Part shown: piece after piece, positions 1-59,401 of the stretch | Layout: each line of letters starts with the position of its first letter | Numbering within the stretch: position 1 is the stretch's first letter | Origin: Chloroflexota bacterium | GTDB lineage: Bacteria; Chloroflexota; Anaerolineae; Anaerolineales; UBA11858 | DNA: 59,401 nt | Reading direction: 5' to 3' | NCBI GenBank assembly: GCA_018648225.1 | Contig: JABGRQ010000046.1 | Coordinates: 1 to 59,401, forward strand | The notes under the pieces: model-generated | The model's database searches: none | Told to the model about the DNA's origin: nothing | The model's input: the letters and a program-made list of their open reading frames with translations, nothing else | Made by a program: the position numbers and the translations under genes

Positions 1-2
1 CA

Positions 3-173
3 GGCAGCGCGCTGCTGAAAACGGCCATGCAGCAATTACAGCTTTCGGCGCGCGCTTATCATCGCGTACTCAAGCTGGCGCGCACGATTGCTGATCTGGC
101 CGGAGAAGCGAATATCCAGACTACAAATCTGGCCGAGGCGCTGCAGTATCGACCGAAGATGGATTTATTGTAA
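3..173 (+). CDS. YifB/ComM-like Mg-chelatase-related AAA protein, C-terminal end only
   Basis: Only the last 56 codons lie in the window; the start is upstream. The tail has the features of the C-terminal helical domain of the YifB/ComM family: [18 protein letters not shown], then a linker and [10 protein letters not shown]. These proteins are AAA+ ATPases related to magnesium chelatase; ComM is known to promote branch migration during natural transformation. The gene ends with TAA and is followed by a strong hairpin shared with the convergent MFS gene. The family call rests on the C-terminal signature alone because the ATPase domain is not visible. Confidence 0.8.
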
Positions 174-232
174 GTAGGGGAGTCGAATTATTTTAACGTG
201 ATCAGGACTTACACACTTTCGCAAAAGAAAGC

Positions 233-285
233 CCGAAAATAGGGGTGTGTGGGGTGCTCCGCGCCCTACACACCCCTATTTTCGG
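233..285. repeat. Palindromic repeat family H, copy 1 (bidirectional terminator-like)
   Basis: Perfect 18-bp arms at 233-250 and 268-285, extended inward by GGG/CCC pairing, with core CCGAAAATAGGGGTGTG. A-rich on the left and T-rich on the right, it sits between two convergent genes and could terminate both. A second copy with nearly the same core lies at 8404-8459. Confidence 0.85.
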
Positions 286-319
286 TATATTTTTCATCAT
301 TTTGCGTAAGCCTTGGCGA

Positions 320-1573
320 TTATTCTGCCATCGGTTGCTTGCGCCAGAAAAACGCCCAGTACATACTGATAGCAATCGTATACAGTGTAATGGTGATGGC
401 GAAGGCCGGGCCGAAGCCGTAATGCACCTGTAAATAGCCACTAAGCGCCGGACTGAGCGCCCAACCAAAACTCCAGGCCATGCTCGAAAGGCTGGCTACT
501 GTGCCGCGGGCGGAGGCATCGACGCGCTCCATTACAAAGGTCTGATAAACCGGGGTGCTCATATTCATCAACGCTAAACGGAAATAATAAGCTCCTGCGC
601 TGACCCAGAACCACGGAGAAAAGCCAAGCAGCGCCAAAAGAGGCACCGACAAGCCTTGCGTGACCACCACAACAGGAATTTTGCCAAAACGATCGGCCAG
701 CGGCGGCGCAATCAACAAGCCAACGCCCATCGCCAGCGATCCCCAGGCGAAAAGATTGCCAATCACCGGGTCGGGCTGATGGTGCACCACCCGATAGAAA
801 ACATTCATAAACGGCATCACCAATCCAGCCCCAATTGAGGTGATCAGCAAAGGCATAATCAGCTTGCCCAGCAATGCCGGATTCTCTACAGCGTATTTTA
901 TCGGTGCAAAGACCGAACGCTGATCGCTCTCCAAACGCTGACGGCGCAGCAAAAATAACGGCGCAATCCCCAATGCAAAAGTGGCTGCCACGACCAGCAA
1001 AGACCAGCCATAGGCCGCGCTGCTGGTCGCGGCTGCACCCAATTGGCGCCCCAACAACCCTGGCAGATAGCCGCCGATGGCATTGCCAAAAAATGCCGAA
1101 AGCATCTGCAAACCCTGGCTAAAACTGAATAAATAGGTGCGCTCCTGCTCGCCGCTATTTTCCATTAAAAACGGCGACATGGTGATTCCCCACAACCCCT
1201 GCCCCAGCCCGGAAAAGATATTCATGGCGTATAACGAAGGCTCCGTCGGCCAGATAACAACCCCCGCCACTGAAAAAGCCGTTAACAAACCACCCAAAAC
1301 CAGCGAGTATTTACGCCCAAAAATATCAGCCAGATAACCCATGGGCAGCGCAGAAAGCAAAGCGGTGGTACTCGAAACACTGATCAAACGCCCAACCAAC
1401 GACTCATCAAAACCCAGGCTGAGCACATAAAAATTGAACAGCAATCGGAACACGCCCATCGAAATGCCAGTGAGGATCACATTCAGCAAAAACAAGCGTG
1501 CATTGGGTCGAAATAAACGCACACGGTCAATATATGCACCCAGTGCGTTGCGAAGTTTTTCAAATATCATCAT
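320..1573 (-). CDS. MFS family transporter
   Basis: About 417 residues with roughly twelve hydrophobic helices in two halves, the pattern of major facilitator superfamily permeases. The segment GYLADIFGRKYSLVLGG between helices 2 and 3 is the MFS signature loop, echoed in the second half by PPLADRFGKIPVVVV. It acts in the cytoplasmic membrane; the substrate cannot be told from sequence. I start it at the double ATG at 1573/1570 rather than the longer frame to 1633, because a complete sigma70-type promoter (TTGACT, 16 bp, TATAAT) lies inside that extension. The mRNA would then have only a few untranslated bases. It converges on the YifB-like gene across a hairpin. Confidence 0.85.
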   Translation of the reverse strand: MMIFEKLRNALGAYIDRVRLFRPNARLFLLNVILTGISMGVFRLLFNFYVLSLGFDESLVGRLISVSSTTALLSALPMGYLADIFGRKYSLVLGGLLTAFSVAGVVIWPTEPSLYAMNIFSGLGQGLWGITMSPFLMENSGEQERTYLFSFSQGLQMLSAFFGNAIGGYLPGLLGRQLGAAATSSAAYGWSLLVVAATFALGIAPLFLLRRQRLESDQRSVFAPIKYAVENPALLGKLIMPLLITSIGAGLVMPFMNVFYRVVHHQPDPVIGNLFAWGSLAMGVGLLIAPPLADRFGKIPVVVVTQGLSVPLLALLGFSPWFWVSAGAYYFRLALMNMSTPVYQTFVMERVDASARGTVASLSSMAWSFGWALSPALSGYLQVHYGFGPAFAITITLYTIAISMYWAFFWRKQPMAE

Positions 1574-1583
1574 AGAATTGGAG

Positions 1584-1611
1584 ATTATACTCCCGCCTTC
1601 GGAGGAGTCAA
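1584..1611 (-). promoter_or_regulatory. Sigma70-type promoter of the MFS gene
   Basis: On the minus strand TTGACT (1611-1606), a 16-base spacer and TATAAT (1589-1584). The ATG is 10 bases after the -10 box, so the transcript is expected to be near-leaderless. Confidence 0.7.
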
Positions 1612-1633
1612 ATAAATTACGCGGTAAAGGCAA

Positions 1634-2078
1634 AAACGCGCTATATTGAGAACATATTCTGCCAGATATGGGGGGATGTATTTCAAGCGCAGATCGTATT
1701 TACCCCCCAAAGCTGTGGATAACTCGCAAAAAACTGTGGAGAAGTGGTCTTTTATGTTGAAAACTCGTTCTAACTATGTGTAGCAGGATTGATAGCGAAC
1801 CCCCATATCTGGGTGGGACTATTTTTAGGAAACCATATCTACAGAAAGCCTGATTCTCGCTAAAATCTATTGCGGTTGTTCGCGTTTTCTCCCCATCACC
1901 GTTGGGGAGAAAATTGACTGGCATTTCCCCCGGATATCGGACGGTCAATTAATTTTATGGTATATATGGCGTAATTCCCGACCCACTAAAAACTTATCCA
2001 CATATCCCCAGCCCCTACTAAGACGACTATTTTAACTATTAATTATTATTTGGGGATACTATCTTTAAAAAAACAAAC
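1634..2078. other. Gene-free stretch with two perfect DnaA boxes
   Basis: No convincing gene lies here. It contains TGTGGATAA at 1714-1722 and TTATCCACA at 1994-2002, which are the same consensus DnaA box in opposite orientations. A one-mismatch version (TGTGGAGAA) occurs near 1735. There is a hairpin with TTTTCTCCCC/GGGGAGAAAA arms at 1885-1913, an inverted AGATATGGGG/CCCCATATCT pair at 1664 and 1801, and an AT-rich block at 2030-2075. It could be a replication origin or a DnaA-controlled site. Confidence 0.45.
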
Positions 2079-2849
2079 TCACAAAAAGGTACTCTTTTTT
2101 TCTTGCTCTTTGAGGGGATCATCTGCCACCGGAGAGAGTCCCGCCTTGATCAGTTGTGAGCGTAATTTCTTTACCGTCTTTTTTAACTCAGCCATCCGAA
2201 CTTCGCGCCCAGCCATCATATTGACCAGTTTTTGAAGTTCTTCGGTACGCTCTCGAACTAATAGCTTCAGATGTTCCTGATATTGACGTAGTTCAAGCTC
2301 AACACGTTCGCGCTCTTCCAGGAATTGAATTCGGTCAACTACAACCGCCACATGCCGCGCCATGGTTTCTAAATATTCAATTTCTGCCTGTGTTGGAACC
2401 CGCACCCCTTCTTCCCCAAATGTCCCCGTTGCGATGGCGCCTAGACGCTGATGTTCCAAATATACTGGCACATTGATGATGGTCCGATTTCCTAAAGCGG
2501 AAACGATGTCTTTGTTCGTGCGGGGATCTGTGCGTGCATCTTCGGCAATGCAGATATGATCGCCTTGTGTAATCTCCTCATTCCAGGCATCGCCAGCTAT
2601 TTTGAACTCACTTACCCGTGAACCAAATTCTTCGGCTTTTTTCCCGGCGCAAGTCAGAAGTTGAGCGTATTCCCTTTCTTCGCTCAGCACATAAATCCAG
2701 ACATTATTATAGCCAAACTGAGTTTGTATTTCGCGTAACAGGGCATTCGCTACATCCTGATGGCTGCGCGCTCGCTCCAATTCCTGAAAAAGCCTCATCA
2801 GGGAACTTAGATGCCCCTTGTTCTTGGCGAAATCCGAAGTGGCAGCCAT
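2079..2849 (-). CDS. GAF domain protein with C-terminal coiled coil
   Basis: 256 residues. Residues about 25-165 form a GAF domain, a small-ligand or phytochrome-type sensor fold, with the usual core around TCAGKKAEEFG and INVPVYLEHQRLGAIATG. Residues about 165-235 are a charged coiled coil, with VRERTEELQKLVNMMAGRE followed by a basic AELKKTVKKLRSQL stretch. No kinase, cyclase or output domain follows, so it probably works as a cytosolic sensory adaptor that dimerises and contacts a partner. The last 15 residues are highly charged. It is transcribed away from the possible origin region. Ligand and partner are unknown. Confidence 0.8.
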   Translation of the reverse strand: MAATSDFAKNKGHLSSLMRLFQELERARSHQDVANALLREIQTQFGYNNVWIYVLSEEREYAQLLTCAGKKAEEFGSRVSEFKIAGDAWNEEITQGDHICIAEDARTDPRTNKDIVSALGNRTIINVPVYLEHQRLGAIATGTFGEEGVRVPTQAEIEYLETMARHVAVVVDRIQFLEERERVELELRQYQEHLKLLVRERTEELQKLVNMMAGREVRMAELKKTVKKLRSQLIKAGLSPVADDPLKEQEKKSTFL

Positions 2850-2874
2850 ATTTTGTTACTTTCAAGCGAACTGG

Positions 2875-3639
2875 TTATTTTGTGGGGTAGATTGCTAAAT
2901 CGTGGATGTCGAGCCGGGAACTCTTATTGAATGTTAGTGTACCATAAGATAATTTCCCATGCGGTGGAAAAGCCGCATATTGATTATCGATCCACAAGAC
3001 GAATCCCAGTGGGGCTTGGGGCACCACCGGTGTTTCGAAGATCACAATATCATCCACAAAGAACTGGATGAACTCTGTATGCCAATGAATGCCGTAACTG
3101 TGCCATTGGGTTGTATCCAGAGGGAGACGGGCAGCATCCTGATGGATGAGGCGGCTTGCCAGTTTGCGCAATAACCGAGCCGTGGGGGTGAGCGCCAGGA
3201 ATGGTAACGCCGGAAGCCCCAGCCCCAACAGTGCTGCGGGCCAGTGCGGAGAGCGGAAGGTAGCGGCTAATAATCCTTGTGCGGGCAGGTCGTCGCGCAG
3301 GGAGAGATAGTTCTGCGCCGAAGCGTAGAAGAACCAGGCCGCGTTGGGGAGTGCAGGCAAACGCCTTTGTCCACCGCCAAAACCAAAAGACAGGCTAAAG
3401 GGGTCATTCCAGAAGCCGAACCCCCAGGTGCCAGGGATTTTCAGATCGGAGACTTTTGCGCGCAGGCGCATTTGTAGCGGCGGCTGCCAGGGGAAGTTTT
3501 TGCGTGTGAGGGCACTATAATCATCGAGCTGCGCCAGACGATAGCTTCCCGCAGGGCCAGGAGGGAGTTTGAGTTTCCACGCGCCAACTCCCGAGGGAGT
3601 CAGGCTACTGTCGGGGGTGAGGGAGGGAATCAGATTCAC
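2875..3639 (-). CDS. Concanavalin A-like lectin/glucanase fold protein, unknown function
   Basis: 254 residues. The C-terminal half contains WHSYGIHWHTEFIQFFVDD and a later PLGFVLWIDNQ. This W-x-Y-x-I-x-W...I-x-F-x-V-D-x pattern is typical of laminin-G or GH16-like beta sandwiches. The GH16 catalytic ExDxxE signature is not visible, so an enzymatic role is doubtful and sugar binding or a structural role is more likely. No signal peptide is seen. The start is GTG at 3639, whose first bases overlap the thiolase stop as GTGA, so the two genes are probably translationally coupled. Confidence 0.6.
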   Translation of the reverse strand: MNLIPSLTPDSSLTPSGVGAWKLKLPPGPAGSYRLAQLDDYSALTRKNFPWQPPLQMRLRAKVSDLKIPGTWGFGFWNDPFSLSFGFGGGQRRLPALPNAAWFFYASAQNYLSLRDDLPAQGLLAATFRSPHWPAALLGLGLPALPFLALTPTARLLRKLASRLIHQDAARLPLDTTQWHSYGIHWHTEFIQFFVDDIVIFETPVVPQAPLGFVLWIDNQYAAFPPHGKLSYGTLTFNKSSRLDIHDLAIYPTK

Positions 3640-4781
3640 GCTACTTCAAAAATATGTGTCAAAATCGTCGCTCCACTGCCGCCGATATTCTGCGCCATGC
3701 CGATTTTAGCATCCTGCACCTGTGAGCCAGCCGCCTGACCGCGCAATTGCTCGACAACCTCAACGATCTGGTATATGCCGGTAGCGCCAACAGGATGGCC
3801 GCGGGCTTTCAATCCGCCGCGGGTGGTAATGGGGATACGCCCCCCGATGACGATTTCGCCTTCCAGCCCCAGGCGGGGGCCTTGTCCGCGCTCGGCAAAA
3901 CCGCAAGCCTCCAGCGACAGGGCGGACATAATTGAAAAAGCATCGTGCAATTCGAACAGGTCAATCTCGTTGGGGCCGATACCAGCCTGTGTGTAGGCCT
4001 GCCGGGATGATTTTTCGGCGGCAGTGAGCCACAACGCATCGCGTCGATCGTGAATGGCGAGTGTATCGGTGGCCGCCCCGGAGCCAATCACGCGGATAGC
4101 AGTGTGTGGAGCCATTTCGACAGGCATAAGCACAACGGCTGCGGCTCCGTCGCCAATCGCGGATGAATCCATCAGATTGATAGGATCGGAAACCATGCGC
4201 GCCTCGAGATATTTTTCGTGGTTCAAGGGGATATGCAAGCGGGCATTGGGGTTGTGCAGCGCATTGGCATGGGCGTTGATCGAAAAGGGAGCAAAATCGG
4301 CGTGCTGCCAGCCATATTCGTGCATATAGCGGCGCATGATAAGCGCATTCAGGCTGATGAACGATAGCCCGTGGATAATTTCGTAATCGGCATCGGCGGC
4401 AGTTGCCAGCCCGGCGGTAGCTTCTATGGGCAGGGCATCGGTCATCTTTTCTGCGCCGATAACTACGGCGCTGTTGACCTGGCCTGAGGCCACAGCCATC
4501 AGCCCCATGCGAAAGGCAGCCGCGCCCGACCCGCAGGCAGCTTCTACCTTGAAGGCTTCAATGCCGCGCATTCCCACCCAATCGGCGATCCAGGTACCGA
4601 GATGCTCCTGCCGCTCGAGCAGGCCAGAGAGCATATTGCCAACATACAAAGCATCCACGGCGGGCATAGCTGCATCTGCCAACGCAGCGAGAATCGCCTC
4701 CCCGGCCAGTTCTTTGAGTGATTTTGTCCAGTGTTCCGCGACCGGGGTTTGCCCGATCCCGATAATTGCAACTCTTCTCAT
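3636..4781 (-). CDS. Thiolase family protein (acetyl-CoA acetyltransferase-like)
   Basis: 381 residues, the usual length for the SCP2/archaeal-type thiolase branch. The nucleophilic cysteine is Cys83 in AACGSGAAAF; His279 lies in HDAF and His329 in GHPVGATG, and these are the conserved catalytic elements. It should catalyse a reversible Claisen condensation or thiolysis of acyl-CoA in the cytosol. Thiolases of this branch often work with a DUF35 zinc-ribbon/OB protein, but none is adjacent. Instead the gene overlaps a lectin-fold protein by 4 bases (GTGA), an unusual partner. The substrate chain length cannot be decided. Confidence 0.85.
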   Translation of the reverse strand: MRRVAIIGIGQTPVAEHWTKSLKELAGEAILAALADAAMPAVDALYVGNMLSGLLERQEHLGTWIADWVGMRGIEAFKVEAACGSGAAAFRMGLMAVASGQVNSAVVIGAEKMTDALPIEATAGLATAADADYEIIHGLSFISLNALIMRRYMHEYGWQHADFAPFSINAHANALHNPNARLHIPLNHEKYLEARMVSDPINLMDSSAIGDGAAAVVLMPVEMAPHTAIRVIGSGAATDTLAIHDRRDALWLTAAEKSSRQAYTQAGIGPNEIDLFELHDAFSIMSALSLEACGFAERGQGPRLGLEGEIVIGGRIPITTRGGLKARGHPVGATGIYQIVEVVEQLRGQAAGSQVQDAKIGMAQNIGGSGATILTHIFEVA

Positions 4782-4793
4782 AGGAATGAATTA

Positions 4794-4880
4794 CCCTCAC
4801 CCTGTCCCTCTCCCATAGGGAGAGGGTTTGTATCTATTCGCTTAGCAACCTCTCTCTTTAGGAGAGGGCGAGGGGTGAGG
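4794..4880. repeat. Palindromic repeat family G (CCCTCTCCC type), intergenic
   Basis: CCCTCACCCT opens and AGGGCGAGGGGTGAGG closes the element, with an internal CCCTCTCCC/GGGAGAGGG pair. Related cores occur at 6228-6268 and inside glyQS and radA. Confidence 0.75.
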
Positions 4881-4917
4881 AGTTTAAAAAGTTTATCATC
4901 TATCTCTAAACTCTGCA

Positions 4918-4926
4918 TGATACAAT
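4918..4926 (+). promoter_or_regulatory. Extended -10 promoter element of the metallopeptidase gene
   Basis: TGATACAAT is an extended -10 box. Ten bases separate it from the ATG at 4937, the same spacing as in the MFS promoter. It decides against the GTG at 4928, which would lie upstream of the transcription start. Confidence 0.5.
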
Positions 4927-4936
4927 CGTGCCCGTT

Positions 4937-6220
4937 ATGCGGGTAAAGTTACGCTCTATTTGGCGTTTGTTTCGGGTTGTATTGCTTATCTTGGCACTCG
5001 TTTTTCTTTTGGTACGCAGTGTACCCGAAGTTGGCGACCAGACTGAGAAAGTGCGCGCTTTTACCCGTCATACGGAATTTGACTATATTACCTGGACACT
5101 GGATGCAGTTCAAATTAAATTGGCTCAGACCGGTTTGGGCGCCGCGAACTACCTCTCGTCCGCCGACCAGCACCAGGTCGTGATCGATTACTTTGAGCTG
5201 ATTGACCGCATCCAGCAACTGGAGCGTGATCTCGATGCCTACTACATCAGCCCAGAGATTATTCATCCCAAAATCGCAGCGCAATTTACCCGCGGTGAGT
5301 TGGATCAACTCTATCAACAACGTCAGCAGCTCGCGCCACTGGCCGAAGCGATTGTGCAAGCCCAACTCAGCACCGTGACCGCCGAACTCGGTCTGGGTTT
5401 TGGCGGGCAGCCGATTCCGCCGGTACTTTATCATGTTACGCCCCTGCCGCTGGCGCTGATCGTCTCGCCGCGGGATGTCATTCGTCAGGATGAAGATATT
5501 TCGCTGGATCCGAATCTGACCGTGGATCAACGAGTATCATTGGAAGCACAGGTGGATGCTGCGCTGAATGTTTCGACGGTGGTGGTTAATATTGGCGGCG
5601 TAGGCATGTACCCGACGATGGTGCAACAAACCACCAATATCAACTGGATGTTTGAAGTCGTCGCTCACGAGTGGGCGCATAATTACCTCACCCTGCGCCC
5701 GCTGGGACTGAGCTATATGAAAGATAATCAATTGCGCACGATCAACGAAACCACGGCCAGCCTGGCGGGCAAAGAAATTGGCGCCCGATTGATTGAACGC
5801 TTTTACCCCGAAAGGGTGCCGCCCCCGCCAGAGCCGCAATCCGAAAGCGCACCCACCGATACAGGCGCTCCCGAAAGTGAAGCCCCTCCCGCATTCGATT
5901 ACCGCGCTGAGATGCACGAAACCCGTCTCACCGCCGATGCGATGCTCGCTGAGGGCAATATCGAAGCGGCTGAAGCCTATATGGAAGCCCGCCGCCAGAT
6001 TTTTCTCGAAAATGGCTATAGCATCCGCAAGCTCAACCAAGCCTGGTTTGCCTTCCACGGAGCTTATGCCGATCTCCCAGGCGGAGCTGCCGGAGCCGCT
6101 GAAAACCCCGTCGGCGATACTGTGCGCCAGTTGCGCGCCCAAAGCAATTCGCTCAACGACTTCCTTTTTCGTATTTCATGGATTTGGAGTTTTGAACAGT
6201 TGGAAATGTTAGTAGACTAA
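4937..6220 (+). CDS. Membrane-anchored zinc metallopeptidase-like protein (HEWAH)
   Basis: About 427 residues. A single N-terminal transmembrane helix (residues about 9-28) is followed by an extracytoplasmic region. The sequence VVAHEWAHNY places a zinc-binding HExxH at residues 244-248, and NETTASLAGKEIG gives Glu271 as a likely third ligand, a gluzincin-like arrangement. A proline/glutamate-rich loop near residues 290-320 precedes a helical tail. It probably cleaves or processes proteins outside the membrane; the substrate is unknown. The start was chosen from the extended -10 box, which lies 10 bases upstream of this ATG. A family G hairpin separates it from the selenoprotein gene 66 bases downstream. 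Confidence 0.65.
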   Translation: MRVKLRSIWRLFRVVLLILALVFLLVRSVPEVGDQTEKVRAFTRHTEFDYITWTLDAVQIKLAQTGLGAANYLSSADQHQVVIDYFELIDRIQQLERDLDAYYISPEIIHPKIAAQFTRGELDQLYQQRQQLAPLAEAIVQAQLSTVTAELGLGFGGQPIPPVLYHVTPLPLALIVSPRDVIRQDEDISLDPNLTVDQRVSLEAQVDAALNVSTVVVNIGGVGMYPTMVQQTTNINWMFEVVAHEWAHNYLTLRPLGLSYMKDNQLRTINETTASLAGKEIGARLIERFYPERVPPPPEPQSESAPTDTGAPESEAPPAFDYRAEMHETRLTADAMLAEGNIEAAEAYMEARRQIFLENGYSIRKLNQAWFAFHGAYADLPGGAAGAAENPVGDTVRQLRAQSNSLNDFLFRISWIWSFEQLEMLVD

Positions 6221-6227
6221 AAAAAAA

Positions 6228-6268
6228 CTCACCCTAACCCGCTCCCACTGGGAGCGGGTTAGGGTGAG
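6228..6268. repeat. Palindromic repeat family G, 20-bp perfect arms
   Basis: Arms 6228-6247 and 6249-6268 are perfect inverted copies with a one-base centre. The motif is CTCACCCTAACCCGCTCCC and its complement. It lies between the metallopeptidase stop and the selenoprotein start, without a T-tract, so it is a repeat more than a classical terminator. Confidence 0.9.
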
Positions 6269-6285
6269 AGCAAAAAGGAGAAACT

Positions 6286-7572
6286 ATGCTCAAAAAATTA
6301 CTCGTACCCTTATTGATATTGCCACTGATGCTGGCCGCCTGCAGCGGGGAGACTCAAGCCTCGCTCGAAGAGGCTCCTGTTGCCGTGGCGGATGCTGCAT
6401 CCAAAGTGGAATCCATCGTAGAGCCTGTAGCCACTGAAGCCGCAGCAGAATCCGTTCCCGGAGAATTTACCAGCGTATGTACCCTGGTCAGCGCCGCGCT
6501 GGATGCACCCGAAGAATACGCTCAACTCTTCGGTGTCACCGAGAGAGACTGGGTCTATGGCCCTGAAACCGCCGCCCTTACCATTGTTGAGTACGGCGAT
6601 TTCCAATGACCATACTGTGCCGAAATTGCGCCCGTGTTGGCGCAACTCAAAGTTGACTTTCCCGAAGATGTTCGTATTATTTACCGTCATTTCCCGTTGG
6701 CCTCCATCCACGATAAAGCCCTGCTCGCCGCACAAGCGGCTGAAGCGGCTGGCCTGCAAGATAAATTCTGGGAGATGCACGAATTCCTGTACGCAAATGC
6801 CCCCGAATGGAGTGAACTCAGTGTTGCAGAATTTCAGGCTTATCTGATCGAAAACACCGAATCCCTTGGGCTGGATGCAGACCAATTTGAAGTTGATCTG
6901 ACTAGCCAAGAAATTGTGGCCTTCGCCGAAAATACCTGGCAACTCGGCCAACAGATGGGCTTGCCCGGCACGCCATTTTTTGTGATCAATGACAATCCGT
7001 ATAATGGCCCGCTCGATTCTGCCAGTGTTGAGGCTACGCTCAACCTGCACACTCTGCCTGAGAGACAATACACCGAATGTCCACCGGCGGTGATTGATCC
7101 GCTTAAGGCCTACACCGCCACCATAGAGACCGAACGCGGCGATATCGTAATCGAACTCTTCCCCGATGTGGCTCCGCAGACGGTGAACAGCTTCGTCTTT
7201 TTGGCGCAAGAAGGCTGGTTCGACGATGCTCCTTTCCACCGCGTGCTTCCCGGCTTCATGGCGCAAGGCGGCGACCCCACCGGAACCGGAATGGGCGGCC
7301 CTGGCTATGCCTTTGCCAACGAAATCAGTGATGACCTGAGTTTTGATCGCGCTGGCCTGGTGGCGATGGCAAATTCTGGCCCGGATACCAATGGCAGCCA
7401 GTTCTTCATCACCTACGGGGCAGCCGAACACCTCAACGGCGGCTACACTATCTTTGGCGAAGTGCTCGAAGGTATGGATGTGCTCGAAAGCCTAACCCCT
7501 CGTGATCCTTCACAGGGTGGCGAACTTCCTGAGGGTGACAAGATCATCACAATTATGATCGACGAAAACTAA
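6286..7572 (+). CDS. Candidate selenoprotein: DsbA-like thioredoxin domain fused to cyclophilin PPIase, lipoprotein
   Basis: One frame of 428 codons interrupted only by TGA at 6607-6609 (codon 108). Residues 1-19 are a lipoprotein signal (LMLAAC, lipid on Cys19). Then comes a DsbA-like thioredoxin domain (about 95-255) in which EYGDFQ-TGA-PYC gives U-P-Y-C where paralogues have C-P-Y-C; the cis-Pro loop is PGTPFF. Residues 276-428 are a cyclophilin with FHRV, GFMAQGGD and NGSQFF active-site motifs. The DsbA paralogue at 44179-45012 has Cys at exactly the TGA position. A SECIS-like hairpin follows the TGA. The predicted role is oxidation or isomerisation of disulfides plus proline isomerisation during folding of exported proteins. 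The RBS AGGAG is 5 bases before ATG. The alternative is a nonsense mutation, but the long intact downstream frame argues against decay. Confidence 0.85.
6607..6645 (+). promoter_or_regulatory. UGA(Sec) codon and SECIS-like hairpin
   Basis: TGA at 6607-6609 is followed by a perfect 7-bp stem, TTGCGCC (6626-6632) and GGCGCAA (6639-6645), with loop CGTGTT. The loop starts 23 bases after the TGA and has G at its second position. Both fit the known bacterial SECIS rules (apical loop about 16-37 bases from UGA, G in the first two loop bases). SelB binding is inferred. Confidence 0.7.
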
Positions 7573-7639
7573 ACGTTGAAAGTTTCAGGTTGAAGGTTGA
7601 AAGTTATCCGTACACTTTCAACCTTCAACTTTTAACGTT
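7572..7639. repeat. Repeat family A (GTTGAAR heptads), inverted
   Basis: Starts with AACGTTGAAAGTT and ends with AACTTTTAACGTT, near-perfect inverted ends enclosing runs of the heptad GTTGAAR. Its right end supplies the weak -35 sequence of the dedA promoter. Confidence 0.85.
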
Positions 7640-7652
7640 AAGCCGGTATAAT
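7624..7652 (+). promoter_or_regulatory. Promoter of the dedA gene
   Basis: TATAAT at 7647-7652, with TTCAAC 17 bases upstream inside repeat A. About 26 bases of leader with an AAAGGA ribosome site precede the ATG at 7685. Confidence 0.5.
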
Positions 7653-7684
7653 CCCGCCCGCATCTTAAATAAAGGATTGAAAAT

Positions 7685-8353
7685 ATGGAAATAATTAACT
7701 TTTTGATTGACTTTATACTGCATCTCGATGAGCATCTCAGCGCCATCATTTTGCAGTACGGAACCTGGACCTATGCGATCCTGTTTCTGATTATCTTCAT
7801 GGAAACCGGCTTTGTGGTGACCCCCTTTTTGCCCGGCGATTCGCTGCTCTTTGCGGCGGGAAGTTTTGCCGCCCTCGGCGCGCTCAACCCGATTACTCTT
7901 GTGATCCTGTTGTGCATTGCCGCCATCCTGGGTGATACTGTAAATTACTGGATCGGTCACTATATCGGCGAGCGCGCCTTTAGTGGTAATATTCGCTGGC
8001 TGAAAAAAGAATATATGGATCAAACCCATGAATTCTACGAGAAGCACGGCGGCAAGACCATTATTCTGGCGCGTTTTGTGCCCATTATCCGCACCTTTGC
8101 GCCCTTCGTGGCTGGTGTTGGCAAGATGAGCTATGGCAAGTTCATCTCGTACAATATCATTGGCGGCATCATTTGGGTCAATCTGTTCATCTTTATGGGC
8201 TTTTTCTTTGGCAATTTGCCCTTTGTGAAGAAAAATTTTGAGTTGGTGATTTTCGCCATCATCTTTATATCGTTTATCCCCCCTGTGATGGAGTATTTCA
8301 AAGCCCGCAAAGCTGTCAAGGCGAAAGCCGAAGCCAAAGTTGTGACGGATTAG
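7685..8353 (+). CDS. DedA family (VTT domain) membrane protein
   Basis: 222 residues. The DedA/SNARE-associated signature is clear: [16 protein letters not shown] near the N-terminus, [13 protein letters not shown], and the characteristic [20 protein letters not shown] with the conserved Arg residues, then [15 protein letters not shown]. Several membrane helices and re-entrant loops are expected. Proteins of this family act as lipid scramblases or flippases, for example undecaprenyl-phosphate recycling, in the cytoplasmic membrane. The basic C-terminus is cytosolic. It stands alone, bounded by repeat A with its own promoter and repeat H behind. Confidence 0.9.
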
Positions 8354-8403
8354 TATTAAAAACTATAGTAACTGCTCAGGCTAACGTCTCCGCAGGGAGA
8401 ATT

Positions 8404-8459
8404 CCGAAAAAAGGGGTGTGCGTGGGGGCATACGCCCCCACGCACACCCCTTTTTTCGG
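8404..8459. repeat. Palindromic repeat family H, copy 2
   Basis: Perfect 26-bp arms (8404-8429, 8434-8459) with a 4-base loop ATAC, starting CCGAAAAAAGGGGTGTG. The right arm ends in TTTTTTCGG followed by CTCTTTTTG, so it could terminate dedA. Confidence 0.9.
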
Positions 8460-8493
8460 CCTCTTTTTGTTCGAGGCTGAGTAGTCACAAACT

Positions 8494-8562
8494 AAACCAC
8501 AAAGGACACAAAGAGACACAAAGAAAAATTTTTGTGTTCCTTCGTGTCCTTTGTGGTTAAAT
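8494..8562. repeat. Repeat family B (ACCACNAAGNACAC type), inverted
   Basis: ACCACAAAGGACACAAAG on the left is mirrored by CTTCGTGTCCTTTGTGGT on the right. Related copies are at 13320, 21221 and 26991. Confidence 0.85.
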
Positions 8563-8573
8563 AGCATTAAAGT

Positions 8574-9764
8574 ATGAATATTTCTCCGCCCCCCGTGTTT
8601 CATCTCATGGCAAAACCGCGTGGCGCAATTTGTAATCTGGATTGCGCCTATTGCTATTTTTTGTCGAAGGAAAAGTTGTATCCGGGAAGCGATTTTCGCA
8701 TGGGGGATGACGTGCTGGAAAAATATACACGCCAGTTTATTGAGTCTCAACGCGTCCCTGAGGTGACATTTTCATGGCAGGGGGGGGAGCCAACGCTGAT
8801 GGGCCTGGAATTCTTTGAGCGGGCGCTGCACTTTCAGAAGAAATATGCCCGGCCTGGGATGAAAATTCATAACGCACTGCAAACCAACGGGGTCACGCTC
8901 AACGCCGAGTGGTGCAAATTCTTCGGGGATAACAAGTTCCTCATCGGGTTGAGTCTCGATGGTCCGCGGCAAATCCACGACGGTTATCGTAAAGATAAGG
9001 GCGGACAACCCACCTTCGAGCGAGTCATGTGCGGCCTGCATCTTTTGCAGGAACACAAAGTCGAGTTCAACACCCTCACTACAATCCATGCCCTGAATGT
9101 CGAATATCCGCTGGATGTGTATCATTTTCTCAGAGATGAAGTTAAATCAGCGTTTATGCAGTTCATCCCCATTGTGGAGCGAGATAACGAAACCGGCTAC
9201 CAACAAGGCCGCAAAGTGACGAAGCGTTCGGTGGGCGGGCGGCAATATGGCGAATTTTTGACGGTAATTTTCGACGAGTGGGTGCGCCGCGATGTGGATC
9301 GTGTGTATGTACAAATTTTTGATGCGGCGCTGGGGGCGTGGTTGGGGCATCCGGGAAGTCTGTGCATTTTTGCCCCGATATGCGGCACAGCCCTGGCGTT
9401 AGAGCACAACGGCGATGTGTATGCCTGTGACCATTATGTCGAGCCGAAGTTTTTGTTGGGGAATATGGTTGAAACCGATTTGTCAGCGTTGGTGGCTTCC
9501 CCGCAGCTGGCGAAATTTGGTCGTGATAAGTTGGAAAAATTACCGCGCTACTGCCAAAATTGCGCGGTGCGTTTTGCCTGTCATGGCGGCTGCCCCAAGA
9601 ACCGCATTTTGCGTACGCCGGGTGGCGAACCGGGACTGAATTATCTGTGCGAAGGCTACAAGCACTTTTTCACACATATTGATACCCCCATGAAAACGAT
9701 GGCCGCCCTCATCCGTCAAGGGCGGCATCCGGCAGAAGTGATTAATTTGCTGAAAAAGGGTTGA
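8574..9764 (+). CDS. Anaerobic sulfatase-maturase-like radical SAM/SPASM enzyme
   Basis: 396 residues. The radical SAM cluster ligands are Cys20, Cys24 and Cys27 (CNLDCAYC), with WQGGEPTLMG after the first strand. A C-terminal SPASM region carries many cysteines around CGTALALEHNG, CDHYVEPKFLLGN, YCQNCAVRFACHGGCP, for two auxiliary Fe-S clusters. This matches the anSME/ChuR family, which converts an active-site Cys or Ser of sulfatases to formylglycine anaerobically. No sulfatase gene is adjacent, so the target may be elsewhere or different. Start ATG follows repeat B closely. The TGA stop falls in repeat A. Confidence 0.85.
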   Translation: MNISPPPVFHLMAKPRGAICNLDCAYCYFLSKEKLYPGSDFRMGDDVLEKYTRQFIESQRVPEVTFSWQGGEPTLMGLEFFERALHFQKKYARPGMKIHNALQTNGVTLNAEWCKFFGDNKFLIGLSLDGPRQIHDGYRKDKGGQPTFERVMCGLHLLQEHKVEFNTLTTIHALNVEYPLDVYHFLRDEVKSAFMQFIPIVERDNETGYQQGRKVTKRSVGGRQYGEFLTVIFDEWVRRDVDRVYVQIFDAALGAWLGHPGSLCIFAPICGTALALEHNGDVYACDHYVEPKFLLGNMVETDLSALVASPQLAKFGRDKLEKLPRYCQNCAVRFACHGGCPKNRILRTPGGEPGLNYLCEGYKHFFTHIDTPMKTMAALIRQGRHPAEVINLLKKG

Positions 9765-9833
9765 AAGTTATGGGTTGAAGGTTGAAAGTTCGTCAATCCA
9801 AACCTGTAATTTTCAACCTTCAACTTGCAATTG
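9760..9833. repeat. Repeat family A, inverted; overlaps the radical SAM stop codon
   Basis: GGGTTGAAAGTT at the left contains the TGA stop of the anSME-like gene; the right end TTTTCAACCTTCAACTTGCA mirrors it. Confidence 0.8.
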
Positions 9834-9840
9834 TAGACCG

Positions 9841-11832
9841 CTAATTCCGAAACGCTTCTGCGGGCTCCAGGTTGGCGGCGCGCAGGGCCGGGTACGCCCC
9901 GGAGAGCAGGCCGATCAGTGCGCCGATGATGGGGGTAGCAAAGGGAGCGGATGGGTCTAATACCGGCGTCCACACCTGAATGGCGGAAACGCCAACCACG
10001 ATGAACACGCCCAGGCTGGCTCCCAGCAGTCCGCCGACAATGCCCATCGCCGAAGTTTCTACAAGGAATTGCGCCGCGATATGGGTGCGCGTGGCACCGA
10101 TAGCGCGCCGCAGGCCGATCTCGCCGGTGCGCTCGATCACGGATACAAGGGTGATGTTGCCGATGCCGATTGCCCCAACGATGAGCGATAGGCCGCCGAG
10201 CAGCAGGAACATCACGTTCAGGTCGTTTTGCACGGAGTCGCGCACGCGCGCGGGTTCGGGGGGATACTCGACCTTCAGGACGGTGGTATTATCCGGGCGC
10301 AAGGCCAGGGGAATCTGACGCGCAATCAGCGAGGCCGCGCCAATGCGCGTTTCGATGACCACCATCCCCGGCCCGGCCAGACCAAAATCACGCTGAGCCG
10401 TGCCTTCGGGCAAAATCACCGCGCCGAGCAAATCTGGCTGACGGGCGACATCCTGCAAAATCCCTACGACCAGATAAATATGATCGCCAATAGCGATAGC
10501 GGGCAATTGCTCCAGCCCGACGATGCCCAGACGCTGCGCGGCAATCGGTCCCAGCAGAGCCACCCGGTCGGCGCGTTGCGAGTGGCCCAGATCGGGGAAG
10601 CGCCCGGCGGCCATCTCGGCCCGCACGGACGGATACAGCCCCGGCGAAGCCGCGATAACGCTCATCTTGAAGGCGGTTTGGGCCTGGGGGTCTTTGACCG
10701 GTGAAGCGCTGACTAGCGCGTCGCCGATATCCACTTCGCTCATATTGCCAACAGCCACCACGCCATTGAGCCGCTCCAGGCGGGCGGGTGCATCCCAGGG
10801 CATGGCGCGCGGGTCCACGCCCGTGACGGTGGATTTGGCATTGACGGTGATCTGCGTGGCGGCGAGTTCATCGAACTGGCTGATAATGCGGTTGCTGGCG
10901 GTGCGTGATAAACCCAAAGTGGCGACCAATGCCGTCAGCCCGATTACAACGCCCAGAATGGTGAGGAACATGCGCCCGGGACGGGCGAACATCCCGGCAA
11001 TTGCCTCGCTGAATAGGTCTTTGAGGGTGATACCGGAGGCGCGGGGGGCTGTGTCATTGCGAGGCGGTACACTTTCGCCGACACTTGCACCTGTAGTGTC
11101 AGGTACAGGTGAGCAATCGCCTATATCCGAAGAAGGGGATTGCTTCGCTGGCGCTCGCAATGACATATTGTTGAGTTTCCCATCAATGATGTGCACCCGG
11201 CGGGCGGCGCGGTTGGCGACGTTTTCGTCGTGGGTGACAACGACCAGGGTGAGGCCTTGCTGGTTGAGTTCGTCGAAGAGATCGAGTAACGAAGCCGCGG
11301 ATTTTGAATCCAGGTTTCCGGTGGGTTCGTCGCACAGCAGCAGGCCGGGTTTGCCCATCAGCGCGCGTGCGATAGCCACGCGCTGACGCTCGCCGCCAGA
11401 GAGCTTGGGGGGCAGAAAATCGACCCGATGCCCCAGGCCGACGCGTTCCAGCGCGGCCATCGCACGCGCGCGGCGACCCTCGCGCGGCTGTTGGCGGTAG
11501 ACTTCGGCCAGCATGACGTTTTCCAGCACCGAGCGATAGGGCAGTAGATGAAACGATTGAAAGACGAACCCAATGCGACGGGAACGCAAACCGGCGCGCT
11601 GGTTGTCGCTCAGGGTGGCGGTATCCACCCCCTCGAAAAGAAACTGACCTTCGCTGGGACGGTCGAGGCAGCCGAGAATTTTCAGCAGGGTAGATTTCCC
11701 TGCCCCAGAAGGCCCGGTGATTGCCAGCCATTCGCCCGCACCTACGCACAGGTTAATATTGGATAGCGCCTGCACGACTGCGCCGTTGCCGAATTGTCGG
11801 CTGATATTGGTTAATTCTAGAATAGTAGACAT
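9841..11832 (-). CDS. MacB-like ABC transporter, ATPase fused to FtsX-type permease, with repeat-encoded linker
   Basis: 663 residues. Residues 1-220 are an ABC ATPase of the MacB/LolD type: Walker A GPSGAGKS (40-47), signature LSGGE (144-148), Walker B LLLCDEP (164-170), His201. Residues about 270-663 are a MacB-type permease with one N-terminal helix, a large extracytoplasmic domain and three C-terminal helices including GEIGLRRAIGAT. Residues 223-260 are encoded by a complete 114-bp interspersed repeat (11052-11165), exactly 38 codons, placed at the domain junction. With the adaptor and lipoprotein upstream it forms a tripartite mechanotransmission-type exporter; the substrate is unknown. 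Confidence 0.88.
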   Translation of the reverse strand: MSTILELTNISRQFGNGAVVQALSNINLCVGAGEWLAITGPSGAGKSTLLKILGCLDRPSEGQFLFEGVDTATLSDNQRAGLRSRRIGFVFQSFHLLPYRSVLENVMLAEVYRQQPREGRRARAMAALERVGLGHRVDFLPPKLSGGERQRVAIARALMGKPGLLLCDEPTGNLDSKSAASLLDLFDELNQQGLTLVVVTHDENVANRAARRVHIIDGKLNNMSLRAPAKQSPSSDIGDCSPVPDTTGASVGESVPPRNDTAPRASGITLKDLFSEAIAGMFARPGRMFLTILGVVIGLTALVATLGLSRTASNRIISQFDELAATQITVNAKSTVTGVDPRAMPWDAPARLERLNGVVAVGNMSEVDIGDALVSASPVKDPQAQTAFKMSVIAASPGLYPSVRAEMAAGRFPDLGHSQRADRVALLGPIAAQRLGIVGLEQLPAIAIGDHIYLVVGILQDVARQPDLLGAVILPEGTAQRDFGLAGPGMVVIETRIGAASLIARQIPLALRPDNTTVLKVEYPPEPARVRDSVQNDLNVMFLLLGGLSLIVGAIGIGNITLVSVIERTGEIGLRRAIGATRTHIAAQFLVETSAMGIVGGLLGASLGVFIVVGVSAIQVWTPVLDPSAPFATPIIGALIGLLSGAYPALRAANLEPAEAFRN
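11052..11165. repeat. Repeat family D inserted in frame inside the MacB-like gene
   Basis: TGTCATTGCGAG at 11052-11063 and CTCGCAATGACA at 11154-11165 are perfect 12-bp inverted ends. The 114-bp length keeps the frame. Confidence 0.9.
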
Positions 11833-11886
11833 TTATAATAGGCACATTTGGTGACAATCACTTACGAAGTGACTGTCACCTGAGAA

Positions 11887-13251
11887 TTATTCAAACCCGA
11901 TCACGACAAGCTGGCCAGGCTGAATCTCGCCATCCACGGGGGTGATTTCGACGAAGCCGTCTGCCGAAAGACCGGGGGTGACGGTGATATATTCTAGCGC
12001 GCCATTTACCTGCACCTGGACGCGCGAGGAGCCATCCGGGGCCAGGCTCAGGGCGCTGAGCGGCACCACAATGACCGCGCCGCCAGTCGATTCGACCGGG
12101 ATGGTCAGGCGCAGCGAGAAACCATCCAGGGTGAGAGGGGTTTCGTCTACGATGACTTCAAAGTAAACGTGAAAGCCGTCTACGCCCTCGGTGCCTGGGA
12201 TGTTGGCGACACGTTCGACGAGGCCGGTGGCGGCGATGCCCAAATCGGGTTCGTCAATGGCGACTTCCATGCCGGGCTTGACCAGTGGGGCTTCTTCGAG
12301 CGGCAGGGATGAGTCGATTGCCAGTTGGTTGTTGGTCACCAGCACCATCGGGCCGACGGCTTCGTCGCCGATAGCGGCTTCGTTGGCCTCAACCCGCACG
12401 GGCAGCGCCGAGACGAAGATCAACTCGTCGGCGGGGACTTGCAGGCCGGTTTGGGCCTGTGCAGATTCCAGATCGGCGGCGAGGCGCGCAGCGGTTTTGC
12501 CCAGGCGTTGGGCCTCGCGCTCGGCGGCGGCTTGCTCGTCGAGCGCGGTCTGGATGATATAAGCGGCGACGGTGGCAGGTTCGCCTACGGCCTGGGCGCG
12601 GGCGGCTTCTACCGCCAGGGGCGCGGCGGCGGCGATTTCTTCGGCGGTCAGTTTCTCATTAGTCGCAGCGGCCAGGGCATCTTCCAACTCGCGGATTTGG
12701 GCGAGCTGCTCGGCGGTGGGGCCAAAGGGGGTGAATCCGCTCTGGGAATACCACACGCCCACCGCAAGCCCAGTCTGCTCGTCGAACAGGCCATCTACGG
12801 GGCCAGGATCAAAGCCCAGGCGGGCGAGTCCGCTTTCCAGTTGCAGCACATCTTCTCCATTGATCCCCGGTGTGAGATCGCGGTAAATGGGCGTTTCGCC
12901 TTGCAGGATGAAAACCGGCCGCCCGGAGGCCGTCAGGAGGAGATCGCCTTCGCTGAGTTGAGCGGCGCGGGTTGGCAGGGTGGTGATAACGCCGATTTCG
13001 CCCTTGAGTGGTGAGGGAGCCAGCGAGAGAGATTGCGGCAGGCCGAAGCGGGCGGTGCCGCGGGTGACGACGTCGGCGGTGAGGACGCGTTCTTCGATGG
13101 GCACGAGAATTGGCGAGGGGGCGGGCGGCGCGGTGCGGGCAGCGGCCTCGGCGGGCGATTGAATGCGTGAGCCTGCCAGCCAACTGCCCGCGGAGGCGGC
13201 AATGACGACGGCGAGTAAGATAAAGGCGGTGGTGATTTGTTTTCGGTTCAT
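11887..13251 (-). CDS. Membrane fusion (HlyD/CusB-like) adaptor with peptidoglycan-binding domain
   Basis: 454 residues. An N-terminal membrane anchor (residues about 7-25, AFILLAVVIAASAGSWLAG) is followed by a lipoyl-like beta segment. A PG_binding_1-type domain follows (DVLQLESGLARLGFDPGPVDG), then an Ala/Glu-rich coiled-coil hairpin and a C-terminal beta-barrel segment. Such adaptors link a MacB-type ABC pump to the outer layers of the envelope; the peptidoglycan domain fits a wall anchor. It lies 54 bases upstream of the pump gene on the same strand and is surely in the same operon. It could be an exporter for a peptide or lipophilic compound. Confidence 0.85.
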   Translation of the reverse strand: MNRKQITTAFILLAVVIAASAGSWLAGSRIQSPAEAAARTAPPAPSPILVPIEERVLTADVVTRGTARFGLPQSLSLAPSPLKGEIGVITTLPTRAAQLSEGDLLLTASGRPVFILQGETPIYRDLTPGINGEDVLQLESGLARLGFDPGPVDGLFDEQTGLAVGVWYSQSGFTPFGPTAEQLAQIRELEDALAAATNEKLTAEEIAAAAPLAVEAARAQAVGEPATVAAYIIQTALDEQAAAEREAQRLGKTAARLAADLESAQAQTGLQVPADELIFVSALPVRVEANEAAIGDEAVGPMVLVTNNQLAIDSSLPLEEAPLVKPGMEVAIDEPDLGIAATGLVERVANIPGTEGVDGFHVYFEVIVDETPLTLDGFSLRLTIPVESTGGAVIVVPLSALSLAPDGSSRVQVQVNGALEYITVTPGLSADGFVEITPVDGEIQPGQLVVIGFE

Positions 13252-13559
13252 GTTTTTTTTTGTGGGTAGGGATTAGGTATTTGAAGACCTAACTCGGATA
13301 AGCCAGAGCCAAAAATTATTCACCACGAAGACACGAAGTCATAAAGAAAACCAAAAAGCTGTTCTTCGCGTCTTTGTGGTAGATTTTCTTGTTTCTTTTT
13401 GCTCAAGAATTTCATTGTTATCGAACTAAGTGAACATCCAGAATAAATTCTTGGCTAAAATGGTTCAATCTGAATATGACTTGGGAAGATAAGCAGCAAT
13501 TTGTACAGAATGAACCAATTTTTCCGGAAGTTATTTTTAGACAATCATAAGTCCTTGTT
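13252..13559. other. Intergenic gap holding repeat family B
   Basis: 13320-13382 is a family B element: CACCACGAAGACACGAAG mirrored by CTTCGCGTCTTTGTGGT. The remaining bases up to the lipoprotein stop show no gene, promoter or terminator that I can support. Confidence 0.7.
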
Positions 13560-14450
13560 CTATTTCGGCGGGTCGGCGTAGAGTTCGCGCTCGATGCGGC
13601 CTTCAACGGGGTCAATGATTTTGCTCTCGCAGTCGAAGGCCACAATGCCCAGGGCCATTTCTTCGGCGCGTAACTCTTCGAGGGCCGCCAGTGCATCGGA
13701 TGATAGGGCCTCAACGGGCAGGCCGCCGGTAATTTCGTCCAGGCGTTGGCGCAGATCGGGTTCGATGTCGTCGGGGTGGGCGTAGTCGAATCCGGCAACG
13801 TTTACGCAATCGGTAAATTCGGTGATGGCGGTCGCCATGCGCGGGTCTTGGCGGATCATGGTGTCGAGCGGGTTATAGTAGCCTGCTGCCATTTGCTCAG
13901 CGGTGAAAACCTGCTCGATGGCCTGACGCGTGCAGCCACTCGTGCGGGAGAAATCTTCGATTTCGAGAGCTACGGCGAAAGTGGCATCAATATTCTCGCC
14001 GAAAAGAGTGAAATTATAGGCTTCCTGGTCGGTGGGAGCCAGGCTGTTGAAAATTGCCACGTTTAGCTCTCCCAGGCCGATTTTTGCAGGGATAGTTTCG
14101 GCGGAGAGTTGCGGGGCCAGGCCAGTGTAGAGTGTCGAAATGCCAAAGCCGTATTGGGCAATAAATTGCCGCTCGGTCATGCCGGGCAGCGATTTATCGG
14201 CCACCATGCCGCGGCGCACTGTGCGGTAGTCGGCGGCTATATATTCAAACCCGGCGGCCTGCATACAGGCCGCAATCTGCGATTCGACCGTCTCGATATT
14301 AGTGACGAGTTCTTCGCGGGTCATACCAAATTCTTCACCGCCAGGCAGTCCTTCAATGGGAGCGCCGCTGGCTTGAACGACGGCCCCTTTAACTTGTCCA
14401 CAGGCAGTGAGCAAAACAGCCAATAAGACGAAAATGAGTGATTTTTTCAT
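13560..14450 (-). CDS. Lipoprotein of unknown function, first gene of ABC exporter cluster
   Basis: 296 residues. The signal peptide MKKSLIFVLLAVLLTAC has a lipobox LTAC, so Cys17 should be lipidated and the protein anchored outside the membrane. The mature part is acidic, with a TREELVTNIETVESQIAACMQAAGFEY segment repeated in spirit later as FTDCVNVAGFDYAHPDDIEP. Each part carries a Cys followed by a GF(E/D)Y motif, suggesting two related subdomains joined by disulfides. No enzyme motif is seen. It precedes the adaptor and MacB-like genes on the same strand, as lipoproteins do in similar three-gene exporter sets, so it may be the cargo-binding or accessory part. Function is not known. Confidence 0.7.
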   Translation of the reverse strand: MKKSLIFVLLAVLLTACGQVKGAVVQASGAPIEGLPGGEEFGMTREELVTNIETVESQIAACMQAAGFEYIAADYRTVRRGMVADKSLPGMTERQFIAQYGFGISTLYTGLAPQLSAETIPAKIGLGELNVAIFNSLAPTDQEAYNFTLFGENIDATFAVALEIEDFSRTSGCTRQAIEQVFTAEQMAAGYYNPLDTMIRQDPRMATAITEFTDCVNVAGFDYAHPDDIEPDLRQRLDEITGGLPVEALSSDALAALEELRAEEMALGIVAFDCESKIIDPVEGRIERELYADPPK

Positions 14451-14609
14451 GTCTTACTCTCCTTTTGATGAATATCTGATTTTCAATCATGTGTTTTCGA
14501 GTTTGAAATTATTCTACAAAAGAGAGCTAAGAAAGTAGTAACAAATCACTAAGAATTTTCTCAATATCTTGTAGTATCTTAGTCCTATTGTGGTTTGGCT
14601 GTGCTTGTT

Positions 14610-14642
14610 TATAATCGAATCATGGACTTACAATTCTGTTAG
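14610..14642 (+). promoter_or_regulatory. -10 box with leaderless six-codon mini-ORF upstream of the cNMP-binding gene
   Basis: TATAAT (14610-14615) is followed 6 bases later by ATG and a six-codon reading frame (MDLQFC, stop TAG at 14640-14642). The main gene then has its own AAAGGA ribosome site 8 bases before ATG at 14664. No good -35 box is seen. The mini-ORF may be chance. Confidence 0.35.
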
Positions 14643-14663
14643 GTTCATGAAAGGAAAAAACAC

Positions 14664-15164
14664 ATGTTAACGATTTCCGAAAAGGTGGAATTTTTGAACG
14701 GTGTTTCGGCGTTCAATGAATTATTGCCAGAGCAATTTCAAAGTCTTGCGAATATCTGCGAAGAAAAATTCTATAATGCTGGCGAACGTATTTTTAGTCA
14801 GGGAGAAGCAGATGGCGCCTTATTTATCGTTGTCTCTGGAAAAGTACTCCTTGAACGAGAAACTGATGATGCCAACAAGTCGGTTTCGATGAATACGGTT
14901 GGGACTAGGGGCTATTTTGGTGAAATTTCCCTGTTTTACGATGCCCCCTGGTCTGTTTCTGCTACCGCGATGCAGTCAACAAAAGTACTCAAACTCATCA
15001 ATGATGATTTTGCTGTTTTCGTCACGGGGCAACCCCGGTTACTCGTGAAAATGAACACTGTTCTCAGCCAGCGGCTGGTTGAAGCCCACGATAAAATTTC
15101 AGAAATAACCCGGAACAGAAAGCCTCGTGAACTGCAAAAGCTGTACGACGGGCTGAATTTCTAA
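14664..15164 (+). CDS. Cyclic nucleotide-binding domain protein (Crp-type sensor without HTH)
   Basis: 166 residues. Residues about 10-125 are a cNMP-binding beta roll: AGERIFSQGEADGALFIVVSG, then GTRGYFGEISLFYDAPWSVSATA, which is the phosphate-binding cassette (GEISL...SVSA). The usual Crp helix-turn-helix is absent; the tail is a long helix followed by a charged end. It therefore looks like a stand-alone sensor that acts on a partner protein in the cytosol. It is monocistronic, converging on the histidine kinase gene. Ligand (cAMP, cGMP or other) is not decided. Confidence 0.8.
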   Translation: MLTISEKVEFLNGVSAFNELLPEQFQSLANICEEKFYNAGERIFSQGEADGALFIVVSGKVLLERETDDANKSVSMNTVGTRGYFGEISLFYDAPWSVSATAMQSTKVLKLINDDFAVFVTGQPRLLVKMNTVLSQRLVEAHDKISEITRNRKPRELQKLYDGLNF

Positions 15165-15223
15165 CTACTCAGGCAGTTGTTGCCGAACATGAACCCTATC
15201 CTGGGCAGCGGGTCAAGATTTTT

Positions 15224-16588
15224 TTACGATTGAGGGAGATACACCACCACGATCACCCCCTGCTGAGGCTCACTGCTTACGTTGATTTCACCCCCATGCC
15301 GACGCACAATTTCTTGGGCAATCGCCAGCCCCAGCCCCGTTCCCCCGCTTTGGCTGGATCGGTCGGACTCGACGCGGTAGAAGCGCTCAAATAGGTGGGG
15401 TAGATGCTCGGCGGGGATGCCCGGCCCGGAGTTGTGAATCGTGACCTGTACCCCGGCTTGACTCGGGTATGCCCGCAGTATGATCTGCCCTCCATGGGGG
15501 GTGTATTTAACCGCATTATCGAGCAAATTTAAAAACAAACGAATAAGATGATCGGTATCGCCAAAAGTCGGCAGTATTGCCGGGATATCGCGCTCGAATC
15601 GTAGATTTTTTTCCTGCGCCAGGGGTTCAATTTGTTCGCTGATGACGCGTAACAAATCGCCCAGGTTGAGCGAATAGGGTTCCCATGAAACGCTCTCCTG
15701 GTCCGAGCGCGAGAGAAAGAGCAGTGCATTGCTCAAACGGATCAAGCGATCCACCTGTTCGGCCAGTCCGACCAACGTGCGTTGGTATTCTTTCGGCTGG
15801 CGTTCTTTGCCGAGCGTGACCTCAATTTGGCCTTTGAGCGCCGTCAGGGGCGTGCGCAGCTCGTGGGCGGCATCGCCGGTAAAACGCCGCTCGCGGGTAA
15901 AGGCGGCTTGCAAGCGTTCTAGCATCTGATCGAAAGTATGTGCCAGGCGGCCCACTTCGTCGGGCGGGCCAGCGTAGGCGATGCGTTGTGAGAGATCACC
16001 AGCCTCGATAGTGTGCGCCGTGCGCGTGATCTCGTCGATGGGGTGTAAGGCACGGTCGGCCAGAAAATAGCCGCCTACTCCGGCTAGCAACAGCATCAGC
16101 GGAATTCCCCAGTACAATTGGCTGCGGAAATCTTCCAGCGTATCGCTGGCATTTTTCAGTGATTGCGCGGTCTGAATCCAGCCTACCGGTGTGCTGCCCA
16201 CATCGATAATGGGCTGGGAGAACACGCGCCAGCCCTGTTCGGTAGTAAAACCCTCGTTCAGGGCTGTCCACACCACCGCTTCGGCGCCGTACACATCCCA
16301 AACTTCATTTTCAGCGGAGATCAACCGGATAGCAAAATCATCTCCCGGCGGGTCTGTGCGCTCCAGCAGCAGCTTTCCACTTTCAAGCAGGTCTTCCTCC
16401 ACTTCGAATGTGGCGAGCGTTTGCGCGGCAACATTCTGGAGTGAGGCATCGATGGTGTTAACCAAACTATGCTGAAAACGGGCGTATAAAACTACGCCGA
16501 AGGCAGCAAAAGAAATTGCCATCAGCAGCACGTACCAGAGCGTGAGACGCAGGCGGATGGGTAGTTTGGAGAGCTTAAGGATTTTCAT
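15224..16588 (-). CDS. Sensor histidine kinase, HAMP-HisKA-HATPase (OmpR-partner type)
   Basis: 454 residues. Two membrane helices (about 14-36 and 160-178) flank an extracytoplasmic sensor loop of about 120 residues. A HAMP domain (180-232) follows, then HisKA with the phosphorylated His242 in DAAHELRTPL. The ATPase domain has Asn358 in LNLLDNAVKYTP, G1 HNSGPGIP (386-392) and G2 GGTGLGLA (415-422). All catalytic residues are present. It phosphorylates the OmpR-type regulator encoded just upstream on the same strand; a 259-base gap with a family D repeat lies between them. The signal sensed is unknown. Confidence 0.92.
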   Translation of the reverse strand: MKILKLSKLPIRLRLTLWYVLLMAISFAAFGVVLYARFQHSLVNTIDASLQNVAAQTLATFEVEEDLLESGKLLLERTDPPGDDFAIRLISAENEVWDVYGAEAVVWTALNEGFTTEQGWRVFSQPIIDVGSTPVGWIQTAQSLKNASDTLEDFRSQLYWGIPLMLLLAGVGGYFLADRALHPIDEITRTAHTIEAGDLSQRIAYAGPPDEVGRLAHTFDQMLERLQAAFTRERRFTGDAAHELRTPLTALKGQIEVTLGKERQPKEYQRTLVGLAEQVDRLIRLSNALLFLSRSDQESVSWEPYSLNLGDLLRVISEQIEPLAQEKNLRFERDIPAILPTFGDTDHLIRLFLNLLDNAVKYTPHGGQIILRAYPSQAGVQVTIHNSGPGIPAEHLPHLFERFYRVESDRSSQSGGTGLGLAIAQEIVRRHGGEINVSSEPQQGVIVVVYLPQS

Positions 16589-16638
16589 AGATGTGTTCGG
16601 GATGGTTCAAAAATATACACACTTTTTGTCCATCAGCA

Positions 16639-16757
16639 ACTGTCATTCCGACCGCAGGGAGGAATCCCTGCGAAAAAACGTGAACTTTCACCTGTGCGGG
16701 GATTAATATACGCTAATTCTCAGGGATTTCTCGCCGCTGGCTCGAAATGACAGGCTA
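16639..16757. repeat. Repeat family D between regulator and kinase genes
   Basis: GTCATTCCGACCGCAGGGAG on the left and GGCTCGAAATGACA on the right form the inverted ends of a roughly 119-bp element. It splits what should be a single two-component operon and is probably carried in its transcript. Confidence 0.75.
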
Positions 16758-16847
16758 AAAGTGTCCACTAATTTTCTTGCAAATATGAGCCATTCCATTG
16801 TTCGTCAAAAAAGTTAGCAAATATACCAATACTTATGAGCCAAACCC

Positions 16848-17522
16848 TCAGGGGCTTGCGTTCAATTTATAGCCTACCCCGCGCACAGTTTGAATCAGCG
16901 GGGGGGCGAAGGGTTCGTCAATTTTGCGGCGCAGATAGCCGATGTAGACATCCACAACATTAGTATCGCTGTAGAAATCGAAATTCCAGACGCGCTCGAT
17001 GATCTGTGTGCGGGAGAGCGCCTGGTTGGGATGCCGTAGGAGCAATTCGAGCAGTGAAAACTCGCGCGGGCTGAGTTCAATGGGTTGATCGGCGCGGTGT
17101 ACTTCGCGTTTGGCGAGGTCCATTTCGAGATCGGCAGCGCGCAAGACAGTATCTGCCTGTAAGGGCGGGCGACGCAGCAGGGCGCGCAGGCGCGCCAGCA
17201 ATTCTGAAAACGCAAAGGGTTTGACCAGATAATCATCAGCCCCAGTGTCGAGGCCGCGCACGCGGTCGTCTACGCCATCGCGGGCGGTGAGCAGCAGCAC
17301 CGGAGTTTTGACGCGTTGATCACGGATTTCGTGCAATACTTCCAGCCCATTCATACGGGGCAGCATAATATCGAGCACAATCGCATCGTATTGAATCGCC
17401 AGGGCATAGTCACGACCTTCCATGCCGTCGCGCGCCACATCCACGGCATAGCCCGATTCGCGCAGCCCCTGCTCAATAAATTGGGCCACACCCGCTTCAT
17501 CTTCCACAACAAGAATTTTCAT
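16848..17522 (-). CDS. OmpR/PhoB family response regulator
   Basis: About 224 residues from the ATG at 17522. Receiver domain with acidic pocket ILVVEDE, phosphoacceptor Asp51 (IVLDIMLP), Thr/Ala switch LLLTARD and Lys101 (YLVKPF). The C-terminal winged helix carries ELSPREFSLLELLLRHPN and DVYIGYLRRKIDEP, the OmpR DNA-binding signature. It is a DNA-binding transcription factor controlled by the kinase at 15224-16588. I chose this start over an in-frame ATG at 17540 because an extended -10 box (TGCCATAAT) lies just 6 bases ahead of it, implying a leaderless mRNA. Two TCTTAG direct repeats 11 bp apart flank the -35 position and suggest autoregulation. Confidence 0.92.
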   Translation of the reverse strand: MKILVVEDEAGVAQFIEQGLRESGYAVDVARDGMEGRDYALAIQYDAIVLDIMLPRMNGLEVLHEIRDQRVKTPVLLLTARDGVDDRVRGLDTGADDYLVKPFAFSELLARLRALLRRPPLQADTVLRAADLEMDLAKREVHRADQPIELSPREFSLLELLLRHPNQALSRTQIIERVWNFDFYSDTNVVDVYIGYLRRKIDEPFAPPLIQTVRGVGYKLNASP

Positions 17523-17528
17523 GCTCAC

Positions 17529-17561
17529 ATTATGGCACAAAATTCTAAGAAAGCGCTAAGA
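17529..17561 (-). promoter_or_regulatory. Promoter and probable autoregulatory operator of the OmpR-type gene
   Basis: On the minus strand, TCTTAG occurs at 17561-17556 and 17550-17545, an 11-bp period as in PhoB/OmpR sites, ahead of CATAAT (17534-17529). There is no recognisable -35 box, as expected for an activator-dependent promoter. Confidence 0.5.
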
Positions 17562-17616
17562 GTATCTTCGGTTCTTTAGGAATTGGCGAATATTCCCAAA
17601 GAACCGTATTTTCAAC

Positions 17617-17645
17617 TTGACATGCCATTTTCGCGCTGGTATAAC
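17617..17645 (+). promoter_or_regulatory. Near-consensus promoter of the EamA gene
   Basis: TTGACA (17617-17622), a 17-base spacer and TATAAC (17640-17645). The ATG is 11 bases after the -10 box, leaving about 5 untranslated bases and no room for a ribosome site. Confidence 0.8.
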
Positions 17646-17656
17646 CGGCATCTTAT

Positions 17657-18571
17657 ATGAGCATTACCGCCGCGGTTCTAATTATTCTCTCTGCCTTTAT
17701 GCACGCGCTGTGGAACTTTATCAGCAAACGGCGCAATCCATCGTTGGCGTTTTTCTTTGTGAACGCGGTGATGGTTTCAATTGTGGTGTCGCCTGTGTTG
17801 GTGTTTCATCGCCAAACGCTGTTAATCCTACCCTTGTCGTTTTGGGGAGGGGTGCTGGCAACCGGGCTGGCGCAAATGGTCTATTTTATGGGATTGGCAG
17901 GAGCCTACCGCAACGGCGATATCTCGCTGGCCTATCCGCTGGCGCGCTCACTGCCGGTGTTGATGGTGGCGGGACTCAGCCTGATGCTGGGACACAGAAC
18001 CGAGATTGGGAATCTGGGTCTGGTGGGCATGCTGTTCATCACGGTGGGTTGCATTATGCTGCCTTTTCCCCGCTTCCAGCGAATGCGCTGGCGCGAATAT
18101 TTGAGCGTCGTCTATATCATGGCTTTCGTGGCAGCAATTGGCACAACAAGCTACACCCTGATTGACGATTATGGCCTGGCGCAGTTGCGCGCGTGGCTGT
18201 TGCCTCAACAATCTGTGCAATCGATTACATTGCTATATATGGCCCTGCAAATTAGCAGCACAACGTTGATGATGGGGATCGGGACGCTGCTTTCCCCGTC
18301 AGAGCGTCGTCAGTTACGGCAGATTTTGAAACCCCCCAGGCAAATCGTTTTGGGATTGGCTACGGGGCTGACGATTATGGCAACCTACGGGTTGGTGCTG
18401 GCCGCGATGTCGTATGTGAACAATGTCAGTTATGTAGCCGCATTCCGGCAGTTGAGCATTCCCATTGGGGCAGTTCTCGGCCTGACCATACAGGGCGAGC
18501 CGCGTTATACACCCAAATTATTAGGCATCGGGATTGTGTCGCTGGGGTTGATTCTCGTTGGGGTTGGTTGA
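17657..18571 (+). CDS. EamA/DMT family transporter
   Basis: 304 residues with ten predicted membrane helices in two five-helix halves, the pattern of drug/metabolite (EamA) transporters. The first half has FMHALWNFISKR and GDISLAYPLARSLPVL, a recognisable EamA helix-4 signature; the second ends with YVAAFRQLSIPIGAVLGL, the matching segment of the repeat. It sits in the cytoplasmic membrane and probably exports a small metabolite. It is divergent from the OmpR-type gene and has a near-consensus promoter. The last codons run into repeat A. Confidence 0.85.
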   Translation: MSITAAVLIILSAFMHALWNFISKRRNPSLAFFFVNAVMVSIVVSPVLVFHRQTLLILPLSFWGGVLATGLAQMVYFMGLAGAYRNGDISLAYPLARSLPVLMVAGLSLMLGHRTEIGNLGLVGMLFITVGCIMLPFPRFQRMRWREYLSVVYIMAFVAAIGTTSYTLIDDYGLAQLRAWLLPQQSVQSITLLYMALQISSTTLMMGIGTLLSPSERRQLRQILKPPRQIVLGLATGLTIMATYGLVLAAMSYVNNVSYVAAFRQLSIPIGAVLGLTIQGEPRYTPKLLGIGIVSLGLILVGVG

Positions 18572-18646
18572 GAGTTGAAGGTTAAAAATTGAAGGTTGAA
18601 AGTTCACTTGCCAACCTTCAACCTTCAACGTGCAACTTTTAACGTT
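18567..18646. repeat. Repeat family A, inverted; overlaps the EamA stop
   Basis: GGTTGAGAGTTGAAGG at the left contains the TGA stop at 18569; right side CCAACCTTCAACCTTCAACG ends in AACGTT. Confidence 0.8.
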
Positions 18647-18659
18647 TATCTGGCATTCA

Positions 18660-21176
18660 TCATTTATTAGTCAATCGCAAATGCCCTTCCGCGTCCGCTT
18701 CAACGGACTCACGTTCCCAGTGCTGCGGAACATACTTAACCAGCCGCCAGGGGTCGGCCATGTCGATATAGTGGGGGTGATAAGCGTGGCCCGATTGCCC
18801 GGTGGTGTTGATCCAGGTGGAGGCCTGCCAATCGGAGGTATCCATGATGGCGCGTTCGGAAACCAGCCAGGTAATGCCATAGCCTTCTTCGAGTGAAGAC
18901 CAGGCGTTGGCGTTGACGATGGAGTTGCCGCCCGCTGTGGGGAAAGGGCCGCGGTTGAAGGCATTGCTGATGAAGGGGAAGTTGCTCATAACCTGATTTT
19001 CGAAAGTTGTGCCGTGTACGTCACCCCAAGCCCAGTCGGCGGGGTCTTTTCCGGCGATGTCTTTGACTTCTTCTACGGCAGCTTCGAAGGCGCGCATCAG
19101 AATATCGTCACGCGTTTCCACTTCGGGGGTAGTTTGGTCGTCCCACCAGACGTTGGTGGGGTCTTTCAACAGGCGACGGGTGACTTCCATCCAGCGAGAA
19201 CCGCCTTCGGGCCAGTAAAATTCGGGCAGGTCATCCTGGTAGGTTTTCGCCATGACCTTTTTCCAAAATGCGGCGTACATCAGTGCGGGAGCAGAATCCA
19301 TATCCATGCGGTAGTCCCAACCGGAAAGTAGTGGTCTGTGATACTCGGCAATATTTTCATTGACTGGCAGTTCTAATAAAATCGGCAACAACTCACGGGC
19401 CAGTAAATCGGTGGTGTCGGCGTGAATTTCTTCGATATAAGCTGCGTCAATCGGGCCGGGTGCGCCCTCGATCAGTTCAACAATACGCTGCGCCCGGAAA
19501 CCGTACTCGAATTTATTGGCAATTAAATAGGGATACTCCGGCCCGGCAACGGCATTATTGGCGGTGGCGATATACCCCTCAGGCGGATTGTATGCAAAGG
19601 GCAAATCTTCAAAGGCGATATATTCGCCCCACTCATAATCACCCGTCCAGCCGGGTACGGGGTGCAGGCCGCTGTGGCCTTCGGCACGGATGGGAATATT
19701 GCCCGGCGTCTGGTAGCCGATATTACCTTCAATATCAGCGTAGACGATATTTTGCGCCGGGGCAGCAAATTGAGCGGCCGCGGCACGGAATTCGCCCCAG
19801 TTTTCGGCATAGCTGAAATCGACCAGTGCGCACATCACGCAGGTTGCATCCAGCGCTGCCCAGCGCAGCGAAAGGGCGTAGTTTTCGGGCAATTCTACGC
19901 CGGTTTCGTTGTGAAATTCTTCCAGGCCGTAGGTGTCGGTGATGATCGGGCCGTGGCGGGTAATTTGCACGGTGAATTCAACCGGATCGCCCCCGGCGAC
20001 GTTGATCGTCTCGGTGACCAGTTCCATATCGACCCATTCGCCCTGGAATTCATATTGGTTCGGGTTTTCGGGGTTGATCTTCTCGATATAGAGATCGGCA
20101 ACATCCGGGCCAACATTGGTGAAGCCCCAGGCGTGATGAGCATTGTGTCCAACAACGATGGCCGGAGTCCCGGCGAATGAGAAGCCGACCGCGTCAAGGG
20201 CGCAATCGTCGCTGACCGGGGCGCAATGCAGCCCGTTGAGATACCAGATCGAAGGCATTTGCACGCCCAGATGCATATCGTTGGCGAGCAGGGGCATTCT
20301 GGTATCGGTGAGTTCACCAGCGATAACCCAGTTATTTGAACCAATCGCACTGGAATCGCCAGTACCAAGCAGCGACACTCGCTCACCAGCCTGTTGCAGG
20401 GCCGGGAAGAGTGCGGCGATAATATCTGTATTGGCAGGTGCGGTTGCGGCAGACGCGCCAGTGATATGTGGATTTGGGACAATATAGGGATGGTCTTCGG
20501 GATAATCGGGGAAAATAAAATCAATTTGCTCTTGCGACAGGTCTTTAAGCAGCTTGGCATAGTCGATTTCGCCGTTCAATTTGCTGCGACCCAACTCCCA
20601 GGCCATGGCTTTGGCCCATGTCAGGGTGTGGATCGGCTCCCAGGGGTCGGGTTCGTAATCAGCGTTGATGATCGGTAAAAAGGCGTATTCCAGACTCAGG
20701 GCCGTACCTTTATGATCGGCGAGATAGGCGTTTACCCCGGCGGCATAATCTTGCAAGATGGCTTGTTTTTCAGCAGGCATATTGGCGTATTCGACTTCGG
20801 CGATGCGCCCCCAGCCCAGCGAGCGCAAGAATTTATCGGTATCGAGGGTGGATTCACCCATCATCTCGGAGAGCGTACCCGTTCCCTGATGACGCCAGAA
20901 ATCCATCTGCCAGAAGCGATCTTGAGCGTGGACATAGCCCTGGGCGAAAAACAGATCGTGTTCGCTGCTCGCGTAGATGTGCGGAATTCCGGCGTTATCG
21001 CGGTAAATATCTACAGGGGCCTCCAACCCGTCAACGGTCAGCTCTCCGTTGATGATGGGGAAGGATTCTTCGGCTTTGTTGCGCGTCCATGAGGGGCCGA
21101 TAATGGCAATAGCCGTCACCAGCACCACCAGAACGGCGAGAATGATCAAAAGGATTTTGCCGATTTTTTTCAACAT
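18660..21176 (-). CDS. Penicillin acylase family Ntn-hydrolase
   Basis: About 838 residues from the ATG at 21176, which has GGAGAA just upstream. One N-terminal membrane helix (residues 6-27) precedes an extracytoplasmic precursor. The alpha part includes IPHIYASSEHDLFFAQGYVHAQDRFWQMD. Self-cleavage should occur before Ser280 in IG-SNNWVIAG, making Ser280 the N-terminal nucleophile of the beta subunit; downstream are the expected GFTNVGPDVADLY and HADTTD elements. The enzyme hydrolyses amide bonds of N-acyl compounds. Acyl-homoserine lactones, N-acyl peptides and beta-lactams are all possible in this family, and sequence alone does not choose. It is monocistronic and its promoter side carries repeat B. 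Confidence 0.92.
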   Translation of the reverse strand: MLKKIGKILLIILAVLVVLVTAIAIIGPSWTRNKAEESFPIINGELTVDGLEAPVDIYRDNAGIPHIYASSEHDLFFAQGYVHAQDRFWQMDFWRHQGTGTLSEMMGESTLDTDKFLRSLGWGRIAEVEYANMPAEKQAILQDYAAGVNAYLADHKGTALSLEYAFLPIINADYEPDPWEPIHTLTWAKAMAWELGRSKLNGEIDYAKLLKDLSQEQIDFIFPDYPEDHPYIVPNPHITGASAATAPANTDIIAALFPALQQAGERVSLLGTGDSSAIGSNNWVIAGELTDTRMPLLANDMHLGVQMPSIWYLNGLHCAPVSDDCALDAVGFSFAGTPAIVVGHNAHHAWGFTNVGPDVADLYIEKINPENPNQYEFQGEWVDMELVTETINVAGGDPVEFTVQITRHGPIITDTYGLEEFHNETGVELPENYALSLRWAALDATCVMCALVDFSYAENWGEFRAAAAQFAAPAQNIVYADIEGNIGYQTPGNIPIRAEGHSGLHPVPGWTGDYEWGEYIAFEDLPFAYNPPEGYIATANNAVAGPEYPYLIANKFEYGFRAQRIVELIEGAPGPIDAAYIEEIHADTTDLLARELLPILLELPVNENIAEYHRPLLSGWDYRMDMDSAPALMYAAFWKKVMAKTYQDDLPEFYWPEGGSRWMEVTRRLLKDPTNVWWDDQTTPEVETRDDILMRAFEAAVEEVKDIAGKDPADWAWGDVHGTTFENQVMSNFPFISNAFNRGPFPTAGGNSIVNANAWSSLEEGYGITWLVSERAIMDTSDWQASTWINTTGQSGHAYHPHYIDMADPWRLVKYVPQHWERESVEADAEGHLRLTNK

Positions 21177-21220
21177 AATTTTCTCCAAATCTATTATGAA
21201 TTTATGTGAAGTCGAAATAC

Positions 21221-21284
21221 TTACCACGAAGACACAAAGACTCGAAGAAAGTTTTTATTTTTCTTTGTGTCTTTGCGGTGAAAA
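21221..21284. repeat. Repeat family B, inverted
   Basis: TTACCACGAAGACACAAAG on the left, CTTTGTGTCTTTGCGGTGAA on the right, upstream of the acylase gene. Confidence 0.85.
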
Positions 21285-21308
21285 TAAAAATAGGAAAAAT
21301 ACAATTGG

Positions 21309-21779
21309 CTATTCGCCAATTGCTACGACCATGGCGATGGCGTGCGTTTCGGTATGGCTTATGCTAATGGACCAGGTTTCCAGTCCAAGCTTTTCGGCCA
21401 GTTCTTGGGCTGCACCGTGCAAATATAACACCGGAGCGCGGTTTTCGTCTCGCAAGATTTCGATTTCCTGAAAACTGACCGCGCCGATGCCTGTCCCCAG
21501 AGCTTTGGCAACGGCTTCTTTAGCGGCAAAACGCGCTGCCAGCGATTCGATACTAAACCGCGGATACCCTTTCGGGCACTCGTGAACGCGGATAGACGCT
21601 GATTTTTTCTCGTTTGTATATCTGTGTTTATCTGTGTTTATCCGCGGTTGATCTTCTACCGCACAAATTTCCAACTCGCGCGGGGTGTAGATGCGCGCTA
21701 AGAACTTTTCCCCATGACAAGCGATGGATTCGCGGATACGTTCTATCTCGATCAGGTCTATGCCGGTTGCTAATTTCAT
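21309..21779 (-). CDS. acpS: Holo-[acyl-carrier-protein] synthase with repeat-encoded insertion
   Basis: 156 residues. It transfers the phosphopantetheine arm from CoA to acyl carrier protein. The N-terminal GIDLIEIERI supplies Asp8, and ARFAAKEAVAKALGTG supplies the second Mg ligand Glu88; SISHTETHA is the conserved C-terminal segment. Normal AcpS has about 125 residues. The excess of about 32 residues (roughly 44-75) is exactly the part encoded by an interspersed repeat at 21556-21649 and lies in the loop between the two helices that carry the ligands. Both active-site motifs are intact, so the enzyme is probably functional with an exposed extra loop. It is likely essential. Confidence 0.9.
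   Translation of the reverse strand: MKLATGIDLIEIERIRESIACHGEKFLARIYTPRELEICAVEDQPRINTDKHRYTNEKKSASIRVHECPKGYPRFSIESLAARFAAKEAVAKALGTGIGAVSFQEIEILRDENRAPVLYLHGAAQELAEKLGLETWSISISHTETHAIAMVVAIGE
21556..21649. repeat. Repeat family I inserted in frame inside acpS
   Basis: Arms AACCGCGGATA (21556-21566) and TATCCGCGGTT (21639-21649) are perfect inverted copies. The interior carries tandem ATCTGTGTTT units. The resulting residues (INTDKHRYTNEKK) have no counterpart in other AcpS proteins that I know. Confidence 0.85.
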
Positions 21780-21782
21780 AAT

Positions 21783-21853
21783 GGTTGAAAGTTGAAAGTT
21801 GAAAGTTGAAGGGTATCAACAAACTTTCAACCTTCAACCTGTAACTTTTAACC
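21783..21853. repeat. Repeat family A, four GTTGAAA heptads then inverted copies
   Basis: GGTTGAAAGTTGAAAG, continuing in heptads, mirrored by CTTTCAACCTTCAACC. It lies between the NarL-type gene end and the acpS start. Confidence 0.85.
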
Positions 21854-22495
21854 CTCGTCTAACGGCACAATCCGCTGCTTCAACGCATAAATTGCAGCCT
21901 GTGTCCTATCGGCGAGTTGCAGTTTGCTGAAGATGTTGCTGACGTGGGTTTTGACGGTTTTTTCGCTGACGACCAGCGACGCGGCGATTTTACGATTATC
22001 CTGCCCCTGAGCGATGAGCTTGAGTACTTCCAGCTCGCGGCTGGTCAGGCTTTCCAATGAGGGTGCGTCCCCGGAAATTTCTTCCATCAAGCGTTTGGCA
22101 ATGCGCGGGTGCAAGCGCGCTTCTCGATGAGCCGCAGCGCGCACCGCGTCGAGAACTTCGTCGGGGAGCGAGCTTTTGAGTAGGTAACTCAGCGCCCCGG
22201 CCTTGATCGCCGGAAAGACGAGCGCATCTTCGTGATGGCTGGTGAGTACGACCACCTGCGTGTGCGGGCTGGCTTCACGGATGGCGCGTGTCGCATCCAC
22301 GCCGCCCATGCCGGGCATAACCAAGTCCATGAGGACCACATCGGGCAAAATTTGCTGAATCCGCTCAATGGCGGTATTCCCATCCTCGGCCTCGCCCGCC
22401 ACCGCGAGGTCGTCCTGAATCTCTAATAGTTGGCGCAATCCCTGCCGCACGATGGGGTGGTCATCCACGATGAAAACGGTGATTTTTTCAGTCAT
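21848..22495 (-). CDS. NarL/FixJ family response regulator
   Basis: About 215 residues from the ATG at 22495. Receiver domain VFIVDDHPIVRQGL, phosphoacceptor Asp57 (VVLMDLVMPGMGG), VVVLTSHHE switch and SYLLKSS lysine. C-terminal LuxR helix-turn-helix LTSRELEVLKLIAQG ... NRKIAASLVVSEKTVKTHVSNIF. It is a DNA-binding regulator whose partner is the NarX-type kinase at 23443-24909, separated by one gene. A longer in-frame start at 22555 would lie inside repeat C and is not credible. Target genes are unknown. Confidence 0.92.
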   Translation of the reverse strand: MTEKITVFIVDDHPIVRQGLRQLLEIQDDLAVAGEAEDGNTAIERIQQILPDVVLMDLVMPGMGGVDATRAIREASPHTQVVVLTSHHEDALVFPAIKAGALSYLLKSSLPDEVLDAVRAAAHREARLHPRIAKRLMEEISGDAPSLESLTSRELEVLKLIAQGQDNRKIAASLVVSEKTVKTHVSNIFSKLQLADRTQAAIYALKQRIVPLDEG

Positions 22496-22504
22496 ATTGA
22501 AAAA

Positions 22505-22609
22505 CGAACGCAATACCCTAAAGGGCACAGGTGGCGCAAAGATGCAAGGACGCAAAGATTTTTAAATTATTTCTTTGCGCCTTCGTTTCCTTGCGTCTTT
22601 GCGTTAAAA
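22505..22609. repeat. Repeat family C (GCAAAGNNGCAAGGACGCAAAG type), inverted
   Basis: GCAATACCCTAAAGGGCACAG opens it and CTTGCGTCTTTGCGTTAAA closes it. The same opening occurs at 33095. The TTAA at its end provides the TAA stop of the gene at 22604-23410. Confidence 0.85.
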
Positions 22610-23410
22610 ATCTTCAATAACAAGCTCTCCCCCATTATACACGCCATCGGGCAAGAGCGTGGGGATGCTGTATTCGGGGTTGGTGAGCAGTTTGTAGATG
22701 GCGGTGTCGGTTGCGGCCAGTTTTTCAGGGGTGTTCAATTTCCACTCGTGGCCGATCTCATCCTGCCGCCCGGGGAAATCTTGCGCGCCCAGCAGGGAGG
22801 TCAGCGCCCAGTAGAAATACTCGGCGATCATGCAGTTGTATTCGCAGGTTTCATCGTCATACGAATACCACGCCCCGGCGGGGTAGGGGTTGGGGATTTC
22901 CTGAAGGTGTCCGCCGCGGGCGGTATCCATCGCCAGGGCAATTTCGGTGCCCGGTTCTTCTCCGAACACATCCGGGTGGGCGAGCGCGTAACCGTATTGC
23001 GTGATGAGATGCAGCACTTCTTCGAGCGTAGCATCAAACGCATCGTAGTGCGAGCCTTCGGGGAGTGTTTCTTCGGCAAATAGAAGCTGCAAGGCTTCGC
23101 TGCCGTCTATTTCTACAAATTCATCAAAGTCGAAATTGCGTTCTTCGCCCTCGTCAACGAACATCACCAAAGTTGCTCTTTCTTCAACCAGCGCTTCCAT
23201 AACGGCGGGATTATCCGGCTCGCCGTCTTCGTCGTTGTCGAGATATTCGGCCATCACGCTGGCGGCGTGCAGCAACTTCTCGTCGGGGACGTTCTCAGTC
23301 GCCAGAATGCGCACGCCGAAGATATTGACTTGTTTGACAAAAACATCCTTAGCATGCCCTTTTACAAATGTAGTTGCCAATAAAAATACCAATAAAATTT
23401 TTACGAACAC
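22604..23410 (-). CDS. Secreted or anchored protein of unknown function inside a two-component locus
   Basis: About 268 residues. I choose GTG at 23410 because AGGAG (23421-23417 on this strand) stands 6 bases before it; upstream in-frame ATG codons lack a site. A hydrophobic N-terminus (VFVKILLVFLLATTFVKG) is a signal peptide or anchor. The mature protein is acidic, has AEYLDNDEDGEPDNPAV, which looks like a Ca-binding D-x-D-x-D loop, and an ATLEEVLHLITQYGYA segment resembling a degenerate metalloprotease helix without HExxH. Three cysteines cluster at CEYNCMI and beyond. Position between the NarL and NarX-type genes suggests a role in sensing. I do not recognise the family. Confidence 0.65.
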   Translation of the reverse strand: MFVKILLVFLLATTFVKGHAKDVFVKQVNIFGVRILATENVPDEKLLHAASVMAEYLDNDEDGEPDNPAVMEALVEERATLVMFVDEGEERNFDFDEFVEIDGSEALQLLFAEETLPEGSHYDAFDATLEEVLHLITQYGYALAHPDVFGEEPGTEIALAMDTARGGHLQEIPNPYPAGAWYSYDDETCEYNCMIAEYFYWALTSLLGAQDFPGRQDEIGHEWKLNTPEKLAATDTAIYKLLTNPEYSIPTLLPDGVYNGGELVIEDF

Positions 23411-23442
23411 GAGGTTCTCCTGTAAAAATAGTGAATGGCGCG

Positions 23443-24909
23443 TCAGACAGCAACGGATGACACGCGCACTTTTATCGTACAACCCTGATTAGCCTGGCTG
23501 TTAATTTCTAGCGTTGCGCCAATTTCCTCGGCGCGCTCCTGCATGCTGCGCAGGCCCAACGACAGCGTGGCATCCACGCTGGCCGGGTCAAAGCCGATGC
23601 CGTCATCGTTAATGTTCAGCCGAATTTGCCCGGTTTCGTAGACCAGCTCAATGGTCACGGTGCTGGCCTGGGCGTGCTTGGCGATATTGTTTAAAGCTTC
23701 CTGCGAAATGCGGAAAAGAGCCTGTTCCACGCTCAAGGGGAGTTCTCGTTCTCCTTGCAGGCTGAGCGAGACTTTAACCGGGTGTTGATTCTGCCATTTG
23801 GCCGTCAACTGCCTCAGAGCGGAGGCCAGTCCCCGGTCGCCCAATGAAGCGGGGCGCAACTGCTTGATGATGGCATCCATTTCGAGATGAATATCGCGCG
23901 CCTGTTCTTCGAGCTGCGCCAAGCGTTCAGCGGCCTGCACGGGCGCTTTTTCGAGCAACTGGCGGGCGGCATTGGCGCTCAGGCTGAGGCCAAAAATCTG
24001 CTGTTTGAGGGCATCATGCAGCTCGCGCGCTAACCGGCTGCGCTCTTCGACAGCGGCCAGCGAGCGGGCTTCTTCGGCCAGCATGGCGTTGCGCTCGGCC
24101 AGGGCGCGCAGATCGTGCATTTGCGTGCCGATCTGGTCGGCCATGTGATTGAATTGTTCACCCACCTGGGCAATTTCATCATCCCCCTCGATGGCTACGC
24201 GGCTGCTCAAGTTGCCCGCGGCTAATGCCGCGCTGGCCTGATTCATGCGCTGAAAACGCAGGCTAAACGAACGCGCCAACCGGCTGCCAGTGAAGCCAGA
24301 AACGATGATCGCAATCAGCCCCGAACCGAGGATCACCACCGCCAGAGCGGCGAGGGTTTCGCCTGATGTATACGGCGCACCGACGCCGCCAATGCGATAG
24401 TACACCCAGCCAAGATGCGCACCATCCAGGGCGATGATGGTCGCCTGCCCAATATGATCTTCGCCAAAAACGGCGTAGGCGACCAGGTTTTCGGGGTCTT
24501 CTTGGGAGGTGTCGATGGCTTCGAGTTCAGAATCCCACCCCGGGAGCTGGCTCAGGGCGGGGGATTCCCCTGGAGGGTAGCGCCAGGCATCGTTACTGGC
24601 AATCACGCCCCCATCCGGAGCTAGAATTACCAGCCAGTCTTCGTAGTACAGGCTGTCTTCGTTCCAGCTTTCTGCCACCGGCACAAAACCCACATCCCAG
24701 ATATATTCTTCTGCAAATTCAATTGTTAGGGGCGCATCTTCGAGCAGCCAGGTTATATCTTCGGCGATGTAATAAGCTTCATCCCCGGCCCATTGCGCAG
24801 GGAGATCGGTTTGCAGGTAGATGAGGTAGCCTGTTGCGATCAACGCCGCCAAAATGACCACGGAGATGAGCGTAACGGCAAGATGTGAGCGGGTGAGTTG
24901 GGTTTGCAT
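23443..24909 (-). CDS. NarX/LiaS-type sensor histidine kinase (HisKA_3)
   Basis: About 488 residues from the ATG at 24909. Membrane helix near residues 10-33, an extracytoplasmic sensor domain of about 150 residues rich in acidic and aromatic residues, a second helix (AALAVVILGSGLIAIIVSG), a HAMP domain and a coiled coil. HisKA_3 contains the phosphorylated His in RSRLARELHDALKQQ. The ATPase domain has EALNNIAKHA and INDDGIGFDP, then LGLRSMQERAE. It phosphorylates the NarL-type regulator at 21848. The frame extends 23 codons upstream, but those are translated repeat E sequence (HSSFIVHHS), so the inner ATG is preferred. Confidence 0.9.
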   Translation of the reverse strand: MQTQLTRSHLAVTLISVVILAALIATGYLIYLQTDLPAQWAGDEAYYIAEDITWLLEDAPLTIEFAEEYIWDVGFVPVAESWNEDSLYYEDWLVILAPDGGVIASNDAWRYPPGESPALSQLPGWDSELEAIDTSQEDPENLVAYAVFGEDHIGQATIIALDGAHLGWVYYRIGGVGAPYTSGETLAALAVVILGSGLIAIIVSGFTGSRLARSFSLRFQRMNQASAALAAGNLSSRVAIEGDDEIAQVGEQFNHMADQIGTQMHDLRALAERNAMLAEEARSLAAVEERSRLARELHDALKQQIFGLSLSANAARQLLEKAPVQAAERLAQLEEQARDIHLEMDAIIKQLRPASLGDRGLASALRQLTAKWQNQHPVKVSLSLQGERELPLSVEQALFRISQEALNNIAKHAQASTVTIELVYETGQIRLNINDDGIGFDPASVDATLSLGLRSMQERAEEIGATLEINSQANQGCTIKVRVSSVAV

Positions 24910-24913
24910 GGGG

Positions 24914-24985
24914 GAATGATGAACGATGAACGATGAATGCAGAATGATGAGTGTGATTCTGCATTCATCATTCTGCATTTTGCAT
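24914..24985. repeat. Repeat family E (AATGATGAACGATGAA type), inverted
   Basis: AATGATGAACGATGAACGAT at the left, with ATGCAGAATGATGAG and CTGCATTCATCATTCTGCAT closing. It forms the region just upstream of the kinase ATG. Confidence 0.8.
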
Positions 24986-24989
24986 TTGC

Positions 24990-26876
24990 TTACTTCAACA
25001 TACTTTCAACAACTTTTGCCATTTCGTCCACGCTGAGATTTCCCTCCACGACGATGAATTGATCGCCGAGGATATAAGTGGCGTAACTGTAGGGGCCGTA
25101 TTCGTCGCTGACATCTTCGATGAGCACGTCTACGCTGTTGAAGGTGAACCACTCTTCGTCGAGCGGTTCCCAATCGGCATCGGTGAGAAACTCGTCGAGA
25201 TTGGTAAAGCTGGTGCTGGCTGAGCTGACGGAGATAAAATCTTCATCGCCGGGGCCGTAGAAATCGACCACGGTCAGTTCGCCGCCATCGGGGGCGTACC
25301 AGTAGGCGTCTTCACCGAATTCAGCGGCCTGCATGAGATAGGCTTCGTAGAATTCGTAGCCCGCGGGCAAGTAGGCTGGGGTCAACTCAGCGGGCGCTTC
25401 GATGGATTCATAATTGCCGTATTCATCGCCCCAGTATTCGGCGGGGTCCATCAGTTCTTCGACTTCGGGGGCCGAGAAATTGGTGGCGCTGAGAGTTTCG
25501 GCCGCGGGTTGGGTCTGCCCTCCGGCGCTTATATCTACGCTGTACTCGCTGAAATAGCAGTCGTATTCGTCTGCGGCGCGTTCGGGGTTTATCACGATCA
25601 GGTAGAGATGATCGAAGGCGCTGGCATCAACACTGGCCTGGGCGCCATTGAACTCGAAGACACTCGCCTGCCCGCCAGCGATACCCACCAATAGCGGAGT
25701 GAGCGCGTCGTCGTCCAGTTTCACTGTAACCACGCCATTGGCGAGAATTTCAATATAATCGGCAGCCATCTGCCCGACGCCATCTACGGGGGTGAATGTG
25801 CCGGCGCCAGTGGCTGTACTTTCTAGGCGCAGTACGGGGTAGGCCGCGCCTTCTTCAAATTCACGGGTCAACAGGGCAAGCGAGAAGCCGCGCAGGGTTT
25901 CATCCAGCGTTGTACCAGCGGCGTTGAGGGCGGCTTCGAGGGCTGCGTAGCTATCCAGCGCGGCTGCCTGTTCCCAGATGGTGCGTACGGTCTGATGTCC
26001 GTAATTTTCAGAGATATAGCGCAGGAAAATCCACTCGCCGTACCAGTGATTTTCATCTTCGACGCGTTCTTCGCCGCCATAGGCCAGTTGGCACGAATCT
26101 GGCGATTTGAATACCGCGTACAGGTCTTCAATGCCGTCGTTAACGTCGTCGTAAACTTCGTCTTGCATCCAGGTGGCGGTAGCTTCCCATAGCCAATCAG
26201 CGGGTTCTTCGCCGTCGTAGCCGAACTGGATGGCGTGATTGAATTCGTGGGCCACCGTGGATTGCATAACACTTGTTACGGTATAGTTCTCGATGGCAAA
26301 CTCTTCGAGGTCGGCGTAGTCGTTATCGAGTACCATGAACGATGCGGAAGCGCGTTCTTCCACGGCGGCGGTGTTCGGGTTATCGCCCACCTGTCCATCG
26401 CTGCGGTAGCGCGAATCTTCTCCGCCTTCGACATAACCAAACGTGCCATCCCAGAGAATTTCCTGTAGATAGACATCGTAGCGGTCATCGCCGCCGATGC
26501 CATCATCGGGGGGAGGGGCTGCCCAGCCAAATTGATCAATTTCGACCTTCCAGACATGCTCCAGCGCCTGTGCAACTTCATCCACATAGCTGGCCGAGGC
26601 GACTGCATCACGCCCCTTGCTGGTGTAGTGAATGCGAAAATGTTCGCTGTCGAGAATTTCTTCCGTGCCGCTTAAAATCGGACGACCCTCAGCGTCATAC
26701 TCGTAATCGCCCTCATCATTGAAGCCTTGCTGCTTGTCGGTTTGATTGTCGGTGGCAATCGGTAGATCAGGTACATTTTCGAGGCCCAGGGCGCGGGTGA
26801 CAGTCACGCAGGCCAGACTGCTAAAAAGTACCAGTAGGGTGGTGAGAATGGTAAATATTCTTATTCTTGGGGACAT
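24990..26876 (-). CDS. Secreted metalloprotease-like lipoprotein (HEFNH)
   Basis: 628 residues. Signal peptide with lipobox-like SSLAC, so Cys23 may be lipidated. The core contains STVAHEFNHAIQFGYDG followed by WLWEATATWMQDEVYDD, a gluzincin-like HExxH plus downstream Glu, as in large extracellular metalloproteases that open with a propeptide. Upstream is HFRIHYTSKGRDA with an EDSRYRSDG region. The remaining 300 residues look like beta-rich binding domains, rich in Asp, Glu and Tyr. It is likely a calcium-loaded extracellular protease of unknown target. It is monocistronic with an 8-bp perfect inverted repeat (TTTGCCTC/GAGGCAAA, 26956-26983) in its promoter region. Confidence 0.75.
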   Translation of the reverse strand: MSPRIRIFTILTTLLVLFSSLACVTVTRALGLENVPDLPIATDNQTDKQQGFNDEGDYEYDAEGRPILSGTEEILDSEHFRIHYTSKGRDAVASASYVDEVAQALEHVWKVEIDQFGWAAPPPDDGIGGDDRYDVYLQEILWDGTFGYVEGGEDSRYRSDGQVGDNPNTAAVEERASASFMVLDNDYADLEEFAIENYTVTSVMQSTVAHEFNHAIQFGYDGEEPADWLWEATATWMQDEVYDDVNDGIEDLYAVFKSPDSCQLAYGGEERVEDENHWYGEWIFLRYISENYGHQTVRTIWEQAAALDSYAALEAALNAAGTTLDETLRGFSLALLTREFEEGAAYPVLRLESTATGAGTFTPVDGVGQMAADYIEILANGVVTVKLDDDALTPLLVGIAGGQASVFEFNGAQASVDASAFDHLYLIVINPERAADEYDCYFSEYSVDISAGGQTQPAAETLSATNFSAPEVEELMDPAEYWGDEYGNYESIEAPAELTPAYLPAGYEFYEAYLMQAAEFGEDAYWYAPDGGELTVVDFYGPGDEDFISVSSASTSFTNLDEFLTDADWEPLDEEWFTFNSVDVLIEDVSDEYGPYSYATYILGDQFIVVEGNLSVDEMAKVVESMLK

Positions 26877-26990
26877 TGCGAAACTCCTTTTGTGAAATTA
26901 CTTGCCCCAAGCATACTTGTAAACTGGGGTTGCTACATCGGCCCCGGGGTGGAGATTTGCCTCGGACTTTGGGCTGAGGCAAATAACAAC

Positions 26991-27073
26991 TTACCACAGA
27001 GACACGAAGAACACAGAGAATTCTTTTGTGTAAACAAAGAAAAACTTTGTACTCTTTGTGCCTTTGTGGTGAA
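26991..27073. repeat. Repeat family B, inverted
   Basis: TTACCACAGAGACACGAAG at the left, CTTTGTGCCTTTGTGGTGAA at the right, ending just before the stop of the 57-residue protein. Confidence 0.8.
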
Positions 27074-27079
27074 TTTTCT

Positions 27080-27253
27080 CTACCGAATCACCATCGCCAG
27101 CAGATTTCCCATCACGAACAGAATCAACCAGACCCATGTTAGATTGTCCGCTGCGTTGCGGGCCGAGAAGATCATCCCCGCCGCGGGAATCACCATCATC
27201 AGGAAGGCGGTCAGGTGAGCTTCAAATTTGTGTTCGCGTATCCAGGTTAACAT
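27080..27253 (-). CDS. Small membrane protein, 57 residues, unknown function
   Basis: A short gene from ATG at 27253 to TAG at 27080-27082. The protein begins MLTWIREHKFEAHLTAF and contains two hydrophobic helices (about residues 15-30 and 39-55) separated by a short polar loop (SARNAADN). The N-terminus is charged, then LMMVIPAAGMIF; the second helix is WVWLILFVMGNLLAMVI. Codon choice and the clean helix-loop-helix arrangement argue for a real gene. It could be an accessory membrane subunit. I do not recognise the family; repeat B borders its 3' end. Confidence 0.6.
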   Translation of the reverse strand: MLTWIREHKFEAHLTAFLMMVIPAAGMIFSARNAADNLTWVWLILFVMGNLLAMVIR

Positions 27254-27310
27254 GATTTTTTATCAGGAAGCCATGAAAGCAGGAAAAAACTTCCCGGCTT
27301 CCTGCTTTCC

Positions 27311-27868
27311 TTATAATTGTTGTACAACATCTTTGAAATAGAACGCGCCAGGGAAATCATCGGCGACTTTTCTCTCTTTGCCGCTCCAGCTTTCAATATC
27401 AATGCGCAGCACCGCGGTGACTTTGAGATCGATGTCAGTAGTGGTTTCGTAATCCACATCGGGTTTCAGGTGCGGAAAGTATTTGTCGCACAGCAGTTGC
27501 AGGCCATATTTAGCTTCGGCAGCCGCTTCAACCACGCGCAGCCTCCCAAAGGCCACCACTCCGCCAAATTCGGTGCCGAACTCCATCGCCCGTTCGTCAG
27601 GCAGCAGACGCCCAGCTTCACTGGCGCTAAAACAAACCTTAGGGTTTTCATCGGCATTCTCAAAAGTGCGGCCTTTCTTCGCTCCGTGCATGTAGATGGC
27701 GTGTGCGGCTTCATCATAAGCGAAATTGCGCGTTACCAAAAAAGGCTGGTCACCGTGGACGGTTGCCGTTGTGCCAAATTCGGCGCGCGCCAAAAAGGCC
27801 TTGATCCAGTTGTCATCTTTGCCGCGCTCCTTACGGCGCATTTTTGTGTAGTCTTCGGTTGTTCCCAT
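27311..27868 (-). CDS. Pyridoxamine 5'-phosphate oxidase-like flavin split-barrel protein
   Basis: 185 residues. A split-barrel fold of the PNPOx/NimA group: FLARAEFGTTATVHGDQPFLVTRNFAYD, then AIYMHGAKKGRTFENADENPKVCFSASE, the strand-turn motifs that cradle FMN or F420. The conserved AYD, HGA and GRT/K positions of nitroimidazole-resistance (NimA-like) members are visible. It is therefore probably a flavin-dependent reductase or a heme- or flavin-binding protein, not a B6 enzyme. Cytosolic. Bounded by repeat C upstream. Substrate unknown. Confidence 0.85.
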   Translation of the reverse strand: MGTTEDYTKMRRKERGKDDNWIKAFLARAEFGTTATVHGDQPFLVTRNFAYDEAAHAIYMHGAKKGRTFENADENPKVCFSASEAGRLLPDERAMEFGTEFGGVVAFGRLRVVEAAAEAKYGLQLLCDKYFPHLKPDVDYETTTDIDLKVTAVLRIDIESWSGKERKVADDFPGAFYFKDVVQQL

Positions 27869-27887
27869 TTGTGCTCCTTAAAAATAT

Positions 27888-27974
27888 TTAACGCAAGGGC
27901 GCAAAGAAACAAGGACGCAAAGGGAAAAATTTAAAAAATCTTTGCGACTTCGCTTCCTTGCGTCTTAGCGTTAT
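27888..27974. repeat. Repeat family C, inverted
   Basis: TTAACGCAAGGGCGCAAAG on the left, CTTGCGTCTTAGCGTTA on the right, between the split-barrel and lactate permease genes. Confidence 0.85.
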
Positions 27975-27977
27975 GTT

Positions 27978-29504
27978 TTAGATCAAATTAACGCTAATGA
28001 CGGCTAATAAACTCATCAGGGCGATCAGCAGGCCGGTGTAGACGAGCATTTTTCGCATTACTTCGCCTTCGCGTCCGGCCATACCGCCCGTGCTGGCTCC
28101 AACCACAATTTTTGTGGGCGCAATCACCGAGCCGAGCGCCGCCCCCGAGGTTTGCGCAGCCAAGATCAGCGCCACACTTAGGCCGAGCAATTCAGCGGTG
28201 CGCATTTGTAGGGCGGCGAAAACCACATTCGAGTTGGTGTTGCTGCCAGTCATAAAGGCGCCCAACGCTCCAATCCACGGGGCAATCGCCGGGAAAGCCG
28301 CGCCCACTCCCTCGGCGAGTCCGTTAGCCAGCGTTTCGGTCATGCCAGCGTGCTGCATTACCACGGCCATCGCCACCATTGAAGCGATCCCCACGCTGGA
28401 GGACATCACCTTTTTTACCGTGCCCCCTACGATGGTTTTAACCGCTCCGTCTCGATACCATCCGGCTTTTTTGTAGATCAAAAAGGAGGCAATCGAAGCG
28501 TAGAGCAAAATCATCCCGGCGTGACGGAAAATGGGGATGTCGCGACCGCTCTCCGCGGGGGTGGCAAACCCCAGGGATGTGCTCACCGCCCCGAAGTCGA
28601 GATGCAGGCGGACACCCCCTAAGGTGGCTCTGATCCCGGGGATGAGTTGAATCCCGAGGGTGATCGCGATCAAAACGAGGTAGCCCGAAAGGGCAATCCC
28701 CACCGAGCGGGAATCCAGCTTATCGTTCTCGCCCTGCTCCCCTCGAAAGTGCCGCGCCAGCGGCCAGGCCGCCAGCAGCCCGGTGAGACTGCCCAAAAAC
28801 GCGCCGATATTCCACAGCCCGGCGGTGGCGGCAAAATATTGCCCCGCGCCCATGAATACACCCAAAACCAGCACCGGGATTGCCAGCCGCCGCATGGTTG
28901 ACATACCTCCGGCGGCGTGCGCTACGAGGAAGCCAACACCCAGTCCAGCAATCCCCAAGAAAATAGCCGACTCGGCGGCTAAATCAGAGTAATCCAGCCC
29001 GGTTGCGGCCATCATGGCATTGAAGGAGGATCCCAGCGAGCCAAATGTGACCGCCCATGAGTGCCCCACGGAGGGAATCACTACCGCAGAGAGCGGTGCG
29101 AAGCCCAGCCCAACCATAATCGGGGCGATGACGGCCACCGGCACGCCAAACCCACCCACGCCCTGCAGGAAAGATGCGAAGACCCAACCGATGATGAGTG
29201 CCTGCATGCCGCGGTCGGCGGTGAGATGCGGCAGCGCCTGCCCGATGATTTTGATCGCTCCGGCTTCGTCGGCTACGCGGAAGAGAAGGAAAGCGGCCCA
29301 AATAATCATCAGCACGTCGATGATTAACAGCAGGGCTTTGCCGTGTGCCACAGCCAGCAATTGGGCCCCCGATCCGAACGCAAAAATGGCAACGACCAGC
29401 GCAGAGAGATACCCGGCAGCCCCGGCGCGGGAGGCCCCCCAACGCAGGCCGACCATGAGGATCAAAATAATGGCGATAGGTGTGAATGCGAGAAGAAAGT
29501 TCAT
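27978..29504 (-). CDS. L-lactate permease family transporter (LctP)
   Basis: 508 residues with about twelve to fourteen membrane helices. Signatures include FLQGVGGFGVPVAVIAPIM and VGHSWAVTFGSLGSSFNAM, which are diagnostic of LctP, and MTGSNTNSNVVFAALQ near the C-terminus. LctP members carry lactate or glycolate with protons across the cytoplasmic membrane. No lactate dehydrogenase gene is close, so the substrate is inferred from family. It stands alone between repeats C and A. Confidence 0.9.
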   Translation of the reverse strand: MNFLLAFTPIAIILILMVGLRWGASRAGAAGYLSALVVAIFAFGSGAQLLAVAHGKALLLIIDVLMIIWAAFLLFRVADEAGAIKIIGQALPHLTADRGMQALIIGWVFASFLQGVGGFGVPVAVIAPIMVGLGFAPLSAVVIPSVGHSWAVTFGSLGSSFNAMMAATGLDYSDLAAESAIFLGIAGLGVGFLVAHAAGGMSTMRRLAIPVLVLGVFMGAGQYFAATAGLWNIGAFLGSLTGLLAAWPLARHFRGEQGENDKLDSRSVGIALSGYLVLIAITLGIQLIPGIRATLGGVRLHLDFGAVSTSLGFATPAESGRDIPIFRHAGMILLYASIASFLIYKKAGWYRDGAVKTIVGGTVKKVMSSSVGIASMVAMAVVMQHAGMTETLANGLAEGVGAAFPAIAPWIGALGAFMTGSNTNSNVVFAALQMRTAELLGLSVALILAAQTSGAALGSVIAPTKIVVGASTGGMAGREGEVMRKMLVYTGLLIALMSLLAVISVNLI

Positions 29505-29509
29505 AGCGT

Positions 29510-29581
29510 GTTGAAGGTTGAAAATTGAAGGTTGAAAGTTAAAAGTTGAACCTTCAACCTTTAACTTTTAACTTTCAACCC
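29510..29581. repeat. Repeat family A; encodes the end of the CPBP protein
   Basis: GTTGAAGGTTGAAAATTGAA mirrored by ACCTTTAACTTTTAACTTTC. On the minus strand it supplies the last residues (LKVKS) and TAA stop of the CPBP gene. Confidence 0.85.
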
Positions 29582-30463
29582 CGTATTCGAATTTCGCGTG
29601 TATAAATAAATGAGCGCCGCGCCGAAAATCAGCCCCGGTATTACGATCAACCCGGCCTCCGGGCCGAATGTGCCGCCGGTGATGAGGATGGGACCATCGA
29701 CGGTGATGTAGGTTAAGTTGAAAATATCCAGACCGCTGACGGGGAAGCCGAAGACTACACCTTCGAAATAATTCCAGCCGATGTGCAGGCCAATCGAGAG
29801 CCAGAGTTGACCCGTGCGCACATAGCCATAGGCCAGAAAAACGCCCGCCAAAAAGATGCCCGCCGCGCTGACCCAGGTGGCGTTGGGATTGCCCAGATGG
29901 AGTATGCCAAATACTGCGGATGAAATGATGATACCCCAGGTCAGGTTGATGCCGCTGGCGAGGGTTTGCAGGTGATAGCCGCGGCTGAGCAATTCTTCGT
30001 TCCAGCCGACGAGAATGAAAACCAGCAATACCCCCAGGGCGTTGCGCAGCACCGCACTTGTCGACATATAGTCCCAGGCGAAGCCTTCGAGCGTGATCCA
30101 GCCGAAGGCGCTCTCCAGGGCGAAAATCCCGGCCATCATCAGTCCGGCGATACCAATTCCGGTGAGAGTATCTATGCCAGCGCGCTTGTCGAGCTTCAAT
30201 CCCAAACTGACGAAACTGCGCCGGTCAAGCAAACGTCGCGCCAGATAGATGGATAGCGTAAAGGCGATCAGTTGGGCAATTTGTGTAATCAGCATTTGAT
30301 CGCCGATTTTACTGAAAAGCGAGGGCAGCAGGAGCAATCCCATACCCAGGCCAATACTGATGATGATCATAAAAATAGTTTGCAGCACCAGCCGCCATCC
30401 GGCGCGCAGGCGCGGCTCTTCGGGCGAGATAAATATTCGGGCAAGGATATTGCGTTTTTGCAT
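29561..30463 (-). CDS. CPBP family intramembrane metalloprotease
   Basis: 300 residues with about eight membrane helices. The catalytic motifs of the CPBP/Abi (CAAX prenyl protease-like) family are WNEELLSRGYHLQTL (EExxxR), later IISSAVFGILHLGN and LSIGLHIGWNY with the metal-binding His residues. These are glutamic or metal-dependent intramembrane proteases, acting in the cytoplasmic membrane; substrates are mostly unknown. The final five codons and the stop come from repeat A, so the original C-terminus was altered by the repeat. Confidence 0.88.
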   Translation of the reverse strand: MQKRNILARIFISPEEPRLRAGWRLVLQTIFMIIISIGLGMGLLLLPSLFSKIGDQMLITQIAQLIAFTLSIYLARRLLDRRSFVSLGLKLDKRAGIDTLTGIGIAGLMMAGIFALESAFGWITLEGFAWDYMSTSAVLRNALGVLLVFILVGWNEELLSRGYHLQTLASGINLTWGIIISSAVFGILHLGNPNATWVSAAGIFLAGVFLAYGYVRTGQLWLSIGLHIGWNYFEGVVFGFPVSGLDIFNLTYITVDGPILITGGTFGPEAGLIVIPGLIFGAALIYLYTRNSNTGLKVKS

Positions 30464-30505
30464 ACGAGTCCTTTGATAAAAAACGGATGGTCAAGAGTTT
30501 ACCAG

Positions 30506-30540
30506 AAAAAAAACACCCGAGCTTGAATTCCTGGGTGTTT
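30506..30540 (-). terminator. Rho-independent terminator of the kamA-like gene
   Basis: On the minus strand AAACACCC and GGGTGTTT form an 8-bp stem (30540-30533 and 30518-30511), followed by a run of eight T (30513-30506). It lies 110 bases past the kamA-like stop. Confidence 0.8.
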
Positions 30541-30650
30541 GTGGCAGATTGCAAAGACGCGGGCGCAACTTCTAATATTAGACCTGTTCCCGACTTTTCC
30601 CCGCCGCAGGCGGGGGATGTCAAGATGGTAGTTATTTGGGAACAACTCTA

Positions 30651-32033
30651 TTATTGGACTTGCGTGGCAGGTAATGGGAGCAGCTTGGTTTTCGCTGCGA
30701 TAGCTGTTTTTGGCGTTCGGTGGTGATGCGTGTGGAGCTCTGTTTCAAATTCAAAGGCGTCCTGCCCGAAAGCTGGCTTGAGGTCTGTGATCCAGATAGC
30801 ACGGGGATCATATTCGGCAAAAAAGACATTTCCCACCCAGGCTGGGTCACGCCCCTGAATCATTTCCAGGGCGATGACTTTTTCTCCAGCAATTTCCGGC
30901 AGGCCGATCACACGCACCTTTCCCGGATGGCAGGACATGCTGGGGCCGCGCACGGTTCGACTCAACCCGCCGACATGACGATAGGCTTCAGCGAAGATTT
31001 TCTGCGCCTTCACCAGCGGAACAGAGAAATATTGTTGTGCGCCGGTATTGCGGGCGATGAACATATAATATGGAATCATGCCCAATTTTGTTTGTTCTTT
31101 CCACATACTTTCCCAAATTTCGGGTTTGGCATTGATATGACGTAAGAGCGCCGATTGCGTGCGGATGACGGCCCCCGTATTGCGAATACGGCGCACAGCA
31201 TCTCGCAGCACATCGGTATCCAGTTCTTGTGGATGGTTGAAATGCGCCATCAGGGCCAGTTGTTTTCCGGAGGCAACTACTTTTTCAAAGAGACGCAGTA
31301 AATCATCGGCATCTTTATCAGATGTGAAGCGATACGGCCAGTACGTCAGGGCTTTGGATCCGATGCGGATATTCTGCAGATGGGGAATATCCAGCAGGGG
31401 TTCGATATAAGCCCGCAGGTGGTTCGTGTTCATAATGAGGGGGTCTCCCCCGGTGAAGAGCACATCAGTCACCTGCTGGTGTCGCTGAATATATTGATGC
31501 AGCACCATTGCCTGCCGCGATGCAAATTTAACACCATCCATCCCGACGAATTGTGGCCAGCGAAAACAAAATGTGCAGTAGGCGTGGCACGTTTGTCCCT
31601 GGCTTGGAAAAAAGAGCACCGTTTCTTGATACTTGTGCTGAATACCTTGTAATTTCGCCCCCTCAAATACCGGCACGTTGTGGCTCAACTGCCCGGCCGG
31701 ATGTGGGTTGAGTTCATGCCGAATACGGTTTGCCAGATGCCGCATTTGTGGTTCGGGGAGTTCTTCCGTAAGGGCAGAAGCCATCTGTTCGAAATGCTGC
31801 GGTTTGAGCATTTCGGCTTGTGGAAAATTGAGGATGAAAATGGGATCTTCGGGAATATTGTCCCAGCGGATGAGCTGTTCGACAACGTAATGATTTGTAC
31901 GGAACGGCAGTACCTGGCTGACAACCTGGATGGAGAATTTTTGTTGTGGTGATAGATTTTGGTACTGCGGAAGGGATTTGATATTTCTGAGTGTGTAGGG
32001 GGTATATTTGTTTGAGCTTGGGGCGATAGGCAT
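30651..32033 (-). CDS. Lysine 2,3-aminomutase family radical SAM protein
   Basis: 460 residues. The Fe-S ligands are Cys149, Cys153 and Cys156 in CHAYCTFC, followed by FRWPQF and the glycine strand VLFTGGDPLIMN, as in the KamA/EpmB group. The N-terminal region is helical with FRTNHYVVEQLIRW. It should use SAM and PLP to move an amino group on lysine or a related amino acid, or act on a protein lysine. The PLP-binding lysine and the KamA C-terminus are not certain from reading, so I do not give a gene symbol. ATG is preceded by AGGAG at 5 bases. It has an unusual structured leader of about 170 bases. Confidence 0.85.
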   Translation of the reverse strand: MPIAPSSNKYTPYTLRNIKSLPQYQNLSPQQKFSIQVVSQVLPFRTNHYVVEQLIRWDNIPEDPIFILNFPQAEMLKPQHFEQMASALTEELPEPQMRHLANRIRHELNPHPAGQLSHNVPVFEGAKLQGIQHKYQETVLFFPSQGQTCHAYCTFCFRWPQFVGMDGVKFASRQAMVLHQYIQRHQQVTDVLFTGGDPLIMNTNHLRAYIEPLLDIPHLQNIRIGSKALTYWPYRFTSDKDADDLLRLFEKVVASGKQLALMAHFNHPQELDTDVLRDAVRRIRNTGAVIRTQSALLRHINAKPEIWESMWKEQTKLGMIPYYMFIARNTGAQQYFSVPLVKAQKIFAEAYRHVGGLSRTVRGPSMSCHPGKVRVIGLPEIAGEKVIALEMIQGRDPAWVGNVFFAEYDPRAIWITDLKPAFGQDAFEFETELHTHHHRTPKTAIAAKTKLLPLPATQVQ

Positions 32034-32219
32034 CTTTACTCCTGGTTATATTTTTTTCGACGCGCGCAGAGTGCGGAAAATCACCAAATTTTCGCGTACG
32101 GGTGAATATTATGCTTTTTTCGCGAATGAAATGCGTGTTGCCCCTGTATTTTTTACACGCCAGAAATTTGCGATGAGAAATTTTCTTAAGTTAGAGAAAC
32201 TTCCCATCGCATTATAGCA
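32034..32219 (-). promoter_or_regulatory. Promoter and structured 170-base leader of the kamA-like gene
   Basis: Extended -10 box TGCTATAAT (32219-32211), then three hairpins on the transcript: GCGATG/CATCGC arms (32210-32170), GCGTGT/ACACGC (32160-32133) and TTCGCG/CGCGAA (32126-32091), before the ribosome site. This suggests a cis-regulatory leader; no known riboswitch is recognised. Confidence 0.45.
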
Positions 32220-32266
32220 CAGCCCCCTGAAGCAATCTTCTAATTCAACAATATGATATTGTCAAA

Positions 32267-32494
32267 CTACTCTCTTTTCTTTGATCGCGAACGCAGCCTG
32301 CGCCATGTGCGAAAGTATCGCTCATCTGCGGATCGCTTGCTGCCGCGCCACCCTGTGATGATTCCAAATATTACGAGGCCAATTCCTGCGAGAAACCAAT
32401 CTGCCTTAGTTTGATTCGCTTTTACCGAAGCCGCGAAGAGCATTAGAGAAAAAATGCCCAAGATGATGAAATAGATACCGATTTGCTTTTTCAT
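32267..32494 (-). CDS. Small two-helix membrane protein, unknown function
   Basis: 75 residues. Two hydrophobic helices (about 6-24 and 33-48), IGIYFIILGIFSLMLFAASV and FLAGIGLVIFGIITGW, are followed by a strongly basic tail, TWRRLRSRSKKRE. The tail should lie in the cytosol. It sits 20 bases downstream of the phosphoribosyltransferase gene on the same strand and may share its transcript. No family is recognised. Confidence 0.6.
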   Translation of the reverse strand: MKKQIGIYFIILGIFSLMLFAASVKANQTKADWFLAGIGLVIFGIITGWRGSKRSADERYFRTWRRLRSRSKKRE

Positions 32495-32513
32495 CGGAGA
32501 AATTGGACTGGTT

Positions 32514-33068
32514 CTAATCTGTGAAGAGAGGCAAATGCCCCAGAGATACGATCTCGGCCCATTGATTTTGATCCCCTTCGGTTAAGATCGCCGCCATCCC
32601 GGCTACTTCGGCGTTGGCTTTTTTTACGATGACGCTCATCCCATCGAGGGTGGAACCGGTGCTGATGACATCGTCGATGAGGATCACTTTTTTGCCGTTG
32701 ACCAATTCGATATCTTTTTCATCCATAAAGAGTTGTTGTGGCCTCCCGGTGGTTATGGATATTGTTTCGGCCTGGATGGTTTTGCCCATATAGCTGCGGT
32801 ATTGCTTGCGCAGCACAACATACGGTTTTTGGCTGGTTTGGGAAAGGGCGTGCGCCAGGGGGATGCTCTTGGCTTCTGCGGTGATGATGACATCATAATT
32901 GCGGCTGGCGAGTTTTTCATTCAGGGCTTTGGCGCAGGCGGTTACCAGTTCAGTATCGCCGAGAATGTTAAGAATAGCAATTTTCAGCCCGGTTTGAACT
33001 TCAAAGAGGGGCAGTTCACGGTAGATACCGGCAATTTCGATAGGATAAACAGAACGGGGATTGGACAT
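32514..33068 (-). CDS. Purine phosphoribosyltransferase family protein (Apt/Xpt-like)
   Basis: 184 residues. The PRPP-binding motif is VILIDDVISTGSTLDG, preceded by DVIITAEAKSIPLAHAL and the flexible loop YVVLRKQYRSYMGK. That is the layout of type I purine phosphoribosyltransferases that act in salvage or, in the GfcR/PurR branch, as regulators. I cannot tell adenine from xanthine specificity. It is downstream of rpoD, separated by a family C repeat, with a small membrane protein behind. Confidence 0.85.
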   Translation of the reverse strand: MSNPRSVYPIEIAGIYRELPLFEVQTGLKIAILNILGDTELVTACAKALNEKLASRNYDVIITAEAKSIPLAHALSQTSQKPYVVLRKQYRSYMGKTIQAETISITTGRPQQLFMDEKDIELVNGKKVILIDDVISTGSTLDGMSVIVKKANAEVAGMAAILTEGDQNQWAEIVSLGHLPLFTD

Positions 33069-33087
33069 AATAATTCCTCTAATAAAT

Positions 33088-33190
33088 TTAACGCAATACC
33101 CTAATGGGTATAGGTGACGCTAAGAGACAAAGGCATGAAAGAATTATTTGTTTTTCTCTGCGTCTTGGCTTCTTTGCGCCTTTGCGTTAA
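33088..33190. repeat. Repeat family C, inverted
   Basis: TTAACGCAATACCCTAATGG at the left, CTTCTTTGCGCCTTTGCGTTAA at the right. The opening is shared with 22505. It ends 5 bases before the rpoD stop codon. Confidence 0.85.
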
Positions 33191-33194
33191 TCAT

Positions 33195-34796
33195 TTACCC
33201 TTCCAGGTAGTCGCGCAAGTGGCGGCTGCGGGTGGGATGGCGCAATTTGCGCAGGGCTTTGGCTTCAATCTGGCGGATGCGCTCGCGGGTCACATTGAAA
33301 TATTGCCCCACTTCTTCCAGCGTGTGGTCTTTGCCGTCCAGCAGGCCAAAGCGTAATTCTAACACCTGGCGTTCGCGCTCGGAGAGAATTGCCAGCGCAT
33401 TTTTGACTTGTTCGCGCAGCATCTCGCGGGCAGCTGCATCAACGGGCTGTAGCGCTTCTTCGTCTTCAATAAAATCGCTGAGCTGGTTGTTATCTTCATC
33501 GCTGCCCACCGGACTATCGAGTGAGAGCGGCGTTTCGGAGGCTTGCATAATGCGCGTGACCTTGCGCGCAGCCCGGCGCAGGCGGCGTTGTAGATCTGAT
33601 GGCAGTGGTTCGCCATTCTTCTCGGCGCGTTGAATGGTATCAATATCTTCCCGCTTTAGAAAATCCGATAAAATTGCGATTTCTTCATTGGTGGGGTCGC
33701 GGTTGAGTTCTTGGGTGAGATCGCGCTGAATGCGCACCAGGCGGTTGATGGTTTCATGCACATGCACCGGAATACGAATGGTGCGCGCCTGATCGGCAAT
33801 CGAACGGCTCACCGACTGTCGAATCCACCAGGTGGCGTAAGTGCTGAATTTGTAGCCGCGGGTGGGGTCAAATTTCGAGACCGCTCGCAGCAGTCCCACA
33901 TTGCCCTCCTGGATTAAATCCATAAAAGAGTTGCCGCGCCCGGTATAGCGTTTTGCCACGCTGACCACCAGGCGCAAATTTGCCCGGATAATCATATTGC
34001 GCGCCTCACGCGATAATTCGCGCAAATCCAGAATATTGCGGCTCAATTCATCATCATCGGGGAGGTAGCGCGAAAATGTGCGCCGTGAGGGCAATTGGTG
34101 ATTGCTTTCGATGAAAACGCGCAGCTTCTCAGCCGTTTCTGAGGGCATGGCGTAGAGCGAAATAAAAATTGTGAACGCATAGCGCGCCACCGCATCCCAA
34201 AAAGTATCTTTACCCCACATGCCATTATCGAGATAATTGCGTAAATACGAAGCTTGTGAAATATCCCAGGTTTGGCGCAACAGTTGGGTTTCGTGCAAAA
34301 TCAACGTTAAGTCTGGGCACTCAAACTCCCAGCGAACAATATCTTCTTTCAGGCGAGCCCAAGCCGTATTCAGTTCAGAAAATAAGACCCGATAAGTGCT
34401 TTGTTCGGGGGAGGCCCCCTTGCGGGAAACCAGATGCTGACGGGCAATCGCATCCAGGCGGCGCACGGTCATCATGCGGGTTGCCAGCCAAAACTCCTGA
34501 TCGATCTTCAACAAATCGACTGCGCCAATATCATTGAAGTACAACCGAATGGGATCACTTTCCACCTTCGGCATGACTTCACTCAAGGCTGCTGCCGCGC
34601 TGGCTAGTTGCGCCTCGTCAATATCCTCATTTTCGCTGTCATCATCTTCCTCGTCGAGAATTTCTTCCGGCGAAAGCGATAATTCATCGTCATCGGTGTC
34701 ATTGTCATCCAGGTCGTCAAAGCGATCTTCGTCTAAAGGCATATCATCGTCTTCTGAATGTGGGGGCTGGGCGAGCTGAACATTGGCAGGTGTCAT
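33195..34796 (-). CDS. rpoD: Primary RNA polymerase sigma factor
   Basis: 533 residues. An acidic N-terminal region ([19 protein letters not shown]) is followed by region 1.2 ([16 protein letters not shown]) and region 2 with [16 protein letters not shown] and [17 protein letters not shown], which bind the -10 element and core. Region 3 and region 4 follow, with [27 protein letters not shown], the -35-binding helix-turn-helix. This is the housekeeping sigma70. A long insertion of about 200 residues sits between 1.2 and 2, as in primary sigma factors. The gene follows dnaG by 14 bases, the conserved dnaG-rpoD pair. Confidence 0.97.
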
Positions 34797-34810
34797 AGCG
34801 AAGGTCTCAA

Positions 34811-36730
34811 TTAGTGAATGGGGGAAAGGTTGGTAAATTGATTCTGTGCCCGGTGTAGACGTCCCAGCAGCATGGCATATTGTGCCTGTACTTTTTGATA
34901 TTCTTTGGAACGCAAATCGCCTTGCTCTTGTGCGGCTTCTTGCAAAAAGCGCAGATGATCGAGTTGCTGGTTTATTCCCTGCGTACGCAATTGTACCAGT
35001 GCTCGCAAGACATCTTCCAGCACATCTTTCGTAAACGCGTCCAGATTTTGTGTGGCTTCCAAAATTGCATCGGCCAGCGACATCATATCATCGGCCAGAT
35101 GGTTGAGTACATAATTTAATGGCTCTATTTCGCCCTGTTCGAGCGAAGTGTATGCCAGGCCAAAAATCACCTGCAAATCGCTGTGCTGAAAATCTTGTGG
35201 CTCAATGCGCGTCAGGCCGTGTTCTTGCAGATAGCGATCCATATGATAGATCAGATCGGGACGGCGGAGCAGCATCCCCAGGATATGCACCTCCCGCGCG
35301 TAGATTGCGTCTCGAGGTGTGGCGACAATAGTAGCCGCCGCCGTGGCTTGCGGATTCCTGCGAGGTTGGTACTGGCTCCGGGGGATTCCACGCCCTCTAC
35401 TGCGTGGCGTTAGCAGCGTGCGCTCATCCACTTTGAGCAGGCGCGCCAACTGTTGGCGGTAGGCATCCCGCTCGACGGCATTGGGTACATCCTCGATCAG
35501 CGGCAGCACCTGGGCGGCGATCTCGCTCTTCGTTTTCGGGTCTTCGATATCGCGGCTTTCTGCCAGCGTATCCATCACGTGAATGACAATCGGTTTGGCG
35601 GCTTCGATAATGCGTTGCCATTCCGCTGGGTCGCGATTGATCACATCGTCCGGGTCCATGCCCGGGGGCAGTGTGCTGACGCGAATATCGGCCTTCAGGC
35701 GGCCTTCCTGACGCAGCAAGCCGCGCGCATCGAAGCGCATCTCCTCCTCGCGGTCAAGCGTTTGGCGGGCAATTTCTAACCCGCGCAGGGTGGCCTTCAT
35801 TCCCGCGGCGTCGGAGTCCATTGCCAGCACAATCCGGCGGGTGAAGCGTTTGAGCTGCCGTAGATGATCTTCGGTCAGCGCCGTGCCCATCGTAGCGACC
35901 ACGTTTTTGTAGCCGCTCTGATGCGGGGCCAGCACGCCCATATAGCCCTCCACGATGACCACCTGATCTTGCTCGCGGATGGCGCGCCGGGCCTGATCCA
36001 GCCCGAAGAGAATTTTGCCTTTGTCGAAAACCGGGGTTTGCCGTGAATTAAGATATTTGGGTATGCCCTCCGGGTCGAGGGTGCGCGCCCCAAAGCCGCA
36101 CATGCGCCCGCGCCCATCGCGGATCGGCACCATCACGCGCTGGCGAAAACGATCATAGGTACCGCCCGAATCGCGTTCCGAAACCATCCCGGCGGCGATC
36201 AAATCATTCTCGGAAAAGCCTTTCGATTTCAGGTGATTGCTGGCGGCTTCCCAGTCGTTGGGCGCGTAGCCCAGCCCGAAGGCGGCAATCGTTTCATCGT
36301 TGAGGCCGCGCTGATGGATATAGGCCAGCGCTTGTTCCCCGGTGGGGCTGTTGCGCAGTTGGTGCTGGAAAAAAGTGACCGCGGCCTCCAATAATTCGCG
36401 CAGACGATCATATTCTTCGGCCTGTTCCTGTTGTTGCGGAGTAAGTGGTTTCAGCTCCACCCCGGCGCGTTTTGCCAGTTCCTTGAGGGTGGTGGGGAAA
36501 TCCCAGCCCTCTTTCTTCATCACGAAGCCAAAAATATCGCCGCCCTCGTTACACTCGCCAAAACAGCGCCAGGTGCCTGTATCCGGAAAGATGGCAAAAG
36601 CGGGGGTGCGCGTATTTGAGTGGAAGGGACACAAACCCGAATAACTGCGCCCGGAGCGTTTCAGTTCAACGCTCTCGGAAACAATATCAACAATATCGAT
36701 ACGGGCTTTGATTTCTTCTATTGCGGTCAT
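34811..36730 (-). CDS. dnaG: DNA primase
   Basis: 639 residues. The N-terminal zinc ligands are Cys34 and His37 (LCPFH) with Cys56 and Cys60 ([12 protein letters not shown]), spaced CX3C, a wider spacing than the usual CX2C. The TOPRIM core has [15 protein letters not shown] and [18 protein letters not shown]. The C-terminal helicase-binding part follows. It makes RNA primers for replication. It is read just ahead of rpoD, matching the macromolecular synthesis operon. Confidence 0.97.
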
Positions 36731-36882
36731 GGGGGTGAAAGTTGCAGGTTGAATGTTGAAGGTTGCGGGATAGCAGGTTGGCCCTGGTGGAGTCTAGGGA
36801 TAGCGGGATGCTGTAAATTTCGTTTTCCCGCTAAGGGTGAATTATAGGCGCGGACGGGCGGATTGTCTATTGGATTAACGCA

Positions 36883-36915
36883 AGACCTCCGAGGTGTTCA
36901 ACATCTCGGAGGTCT
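36883..36915. repeat. Repeat family F hairpin (GACCTCCGAGGT type)
   Basis: Arms AGACCTCCGAG (36883-36893) and CTCGGAGGTCT (36905-36915) are perfect, and the interior GTGTT/AACAT also pairs, giving a near-continuous 16-bp stem. The same word occurs as a pair at 45049-45077. There is no T-tract. Confidence 0.8.
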
Positions 36916-36946
36916 GCCAGATTATATTCTATGCGAAACGGCTATT

Positions 36947-37462
36947 CTATTGCGTGCAGCTTACACTCCAGGTTCCACTGATTGATCCAGGTGGCTGCCC
37001 AATGATGGTGTATACATTTTCGCTATTCCCTGGAAAAACCGGTACAGATTGTGCAATGCCATCTTTATAAAAGGTGCATTTCGTGGCATCGGCTCCAGCA
37101 GGCAATGGAAACGAAAGTTGACCCTGTGTAAAGACGTTCCCATCGGTGGAAATTTTCACTGCCGCCCCACCTTGTTCAAGCGTTATCTCACCACCGGAAA
37201 TATAGAACGGGTTAAAACAGATGCCGCCAACACACAAAATTCCACTTGTTCCGGCACTTGAAACCGTTCTTGGCTTTGGATCACGCGGCGGCATTATAAC
37301 TGGGTCAGCGGGGGCAGGGTCAGGGTCGGGGGCAGGAGGGTTATCTGGAGGGAGATCAACCCCTGCTGTTTTTTTGATAATGGTGTTTGCCAATGCTGCT
37401 CCAGTTGGGATCAATAAGCCTAGAATCACAATCACAATGATCAGTATTCGTCCAATTTTCAT
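36947..37462 (-). CDS. Secreted proline-rich protein, unknown function
   Basis: 171 residues. A signal peptide (MKIGRILIIVIVILGLLIP TGAALA) is followed by a proline/aspartate-rich stretch (PPDNPPAPDPDPAPADP) of about 30 residues, typical of a spacer. A compact cysteine-containing domain with four Cys (GILCVGGICFNPFY, KCTFYKDGIA, VSCTQ) completes it and probably holds two disulfides. It is exported and could be a wall-spanning or surface protein. No homologue is recognised. Confidence 0.6.
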   Translation of the reverse strand: MKIGRILIIVIVILGLLIPTGAALANTIIKKTAGVDLPPDNPPAPDPDPAPADPVIMPPRDPKPRTVSSAGTSGILCVGGICFNPFYISGGEITLEQGGAAVKISTDGNVFTQGQLSFPLPAGADATKCTFYKDGIAQSVPVFPGNSENVYTIIGQPPGSISGTWSVSCTQ

Positions 37463-37596
37463 TTTTTTGCTCCCTTGTTGTCGATAGCCTGGTATTCAAG
37501 CCTTTTTCTAATTCTATGTGAAATATATCACTCGTGCAACCCTATTTGGGTACTAAAATCAAATACATGGCCTTGTTTGATGTGCAAGATACGTTT

Positions 37597-37634
37597 AACA
37601 AAACAGCCGCCCGCGGAAACACCCACGGACGGCT
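37597..37634 (-). terminator. Rho-independent terminator of glyQS
   Basis: On the minus strand a 12-bp stem (37634-37623 with 37616-37605) with a 6-base loop GTGTTT, followed by GTTTTGTT. It lies 38 bases after the glyQS stop. Confidence 0.85.
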
Positions 37635-37672
37635 AATATATTGACGTAAAGACGCATTCACGCCCCGACGCT

Positions 37673-40600
37673 TTAGAATCCTTCCAGCTTGCTCATATCG
37701 GCCACACCCTTAGCCAGGTTGGCAATGCGTTGCAACAGCGCCAGACGGTTAGCGCGCACGCGCTCGTCATCAACCATCACCAGCACATCCTCGAAGAAGC
37801 GGTCAATTGCCGGGATCATCGGGACGATCGCGGTCAAGAATTCGTCAACCGTCGGGCGTTGGGCGTCGTTGGCAAGGGCAGCTTCGGCGGTTTGCAGCGC
37901 GGCATAAAGGGCATCTTCAGCATCGGTATCAAACAGGGCGGCACTTACTTCCGTCCCCGGTCCCCCGTCCCCCGTCCTCGTAATGCGCACACAGCGCGAA
38001 TACGCGGGTAAAATCGTCGCCCAATCTTCACGTCCCACCCACTCGCTGAGTTGCTTCACTGCCTGAGAAGCCAGCGCCGGGTTGTGCCCCTGGGCGCTGA
38101 CAATCGCATCCACCACATCGTGGGCGTAACCTTGTTCAAGGAAGATATGGCGCAGGCGTTCAATCACGAAGTTGAGACATTCGGCCTGTGAAGCGGGTGA
38201 GGCCTCGATGGGCAGGTTCTCCGCCGCGAGGCTCAGTGCGGATTGCAGGTCAAGGGGTAAATTCCACTCGATGAGATTGCCCACCAACCCCAGCGCGGCG
38301 CGCCGCAGGGCAAAGGGGTCTTTATTGCCCGAGGGAGCCAGGCCAGCCGCGAATAAACCGGCCAGTGAATCCAGCCGATCGGCGAGGCCGACCACCAAAC
38401 CGGGTTTGGTCTTGGGGCTGATGTCGTCGCTGGAACGCGGCAAATAATGCTCGAAGATCGCCACGGCCACGTCTTCGGCTTCGCCGGAGTGCAGGGCGTA
38501 GTCGCGGCCCATTACGCCTTGCAGGGAGGTCATTTCGACGACCATCTGCGTGGCGAGGTCGGCTTTGCAGAGTTGGGCGGCGCGGGCAGTGGCAGCCTGC
38601 TCCTCCGGGGATAGCCCCACCAACGGGGCCAGCGCTCCTGCCAGGGCTTCGATTCGCTGTGCCTTATCCCGCATCGAGCCAAGCTCCGCTTGGAAGGTCA
38701 GTTTGTCCAGCGCGGGGAGAAAATCGGCGAGTTTTTTCTTCATATCCTCGCGCACAAAATAGGCCGCATCGGTAAAGCGCGCCCGGATGACATCCTCATT
38801 GCCGCGCACCACGGCGGTATATTGGCCTTCGGGTTTGTTCGCCACCGTAATAAAATACGGCAACAACTCCCCTCTCCCTCCGGGGGAGGGGGTGGGGGCA
38901 GACTGCACCGGAAAATAACGCTGGTGCTTTTTCATCACCGAGATGAGCGCCTCGCGGGGCAGTTCCAGGTGCAGAGGGTCAAACTCGCCCAACAGGGCTG
39001 CGGGGGCCTCAACTAAATGCGTGACTTCGAGAAGCAGGCCGGGGTCGTTGGGAATTGCGCCACCGACTTGCTTGGCCAGGGCATGAATTTGGCGTTCGAT
39101 GCTGGCCTTGCGCTCTGCGGGATTGAGCAAAATGCCCTGGGCTTTAATGGTTTCAAAATAGTACGCTGCGTCGGCCACGGGCAGGTTTTCGGCGTGGTTG
39201 AAACGCAGGCCGCGGGTGGCATTGGTGGCGGTCAGCCCGGCATATTTGAAGGGGATCGCGCTTTCGCCGTGCAGCGCCAGCAACCAGCGAATGGGGCGCG
39301 AGAAGGCCACGTTGGTGGCATTCCAGCGCATGGTTTTGATAATGCGAATATTGCTGATGAGTTTGGGCAGAGCCTCGAGCAGCACTTCGGCGGTCGGTTG
39401 GCCGGTTAACCTCACCACCGCGGCTACGTATTCGCCGCCGTCAATTTCTTTAACTTCCAGATCGCTGACATCCAGCCCTTTGGAGCGAGCAAAACCCTCG
39501 GCGGCTTTGGTCGGATTTCCATCTGCGTCGAAGGCGCGTGCCGCGGGCGGCCCTTTGACCAACTCTTCGAGATTGCTTTGCGTTGGGGCTAATTCATCGA
39601 CATGGACGACAATGCGCCGCGGGGTCGCCATAACCTGAATTTCGCCATATTCCAGACGCAATTCATTCAGCATGACGGGCACGTTCTGGCGCAACTGGCT
39701 CATGGCATCTTCGAGGTCGGTGTGGGGGATTTCTTCGGTGCCGATTTCGATGAGCAGGGGTGCAGGGATGCTGGGGGGCTGGGGGGAAGTTATTGTACTC
39801 TCCTTCTCCTTTGCACCTTTGCCCCCTGCCTCAGATAACCACGGATACTCTAACTGCTGCCGCTGTTCCACATAGGCTTCGGCCACGCGCCGCGAGAGGC
39901 CGCGCATCCGGCGGAAAAATCCCGCCCGCTCGGTGACGCCAATTGCTCCGCGCGTATCGAGCACGTTAAAGGTATGCGAGCATTTGAGCATATAATCGTG
40001 CGCCGGAATCACCTGAAGATGTTCCAAACACACGTTGGCTTCGGCTTCGTAGAGATCAAATAGCTGACGCAAGCGTTCTACATTGGCCAGTTCAAAGGCA
40101 TATTTACTGGATTCCTGCTCATTGGTGAGATATACATCTCCGTAGGTGCGCGTCTGATTCCATTTTAGGTCGCGAAAATCGCGCACGCGCTGCAAGGCCA
40201 TGGCGATGCGCTCCATGCCGTAGGTCAATTCCAACGAAATCGGGTCAAGCGTCTGCCCGCCGGATTGCTGGAAATAGGTAAATTGCGTGATTTCCAAACC
40301 ATCGAGCCAGACTTCCCAGCCCAGGCCCCAGGCGCCCGTCACGGGCGATTCCCAGTTATCTTCCACAAAGCGAATATCGTGCTCGGCGGGATCAATCCCT
40401 AGGGCAACCAGCGATTCGAGATAAATATCTTGCGAATTTTCCGGGGCTGGTTTGAGAATTACCTGATACTGGATATGTTGGTAAAAACGGTTGGGGTTCT
40501 GTCCGTAGCGTCCGTCGTCAGGGCGAATGGAGGGTTCCACGTAGGCCACGTTCCAGGGTTCGGGGCCGAGTACGCGCAGGGTGGTGGCCGGGTTCATCGT

Positions 40601-40708
40601 CCCCGCACCGACTTCGTTGTGATAGGGTTGCCAGATCAGGCATCCTTTGGCATTCCAGAAATCTTGCAGTTGGATGATGATGGATTGGAAATCGAGGGGT
40701 GGGTTCAT
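37673..40708 (-). CDS. glyQS: Glycyl-tRNA synthetase, alpha and beta subunits fused
   Basis: 1011 residues. Residues 1-292 are the complete alpha subunit (GlyQ): [21 protein letters not shown], then the class II motifs [22 protein letters not shown] and [20 protein letters not shown] variable linker rich in Ser and Pro (residues about 293-316) leads to the beta subunit (GlyS), which starts [18 protein letters not shown] at 318 and ends with an anticodon-binding domain. GlyQS fusions are known in some bacteria. A family G repeat encodes the loop at residues about 603-614 ([11 protein letters not shown]). The enzyme charges tRNA-Gly. Confidence 0.96.
38867..38897. repeat. Repeat family G inserted in frame inside glyQS
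   Basis: CCCTCTCCCTCC/GGGGGAGGGGG is a palindrome. It adds about eleven residues, [11 protein letters not shown], in a loop where other GlyS proteins go straight from the FP strand to LLP-FITVAN. Confidence 0.75.
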
Positions 40709-40805
40709 AAGTTTATAATTTTGCAGGTTGAAAGTTGTTGGTTGGTAGTTGGTGGATTATACGGCGAGCGATGGGGATTGGCAATTGCGAATTCAGCAGT
40801 CTGTT

Positions 40806-42203
40806 TTAGAACTGCACCCACCCCATTTCGGCAGCGATAAGCGCCAAAAAGGCAATTACCACAACGACTGTCAGGACGATGCTGGTAATAATTGCCGCAG
40901 CCTTGAGATTGTCGCGCGGTTTGTCGCCGCTGATTTCCCCGGTTTGACCGTTCATTAACAAAGTGAACGCCTCGCCCTTGTATTGGTAGTGCCCGACCCA
41001 CAGGGGCAGCAGCACATGGTTAAAGGTGAAACCACTCCATTGCAACGCTCCGGTCGTCAGGTTGCGTTTTTCTTTGCCGGGCAGCACGCGGCGGTGCAGG
41101 TTGCGGCGCACGTCGCGCACAACCGCGGCGCGGGCATCTAATGTGGCTTCCGACAGGGGGATGTTATAGGTCAGCGCGGGCCATCCGGCTAAAAATTCGG
41201 GCTGAAAGGCGACAATTTCCTTGAGTTTGAAGGGCGCAATCTCGCGCAGCGATTGTTTATCAATGGATTGATAACCGCTGACCAGCACGTCGTCAAACAT
41301 TTTGTATTCCACCCCGGAGCGCGCTACCCAATTGGGTGCGTCGTTGCTGCCTTCGTTGACGTCGCAGCGCCAATTGAGTTCCAGCGTGCCATCGAAGTTC
41401 CAGAAGGGATAATACGCTGGACGCAAATCTATTTTTTTCGCCGCCTGGGTCAGATCATCAGGCGAGAACCAGCCTGCGCCCAGCCAGGCTTTGAGCAATT
41501 GGTGTGCTTTCTGTTCATCGATTTCCATCAACCCGATGGCTTGCGGGTCAACCAGATTGGTAGTTTCTTCCGATTCGATGAGTTGGTTTGAGCCGCAAAA
41601 TGGGCATTGCAGCGCCCGTTGTCCCAGCGGCCAAAGGCTGTCGGCACCACAACTTTGGCATTTGAGATGGTGTTGCGTTTCAGCCCAATGATGGCCGCGC
41701 TCGGTTGGCAAAACGAATTCAAGTACCTGTTCAGAATGTCCGGCGGCATTTTGTTTTTCGATATTTTGCTCGAAGCCGCAGAAAAGACAATGTGTGTTTT
41801 TCGTTTGGATATTAAATTTAACGCGCCCGCCGCATTGGGGACAGGTGAATTTCTCTTCGGTGGAAGCCTCTACCGGTTGCAGATCGGAGCGCGGCCGGAT
41901 TCCCTGCCCGGTGGGCAGCAGTTCCTCGGCCTTGATTTTGCCATTGAGTAGCGCCAGTCCCCGCCGGGCGACGATATGATGCGGGTCAGCGGCCAACGCT
42001 TTTTCGAGATACTCGCGCTTTTCATCCAAATCGTCGGTGATTTCCGTCAACCATATCCACGGACGCGCATCATACGGCTGCATCCGCGCGGCTTTTTCCA
42101 GCAGTCGTTGGGCGAGCCGGTAGCTTTCATTTTTCGCTGCAGTGATGCCGTCGCGCAGGGTATCTTCAAATTCGCCTTGGGGAGAAAATCCGTAGGATGT
42201 CAT
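40806..42203 (-). CDS. TPR-like/zinc-ribbon membrane protein of unknown function
   Basis: 465 residues. The N-terminus (residues 10-90) is helical, resembling TPR helices (AQRLLEKAARMQPYDARPWIWL, LEKALAADPHHIVARRGLALL). Then there are four CxxC pairs, TCPQCGGRV, HCLFCGFEQ, KCQSCGADS and QCPFCGSNQ, forming two zinc ribbons (residues about 118-205). A middle domain follows, with LRPAYYPFWNFDG. A C-terminal hydrophobic helix pair (TSIVLTVVVVIAFLALIAA) anchors it to the membrane. It is known only as a family of unnamed proteins. The ATG overlaps the preceding stop by one base (TAATG). Confidence 0.75.
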   Translation of the reverse strand: MTSYGFSPQGEFEDTLRDGITAAKNESYRLAQRLLEKAARMQPYDARPWIWLTEITDDLDEKREYLEKALAADPHHIVARRGLALLNGKIKAEELLPTGQGIRPRSDLQPVEASTEEKFTCPQCGGRVKFNIQTKNTHCLFCGFEQNIEKQNAAGHSEQVLEFVLPTERGHHWAETQHHLKCQSCGADSLWPLGQRALQCPFCGSNQLIESEETTNLVDPQAIGLMEIDEQKAHQLLKAWLGAGWFSPDDLTQAAKKIDLRPAYYPFWNFDGTLELNWRCDVNEGSNDAPNWVARSGVEYKMFDDVLVSGYQSIDKQSLREIAPFKLKEIVAFQPEFLAGWPALTYNIPLSEATLDARAAVVRDVRRNLHRRVLPGKEKRNLTTGALQWSGFTFNHVLLPLWVGHYQYKGEAFTLLMNGQTGEISGDKPRDNLKAAAIITSIVLTVVVVIAFLALIAAEMGWVQF

Positions 42204-42991
42204 TATTTTTTCGATGCCCTTTCACGCCATTGCCAATATTCTTGCAAGTTTCGGTATGGAATATCTGAATCTATGGTCTCTGCCATATCGCGTGTCAAGT
42301 AATTCATCCAATAGTCATCAAAAACAGTTTCGCCATATTTGGCAAAAGGCCCATCTCCTTTTTGCAAAGTAGCAATGTTTTTTACCGAGCCAATATTTTT
42401 TGTATTTCCACTGCCTGGGGAATCATTGGCGATGCGCCATTTTTCTTGTAACAAAAAATCGAAATCTTGAATTACAGAGATGATGTTATGAAGATTGTCA
42501 ATTGTATAAACTGTGTGTTCGTCGGGCGTATTTTCACTGCGACTATAGATAACCCCCAGAACAAAATGCGCCAGATATCCATTATAGGGGAAGGTAATGT
42601 TCTTGCTCGATGAACGTTTTCTAAAGTACCCTGTAAATGCGCCCAGAGTAAAGCCACTTACTGATGTATCACTGACACGATATGTGCTTTTTAAATCCAG
42701 AGCGATTTTTGAATCATCAGGTAGTATGAAACTGATGTCTGGGTAGTGGTTTTGATGCTCACTGAGTACGATACGATATCCGTTAGTTTCGGCAAATTGA
42801 GAAAGAATCGGAAATAGGGTTAACTCGATGATTTTTGAGATCACCTTGGTATCGATGGAAATTGTATAAATGTTGCGATAAATATCAACGAAGCCTTTGA
42901 CGGCCCATTCGCCCGATTCTGTAGATAGTGCATTTCGAAAAGTTGCAAGATAAGCAACTAATTTTTGTTGAAATATATCTTTTAGTTCCAT
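42203..42991 (-). CDS. EcoRV-type type II restriction endonuclease, predicted GATATC specificity
   Basis: 262 residues with an end-to-end resemblance to EcoRV from memory. The PD-D-x-K site is Asp85 (NHYPD), Asp99 and Lys101 (ALDLK), with Glu56 equivalent to Glu45. EcoRV's base-contacting loop G-S-G-N-T is present as GSGNTKNIGS at residues 193-197, so the recognised site is predicted to be GATATC, with cleavage in the major-groove sense known for EcoRV. It follows the methylase gene by 3 bases and is AT-rich compared with neighbours, suggesting lateral transfer. GATATC sites exist in this window, for example at 7141, which the methylase should protect. Confidence 0.92.
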   Translation of the reverse strand: MELKDIFQQKLVAYLATFRNALSTESGEWAVKGFVDIYRNIYTISIDTKVISKIIELTLFPILSQFAETNGYRIVLSEHQNHYPDISFILPDDSKIALDLKSTYRVSDTSVSGFTLGAFTGYFRKRSSSKNITFPYNGYLAHFVLGVIYSRSENTPDEHTVYTIDNLHNIISVIQDFDFLLQEKWRIANDSPGSGNTKNIGSVKNIATLQKGDGPFAKYGETVFDDYWMNYLTRDMAETIDSDIPYRNLQEYWQWRERASKK

Positions 42992-42994
42992 TTT

Positions 42995-44071
42995 TTATTC
43001 CCCAATGATAAGAAGTTCTTTTGAGTTTGAATTGGTAGATAATGCATATTTGTATTTTCCAAAATAGGCAGCACTCACATTCGGTTTATATATTTTTAGC
43101 AATTTAATCAATTCTTCATCGGATGGTATTCCATCGCTGCGATAGGAAACAACAATAATACTCTCCTGAAATTTTTCAAAAATACGCTCAAATGCAGTGT
43201 GAATTTCTGCTTTTTTTGTCCATTCATTGTGTTGAGGCACCAAACGGCGATGTTTTGATGTTTCATCAATAGATTCTTCCCATGTATCATAGAAAGTTAA
43301 TCCTTCAAGAAAATGATAGAAACTTCGATAATCAACACCAGTGCCGCTTTGTGAAATGTAGGGAGTGTCAATGTAGACCAAATCATATTTGCCAGGAATA
43401 TTTAATGCATTGTGGTTAAGCGCAGTATGGGTTTGGCCTGTATCAAATATAGCTCGATTAGCATCTTTGATAAATTTTTGAAACCAGATGTCAAAGGGTT
43501 TGTCCCAAGATGTTTTATTACCAAATGTGCGATCCACATCAGCAAAACGGATGTAAAGATTTTTTCGATGGAATAGATTATATGGACGTTTTACGATGCA
43601 AGATTGGGCAAGCGCAAAAAATGCGAGTGCAAATTTATAAGGATCAGTTAACTGACGAATATTGGTGATTGTGCGATCAATCCACCTATTCTCTTCTGGT
43701 GTGAAATAGATATTTTGAAAAGTATCTTGAATAAGCCTGGGGTATTCAAGATCGGCATGTTCTTGTAGTAACCAACTAACGTCAGAAGGCTGTAATTGAG
43801 TGTGGTTATTTTCAATCAGTGCTTGACCAAAATAATAATTGAATCGAAGAATATCGTTATAAGTGACTTGTTTCCCAGCTTGCTTCAGTCGATAAGCAAC
43901 TGCGCCAGTGCCTCCGAAGGCATCTAGGCATGTTGAAAAATTTTTATCTTTTATTTGCTCCCAGATCCAATCAACAAGCTTTGCTTTACTCCCTTGATAT
44001 CGAGTAGCCGGGAATTTTGCGGTCAAATTGGGAAATAGAGATGGTTGATAAGTGATTGTATTTTTTTGCAT
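42995..44071 (-). CDS. Adenine-specific DNA methyltransferase of the EcoRV-type module
   Basis: 358 residues from the ATG at 44071. A D12-type N6-adenine methylase: RYQGSKAKLVDWIWEQ (motif X-like), DAFGGTGAVAYRLK (SAM-binding motif I), then YIDTPYISQSG as motif IV. The usual sequence is DPPY; here it is DTPY, an atypical but possible active-site variant. It should methylate the same sequence as the adjacent nuclease, predicted GATATC, to protect host DNA. A TATAAT box at 44089-44094 overlaps a possible TTG start at 44089, so I use the internal ATG. AT-rich, as is the nuclease. Confidence 0.88.
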   Translation of the reverse strand: MQKNTITYQPSLFPNLTAKFPATRYQGSKAKLVDWIWEQIKDKNFSTCLDAFGGTGAVAYRLKQAGKQVTYNDILRFNYYFGQALIENNHTQLQPSDVSWLLQEHADLEYPRLIQDTFQNIYFTPEENRWIDRTITNIRQLTDPYKFALAFFALAQSCIVKRPYNLFHRKNLYIRFADVDRTFGNKTSWDKPFDIWFQKFIKDANRAIFDTGQTHTALNHNALNIPGKYDLVYIDTPYISQSGTGVDYRSFYHFLEGLTFYDTWEESIDETSKHRRLVPQHNEWTKKAEIHTAFERIFEKFQESIIVVSYRSDGIPSDEELIKLLKIYKPNVSAAYFGKYKYALSTNSNSKELLIIGE

Positions 44072-44101
44072 ATGCGGTAACCACACCAATTATAGCGCAA
44101 G

Positions 44102-44136
44102 AAAAAACGCCGCCGAGAAGCAATTTCTCAGCGGCG
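44102..44136 (-). terminator. Rho-independent terminator of the dsbA-like gene
   Basis: Minus-strand stem CGCCGCTGAGAA with TTCTCGGCGGCG (one G-U pair), loop ATTGC, then TTTTTT (44107-44102). It insulates the restriction module from the DsbA gene. Confidence 0.85.
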
Positions 44137-44178
44137 AATGGGTAACTGACTACTAGTAACTAAAAATTAGCTCTGGGG

Positions 44179-45012
44179 CTACGGAATCTCTCCGGCGAAC
44201 TCGGCCTCAATAATATTTTGGAAGACTTCAAAGGGCTGCGCGCCGACAACGGGAATCCCATTGACGAAAAAGGTTGGTGTAGAACTCACGCCCAGATTAA
44301 CAGCATATTCCAAATCGGCCATAATTTCGGCGTTGTGTCGACCGCTCTCGACGCATTCGGTGAAAGCGTCCATATCCAGATTGAGCGTTTCAGCATATTG
44401 CAGATATGTTTCTACGTTGAGATTTTGTTCTGCTGAGAAGAGCATCTCGCTGAATTCCCAATAGGCATCCTGCTCTTCAGCACAATTGGCAGCCGACGCG
44501 GCAGGCGTGGCGTTGGGGTGAATATTTGTCAGCGGGAAATCGCGGTAGACCAATCGAATCTGCTCGGGGTAAGCTGCCTGAATCAACGGCCAAATTTGAA
44601 CGTGCCATTTCTGGCAGTAGGGGCACTCGTAATCGCTGAACTCGATGATCGTAATCGGGGCGTCATCTGGGCCCCAAACAGGATCATCATCTTCGGGGAC
44701 ATCATAGCGGCGCACTTCTTGCGGGGCGGGTTCGGCTTCTGCAGGAGCTTGTGCGGCAGCTTCATTTGCAGCTTCCGGAGCAGCAACAATCGCTGGTTCT
44801 TGTCCCCAAAACAGATAGCCTACACTTAGGCCGATCACGAAGGCCAGCGGCAGCAGCGCAGCATACACATGCGAGCGTTTGAACGTCATCGTTTTATTCT
44901 CATCGGGCGCAGATGGTTCTTCTTCAAGCGCCGCTTCGGGCGAAGGTTCCGGAATTACTTCCTCGGTGATTTCTTCTTCGGGGGTGTGGGGCAGGGTTTC
45001 TTCGATACTCAT
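44179..45012 (-). CDS. DsbA-like thiol:disulfide oxidoreductase, membrane anchored
   Basis: 277 residues. A cytosolic acidic N-terminus (about 45 residues), one membrane helix (residues 50-70), an Ala/Glu linker, then a DsbA/FrnE-like thioredoxin domain with CPYC at Cys130-Cys133 and STPTFFVNG as the cis-proline loop (about 235). It oxidises or isomerises disulfides in exported proteins. It is a close paralogue of the Sec-containing fusion at 6286, and matches it residue for residue around the active site (EFSDYECPYC against EYGDFQ-U-PYC). That makes it an internal control for the TGA. Bounded by a terminator downstream. Confidence 0.92.
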   Translation of the reverse strand: MSIEETLPHTPEEEITEEVIPEPSPEAALEEEPSAPDENKTMTFKRSHVYAALLPLAFVIGLSVGYLFWGQEPAIVAAPEAANEAAAQAPAEAEPAPQEVRRYDVPEDDDPVWGPDDAPITIIEFSDYECPYCQKWHVQIWPLIQAAYPEQIRLVYRDFPLTNIHPNATPAASAANCAEEQDAYWEFSEMLFSAEQNLNVETYLQYAETLNLDMDAFTECVESGRHNAEIMADLEYAVNLGVSSTPTFFVNGIPVVGAQPFEVFQNIIEAEFAGEIP

Positions 45013-45048
45013 AATGGCGGCGATTATAGCATAAAGACAGCAAGTTAT

Positions 45049-45077
45049 AGACCTCCGAGGTTTTACTGACCTCCGAG
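45049..45077. repeat. Repeat family F fragment overlapping the dus 3' end
   Basis: AGACCTCCGAGGT (45049-45061) and GACCTCCGAG (45068-45077) in direct orientation. The minus-strand dus gene ends (LGGQ, stop) inside it. Confidence 0.7.
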
Positions 45078-46025
45078 ATCTAGTTCATCGAGTAGCGCTA
45101 CAAACTCGTCGGCCTGCGTGCGTGTGAGCAGTTTTTGACGCACTTCTTTTGGTAACCGGTACGGCGAGAGATAATGAGCGGCATATTTGCGGAAGAGTAT
45201 CAGCCCGCGCTCCGGGCCGTAGAATTGAAGACTGCGCTCCAAATGATCGAGCAGCGTGGTGCGGGCTTGCTCGAGGCTGACGGCTGGACGATCAAGATGC
45301 GCGAAAATCCACGGGTTGGCGATGGCGGCGCGCCCGATCATCACCGCGGTGCAGCCGGTGTGGGTTTTCATGCGTTCGATGTCGGCTACGTTTTTAATAT
45401 CCCCATTGCCGATGACGGGGATATTCACGCATTCTACGACCTCAGCAATCGCGTCCCAATTGGCCTGCCCGCCGTAGCCCTGCACTTTGGTGCGCCCATG
45501 CACGGCGATGGCCGCCGCGCCTTCGTTCTCGGCGATGCGGGCGATCAACGGGTAGGTCAGGCTGTCGTCATCCCAGCCCAGGCGGATTTTGGCGGTGACG
45601 GGAATCGCCAAAGAGGTAGTTAAAACCCGGAGTATGCGCGCCACCTTTACAGGAGTCCGCAGCAACCCCGCGCCTGCGCCGCGGTTGGCAATCGTCTTGG
45701 CTGGGCAGCCCATGTTGATGTCGATGAAATCTGGCCCTAAGTCTTGCAGGCGCAGGGCGGCTTCCCGCATCGTTCGGGCATCATCCCCATAGAGCTGAAT
45801 CGCCAGCGGGCGCTCGTCATTTGTGAAGCGCAGTTTGTCGTTAATTTGCTCACGGCGGTTGAGCACATCTTCGGCCTTGACGAATTCGGTATAGCTGATG
45901 GCCGAACCCAGGCCGCGGCACAGCGAGCGGAACGGCCAATCGGAATAGCCGTCCATTGGCGACAGGATGGCCTCGCCGTGGATGGGGATATGGGCGATGT
46001 GGAAGGTGGGGGTTGAAGGTTGCAT
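45063..46025 (-). CDS. dus: tRNA-dihydrouridine synthase
   Basis: 320 residues. The FMN-binding barrel has ILSPMDGYSDWPFRSLC, then INMGCPAKTIANRGAGAGLLR with catalytic Cys107, AVHGRTKVQGY and VIGNGDIKN. The enzyme reduces uridines in the tRNA D-loop with NADPH. The subtype (DusA, B or C) is not clear to me. The C-terminal codons coincide with repeat F, and the ATG lies in a family A repeat at 46012-46040, so both ends of this gene touch repeats. Confidence 0.92.
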   Translation of the reverse strand: MQPSTPTFHIAHIPIHGEAILSPMDGYSDWPFRSLCRGLGSAISYTEFVKAEDVLNRREQINDKLRFTNDERPLAIQLYGDDARTMREAALRLQDLGPDFIDINMGCPAKTIANRGAGAGLLRTPVKVARILRVLTTSLAIPVTAKIRLGWDDDSLTYPLIARIAENEGAAAIAVHGRTKVQGYGGQANWDAIAEVVECVNIPVIGNGDIKNVADIERMKTHTGCTAVMIGRAAIANPWIFAHLDRPAVSLEQARTTLLDHLERSLQFYGPERGLILFRKYAAHYLSPYRLPKEVRQKLLTRTQADEFVALLDELDLGGQ

Positions 46026-46078
46026 GTTGCAGGTTGAAAGTTTTTTTCTTTGCGACTTGGCGGCTTTGCGTGAGATTT
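46012..46078. repeat. Composite fragment: family A then family C
   Basis: GGTTGAAGGTTGCATGTTG (family A, which includes the dus start codon) followed by TTTCTTTGCGACTTGGCGGC (family C). It separates dus from the radical SAM gene. Confidence 0.7.
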
Positions 46079-46962
46079 CAGAATAAATTCATCTGCGCGG
46101 TTTTCTTTTTGACGGGTTCAGGCGCGAAAATCGTCATGTGGTCGGCGATGCCGTATTGTTGGCGCAGTTCGTTGAAGCGGGTATAAAGTGCCGGAGCGTA
46201 GAGCGAGTTGCACTCGTAACGCAGGCCAAACTGGCGCATATATTTTTGTTTTACGCCGGGAAAGAGTTTATCGAGTTTGGCGTAAAAATATTCGCGTGAA
46301 CCTTCACGCAGCGTCAGGCCAAACCAGGGCAGGATGTAGGCTGCGCCGCGGAGATAGCACAGTTCGAGCAGTTTTTCAATATTCTTGATGGTGTCGGCGA
46401 TGAAGGGCAGGACGGGCATCATCGTCACCCCGGTGTGGATTCCGGCATCCGAGAGCGTTTTCATGGCCGCGAAGCGCGCCGATGATGGCGGCGCGCCGGG
46501 TTCGATTTTTCGGGCGAGTTCGTCATCCGCCGTGGTGATGGTAAAACTGACCGCGGCGTAGCTGTCGGCGTTGATTTGTGCCAGCAAATCCAGGTCTCGC
46601 AGCACCAGATCGGATTTGGTGATGATATGCACAGGGAAACGGTTTTCGGCGATGATTTCCAGCGCCCGGCGGCAAAGCTGGCTTTTGCGCTCGACGGGCA
46701 TATAAGGATCGTTCATCGAGCCAAAACCGATTGTGCCGCGCACACGTTTGCGGGGCAGCGCGTCGGCGAGGAGTTCGATGGCGTTAACTTTGACATGAAT
46801 ATCGGCGAAATTCTCAATCCGGTAGCACGTCGAGCGCGAATCGCAGTAGATGCACTGGTGCTGGCAGCCGCGATACAGGTTCATATTGTATTTCAGGCCA
46901 AACCAGTCATCCGGCTGCTTGACGTGGTTAAGAATCGTTTTGGCGTGGATTTCTTGGATCAT
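46078..46962 (-). CDS. SPL-family (spore photoproduct lyase-like) radical SAM protein
   Basis: 294 residues. Cluster ligands Cys33, Cys37 and Cys40 in RGCQHQCIYCDSRS. Downstream, GFGSMNDPYMPVERK, the ITKSDLVLRDLDLLAQ segment and SFTITTADDELARKIEPGAPPSSARF are characteristic of the SplB-like uncharacterised family. Its stop overlaps the radA start by 4 bases (46959-46962), so the two are probably translationally coupled. A role in DNA repair is suggested by the coupling, but the reaction is unknown. Confidence 0.8.
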   Translation of the reverse strand: MIQEIHAKTILNHVKQPDDWFGLKYNMNLYRGCQHQCIYCDSRSTCYRIENFADIHVKVNAIELLADALPRKRVRGTIGFGSMNDPYMPVERKSQLCRRALEIIAENRFPVHIITKSDLVLRDLDLLAQINADSYAAVSFTITTADDELARKIEPGAPPSSARFAAMKTLSDAGIHTGVTMMPVLPFIADTIKNIEKLLELCYLRGAAYILPWFGLTLREGSREYFYAKLDKLFPGVKQKYMRQFGLRYECNSLYAPALYTRFNELRQQYGIADHMTIFAPEPVKKKTAQMNLF

Positions 46963-48392
46963 TCTTCGATCAACGCCGCCTTCAATGCCTCGCGCAGACT
47001 GCGCACCTCAATTACATTAATCCCCTTGGGCCAGGGTTCGCCTTTGCTCAGGCGCCGCGGGACGATGGCATTTTTAAAACCCAGTTTTTCGGCCTCGCGC
47101 AGGCGAGCGGGCATTTGCCCAACCATGCGCAATTCGCCCGAAAGCCCCACTTCGCCGATCAGCACCGTATCGGCGCGCACGGGAGCATCTTTGACGGATG
47201 AAGCAATCGCCGTGGCGACAGCCAAATCGGCAGCCGGTTCGTTGATTTTCAGCCCGCCAATCACATTGACGAAGACATCCTGCTCGGCCAGACGCACACC
47301 CACGCGGCGCGTTAGCACAGCGGAGATCAGCAGCAGGCGGTTGAAGTCGATGCCGTTGGGGGTACGGCGCGGGTTGCCGAAGTTGGTTGGGCTGGTGAGA
47401 CCCTGAATTTCGACCAGTAACGGGCGCGTGCCTTCCATGGTTACGGCGATGGCTGATCCGGGGGCATTTACCATGCGTTCGGCCAGAAAGGCTTCTGATG
47501 GATTGGTGATCTCAACGAGGCCGCGCTCGCGCATCTCGAAGACACCCACTTCCGAAGTTGCCCCGTAGCGATTCTTGACCGTGCGCAACAGCCGGTAAGT
47601 TTGAAAACGGTCGCCTTCCAGATACAGTACCGCGTCCACAATATGCTCTAGCACGCGCGGCCCGGCGATGGTACCTTCTTTGGTAACATGCCCAATCAGG
47701 AAAACCGTAACTCCGGTAGTTTTTGCCAACTCTCGCAGGCGCGAAGCCGTTTCGCGCACCTGCGAGACTGACCCCGCTGAAGATTCCAGTTCGGGCAGGT
47801 AGGTGGTTTGTACCGAATCGATCACGATCAGATCGGGTTTGATGGTTTCAATATGTTCGAGAATCACATCGAGGCTGGTTTCTGTAACGAGGTAGAGATT
47901 TTCGGGGAAGCCCCCCTCACCGCTCCCTTGCTCCGTAGGAGCGGGGGAGCGGGACGGGGGGGGACTTGCCGTAACCCGCGTGGCTCGCATTTTGATCTGT
48001 CGCTCGGATTCTTCGCCGGAAACATATAGCACCGGGCCGCGCTCAGCCATAGCCAGCGTGGTTTGCAATAGCAGCGTTGATTTGCCGATGCCAGGATCGC
48101 CGCCGATCAGCACCACCGAGCCGGGCACAATCCCGCCACCCAGCACACGCGCAAATTCCTCGATGGGCACAGGGATGCGTTCTTCGGCCTCGTTGCTGAT
48201 TTCGCTCAGTCGGCGGGGCGTAGAAATTTGCCCCGCGCGGCGCGGCGCATGGGTTGCCGCGCTGGGTTTTCGCTCGATAATTTCCTCAACCAGCGTGTTC
48301 CATTCGCCACATCCAGGGCAACGCCCCATTTGGCGGGCCGATCTGCGTCCGCATTGTTGACAAACGTATTGGGAGTAAGTTTTTGCCATCAT
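46959..48392 (-). CDS. radA: DNA repair protein RadA with repeat-encoded insertion
   Basis: 477 residues. Zinc finger with Cys11, Cys14, Cys25 and Cys28 (CQQCG, CPGCG). RecA-type core with Walker A GGDPGIGKST (97-106). The KNRFG motif of RadA is here KNRYG (273-277), a conservative change. A Lon-protease-like C-terminal domain follows. RadA drives branch migration and processes recombination intermediates. Residues about 142-162 (TASPPPSRSPAPTEQGSGEGG) come from a family G repeat (47908-47966) inserted after the MRATRV helix, between the Walker A domain and the ETS segment; other RadA proteins lack it. Confidence 0.93.
   Translation of the reverse strand: MMAKTYSQYVCQQCGRRSARQMGRCPGCGEWNTLVEEIIERKPSAATHAPRRAGQISTPRRLSEISNEAEERIPVPIEEFARVLGGGIVPGSVVLIGGDPGIGKSTLLLQTTLAMAERGPVLYVSGEESERQIKMRATRVTASPPPSRSPAPTEQGSGEGGFPENLYLVTETSLDVILEHIETIKPDLIVIDSVQTTYLPELESSAGSVSQVRETASRLRELAKTTGVTVFLIGHVTKEGTIAGPRVLEHIVDAVLYLEGDRFQTYRLLRTVKNRYGATSEVGVFEMRERGLVEITNPSEAFLAERMVNAPGSAIAVTMEGTRPLLVEIQGLTSPTNFGNPRRTPNGIDFNRLLLISAVLTRRVGVRLAEQDVFVNVIGGLKINEPAADLAVATAIASSVKDAPVRADTVLIGEVGLSGELRMVGQMPARLREAEKLGFKNAIVPRRLSKGEPWPKGINVIEVRSLREALKAALIEE
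47908..47966. repeat. Repeat family G inserted in frame inside radA
   Basis: CCCCCCTCACCGCTCCCTTG, then GCTCCGTAGGAGC (a 5-bp palindrome) and GGGGGAGCGGG close the element. About twenty codons long. Confidence 0.85.
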
Positions 48393-48407
48393 AGCCGTTT
48401 CCAGTTG

Positions 48408-49622
48408 TTAGTGATTTATGGTGTGTTTTTCCAGGGCCAGCACCAGATCATACAGCGCCTGGGCGGTTGTAACGAGTTTTGCCGTATCAATAATAGCGGG
48501 GTGATCTTTGGGAGTATGTGTGATATGGCTGGTGAGATGCCAGAATTTTTCGGAGGTAATTGCCATTGCCGGAACCTGGCGCTGAATGAACATGGAATGA
48601 TCGCTCTGGTACCAGGATTCACCCTCGATGAGTTCAGCATGACCGGCGAAAATATGCCGTATGGCGCTTTCGATTTCAGCGGGGCAATCGTAGAGCGAAT
48701 AGGCCGTTTTGCCATCGACATACCCGGCAGCATCCATATTGATCGCCAGGGCAATTTTTTTAAATTCAGCGCCTTGCTGCGCCAGATAGAGCATTTCACC
48801 CGAGGCAGCGTAATAATCTTCGCCGTTGACGGCGGTAATTTCAATATCGAACGGCCCTGCATACGCTTTGAGTAAATCGGCGAGCAATAGCAGGATCACA
48901 ATGCCGGTGCCATTATCGACCGCGCCGGGCGAGTTGGTTTTCGCGTCGATATGCGCCATGAATACCAGACGCGCCCCTTGTGGGTTGCCTTTGCGGGCGA
49001 GCACGTTGCAGCCTGTGGCGGCTGTGCGTTGTGCACGAATTTCAAGTTCAACAATCTCGCCAAGATGCGCCAGTAAATTTTGGCCCACTTCTACGGTCGT
49101 ATAGACCGAGGGAATGTCGAAGTCGCCGTCTTCGATCAGCGGGAAGGGGGAAATGCCTCCAGCCAAACCCGGATCGCGGTCGGTGGCCGCAATGATGGCA
49201 GCGGGTTGTATTTCTTCGAGCAGGCGCACAATGCGTTGATGTTCTTCCGGATTGTAGAAGACAAAATTCTTGGGCATGAGCTGCTCTTTGGCAAGCTCAC
49301 CGTGCAGCAGCAAAATTTGCCCGCGGGCATCGAGTTTCGTCAACTGCTCCAGGGTTTCGGCTGCCACCAACGGGCCGCGAAAATTGCCGCCGAGCGTGTA
49401 TGGGCTGGGAACCATCTCAGAGGCCGCCTCGCCCACCTCCAGCCGCGCCCCGTCTTCTTCCCAATCTATACAATCAAATTGTGGTGTTTCCACATCAAAT
49501 CCAAAAGCGCGCAATTTTTCGCTGAAAAAATCGGTAGCTTGCCGGTTCCCGGCGGTACCCACCGTTCGGGTTGGAATTTCGATGCAAAGTTGTTGCAGAT
49601 AGTTTGGCGCTTTAGGTTGCAT
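48408..49622 (-). CDS. M28 family metallopeptidase (aminopeptidase-type)
   Basis: 404 residues. The zinc site is spread over AHIDAKTNSPGAVDNGTG (His and the bridging Asp), ITAVNGEDYYAASGE and the late ESWYQSDHSMF, SHITHTPKDHP. A PA-like segment lies in the middle (GRGQILLLHGELAKEQL region). No signal peptide or membrane helix is seen, so it is probably cytosolic and acts in peptide turnover, or it could be a glutamine cyclase-like relative. It follows radA on the other side of a 15-base gap. Confidence 0.8.
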   Translation of the reverse strand: MQPKAPNYLQQLCIEIPTRTVGTAGNRQATDFFSEKLRAFGFDVETPQFDCIDWEEDGARLEVGEAASEMVPSPYTLGGNFRGPLVAAETLEQLTKLDARGQILLLHGELAKEQLMPKNFVFYNPEEHQRIVRLLEEIQPAAIIAATDRDPGLAGGISPFPLIEDGDFDIPSVYTTVEVGQNLLAHLGEIVELEIRAQRTAATGCNVLARKGNPQGARLVFMAHIDAKTNSPGAVDNGTGIVILLLLADLLKAYAGPFDIEITAVNGEDYYAASGEMLYLAQQGAEFKKIALAINMDAAGYVDGKTAYSLYDCPAEIESAIRHIFAGHAELIEGESWYQSDHSMFIQRQVPAMAITSEKFWHLTSHITHTPKDHPAIIDTAKLVTTAQALYDLVLALEKHTINH

Positions 49623-49714
49623 GGGGAGAATTATATACGAAAGGGCACGGGGCCGCTAATTTGCAGCTTCCGTGCCCGATGTGTGTACTACGTGGGAGAG
49701 TTGGCAACTGGCTC

Positions 49715-52252
49715 TTAGGCCGCGGCGAGCAACTCTGCTTCGTTTTCCGATGTCGAATCTTCGGTCTTGGCGCGCAGCACAATGTCGGTTTCGTCTTCAA
49801 GAATTTCGACATCCACCACAACGGTATCGCCAGCTTTGAATTCGCCGGAGAGTAACCTGTCGGAGAGCGAGTCTTCAACCTTTTGCTGGATCACGCGGCG
49901 CAATGGGCGCGCACCCATCTCGGGATTGTAGCCCAAATCGGCGATCATCTTGGCTGCCTCCGGGGTGATTTCCAGTGAAAGGTCGTGCTCTTTCAAGCGA
50001 TCCGAAACTTTACTGAGTTCCAGATGAACAATTTCCTGAATATCCTCGCGGCTGAGGGCGCGGAAAACGATCACGCTGTCGAGACGGTTGACAAACTCGG
50101 GGCGGAAGGTTTGTTTGAGTTTTTTGGTGAGTTCTTTCTGCATCTCGCGATATGAAACGCGCTCTTCCATTTCTTCGTCGCGGCGAATTTTGAAGCCGAT
50201 ATTGGTCTGGCTGATTTCTTTTGCGCCGATATTGGAGGTCATCACAATGATGGCGTTGCGAAAATCTACCTTGCGGCCTTTGGCATCGGTGAGATGGCCT
50301 TCTTCCATAATTTGCAGCAAGATATTATGCGCATCGGGATGCGCCTTCTCAATCTCGTCGAAGACAACAATCGAGTAGGGGCGGCGGCGGATGGCTTCGG
50401 TGAGCTGACCGGCATCATCGTAGCCGATATACCCTGGGGGCGCGCCCACCAACCGACTGACCGAGTGCCGTTCCATAAACTCCGACATATCCAGTTGGAT
50501 GAGCGATTCTTCGCTGCCAAACATGAATTTCGCCAGTGTTTTGGTGAGCTGGGTTTTGCCAACCCCGGTGGGGCCGAGGAATACAAACGAGCCAATTGGG
50601 CGGCGGGGGTCTTTCAACCCGGCGCGGCCGCGGCGCACAGCTTTTGAAATTGTTTCAATCGCTTCGAGTTGCCCCACAATTGATTCTTTAAGTTCGTCTT
50701 CCATCTTGAGCAGGCGTTCCGATTCGGCTTCGGCCATTTGCATTACAGGGACACCCGTCCACATGGCGACGACTTCGGCAATATCTTCTTCGGTGACATT
50801 GGGGCTGGTTTCGCGGTCCCAGGTTGTGCGGAATTGGTCGAGTTTTTGTTCCAGTTTTTCTTTGTGTTGCAAAATAACTTGTGCATCGTCGGCGCGTTCT
50901 TCGCTTTCGGCGGCCGCGTATTCTTTTTTCAATTCCCGCATTTTAGTCAGCAATTCTTTGGTGGTTTGCGCTGCCGGACTTTTATACATACGCACGCGGG
51001 AGGAGGCTTCATCGATCAGATCGATGGCTTTATCGGGCAAGAAGCGGTCTGAGACGTAGCGCGCTGAAAGGTGAGTTGCGGCGTTGAGCGCTTCGTCGAG
51101 GATGTTGAGATGATGATGCGCCTCGTACGCCGGGCGGATGCCGCGCAAAATTTCGATGGTCTCATCGAGGGAGGGTTCTTCCACCACGATGGGCTGGAAA
51201 CGGCGCTCAAGGGCAGCATCACTCTCGATGTGTTTGCGATACTCATCCAGCGTGGTGGCGCCAATCACCTGAAGTTCACCGCGCGATAATGCCGGTTTGA
51301 GGATATTGGCCGCATCCATCGCCGAGCCAGCTGAGCCAGCCCCCACAAGCATATGAACCTCATCAATAAAGAGGATCGAATCGGAGGATTGGAGTTCTTG
51401 AATCACGCGTTTGAGACGGTCTTCAAACTGGCCGCGGTACATGGTTCCGGCGACGAGCGAGCCAACATCGAGTTGGAGTACGCGCTTGCCAATCAGCGGC
51501 AGGGGGACATCGCCATCCATAATGCGTTGGGCGAGGCCTTCCACGATGGCGGTTTTCCCCACTCCGGGTTCACCGGTCAGCGCCGGGTTGTTTTTTGTGC
51601 GGCGTGCTAATATCTGCACCACGCGCTCAATTTCCATCTGGCGGCCAATCACCGGATCGAGTTTGCCATCTTCGGCCATTTGTGTCAGGTCGGTTGCCAA
51701 CTGGTCAACCATAGGCGTTTTCGATTTGCTTTTGCCTTTACCTTTACCGGAGCCTTCTTCAGTCTGTTTGACAGTTTGGCGTTGTTGCTGTCGTTCACTG
51801 CGTTGAGCGGCTTTAGTCTCTTTGATAATGCGATTGGTCTGTCGGCGAATCTGTTCGCCGGTGACACCGAGATTGCGCAGCGCATCAATCGCCACGCCCT
51901 CATTAAGTTCCACGATGCCGAGCAAGAGATGCTCTACACCAATATAGTGATGTCCCAGTTTGCGGGCTTCTTCCATCGCCAGTTCGAGAACTTTTTGTGT
52001 TCCGGGCGAAAGTGTAGGCCTTTGAGCCGATTCATCGTCGATGCCGACCATTTTTTCAATGATGGTTTGCACACGGTCAATTTCCAGGCCAAGTTCGCGT
52101 AGCACGCGTGCGGCAATGCCGCCGTCTTCGCGCATTAATCCCAAGAGCAGGTGTTCGGTTCCAATATAACCGTGGTGCATACGTTCGGCTTCTTCGTGAG
52201 CCAGGCTGAGCACACGGCGTGCACGCTGTGTAAAACGTTCGATATTTGACAT
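49715..52252 (-). CDS. clpC: ATP-dependent Clp protease ATPase subunit ClpC
   Basis: About 845 residues from ATG at 52252, which has AGGAGG 8 bases upstream. Double Clp N-domain (residues 1-145: [22 protein letters not shown], then [22 protein letters not shown]), a first AAA domain with GEPGVGKTA and a second with GPTGVGKTQ, and a middle coiled coil (UVR-like, [13 protein letters not shown]) between them. It unfolds proteins for ClpP, and adaptors feed it. The 5' region contains paired AATTGGAC sites and a TATAAT box. Confidence 0.96.
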
Positions 52253-52258
52253 AATCAT

Positions 52259-52646
52259 AGCCTCCTGTACGGAGTATTTCTATCCATGCTGCACTACGAG
52301 CGTACTCTTCGTGAGCGTGGTTTTGCTCGCTACTGGTGCGTTGTCATGGATTTCAGAAGGGGGTTGCTGATAAACGCAGTGTGTGTATTGGAGCGAACTG
52401 CGCTTTTTGTGAACAAGGCTGTTCTGGCTAGTGTAGATAGATTAAGTCCAATTCTACCAGAGAGTGTCCAATTATATGGCGATAATTGTGCCGATGAAGG
52501 CTTTTCTTACATAAATTTAATGGTAGCCATCAATAAAAAATGGGAGTAGAAGTAAAAACTTCTGCTCCCATTTAATTTTGGTTTGTGAGATGGTTTAGCG
52601 GCAAGGCTAGTAATTTGCTCTGAGGCTAAGCCAAACCGAGTGCAAC
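52259..52646. other. clpC upstream region with AATTGGAC direct repeats
   Basis: No gene is credible here. On the minus strand, AATTGGAC appears at 52473-52466 and 52453-52446, 20 bp apart (two helical turns), next to TATAAT at 52476-52471. This looks like an operator for clpC. The S1 terminator is at 52531-52573; the remaining bases show nothing that I can support. Confidence 0.4.
52531..52573 (-). terminator. Rho-independent terminator of the S1 gene
   Basis: On the minus strand AAATGGGAGCAGAAGT pairs with ACTTCTACTCCCATTT over 16 bp (one wobble), then TTTTTTATTG. It lies about 75 bases past the S1 stop. Confidence 0.85.
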
Positions 52647-54236
52647 TTATTCAGCGTCCTCGCTGGGTTCTTCTTCTGCAATTTCTTCTTCAGCGGTATC
52701 TGCGGTTTCCACAACTTCTTCTACCGCTTCGTCTTCTTCGACGACTTCTTCGACGACTTCTTCAACGACATCAGTAACTTCTACAGCTTCTTCAATCGTT
52801 TCAACTTCCTCGATTTCGACGACTTCTTCAACAACCTCGGCGGCTTCTACAACATCTTCGACAGTTTCAACTTCTTCTACTGCTTCATCTTCTTCGACGA
52901 CTTCTTCAACGACATCAGTAACTTCTACAGCTTCTTCGATCGTTTCAACTTCTTCGGTTTCGACGATTTCTTCAACGGTCTCAACGGCTTCTACTTCAGT
53001 CTCGGCCTCAGTTTCATCGTAGGGCGATTCAAAAGTAGCATCCACTTCTTCTTTTGCAAGCTTCCAGTCCAGATCGATATAGGCGCCGGAATCAACTTTT
53101 CGCAGGCTCAAGCCAATGCGGAATTTGTCGCGGTCAATGTTGATGATGCGCAAGGTCAAGGTGTCGCCAACTTTGACAACTTCCTTGGGATGTTCCACAC
53201 GGTCGCCGCTCAGTTCAGAGATATGGATAAGACCTTCAAGCTCGCGGTCTTCCAGGCGGGCAAAAGCGCCAAACTCGGTCAGGTGGGTGATGGTACCTGC
53301 CACCAATTGACCTTCTTTGAGGTCTTTGACTTTCACCAGCCAGGGATTTTCTTGCAATTGGCGAATCGACAGGCCAATGCGCTTGCGTTCCTGGTCGAGG
53401 CTAATCACTTTGACTTCAACTTCCTGTCCAACTTTTAGAACATCTTTCGGATGTTTAATGCGTTCCCAGGAAATTTCAGAAAGATGTACCAGACCATCGG
53501 CGCCATCAATATTGACGAATGCGCCGAAATTTGCCAGGCTGGTAACGCGTCCGGTGCTGACGGTGCCAATGGCAAGTTCGTCGAGCAGGCGGTCTTTGAG
53601 CGTCTCGCGGGTCTCGTTGAGCGCTTTACGTTCAGAAAGAATCAAACGACGGCGGGCACGGTCAACTTCGATAACGTTGATCTCAATCGGTTCACCAATG
53701 AGCTTGCCCCAGCGTTTTTCGGGGGTGTCGCCCGTGGTGCGACGAGTCAGGCTGATCTGTGAACCAGGCACAAACCCGCGCAACCGACCAATGGGAACCA
53801 GCAAGCCACCTTTGTTGAATCCAGAAATGGCTCCATCGTAAGCGTCTCCGCTTTCTTTGAGCTGTTCTACTAGCTCCCAATCCTGTTCTTCTTTGGCTCG
53901 GATATAGGAGACAGCTAAATTCCCGTTACGATCCTCTGGCGTAAGGACATAAATGGTAATCGGTTCCCCCACCTCAAATTTTGCGCGTTCGTCTGAATCA
54001 ATCTGATCCAGTTCTTTGCCGGAGATAACGCCTTCCGACTTTGCGCCAATACCTACCAGAATTTCTGAATGCGTGACGGCGGCGATTATACCTTCACGAA
54101 TTTCACCAGAAGTAGGCAGATCTATTTCTAAGCCCTGCTCATCGAGCAGTTCTTCCATAGACATATGGCGTTCGGGCGCTTCTTCGACTTCTCCTTCCAC
54201 GATGTTTTCGGCGACGACAACTTCACTTTCAGTCAT
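52647..54236 (-). CDS. rpsA: 30S ribosomal protein S1 with acidic repeat tail
   Basis: 529 residues. Four S1 (OB-fold) RNA-binding domains at about 40-115, 125-205, 218-290 and 303-375, for example GTVSTGRVTSLANFGAFVNI and GTITHLTEFGAFARLEDREL. S1 brings mRNAs to the 30S subunit. The last 125 residues are nearly pure Glu/Val/Ala with two copies of a 48-residue unit (VETIEEAVEVTDVVEEVVEE), which is encoded by a 144-bp tandem DNA repeat. Such a tail should be a charged extended helix; it is unusual for S1. The gene has a strong promoter (TTGCCA, 17 bp, TATAAT). Confidence 0.92.
   Translation of the reverse strand: MTESEVVVAENIVEGEVEEAPERHMSMEELLDEQGLEIDLPTSGEIREGIIAAVTHSEILVGIGAKSEGVISGKELDQIDSDERAKFEVGEPITIYVLTPEDRNGNLAVSYIRAKEEQDWELVEQLKESGDAYDGAISGFNKGGLLVPIGRLRGFVPGSQISLTRRTTGDTPEKRWGKLIGEPIEINVIEVDRARRRLILSERKALNETRETLKDRLLDELAIGTVSTGRVTSLANFGAFVNIDGADGLVHLSEISWERIKHPKDVLKVGQEVEVKVISLDQERKRIGLSIRQLQENPWLVKVKDLKEGQLVAGTITHLTEFGAFARLEDRELEGLIHISELSGDRVEHPKEVVKVGDTLTLRIINIDRDKFRIGLSLRKVDSGAYIDLDWKLAKEEVDATFESPYDETEAETEVEAVETVEEIVETEEVETIEEAVEVTDVVEEVVEEDEAVEEVETVEDVVEAAEVVEEVVEIEEVETIEEAVEVTDVVEEVVEEVVEEDEAVEEVVETADTAEEEIAEEEPSEDAE
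52722..52978. repeat. 144-bp imperfect tandem repeat in the S1 tail
   Basis: GACATCAGTAACTTCTACAG begins at 52767 and again at 52911, with mostly synonymous differences. The period of 48 codons preserves the frame. Confidence 0.85.
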
Positions 54237-54274
54237 AATATTTAGTACACTCCAAGTTTATAAGATCGGCGTAC

Positions 54275-54303
54275 ATTATAAGGGTTAAAAGATAACTTGG
54301 CAA
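54275..54303 (-). promoter_or_regulatory. Promoter of the S1 gene
   Basis: TTGCCA (54303-54298), 17-base spacer, TATAAT (54280-54275) on the minus strand. About 32 bases of leader with GGAG precede the ATG. Confidence 0.75.
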
Positions 54304-54418
54304 CCTTTGTGGTAAGATTATTGCGAATATTTGGCTCAAAATATGCGAAAATGGTCGAGACTTTGGAAATCTTTAAGGTTTCGGAAGCCTTTCCCACAAG
54401 ACAAGAAGAAAAATTCCT

Positions 54419-55513
54419 ATGCCAACGATTTATCCTTTTTCTGCCATTGTTGGGCAGGAGCGCATGAAGCGTGCCCTGATCCTCAACGCCGTATCGCCGC
54501 GCATTGGCGGGGTACTCATTCGCGGGGAGCGCGGCACAGCTAAATCGACCGCCGCACGCGCCCTGGCCGCATTGCTTCCGCAAGTGCAGGTCATCAACCA
54601 CTGCCGTTTCGGCTGTGATCCCGAAAATTCACACACCTGGTGTACCGAATGTCGCGAACGAAGTGAGCGTAATGAATTTGAGATTCAATTGCGCGATACG
54701 CCTTTTGTAAATTTGCCGGTATCAGCCACCGAAGACCGCGTGGTGGGGACGCTGGATATTGAGAAAGCCATCCAGAAGGGGGAGCGCCACTTTGAGCCGG
54801 GTGTGCTGGCCGCGGCCAATCGCGGACTTTTGTACATTGACGAGGTCAACCTGCTGGACGATCATGTTGTGGACCTCTTGTTGGATTCTGCTGCGATGGG
54901 CATGAATATTGTCGAACGGGAGGGCATCTCTTTCAGCCATCCGGCGCGTTTCATCCTCGTCGGTACGATGAACCCCGAGGAGGGCGATCTGCGCCCGCAG
55001 TTGCTCGATCGCTTTGCGCTTTCGGTCGATATTCACGGCATCCGTTCGCCGCAAGAACGCGTTTTTATTATGGAACGTAATCTGGCCTTCGAGTCCGATG
55101 CCGAAGGCTTCCGTGAATATTGGCTTGAAAAAGAACGTCAACTTTCGGAACAAATTGCCAATGCCCGCAAACTGTTGCCTCAGGTAGAATATTCCCGCCG
55201 CGACCTGCTTTCGATTGCCGCCCTGAGCGCCTCGCTGAATGTGGATGGTCATCGCTCCGATCTGGTGATTCTGAAAGCAGCGCGCGCTCATGCCGCCTTT
55301 GAAGGCCGCACCACAGTAACCGAACGCGATATTGCTCTGGCTGCCGAATTGGCTTATCCGCACCGTATCAAGCGCGGCCCCTTTGATCAGGCCAATATCG
55401 GCTTCGATGAACTACAGGAGCGTATTGACCAGTTGCAAGGTGCGTCTTCTTCCTTTGATGAACGCGATCCCGATGAAAACGCCCAGGCCGATTCTGAAAA
55501 AAAAAAGCCGTAG
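54419..55513 (+). CDS. ChlI-like chelatase AAA subunit (0-frame product)
   Basis: 364 residues in frame. Walker A RGERGTAKST (about 36-45), a cysteine cluster CRFGCDPENSHTWCTEC typical of the BchI/ChlI-like ATPase of cobalt chelatases, and Walker B LLYIDEVNLL; HPARFILVGTMNPEEGDLRPQ is the AAA sensor. It ends with a Lys-rich tail at an A10 run, where TAG stops it. In the cobalt chelatase branch a shared gene can make a short ChlI-like protein and a long ChlID by frameshifting. Together with the downstream VWA frame the full product would be about 682 residues. No CobN or ChlH gene lies in the window, so the metal is inferred. Confidence 0.88.
   Translation: MPTIYPFSAIVGQERMKRALILNAVSPRIGGVLIRGERGTAKSTAARALAALLPQVQVINHCRFGCDPENSHTWCTECRERSERNEFEIQLRDTPFVNLPVSATEDRVVGTLDIEKAIQKGERHFEPGVLAAANRGLLYIDEVNLLDDHVVDLLLDSAAMGMNIVEREGISFSHPARFILVGTMNPEEGDLRPQLLDRFALSVDIHGIRSPQERVFIMERNLAFESDAEGFREYWLEKERQLSEQIANARKLLPQVEYSRRDLLSIAALSASLNVDGHRSDLVILKAARAHAAFEGRTTVTERDIALAAELAYPHRIKRGPFDQANIGFDELQERIDQLQGASSSFDERDPDENAQADSEKKKP
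55495..55513 (+). promoter_or_regulatory. Candidate programmed -1 frameshift site (A10 run, dnaX-type heptamer)
   Basis: Ten adenines (55497-55506) precede GCCG and the TAG. In the 0 frame the heptamer A AAA AAG (55501-55507) is phased as in E. coli dnaX. A -1 slip leads straight into the downstream VWA frame. I find no strong downstream pseudoknot. Confidence 0.6.
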
Positions 55514-56466
55514 GCGATAACGTTCAGGAAGAGGGGGAAGAAACTTCGCACCGCGGCCCGGTAGAACCCGCCAAGCAAGATGTGTTTGACACAACAGCTT
55601 CCAATTGGTGGGATGGTGGCGAAAAAGCGAAAACTGGCGAGGCTTTTGATGCTCGTAAATTTGAAACCCCCCTCGACCGTCTCAGCCGCCGCCGGGGAGG
55701 TCGACGCTCGGTGACACGCACCGAGCGCAAGCGCGGGCGCTATATTCAGGCCCGCCCCGCTAACGGAAATCATACCGATATTGCCTTCGACGCCACGATC
55801 CGAGCCGCCGCCCCTCATCAGAAAAACCGGGAAGAGCAGCGCAAGGATGTGGCGTTTGCGATTCAGCCTCAAGATTTGCAGCGCAAGGTGCGCGTCAAAC
55901 AAACCGCAAATCTGGTGCTTTTTGCGGTGGACGCTTCCTGGTCGATGGCCGTGGCCGAGCGTATGTCAGCTACCAAAGGGGCAATTCTCTCATTGCTGAC
56001 AGACGCCTATCAGCGCCGCGACCGCGTGGGGTTAATCGTTTTTCAAAAGGATCGCGCCACTCTGATTCTCCCGCCGACCAACTCGGTGCAATTGGCGCAA
56101 CGGGCGCTGACCGATATCCCGGTGGGGGGCAAGACACCCCTGGCAGCGGGGTTGTTTCTGGCCCATCAGGTCATCAAACAACAGAGCATGATCTACCCCG
56201 ATGTCGAGCCATTGATGATTTTACTTACCGATGGGGCAGGTAACGTCTCGATGGGGGATCGCCCACCGCAAGAAGAAGCCCATCGTCTGGCCGAGAAAAT
56301 CGCCGCCGAAGATGTGCGCAGCGTGGTTATTAACATGGAACACGCTGCCTTCGATCAGGGGTTGGCGCAAGGATTAGCCGATCATCTCGAAGCGCCGTGC
56401 TACACGCTCCACGAACTCAAAGCTGAAACGCTGTACCAGGCTGTGCGCCAGGAAATGGCTGGATAA
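55504..56466 (+). CDS. ChlD-like VWA domain, reached by -1 frameshift
   Basis: The open frame runs without a stop from the A10 site to TAA at 56464. A linker rich in charges, then RERKRGRY and an arginine-rich segment, leads to a von Willebrand A domain. Its MIDAS motif is VDASWSMA, with the paired Thr/Asp sites in GKTPLAAG and LLTDGAGN. It binds the ChlI-like ring and the large chelatase subunit. A GTG at 55582 could start it alone, but there is no ribosome site. I believe the two parts form one 682-residue protein through a -1 slip. Confidence 0.8.
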   Translation, partial: KAVGDNVQEEGEETSHRGPVEPAKQDVFDTTASNWWDGGEKAKTGEAFDARKFETPLDRLSRRRGGRRSVTRTERKRGRYIQARPANGNHTDIAFDATIRAAAPHQKNREEQRKDVAFAIQPQDLQRKVRVKQTANLVLFAVDASWSMAVAERMSATKGAILSLLTDAYQRRDRVGLIVFQKDRATLILPPTNSVQLAQRALTDIPVGGKTPLAAGLFLAHQVIKQQSMIYPDVEPLMILLTDGAGNVSMGDRPPQEEAHRLAEKIAAEDVRSVVINMEHAAFDQGLAQGLADHLEAPCYTLHELKAETLYQAVRQEMAG

Positions 56467-56467
56467 A

Positions 56468-56502
56468 TTGTCATGCTGAGACTACGCCTCAGGGTGACGA
56501 GT
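56468..56502. repeat. Short repeat family D copy
   Basis: TTGTCATGCTGAGACTACG mirrored by CGCCTCAGGGTGACGAG. It separates the VWA gene from the GIY-YIG gene. Confidence 0.75.
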
Positions 56503-56512
56503 TTTCTTTGCT

Positions 56513-56740
56513 ATGACGAATCGATCCTGGTACGTGTATATCATCACGAATTACACCAACACCGTGTTGTATACCGGTGTGAGGAATAATTTGGAACGGC
56601 GTATCTACGAGCATAAAAATGGTGAAATCAAAAGTTCTTTTAGCCATCGGTATCGGCTTTATAAGGTAATCTGGTTTCAAGAATTTGATTCTCCCAACGC
56701 GGCAATTACGATGGAGAAGCGTATCAAAGGCTGGCTTTGA
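56513..56740 (+). pseudogene. GIY-YIG nuclease domain protein, C-terminus frameshifted
   Basis: 75 residues remain. WYVYIITNYTNTVLYTGVRNNLERRIYEHKNG is the GIY-YIG motif (Y-x-YI...YTGVTNN family), with MEKRIKGWL near the end. The usual family then continues with a basic segment and ALIEEKNPxWRDL. Here, the sequence stops at TGA, but the -1 frame reads ALIIEENPKFRDLMAL to TAG at 56782. So a small deletion, of about a dozen bases plus a frame slip, has probably removed the junction. The nuclease core looks intact, so a short active form is possible. It lies between two family D repeats. Confidence 0.75.
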
Positions 56741-56791
56741 TCATTGAAGAGAATCCCAAATTTCGTGATTTAATGGCGTTATAGTACATTG

Positions 56792-56890
56792 CGTCATTCT
56801 GAGGAGCGAAGCGACGAAGAATCCAGCGAAGCGCATGGTTTTACGCTCCCTACGGTTGCTAGATTCCTCGCCCGCGGCTCGGAATGACTA
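56792..56890. repeat. Repeat family D, full-length intergenic copy
   Basis: GTCATTCTGAGGAGCGAAG opens it and CTCGCCCGCGGCTCGGAATGAC closes it, with GCGACGAAGAATC and GATTCCTCGC internal arms. Confidence 0.85.
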
Positions 56891-56911
56891 TAGGCTGCGA
56901 AGGATATTTCA

Positions 56912-58411
56912 ATGACCAACGAAAATAATAATAACCAATCCCAAAATACTCAGCCCCAGGATGAACTTTCGATCACGCAGCACAGCGTGACGATTGATGG
57001 GCGCGAACTGCACTATACGGCCACGACTGGCAAGTTAATTCTGAAAGCCGAAGTGGACGAACCCAAAGACGATGACAAGCCTCAAGATATAGAGCAGCCC
57101 AAAGCGGCAGTCTTTTTTACGGCATACACCCTCGATGCAGACGAATCTGTCGGCGAGGCCGATCACCGTCGGGCGCGTCCGCTGACCTTCGCCTTCAACG
57201 GTGGCCCCGGTTCGTCCTCGGTGTGGCTGCACCTGGGGTTGTTGGGCCCGCGCCGGGTGCAGATGGGCGAAGAAGGTCACATGCTCCAGCCGCCGTTTGA
57301 TCTGATCGATAATGCCTATTCGCTGCTCGATCAGACCGATCTGGTATTCATTGATCCGGTAACGACGGGCTATAGCCGCCCGGTGCCGGGCGAGGCGGCC
57401 AGGCAGTTTCATGGTTTTCAGCCGGATATTGAGTGGGTGGGGGAGTTTATTCGGCTGTATACCACGCGCTACCGGCGCTGGAATTCGCCCAAATTTTTGA
57501 TCGGTGAGAGTTACGGTACGACGCGCTCGGCAGGTCTGGCGGGCTATTTGCAAGAGCGGCATGGGATGTATTTAAACGGGATTTTACTCATCTCATCGAT
57601 TTTGGATTTTCAGACGGCGCGCTTTGTGCCGGGGAATGATTTACCCTTTGCGCTGTTCTTGCCGACCTATGCGGCGACGGCCTGGTATCACAAACGCCTG
57701 CCCGAAGATTTGCAGGCCGATTTGGGCAAAACCCTGGCCGAGGCGGAAGCCTTTGCTGAGAATGAATACACCTTGGCGTTGATGCGCGGCAGCCGTTTAC
57801 AAGGCGAGACGCGGGCACAGATTGTGGCGAAGTTGGCGCGCCTGACGGGTCTTAGCCCGGACTATTTAGAAGCGACCGATTTGCGCATTCAGAATCATCG
57901 CTTTGTGAAGGAGTTGCTGCGTGTTGAAGGGCGCACCACCGGGCGGTTGGATACGCGCTTCAAAGGCATTGACCGCGACGCGGCGGGTGAAAGTTTTGAG
58001 TTTGATCCCAGCCTGAGCGCTATTACCGGGCCGTACACGGCGATGCTGAATGATTATGTGCGCAGCGAACTGGAATATGAAAGCGATCTGCCCTATGAGA
58101 TTCTGACCGGGCGCGTGCATCCCTGGAGCTACGAGACGCACCAGAATCAATTTTTGAATGTGGCCGAGACGCTGCGTAAGGCCATGTCGATCAATCCGTA
58201 TTTGAAGGTCTTTGTTGCCAACGGTTTCTACGATCTGGCGACGCCCTATTTTGCCACGCGCTATACCTTCGATCATCTGGGGTTGGATGCCAGCCTGCGC
58301 GGGAATATCTCGATGACGTATTATGAAGCCGGGCACATGATGTATATTCACCAGCCATCGTTGGCGCAACTCAAGGCCGATATGGCGGCGTTTGTGAAGT
58401 TGGCGCTGTAG
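56912..58411 (+). CDS. Serine carboxypeptidase-like (S10) peptidase
   Basis: 499 residues. NGGPGSSSVWLHLGLLGPRR forms the oxyanion site, GESYGTTR carries the nucleophile Ser near residue 200, DLATPYFATRYTFDHLGL the Asp, and YYEAGHMMYIHQPS the His. The triad is in the S10 order. An N-terminal low-complexity stretch (NNNNQSQNTQPQDE) precedes the domain, but there is no signal peptide, so it may be cytosolic. It should remove C-terminal residues from peptides. It is monocistronic, bounded by family D repeats on both sides. Confidence 0.88.
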   Translation: MTNENNNNQSQNTQPQDELSITQHSVTIDGRELHYTATTGKLILKAEVDEPKDDDKPQDIEQPKAAVFFTAYTLDADESVGEADHRRARPLTFAFNGGPGSSSVWLHLGLLGPRRVQMGEEGHMLQPPFDLIDNAYSLLDQTDLVFIDPVTTGYSRPVPGEAARQFHGFQPDIEWVGEFIRLYTTRYRRWNSPKFLIGESYGTTRSAGLAGYLQERHGMYLNGILLISSILDFQTARFVPGNDLPFALFLPTYAATAWYHKRLPEDLQADLGKTLAEAEAFAENEYTLALMRGSRLQGETRAQIVAKLARLTGLSPDYLEATDLRIQNHRFVKELLRVEGRTTGRLDTRFKGIDRDAAGESFEFDPSLSAITGPYTAMLNDYVRSELEYESDLPYEILTGRVHPWSYETHQNQFLNVAETLRKAMSINPYLKVFVANGFYDLATPYFATRYTFDHLGLDASLRGNISMTYYEAGHMMYIHQPSLAQLKADMAAFVKLAL

Positions 58412-58414
58412 TTG

Positions 58415-58525
58415 TCATGCTGAGGGTGAATCCCGAAGCATCTAGCGGAGCGACCTGCTTTGAATATTTTTTGAATGAAACCCAGCGCTGTGCTAGACTC
58501 TTCGGCTGCGCCTCAGAGTGACAAT
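58415..58525. repeat. Repeat family D, intergenic copy
   Basis: TGTCATGCTGAGGGTGAATC on the left and GATTC-like TGTGCTAGACTCTTCGGC then GCCTCAGAGTGACAATG on the right. It occupies the gap before the SDR. Confidence 0.75.
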
Positions 58526-58546
58526 GGGTTTTTGATAGGTATGGCT

Positions 58547-59323
58547 ATGAACTCTCCCGTAATCATCATCACTGGCGCATCGCGCGGCCTGGGGGCTGCT
58601 GCTGCGAAAATCGCTGCCCGCCTTGGGGCAACGGTTGTGCTGAATGCCCGCTCTGTGGATGCGCTTGAAAAGGTAGCTGCCGAAATCCGGGTGGCGGGCG
58701 GGCAGGTGTTGGCCTTGCCCGGGGACGTGAGTCAGCCTGACGTGTGCCACCAACTCGTGAGCGAGTCCGTGGCGCGCTTTGGTCGGCTGGACGCTGTGGT
58801 CAACAATGCCGGAGTGATCCGCCCGATTGCGCCCATATCCACCGCGAATCCCGATGAATGGCAACGTCTGTTTGAAATTAATCTTGTTGGGCCGCTGCGT
58901 CTGATTCAGGCCGCGCTGCCGCATCTACGGGAAAGCCGCGGACGGGTGGTTAATGTCTCCAGCGGGGCGGCGGTAAAAGTGGTGCAGGGTTGGGGGGCGT
59001 ATAGCGCCTCGAAGGCGGCGCTCAATCATTTTACGCAAACCTTGGCTGCCGAAGAACCGCTGGTGACGAGCCTTGCGTTGCGTCCCGGCGCGATTGATAC
59101 TGAGATGCAGGTCACTATTCGCGCTGATGGTGAGCGCGGTATGACCCCGGAAGCGCACGGCCAGTTTAGCGGGTTGTACCGAGAACAAAAATTGCTGCGT
59201 CCTGAAGTCCCCGGGCGCGCGCTGGCAACTCTGGCCTTGCATGCTCCGCCGGAACTCAACGGCGAGTTTGTCAGTTGGGATGATTCCCGTGTACAGGCTT
59301 TGTACGCGGGTGCGTCATACTGA
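58547..59323 (+). CDS. Short-chain dehydrogenase/reductase
   Basis: 258 residues from the ATG at 58547. TGASRGLGAAAAKIA (nucleotide-binding Gly motif), NNAGVIRP, catalytic Ser in VNVSSGAAV and YSASK (Tyr, Lys) are the classical SDR residues. The GATAGG sequence 7 bases upstream acts as ribosome site. In-frame ATG at 58475 is inside repeat D, so it is excluded. The loop ARSVDALEKVAAE after strand 2 has Arg, which favours NADP. It reduces or oxidises a small alcohol or ketone of unknown identity. Confidence 0.88.
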   Translation: MNSPVIIITGASRGLGAAAAKIAARLGATVVLNARSVDALEKVAAEIRVAGGQVLALPGDVSQPDVCHQLVSESVARFGRLDAVVNNAGVIRPIAPISTANPDEWQRLFEINLVGPLRLIQAALPHLRESRGRVVNVSSGAAVKVVQGWGAYSASKAALNHFTQTLAAEEPLVTSLALRPGAIDTEMQVTIRADGERGMTPEAHGQFSGLYREQKLLRPEVPGRALATLALHAPPELNGEFVSWDDSRVQALYAGASY

Positions 59324-59350
59324 TAGATTAACTCCATGCAATATTCTGAT

Positions 59351-59386
59351 CCGGTATTCCCAACAAGGAATATCGGCTTTGTTTTT
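59351..59386 (+). terminator. Rho-independent terminator of the SDR gene
   Basis: CCGGTATTCC and GGAATATCGG form a 10-bp stem (one wobble) around loop CAACAA, followed by CTTTGTTTTT. It is 28 bases past the stop. Confidence 0.8.
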
Positions 59387-59401
59387 AAAGGCTGTTTGAC
59401 A

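Follow-up and report, generated by a model that had tools for sequence, protein, structure and literature searches.

The window, by which we mean the whole 59,401-nucleotide stretch analyzed here, comes from an uncultured bacterium of the order Anaerolineales and carries on its minus strand a gene for holo-[acyl-carrier-protein] synthase (AcpS), which activates the fatty-acid carrier protein. The gene is longer than is usual in its genus and holds a palindromic repeat within its reading frame:

21309..21779, minus strand: acpS, holo-[acyl-carrier-protein] synthase, 156 aa (genus norm, ~122 aa).
21556..21649, minus strand: palindromic repeat element ("family I"), 94 bp, in-frame translation PRINTDKHRYTNEKKSASIRVHECPKGYPR.
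21608..21649, minus strand: 5′ arm of the element (coding strand), 10-bp units AACCGCGGAT / AAACACAGAT / AAACACAGAT plus a short tail (from the sequence and the alignment of copies).
21556..21603, minus strand: 3′ arm of the element, ATCAGCGTCT / ATCCGCGTTC units, a nested mini-hairpin, and then ATCCGCGGTT (from the sequence and the alignment of copies).
21564..21579, minus strand: the nested mini-hairpin, GTGCCCGAAAGGGTAT, within the 3′ arm.

The open reading frame at 21309-21779 matches both PF01648 (E = 5.6e-17; 62.2 bits against a cutoff of 25) and the NCBIfam model TIGR00516 (95.5 bits against a cutoff of 59.8). At 156 aa, the product exceeds the family norm of 120 to 125 aa, which is a usual length rather than a catalytic criterion, and its core without the insert is 121 to 122 aa long. 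The residues conserved across a 12-sequence AcpS alignment are kept (Asp8, Glu88, KEAxxKA, and GTG). Measured against other species of the genus, the core has a dN/dS of 0.10 to 0.15, with dS near saturation, and is under purifying selection. The source genome (G000) is a 4.02-Mb draft of 226 contigs that is 97.35% complete, and 2 to 3% of it may be missing. The preliminary description of this locus had named an intact second acpS as the finding that would make the present copy dispensable; a genome-wide profile search of the draft found a single PF01648 locus and no second acpS. From its biology and from being the sole copy detected, AcpS is presumably essential in this bacterium.

Compared with the insert-free enzymes of four species of the same genus (G001 to G004), AcpS of G000 carries a single block of 34 additional codons (QPRINTDKHRYTNEKKSASIRVHECPKGYPRFSI), which adds 102 nt and keeps the frame. 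Since the insert-free enzymes are ~122 aa long, the net gain is 34 codons. This block corresponds to the 94-bp palindrome (21556-21649) together with a few flanking codons. It occupies the loop between helix 33-39, which comes after a T-x-x-E-L motif, and helix 77-94, which bears the metal ligand Glu, and thus falls between Asp8 and Glu88, which are the metal ligands. The preliminary description had proposed that an interspersed repeat at this position makes an extra AcpS loop, and the repeat copies together with the empty sites in relatives bear this out. Its estimate of 32 residues, with ~124 aa left on their removal, was close to the measured values. It had also placed the insert between two metal-binding helices, which holds for the ligands but is loose as to the helices, because Asp8 is on a strand.

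In an AlphaFold model based on the 12-sequence alignment, the AcpS core has pLDDT values of mostly at least 90, while insert residues 43 to 68 fall below 50 and are without secondary structure. The closest PDB structures to the model are AcpS enzymes, with a TM-score of 0.9 by target length. The insert-bearing protein is therefore predicted to fold like a normal AcpS, the insert forming a disordered loop; the alignment with sister species and the structure prediction, both suggested in the preliminary description, thus agree with an added loop on an intact fold. Because this loop precedes the metal-binding Glu helix and is near the CoA site of known AcpS enzymes, the insert may alter affinity; we infer that its effect on activity is near neutral. 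An apparent match of the insert to the PPT domain of fungal FAS came from a misalignment across the FLxRxxT helix and reflects no shared insert.

The acpS element is bounded by an 11-bp perfect terminal inverted repeat (AACCGCGGATA...TATCCGCGGTT), and its DNA folds better than nearly all shuffled versions (z = −2.55; 3 of 200 shuffles equally good). Only one of its six frames is open, and this is the one in use. As 20% of shuffles also keep the used frame open, the open frame alone is weak evidence, and the case for an insertion is the membership in a repeat family combined with the empty sites in relatives. By eye, no consistent target-site duplication was found in the listed copies, and the sequences flanking the acpS copy (GAAGATC / TAGTATC) are not convincing as one.

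The element recurs at five other places in G000 by blastn (E = 1.1e-11 to 1e-5). We also built a covariance model of the hairpin, R1, from four intergenic copies. It matches the acpS element at 21583-21640 (E = 1e-5) and, with 150 of 1,202 first-look candidates scored, about 30 places in G000 at E values up to 0.1, some of the weakest being hairpins with other units. The typical copy is an imperfect hairpin of ~70 bp with an A-rich loop, in which each arm consists of three 10-bp units (consensus AACCGCRGAT AAACRCAGAT AAACGCAGAT ... ATCAGCGTTT ATCCGCGTTC ATCTGCGGTT; element ends AACCGCRGAT / GGACGCGGAT). Most copies are intergenic, and several begin directly after a stop codon. R1 matches with E values up to 1e-5 occur in 26 of 61 sampled genomes of the order, including the single-contig genome G030, so the family is unlikely to be an assembly artifact. 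Rfam matches to the hairpin were of microRNA type and below threshold and were taken as chance. In G006, a species of the same genus, many near-identical 92-bp hairpins were seen (L077, L100, L106, L115, and L117), with conserved flanks and some of them at contig ends, which suggests a recently multiplied element.

The mini-hairpin GTGCCCGAAAGGGTAT of the acpS copy is also nested in two R1 copies (L051 and L091) and, at 22513-22528, in a different hairpin family; 0.05 chance occurrences are expected in the window. That it is nested in both R1 copies and another family suggests that hairpins are inserted into unrelated hairpins, and its presence in one arm accounts for the 94 bp of the acpS copy against the typical ~70 bp. 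The second host in the window is an 8-bp-unit hairpin (CGCAAAGA type) at 22507-22606, ~950 bp from the acpS element, in which the mini-hairpin reads GTGCCCTTTAGGGTAT. Hairpins of 7-bp units (GTTGAAA/GTTGAAG) lie between genes at 7570-7648, 9757-9843, 18563-18655, 21779-21857, and 29499-29593, one of them directly upstream of acpS, and dozens more copies are found in the genome. The window also contains a 124-nt direct repeat with overlapping copies (52727-52994).

In-frame copies inside coding genes number nine in two families of the order: the two in AcpS, of which the second is described below, and seven others, which makes eight besides the one in AcpS of G000. The seven are as follows:

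741-aa membrane protein, G000: in-frame copy; no Pfam match.
MacB-like ABC protein, G005: in-frame copy between the ATPase and the periplasmic core.
HypF, G006: in-frame copy within the YrdC domain.
CydD-type ABC transporters, G006 and G003 (L107 and L124; two copies): in frame, in one and the same loop preceding the ABC signature.
N6 methylase, G006: in-frame copy of a variant with other units.
HypF, G049 (another family; L275): in-frame copy after the last zinc finger and ahead of the YrdC domain.

HypF, the CydD-type and MacB-like ABC proteins, and the N6 methylase were confirmed by Pfam. In all nine copies, it is the A-rich hairpin strand that is read. The resulting peptides are hydrophilic, most being of the NTDxHR...KK...IRVHP type; the opposite strand would for the most part yield hydrophobic ones. 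In G000, 2 of 31 examined places are in frame within genes, a fraction that gives no genome-wide rate because the sample was picked by model score. Apparent open reading frames that span an element in L045, L046, L112, L133, L245, L254 to L256, and L276 were left uncounted, as a real gene frame across the element was unsupported, and so was L114 (FGE-like), where the element is at the N terminus. The CydD copies of G006 and G003 differ, and in other genera the relatives seem to be free of an insert at this site. The HypF gene of G006 (L105, 73-2640, minus strand) also seems to hold translations of 7-bp-unit repeats (QLLTPNSQLLTPISH); they fall in the linker that carries the R1-type insert in HypF of G049.

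Two results go beyond the preliminary description, namely, the in-frame presence of the same repeat class in other genes and a hit to the same AcpS loop in a second species. The AcpS gene of G006 contains an insert of 44 codons that shares its loop, orientation, and reading phase with the one in G000. The insert DNA matches R1 (E = 3.2e-9), its peptide shares the pattern KSA-IRVH, and in the AlphaFold model its residues 43 to 80 are likewise of low confidence and disordered. By match coordinates, no other AcpS of the order had an insert of comparable size, among the relatives with matches and the best 80 genome-contig loci. In a small, unrooted RpoC tree, in which the G004 sequence is partial, G000 and G005 are sisters (98.3%), G004 comes next, and G006 groups with G001 to G003. 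Every genome of the genus used here is at the draft stage. The assembly of G005, the closest relative, does not contain the acpS region, so this genome gives no test of age, and the insert of the G000/G005 lineage is known from one genome.

The shared loop, orientation, and reading phase could be taken to mean that a single insertion in an ancestor of the genus survived in G000 and G006, all other lineages having lost it. We consider this unlikely. As the RpoC tree separates G000 and G005, along with G004, from G006, a single ancestral insertion needs losses in G004, G001, G002, and G003, whose AcpS enzymes have no insert at the site. Moreover, the elements are of different subfamilies, each resembling the copies of its own genome: the G006 acpS element is nearest to other G006 copies (GGACGCGG...GTCC subfamily), and that of G000 has the AACC...GGTT ends common among G000 and G005 copies. 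Elements of different subfamilies, in species on either side of the genus tree, are more simply explained by two insertions that were apparently independent.

The insert in acpS is thus very probably a nonautonomous palindromic element, similar to the Rickettsia palindromic elements (RPEs) discussed below, that is tolerated as a flexible loop and belongs to a class that enters genes in frame recurrently. The dispersal of the copies and the empty sites point to mobility of the element. We propose that a small interspersed palindrome (~70 bp; 94 bp here) entered acpS in the loop before the Glu helix and that the A-rich strand of its hairpin, open in one phase by chance, came to encode a peptide (xNTDxHR...KK...IRVHP) that is hydrophilic and disordered. 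The insertion (+102 nt) would have kept the frame of an enzyme that is predicted still to fold, and for these reasons the allele would have been fixed as a tolerated extra loop. In-frame insertions of the same class would also have occurred in other genes and, apparently independently, in this AcpS loop of a second species; since the loop of that relative holds a comparable insert, the repeats seem to write extra peptides into enzymes.

How such repeats move is a separate matter. REP/RAYT systems consist of interspersed hairpins of 20 to 40 bp, some within genes, with a GTAG or CGTC tag (PMC3733652), and an IS200/IS605-like tyrosine transposase of this type, acting on hairpins, might mobilize the present repeats as well, given that these too are short interspersed hairpins and that the genome has two Y1_Tnp genes. 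This seems improbable to us. No R1 copy lies within about 1.5 kb of either Y1 gene of G000, so that no transposase was linked to the element in a search that covered Y1 genes; the copies have no constant GTAG/CGTC-like tag; and they measure ~70 bp, with three-unit arms, rather than 20 to 40 bp. By the features tested, the element is not of the REP/RAYT kind.

Recurrence at one loop might instead reflect selection, the insert being a domesticated functional loop with a role in regulation, partner binding, or CoA/ACP selectivity. In its favor, one AcpS loop carries inserts of apparently independent origin in G000 and G006, and one CydD loop was hit in both G003 and G006. However, the two AcpS loops share little sequence beyond the part dictated by the repeat, both are predicted to be disordered, the same type of peptide occurs in unrelated proteins, and the other AcpS enzymes examined are all without it. 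Recurrence is equally explained if this loop is one of few tolerant ones, and we regard domestication as quite unlikely. The same small chance attaches to a bolder version: in free-living Chloroflexota, palindromic repeats would enter the same enzyme loops time and again and reshape them, and the loop that the element made in AcpS would have acquired a use, for example, in modulating trimer, CoA, or ACP contacts; if true, the repeat would be a recurrent source of new protein segments. That this acpS is a pseudogene or a chimeric assembly, with the real enzyme encoded elsewhere, is conceivable in a draft of 226 contigs but is largely refuted, and very improbable, as the frame is open over its full length with the conserved residues kept, dN/dS is about 0.10 to 0.15, there is no other PF01648 locus, and an independent genome carries the same kind of allele.

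On the preferred reading, that of a tolerated palindromic insertion, the element works like the RPEs of Rickettsia, a likeness drawn from behavior as described and not from sequence. RPEs are palindromes of 105 to 146 bp (PMC2229807) found between genes and in frame in conserved genes, where they add a short peptide (Ogata 2000, 2002; PMC2229807, PMC10969869); 19 in-frame insertions have been reported, and an insert-bearing guanylate kinase is active with altered affinity (PMC2229807, PMC10969869). The Chloroflexota element is likewise an interspersed palindrome of many copies (~30 places here) that occurs in frame in conserved genes and has a preferred frame. It differs in its host, which is not a member of the Rickettsiales, in its smaller size (~70 bp), in its arms of three 10-bp units, in a seemingly smaller intragenic share, and in the repeated entry into the same loop. 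Wolbachia, too, has protein-coding palindromic repeats in frame in proteins (Ogata 2005, as cited in PMC2229807); as far as that citation describes them, they resemble the present in-frame palindromes, in hosts that are Rickettsiales endosymbionts. The enterobacterial RU-1/ERIC, RU-2, and RU-3 elements and other miniature elements (MITEs) with open reading frames are also small and nonautonomous, and some are fused in frame (PMC2759123, PMC10969869). The terminal inverted repeat expected of a MITE is present in the acpS element, but RU-type MITEs are longer (103 to 168 bp), and several families have target duplications, of which the listed copies here show no consistent example.

In open-licence papers, we found no earlier report of such elements in Chloroflexota (Chloroflexi), and neither the repeat sequence nor its peptide gave a relevant match. 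The best-known cases of in-frame palindromes in conserved genes come from Rickettsiales, obligate intracellular bacteria whose small populations readily explain the tolerance. Here, environmental Chloroflexota seem to show the same behavior, including repeated entry into one loop of a single-copy, presumably essential enzyme. The repeats may thus show, as a natural experiment, which enzyme loops can accommodate ~30 foreign residues, and annotated "extra loops" in metagenome-derived proteins of this group may be translations of repeats.
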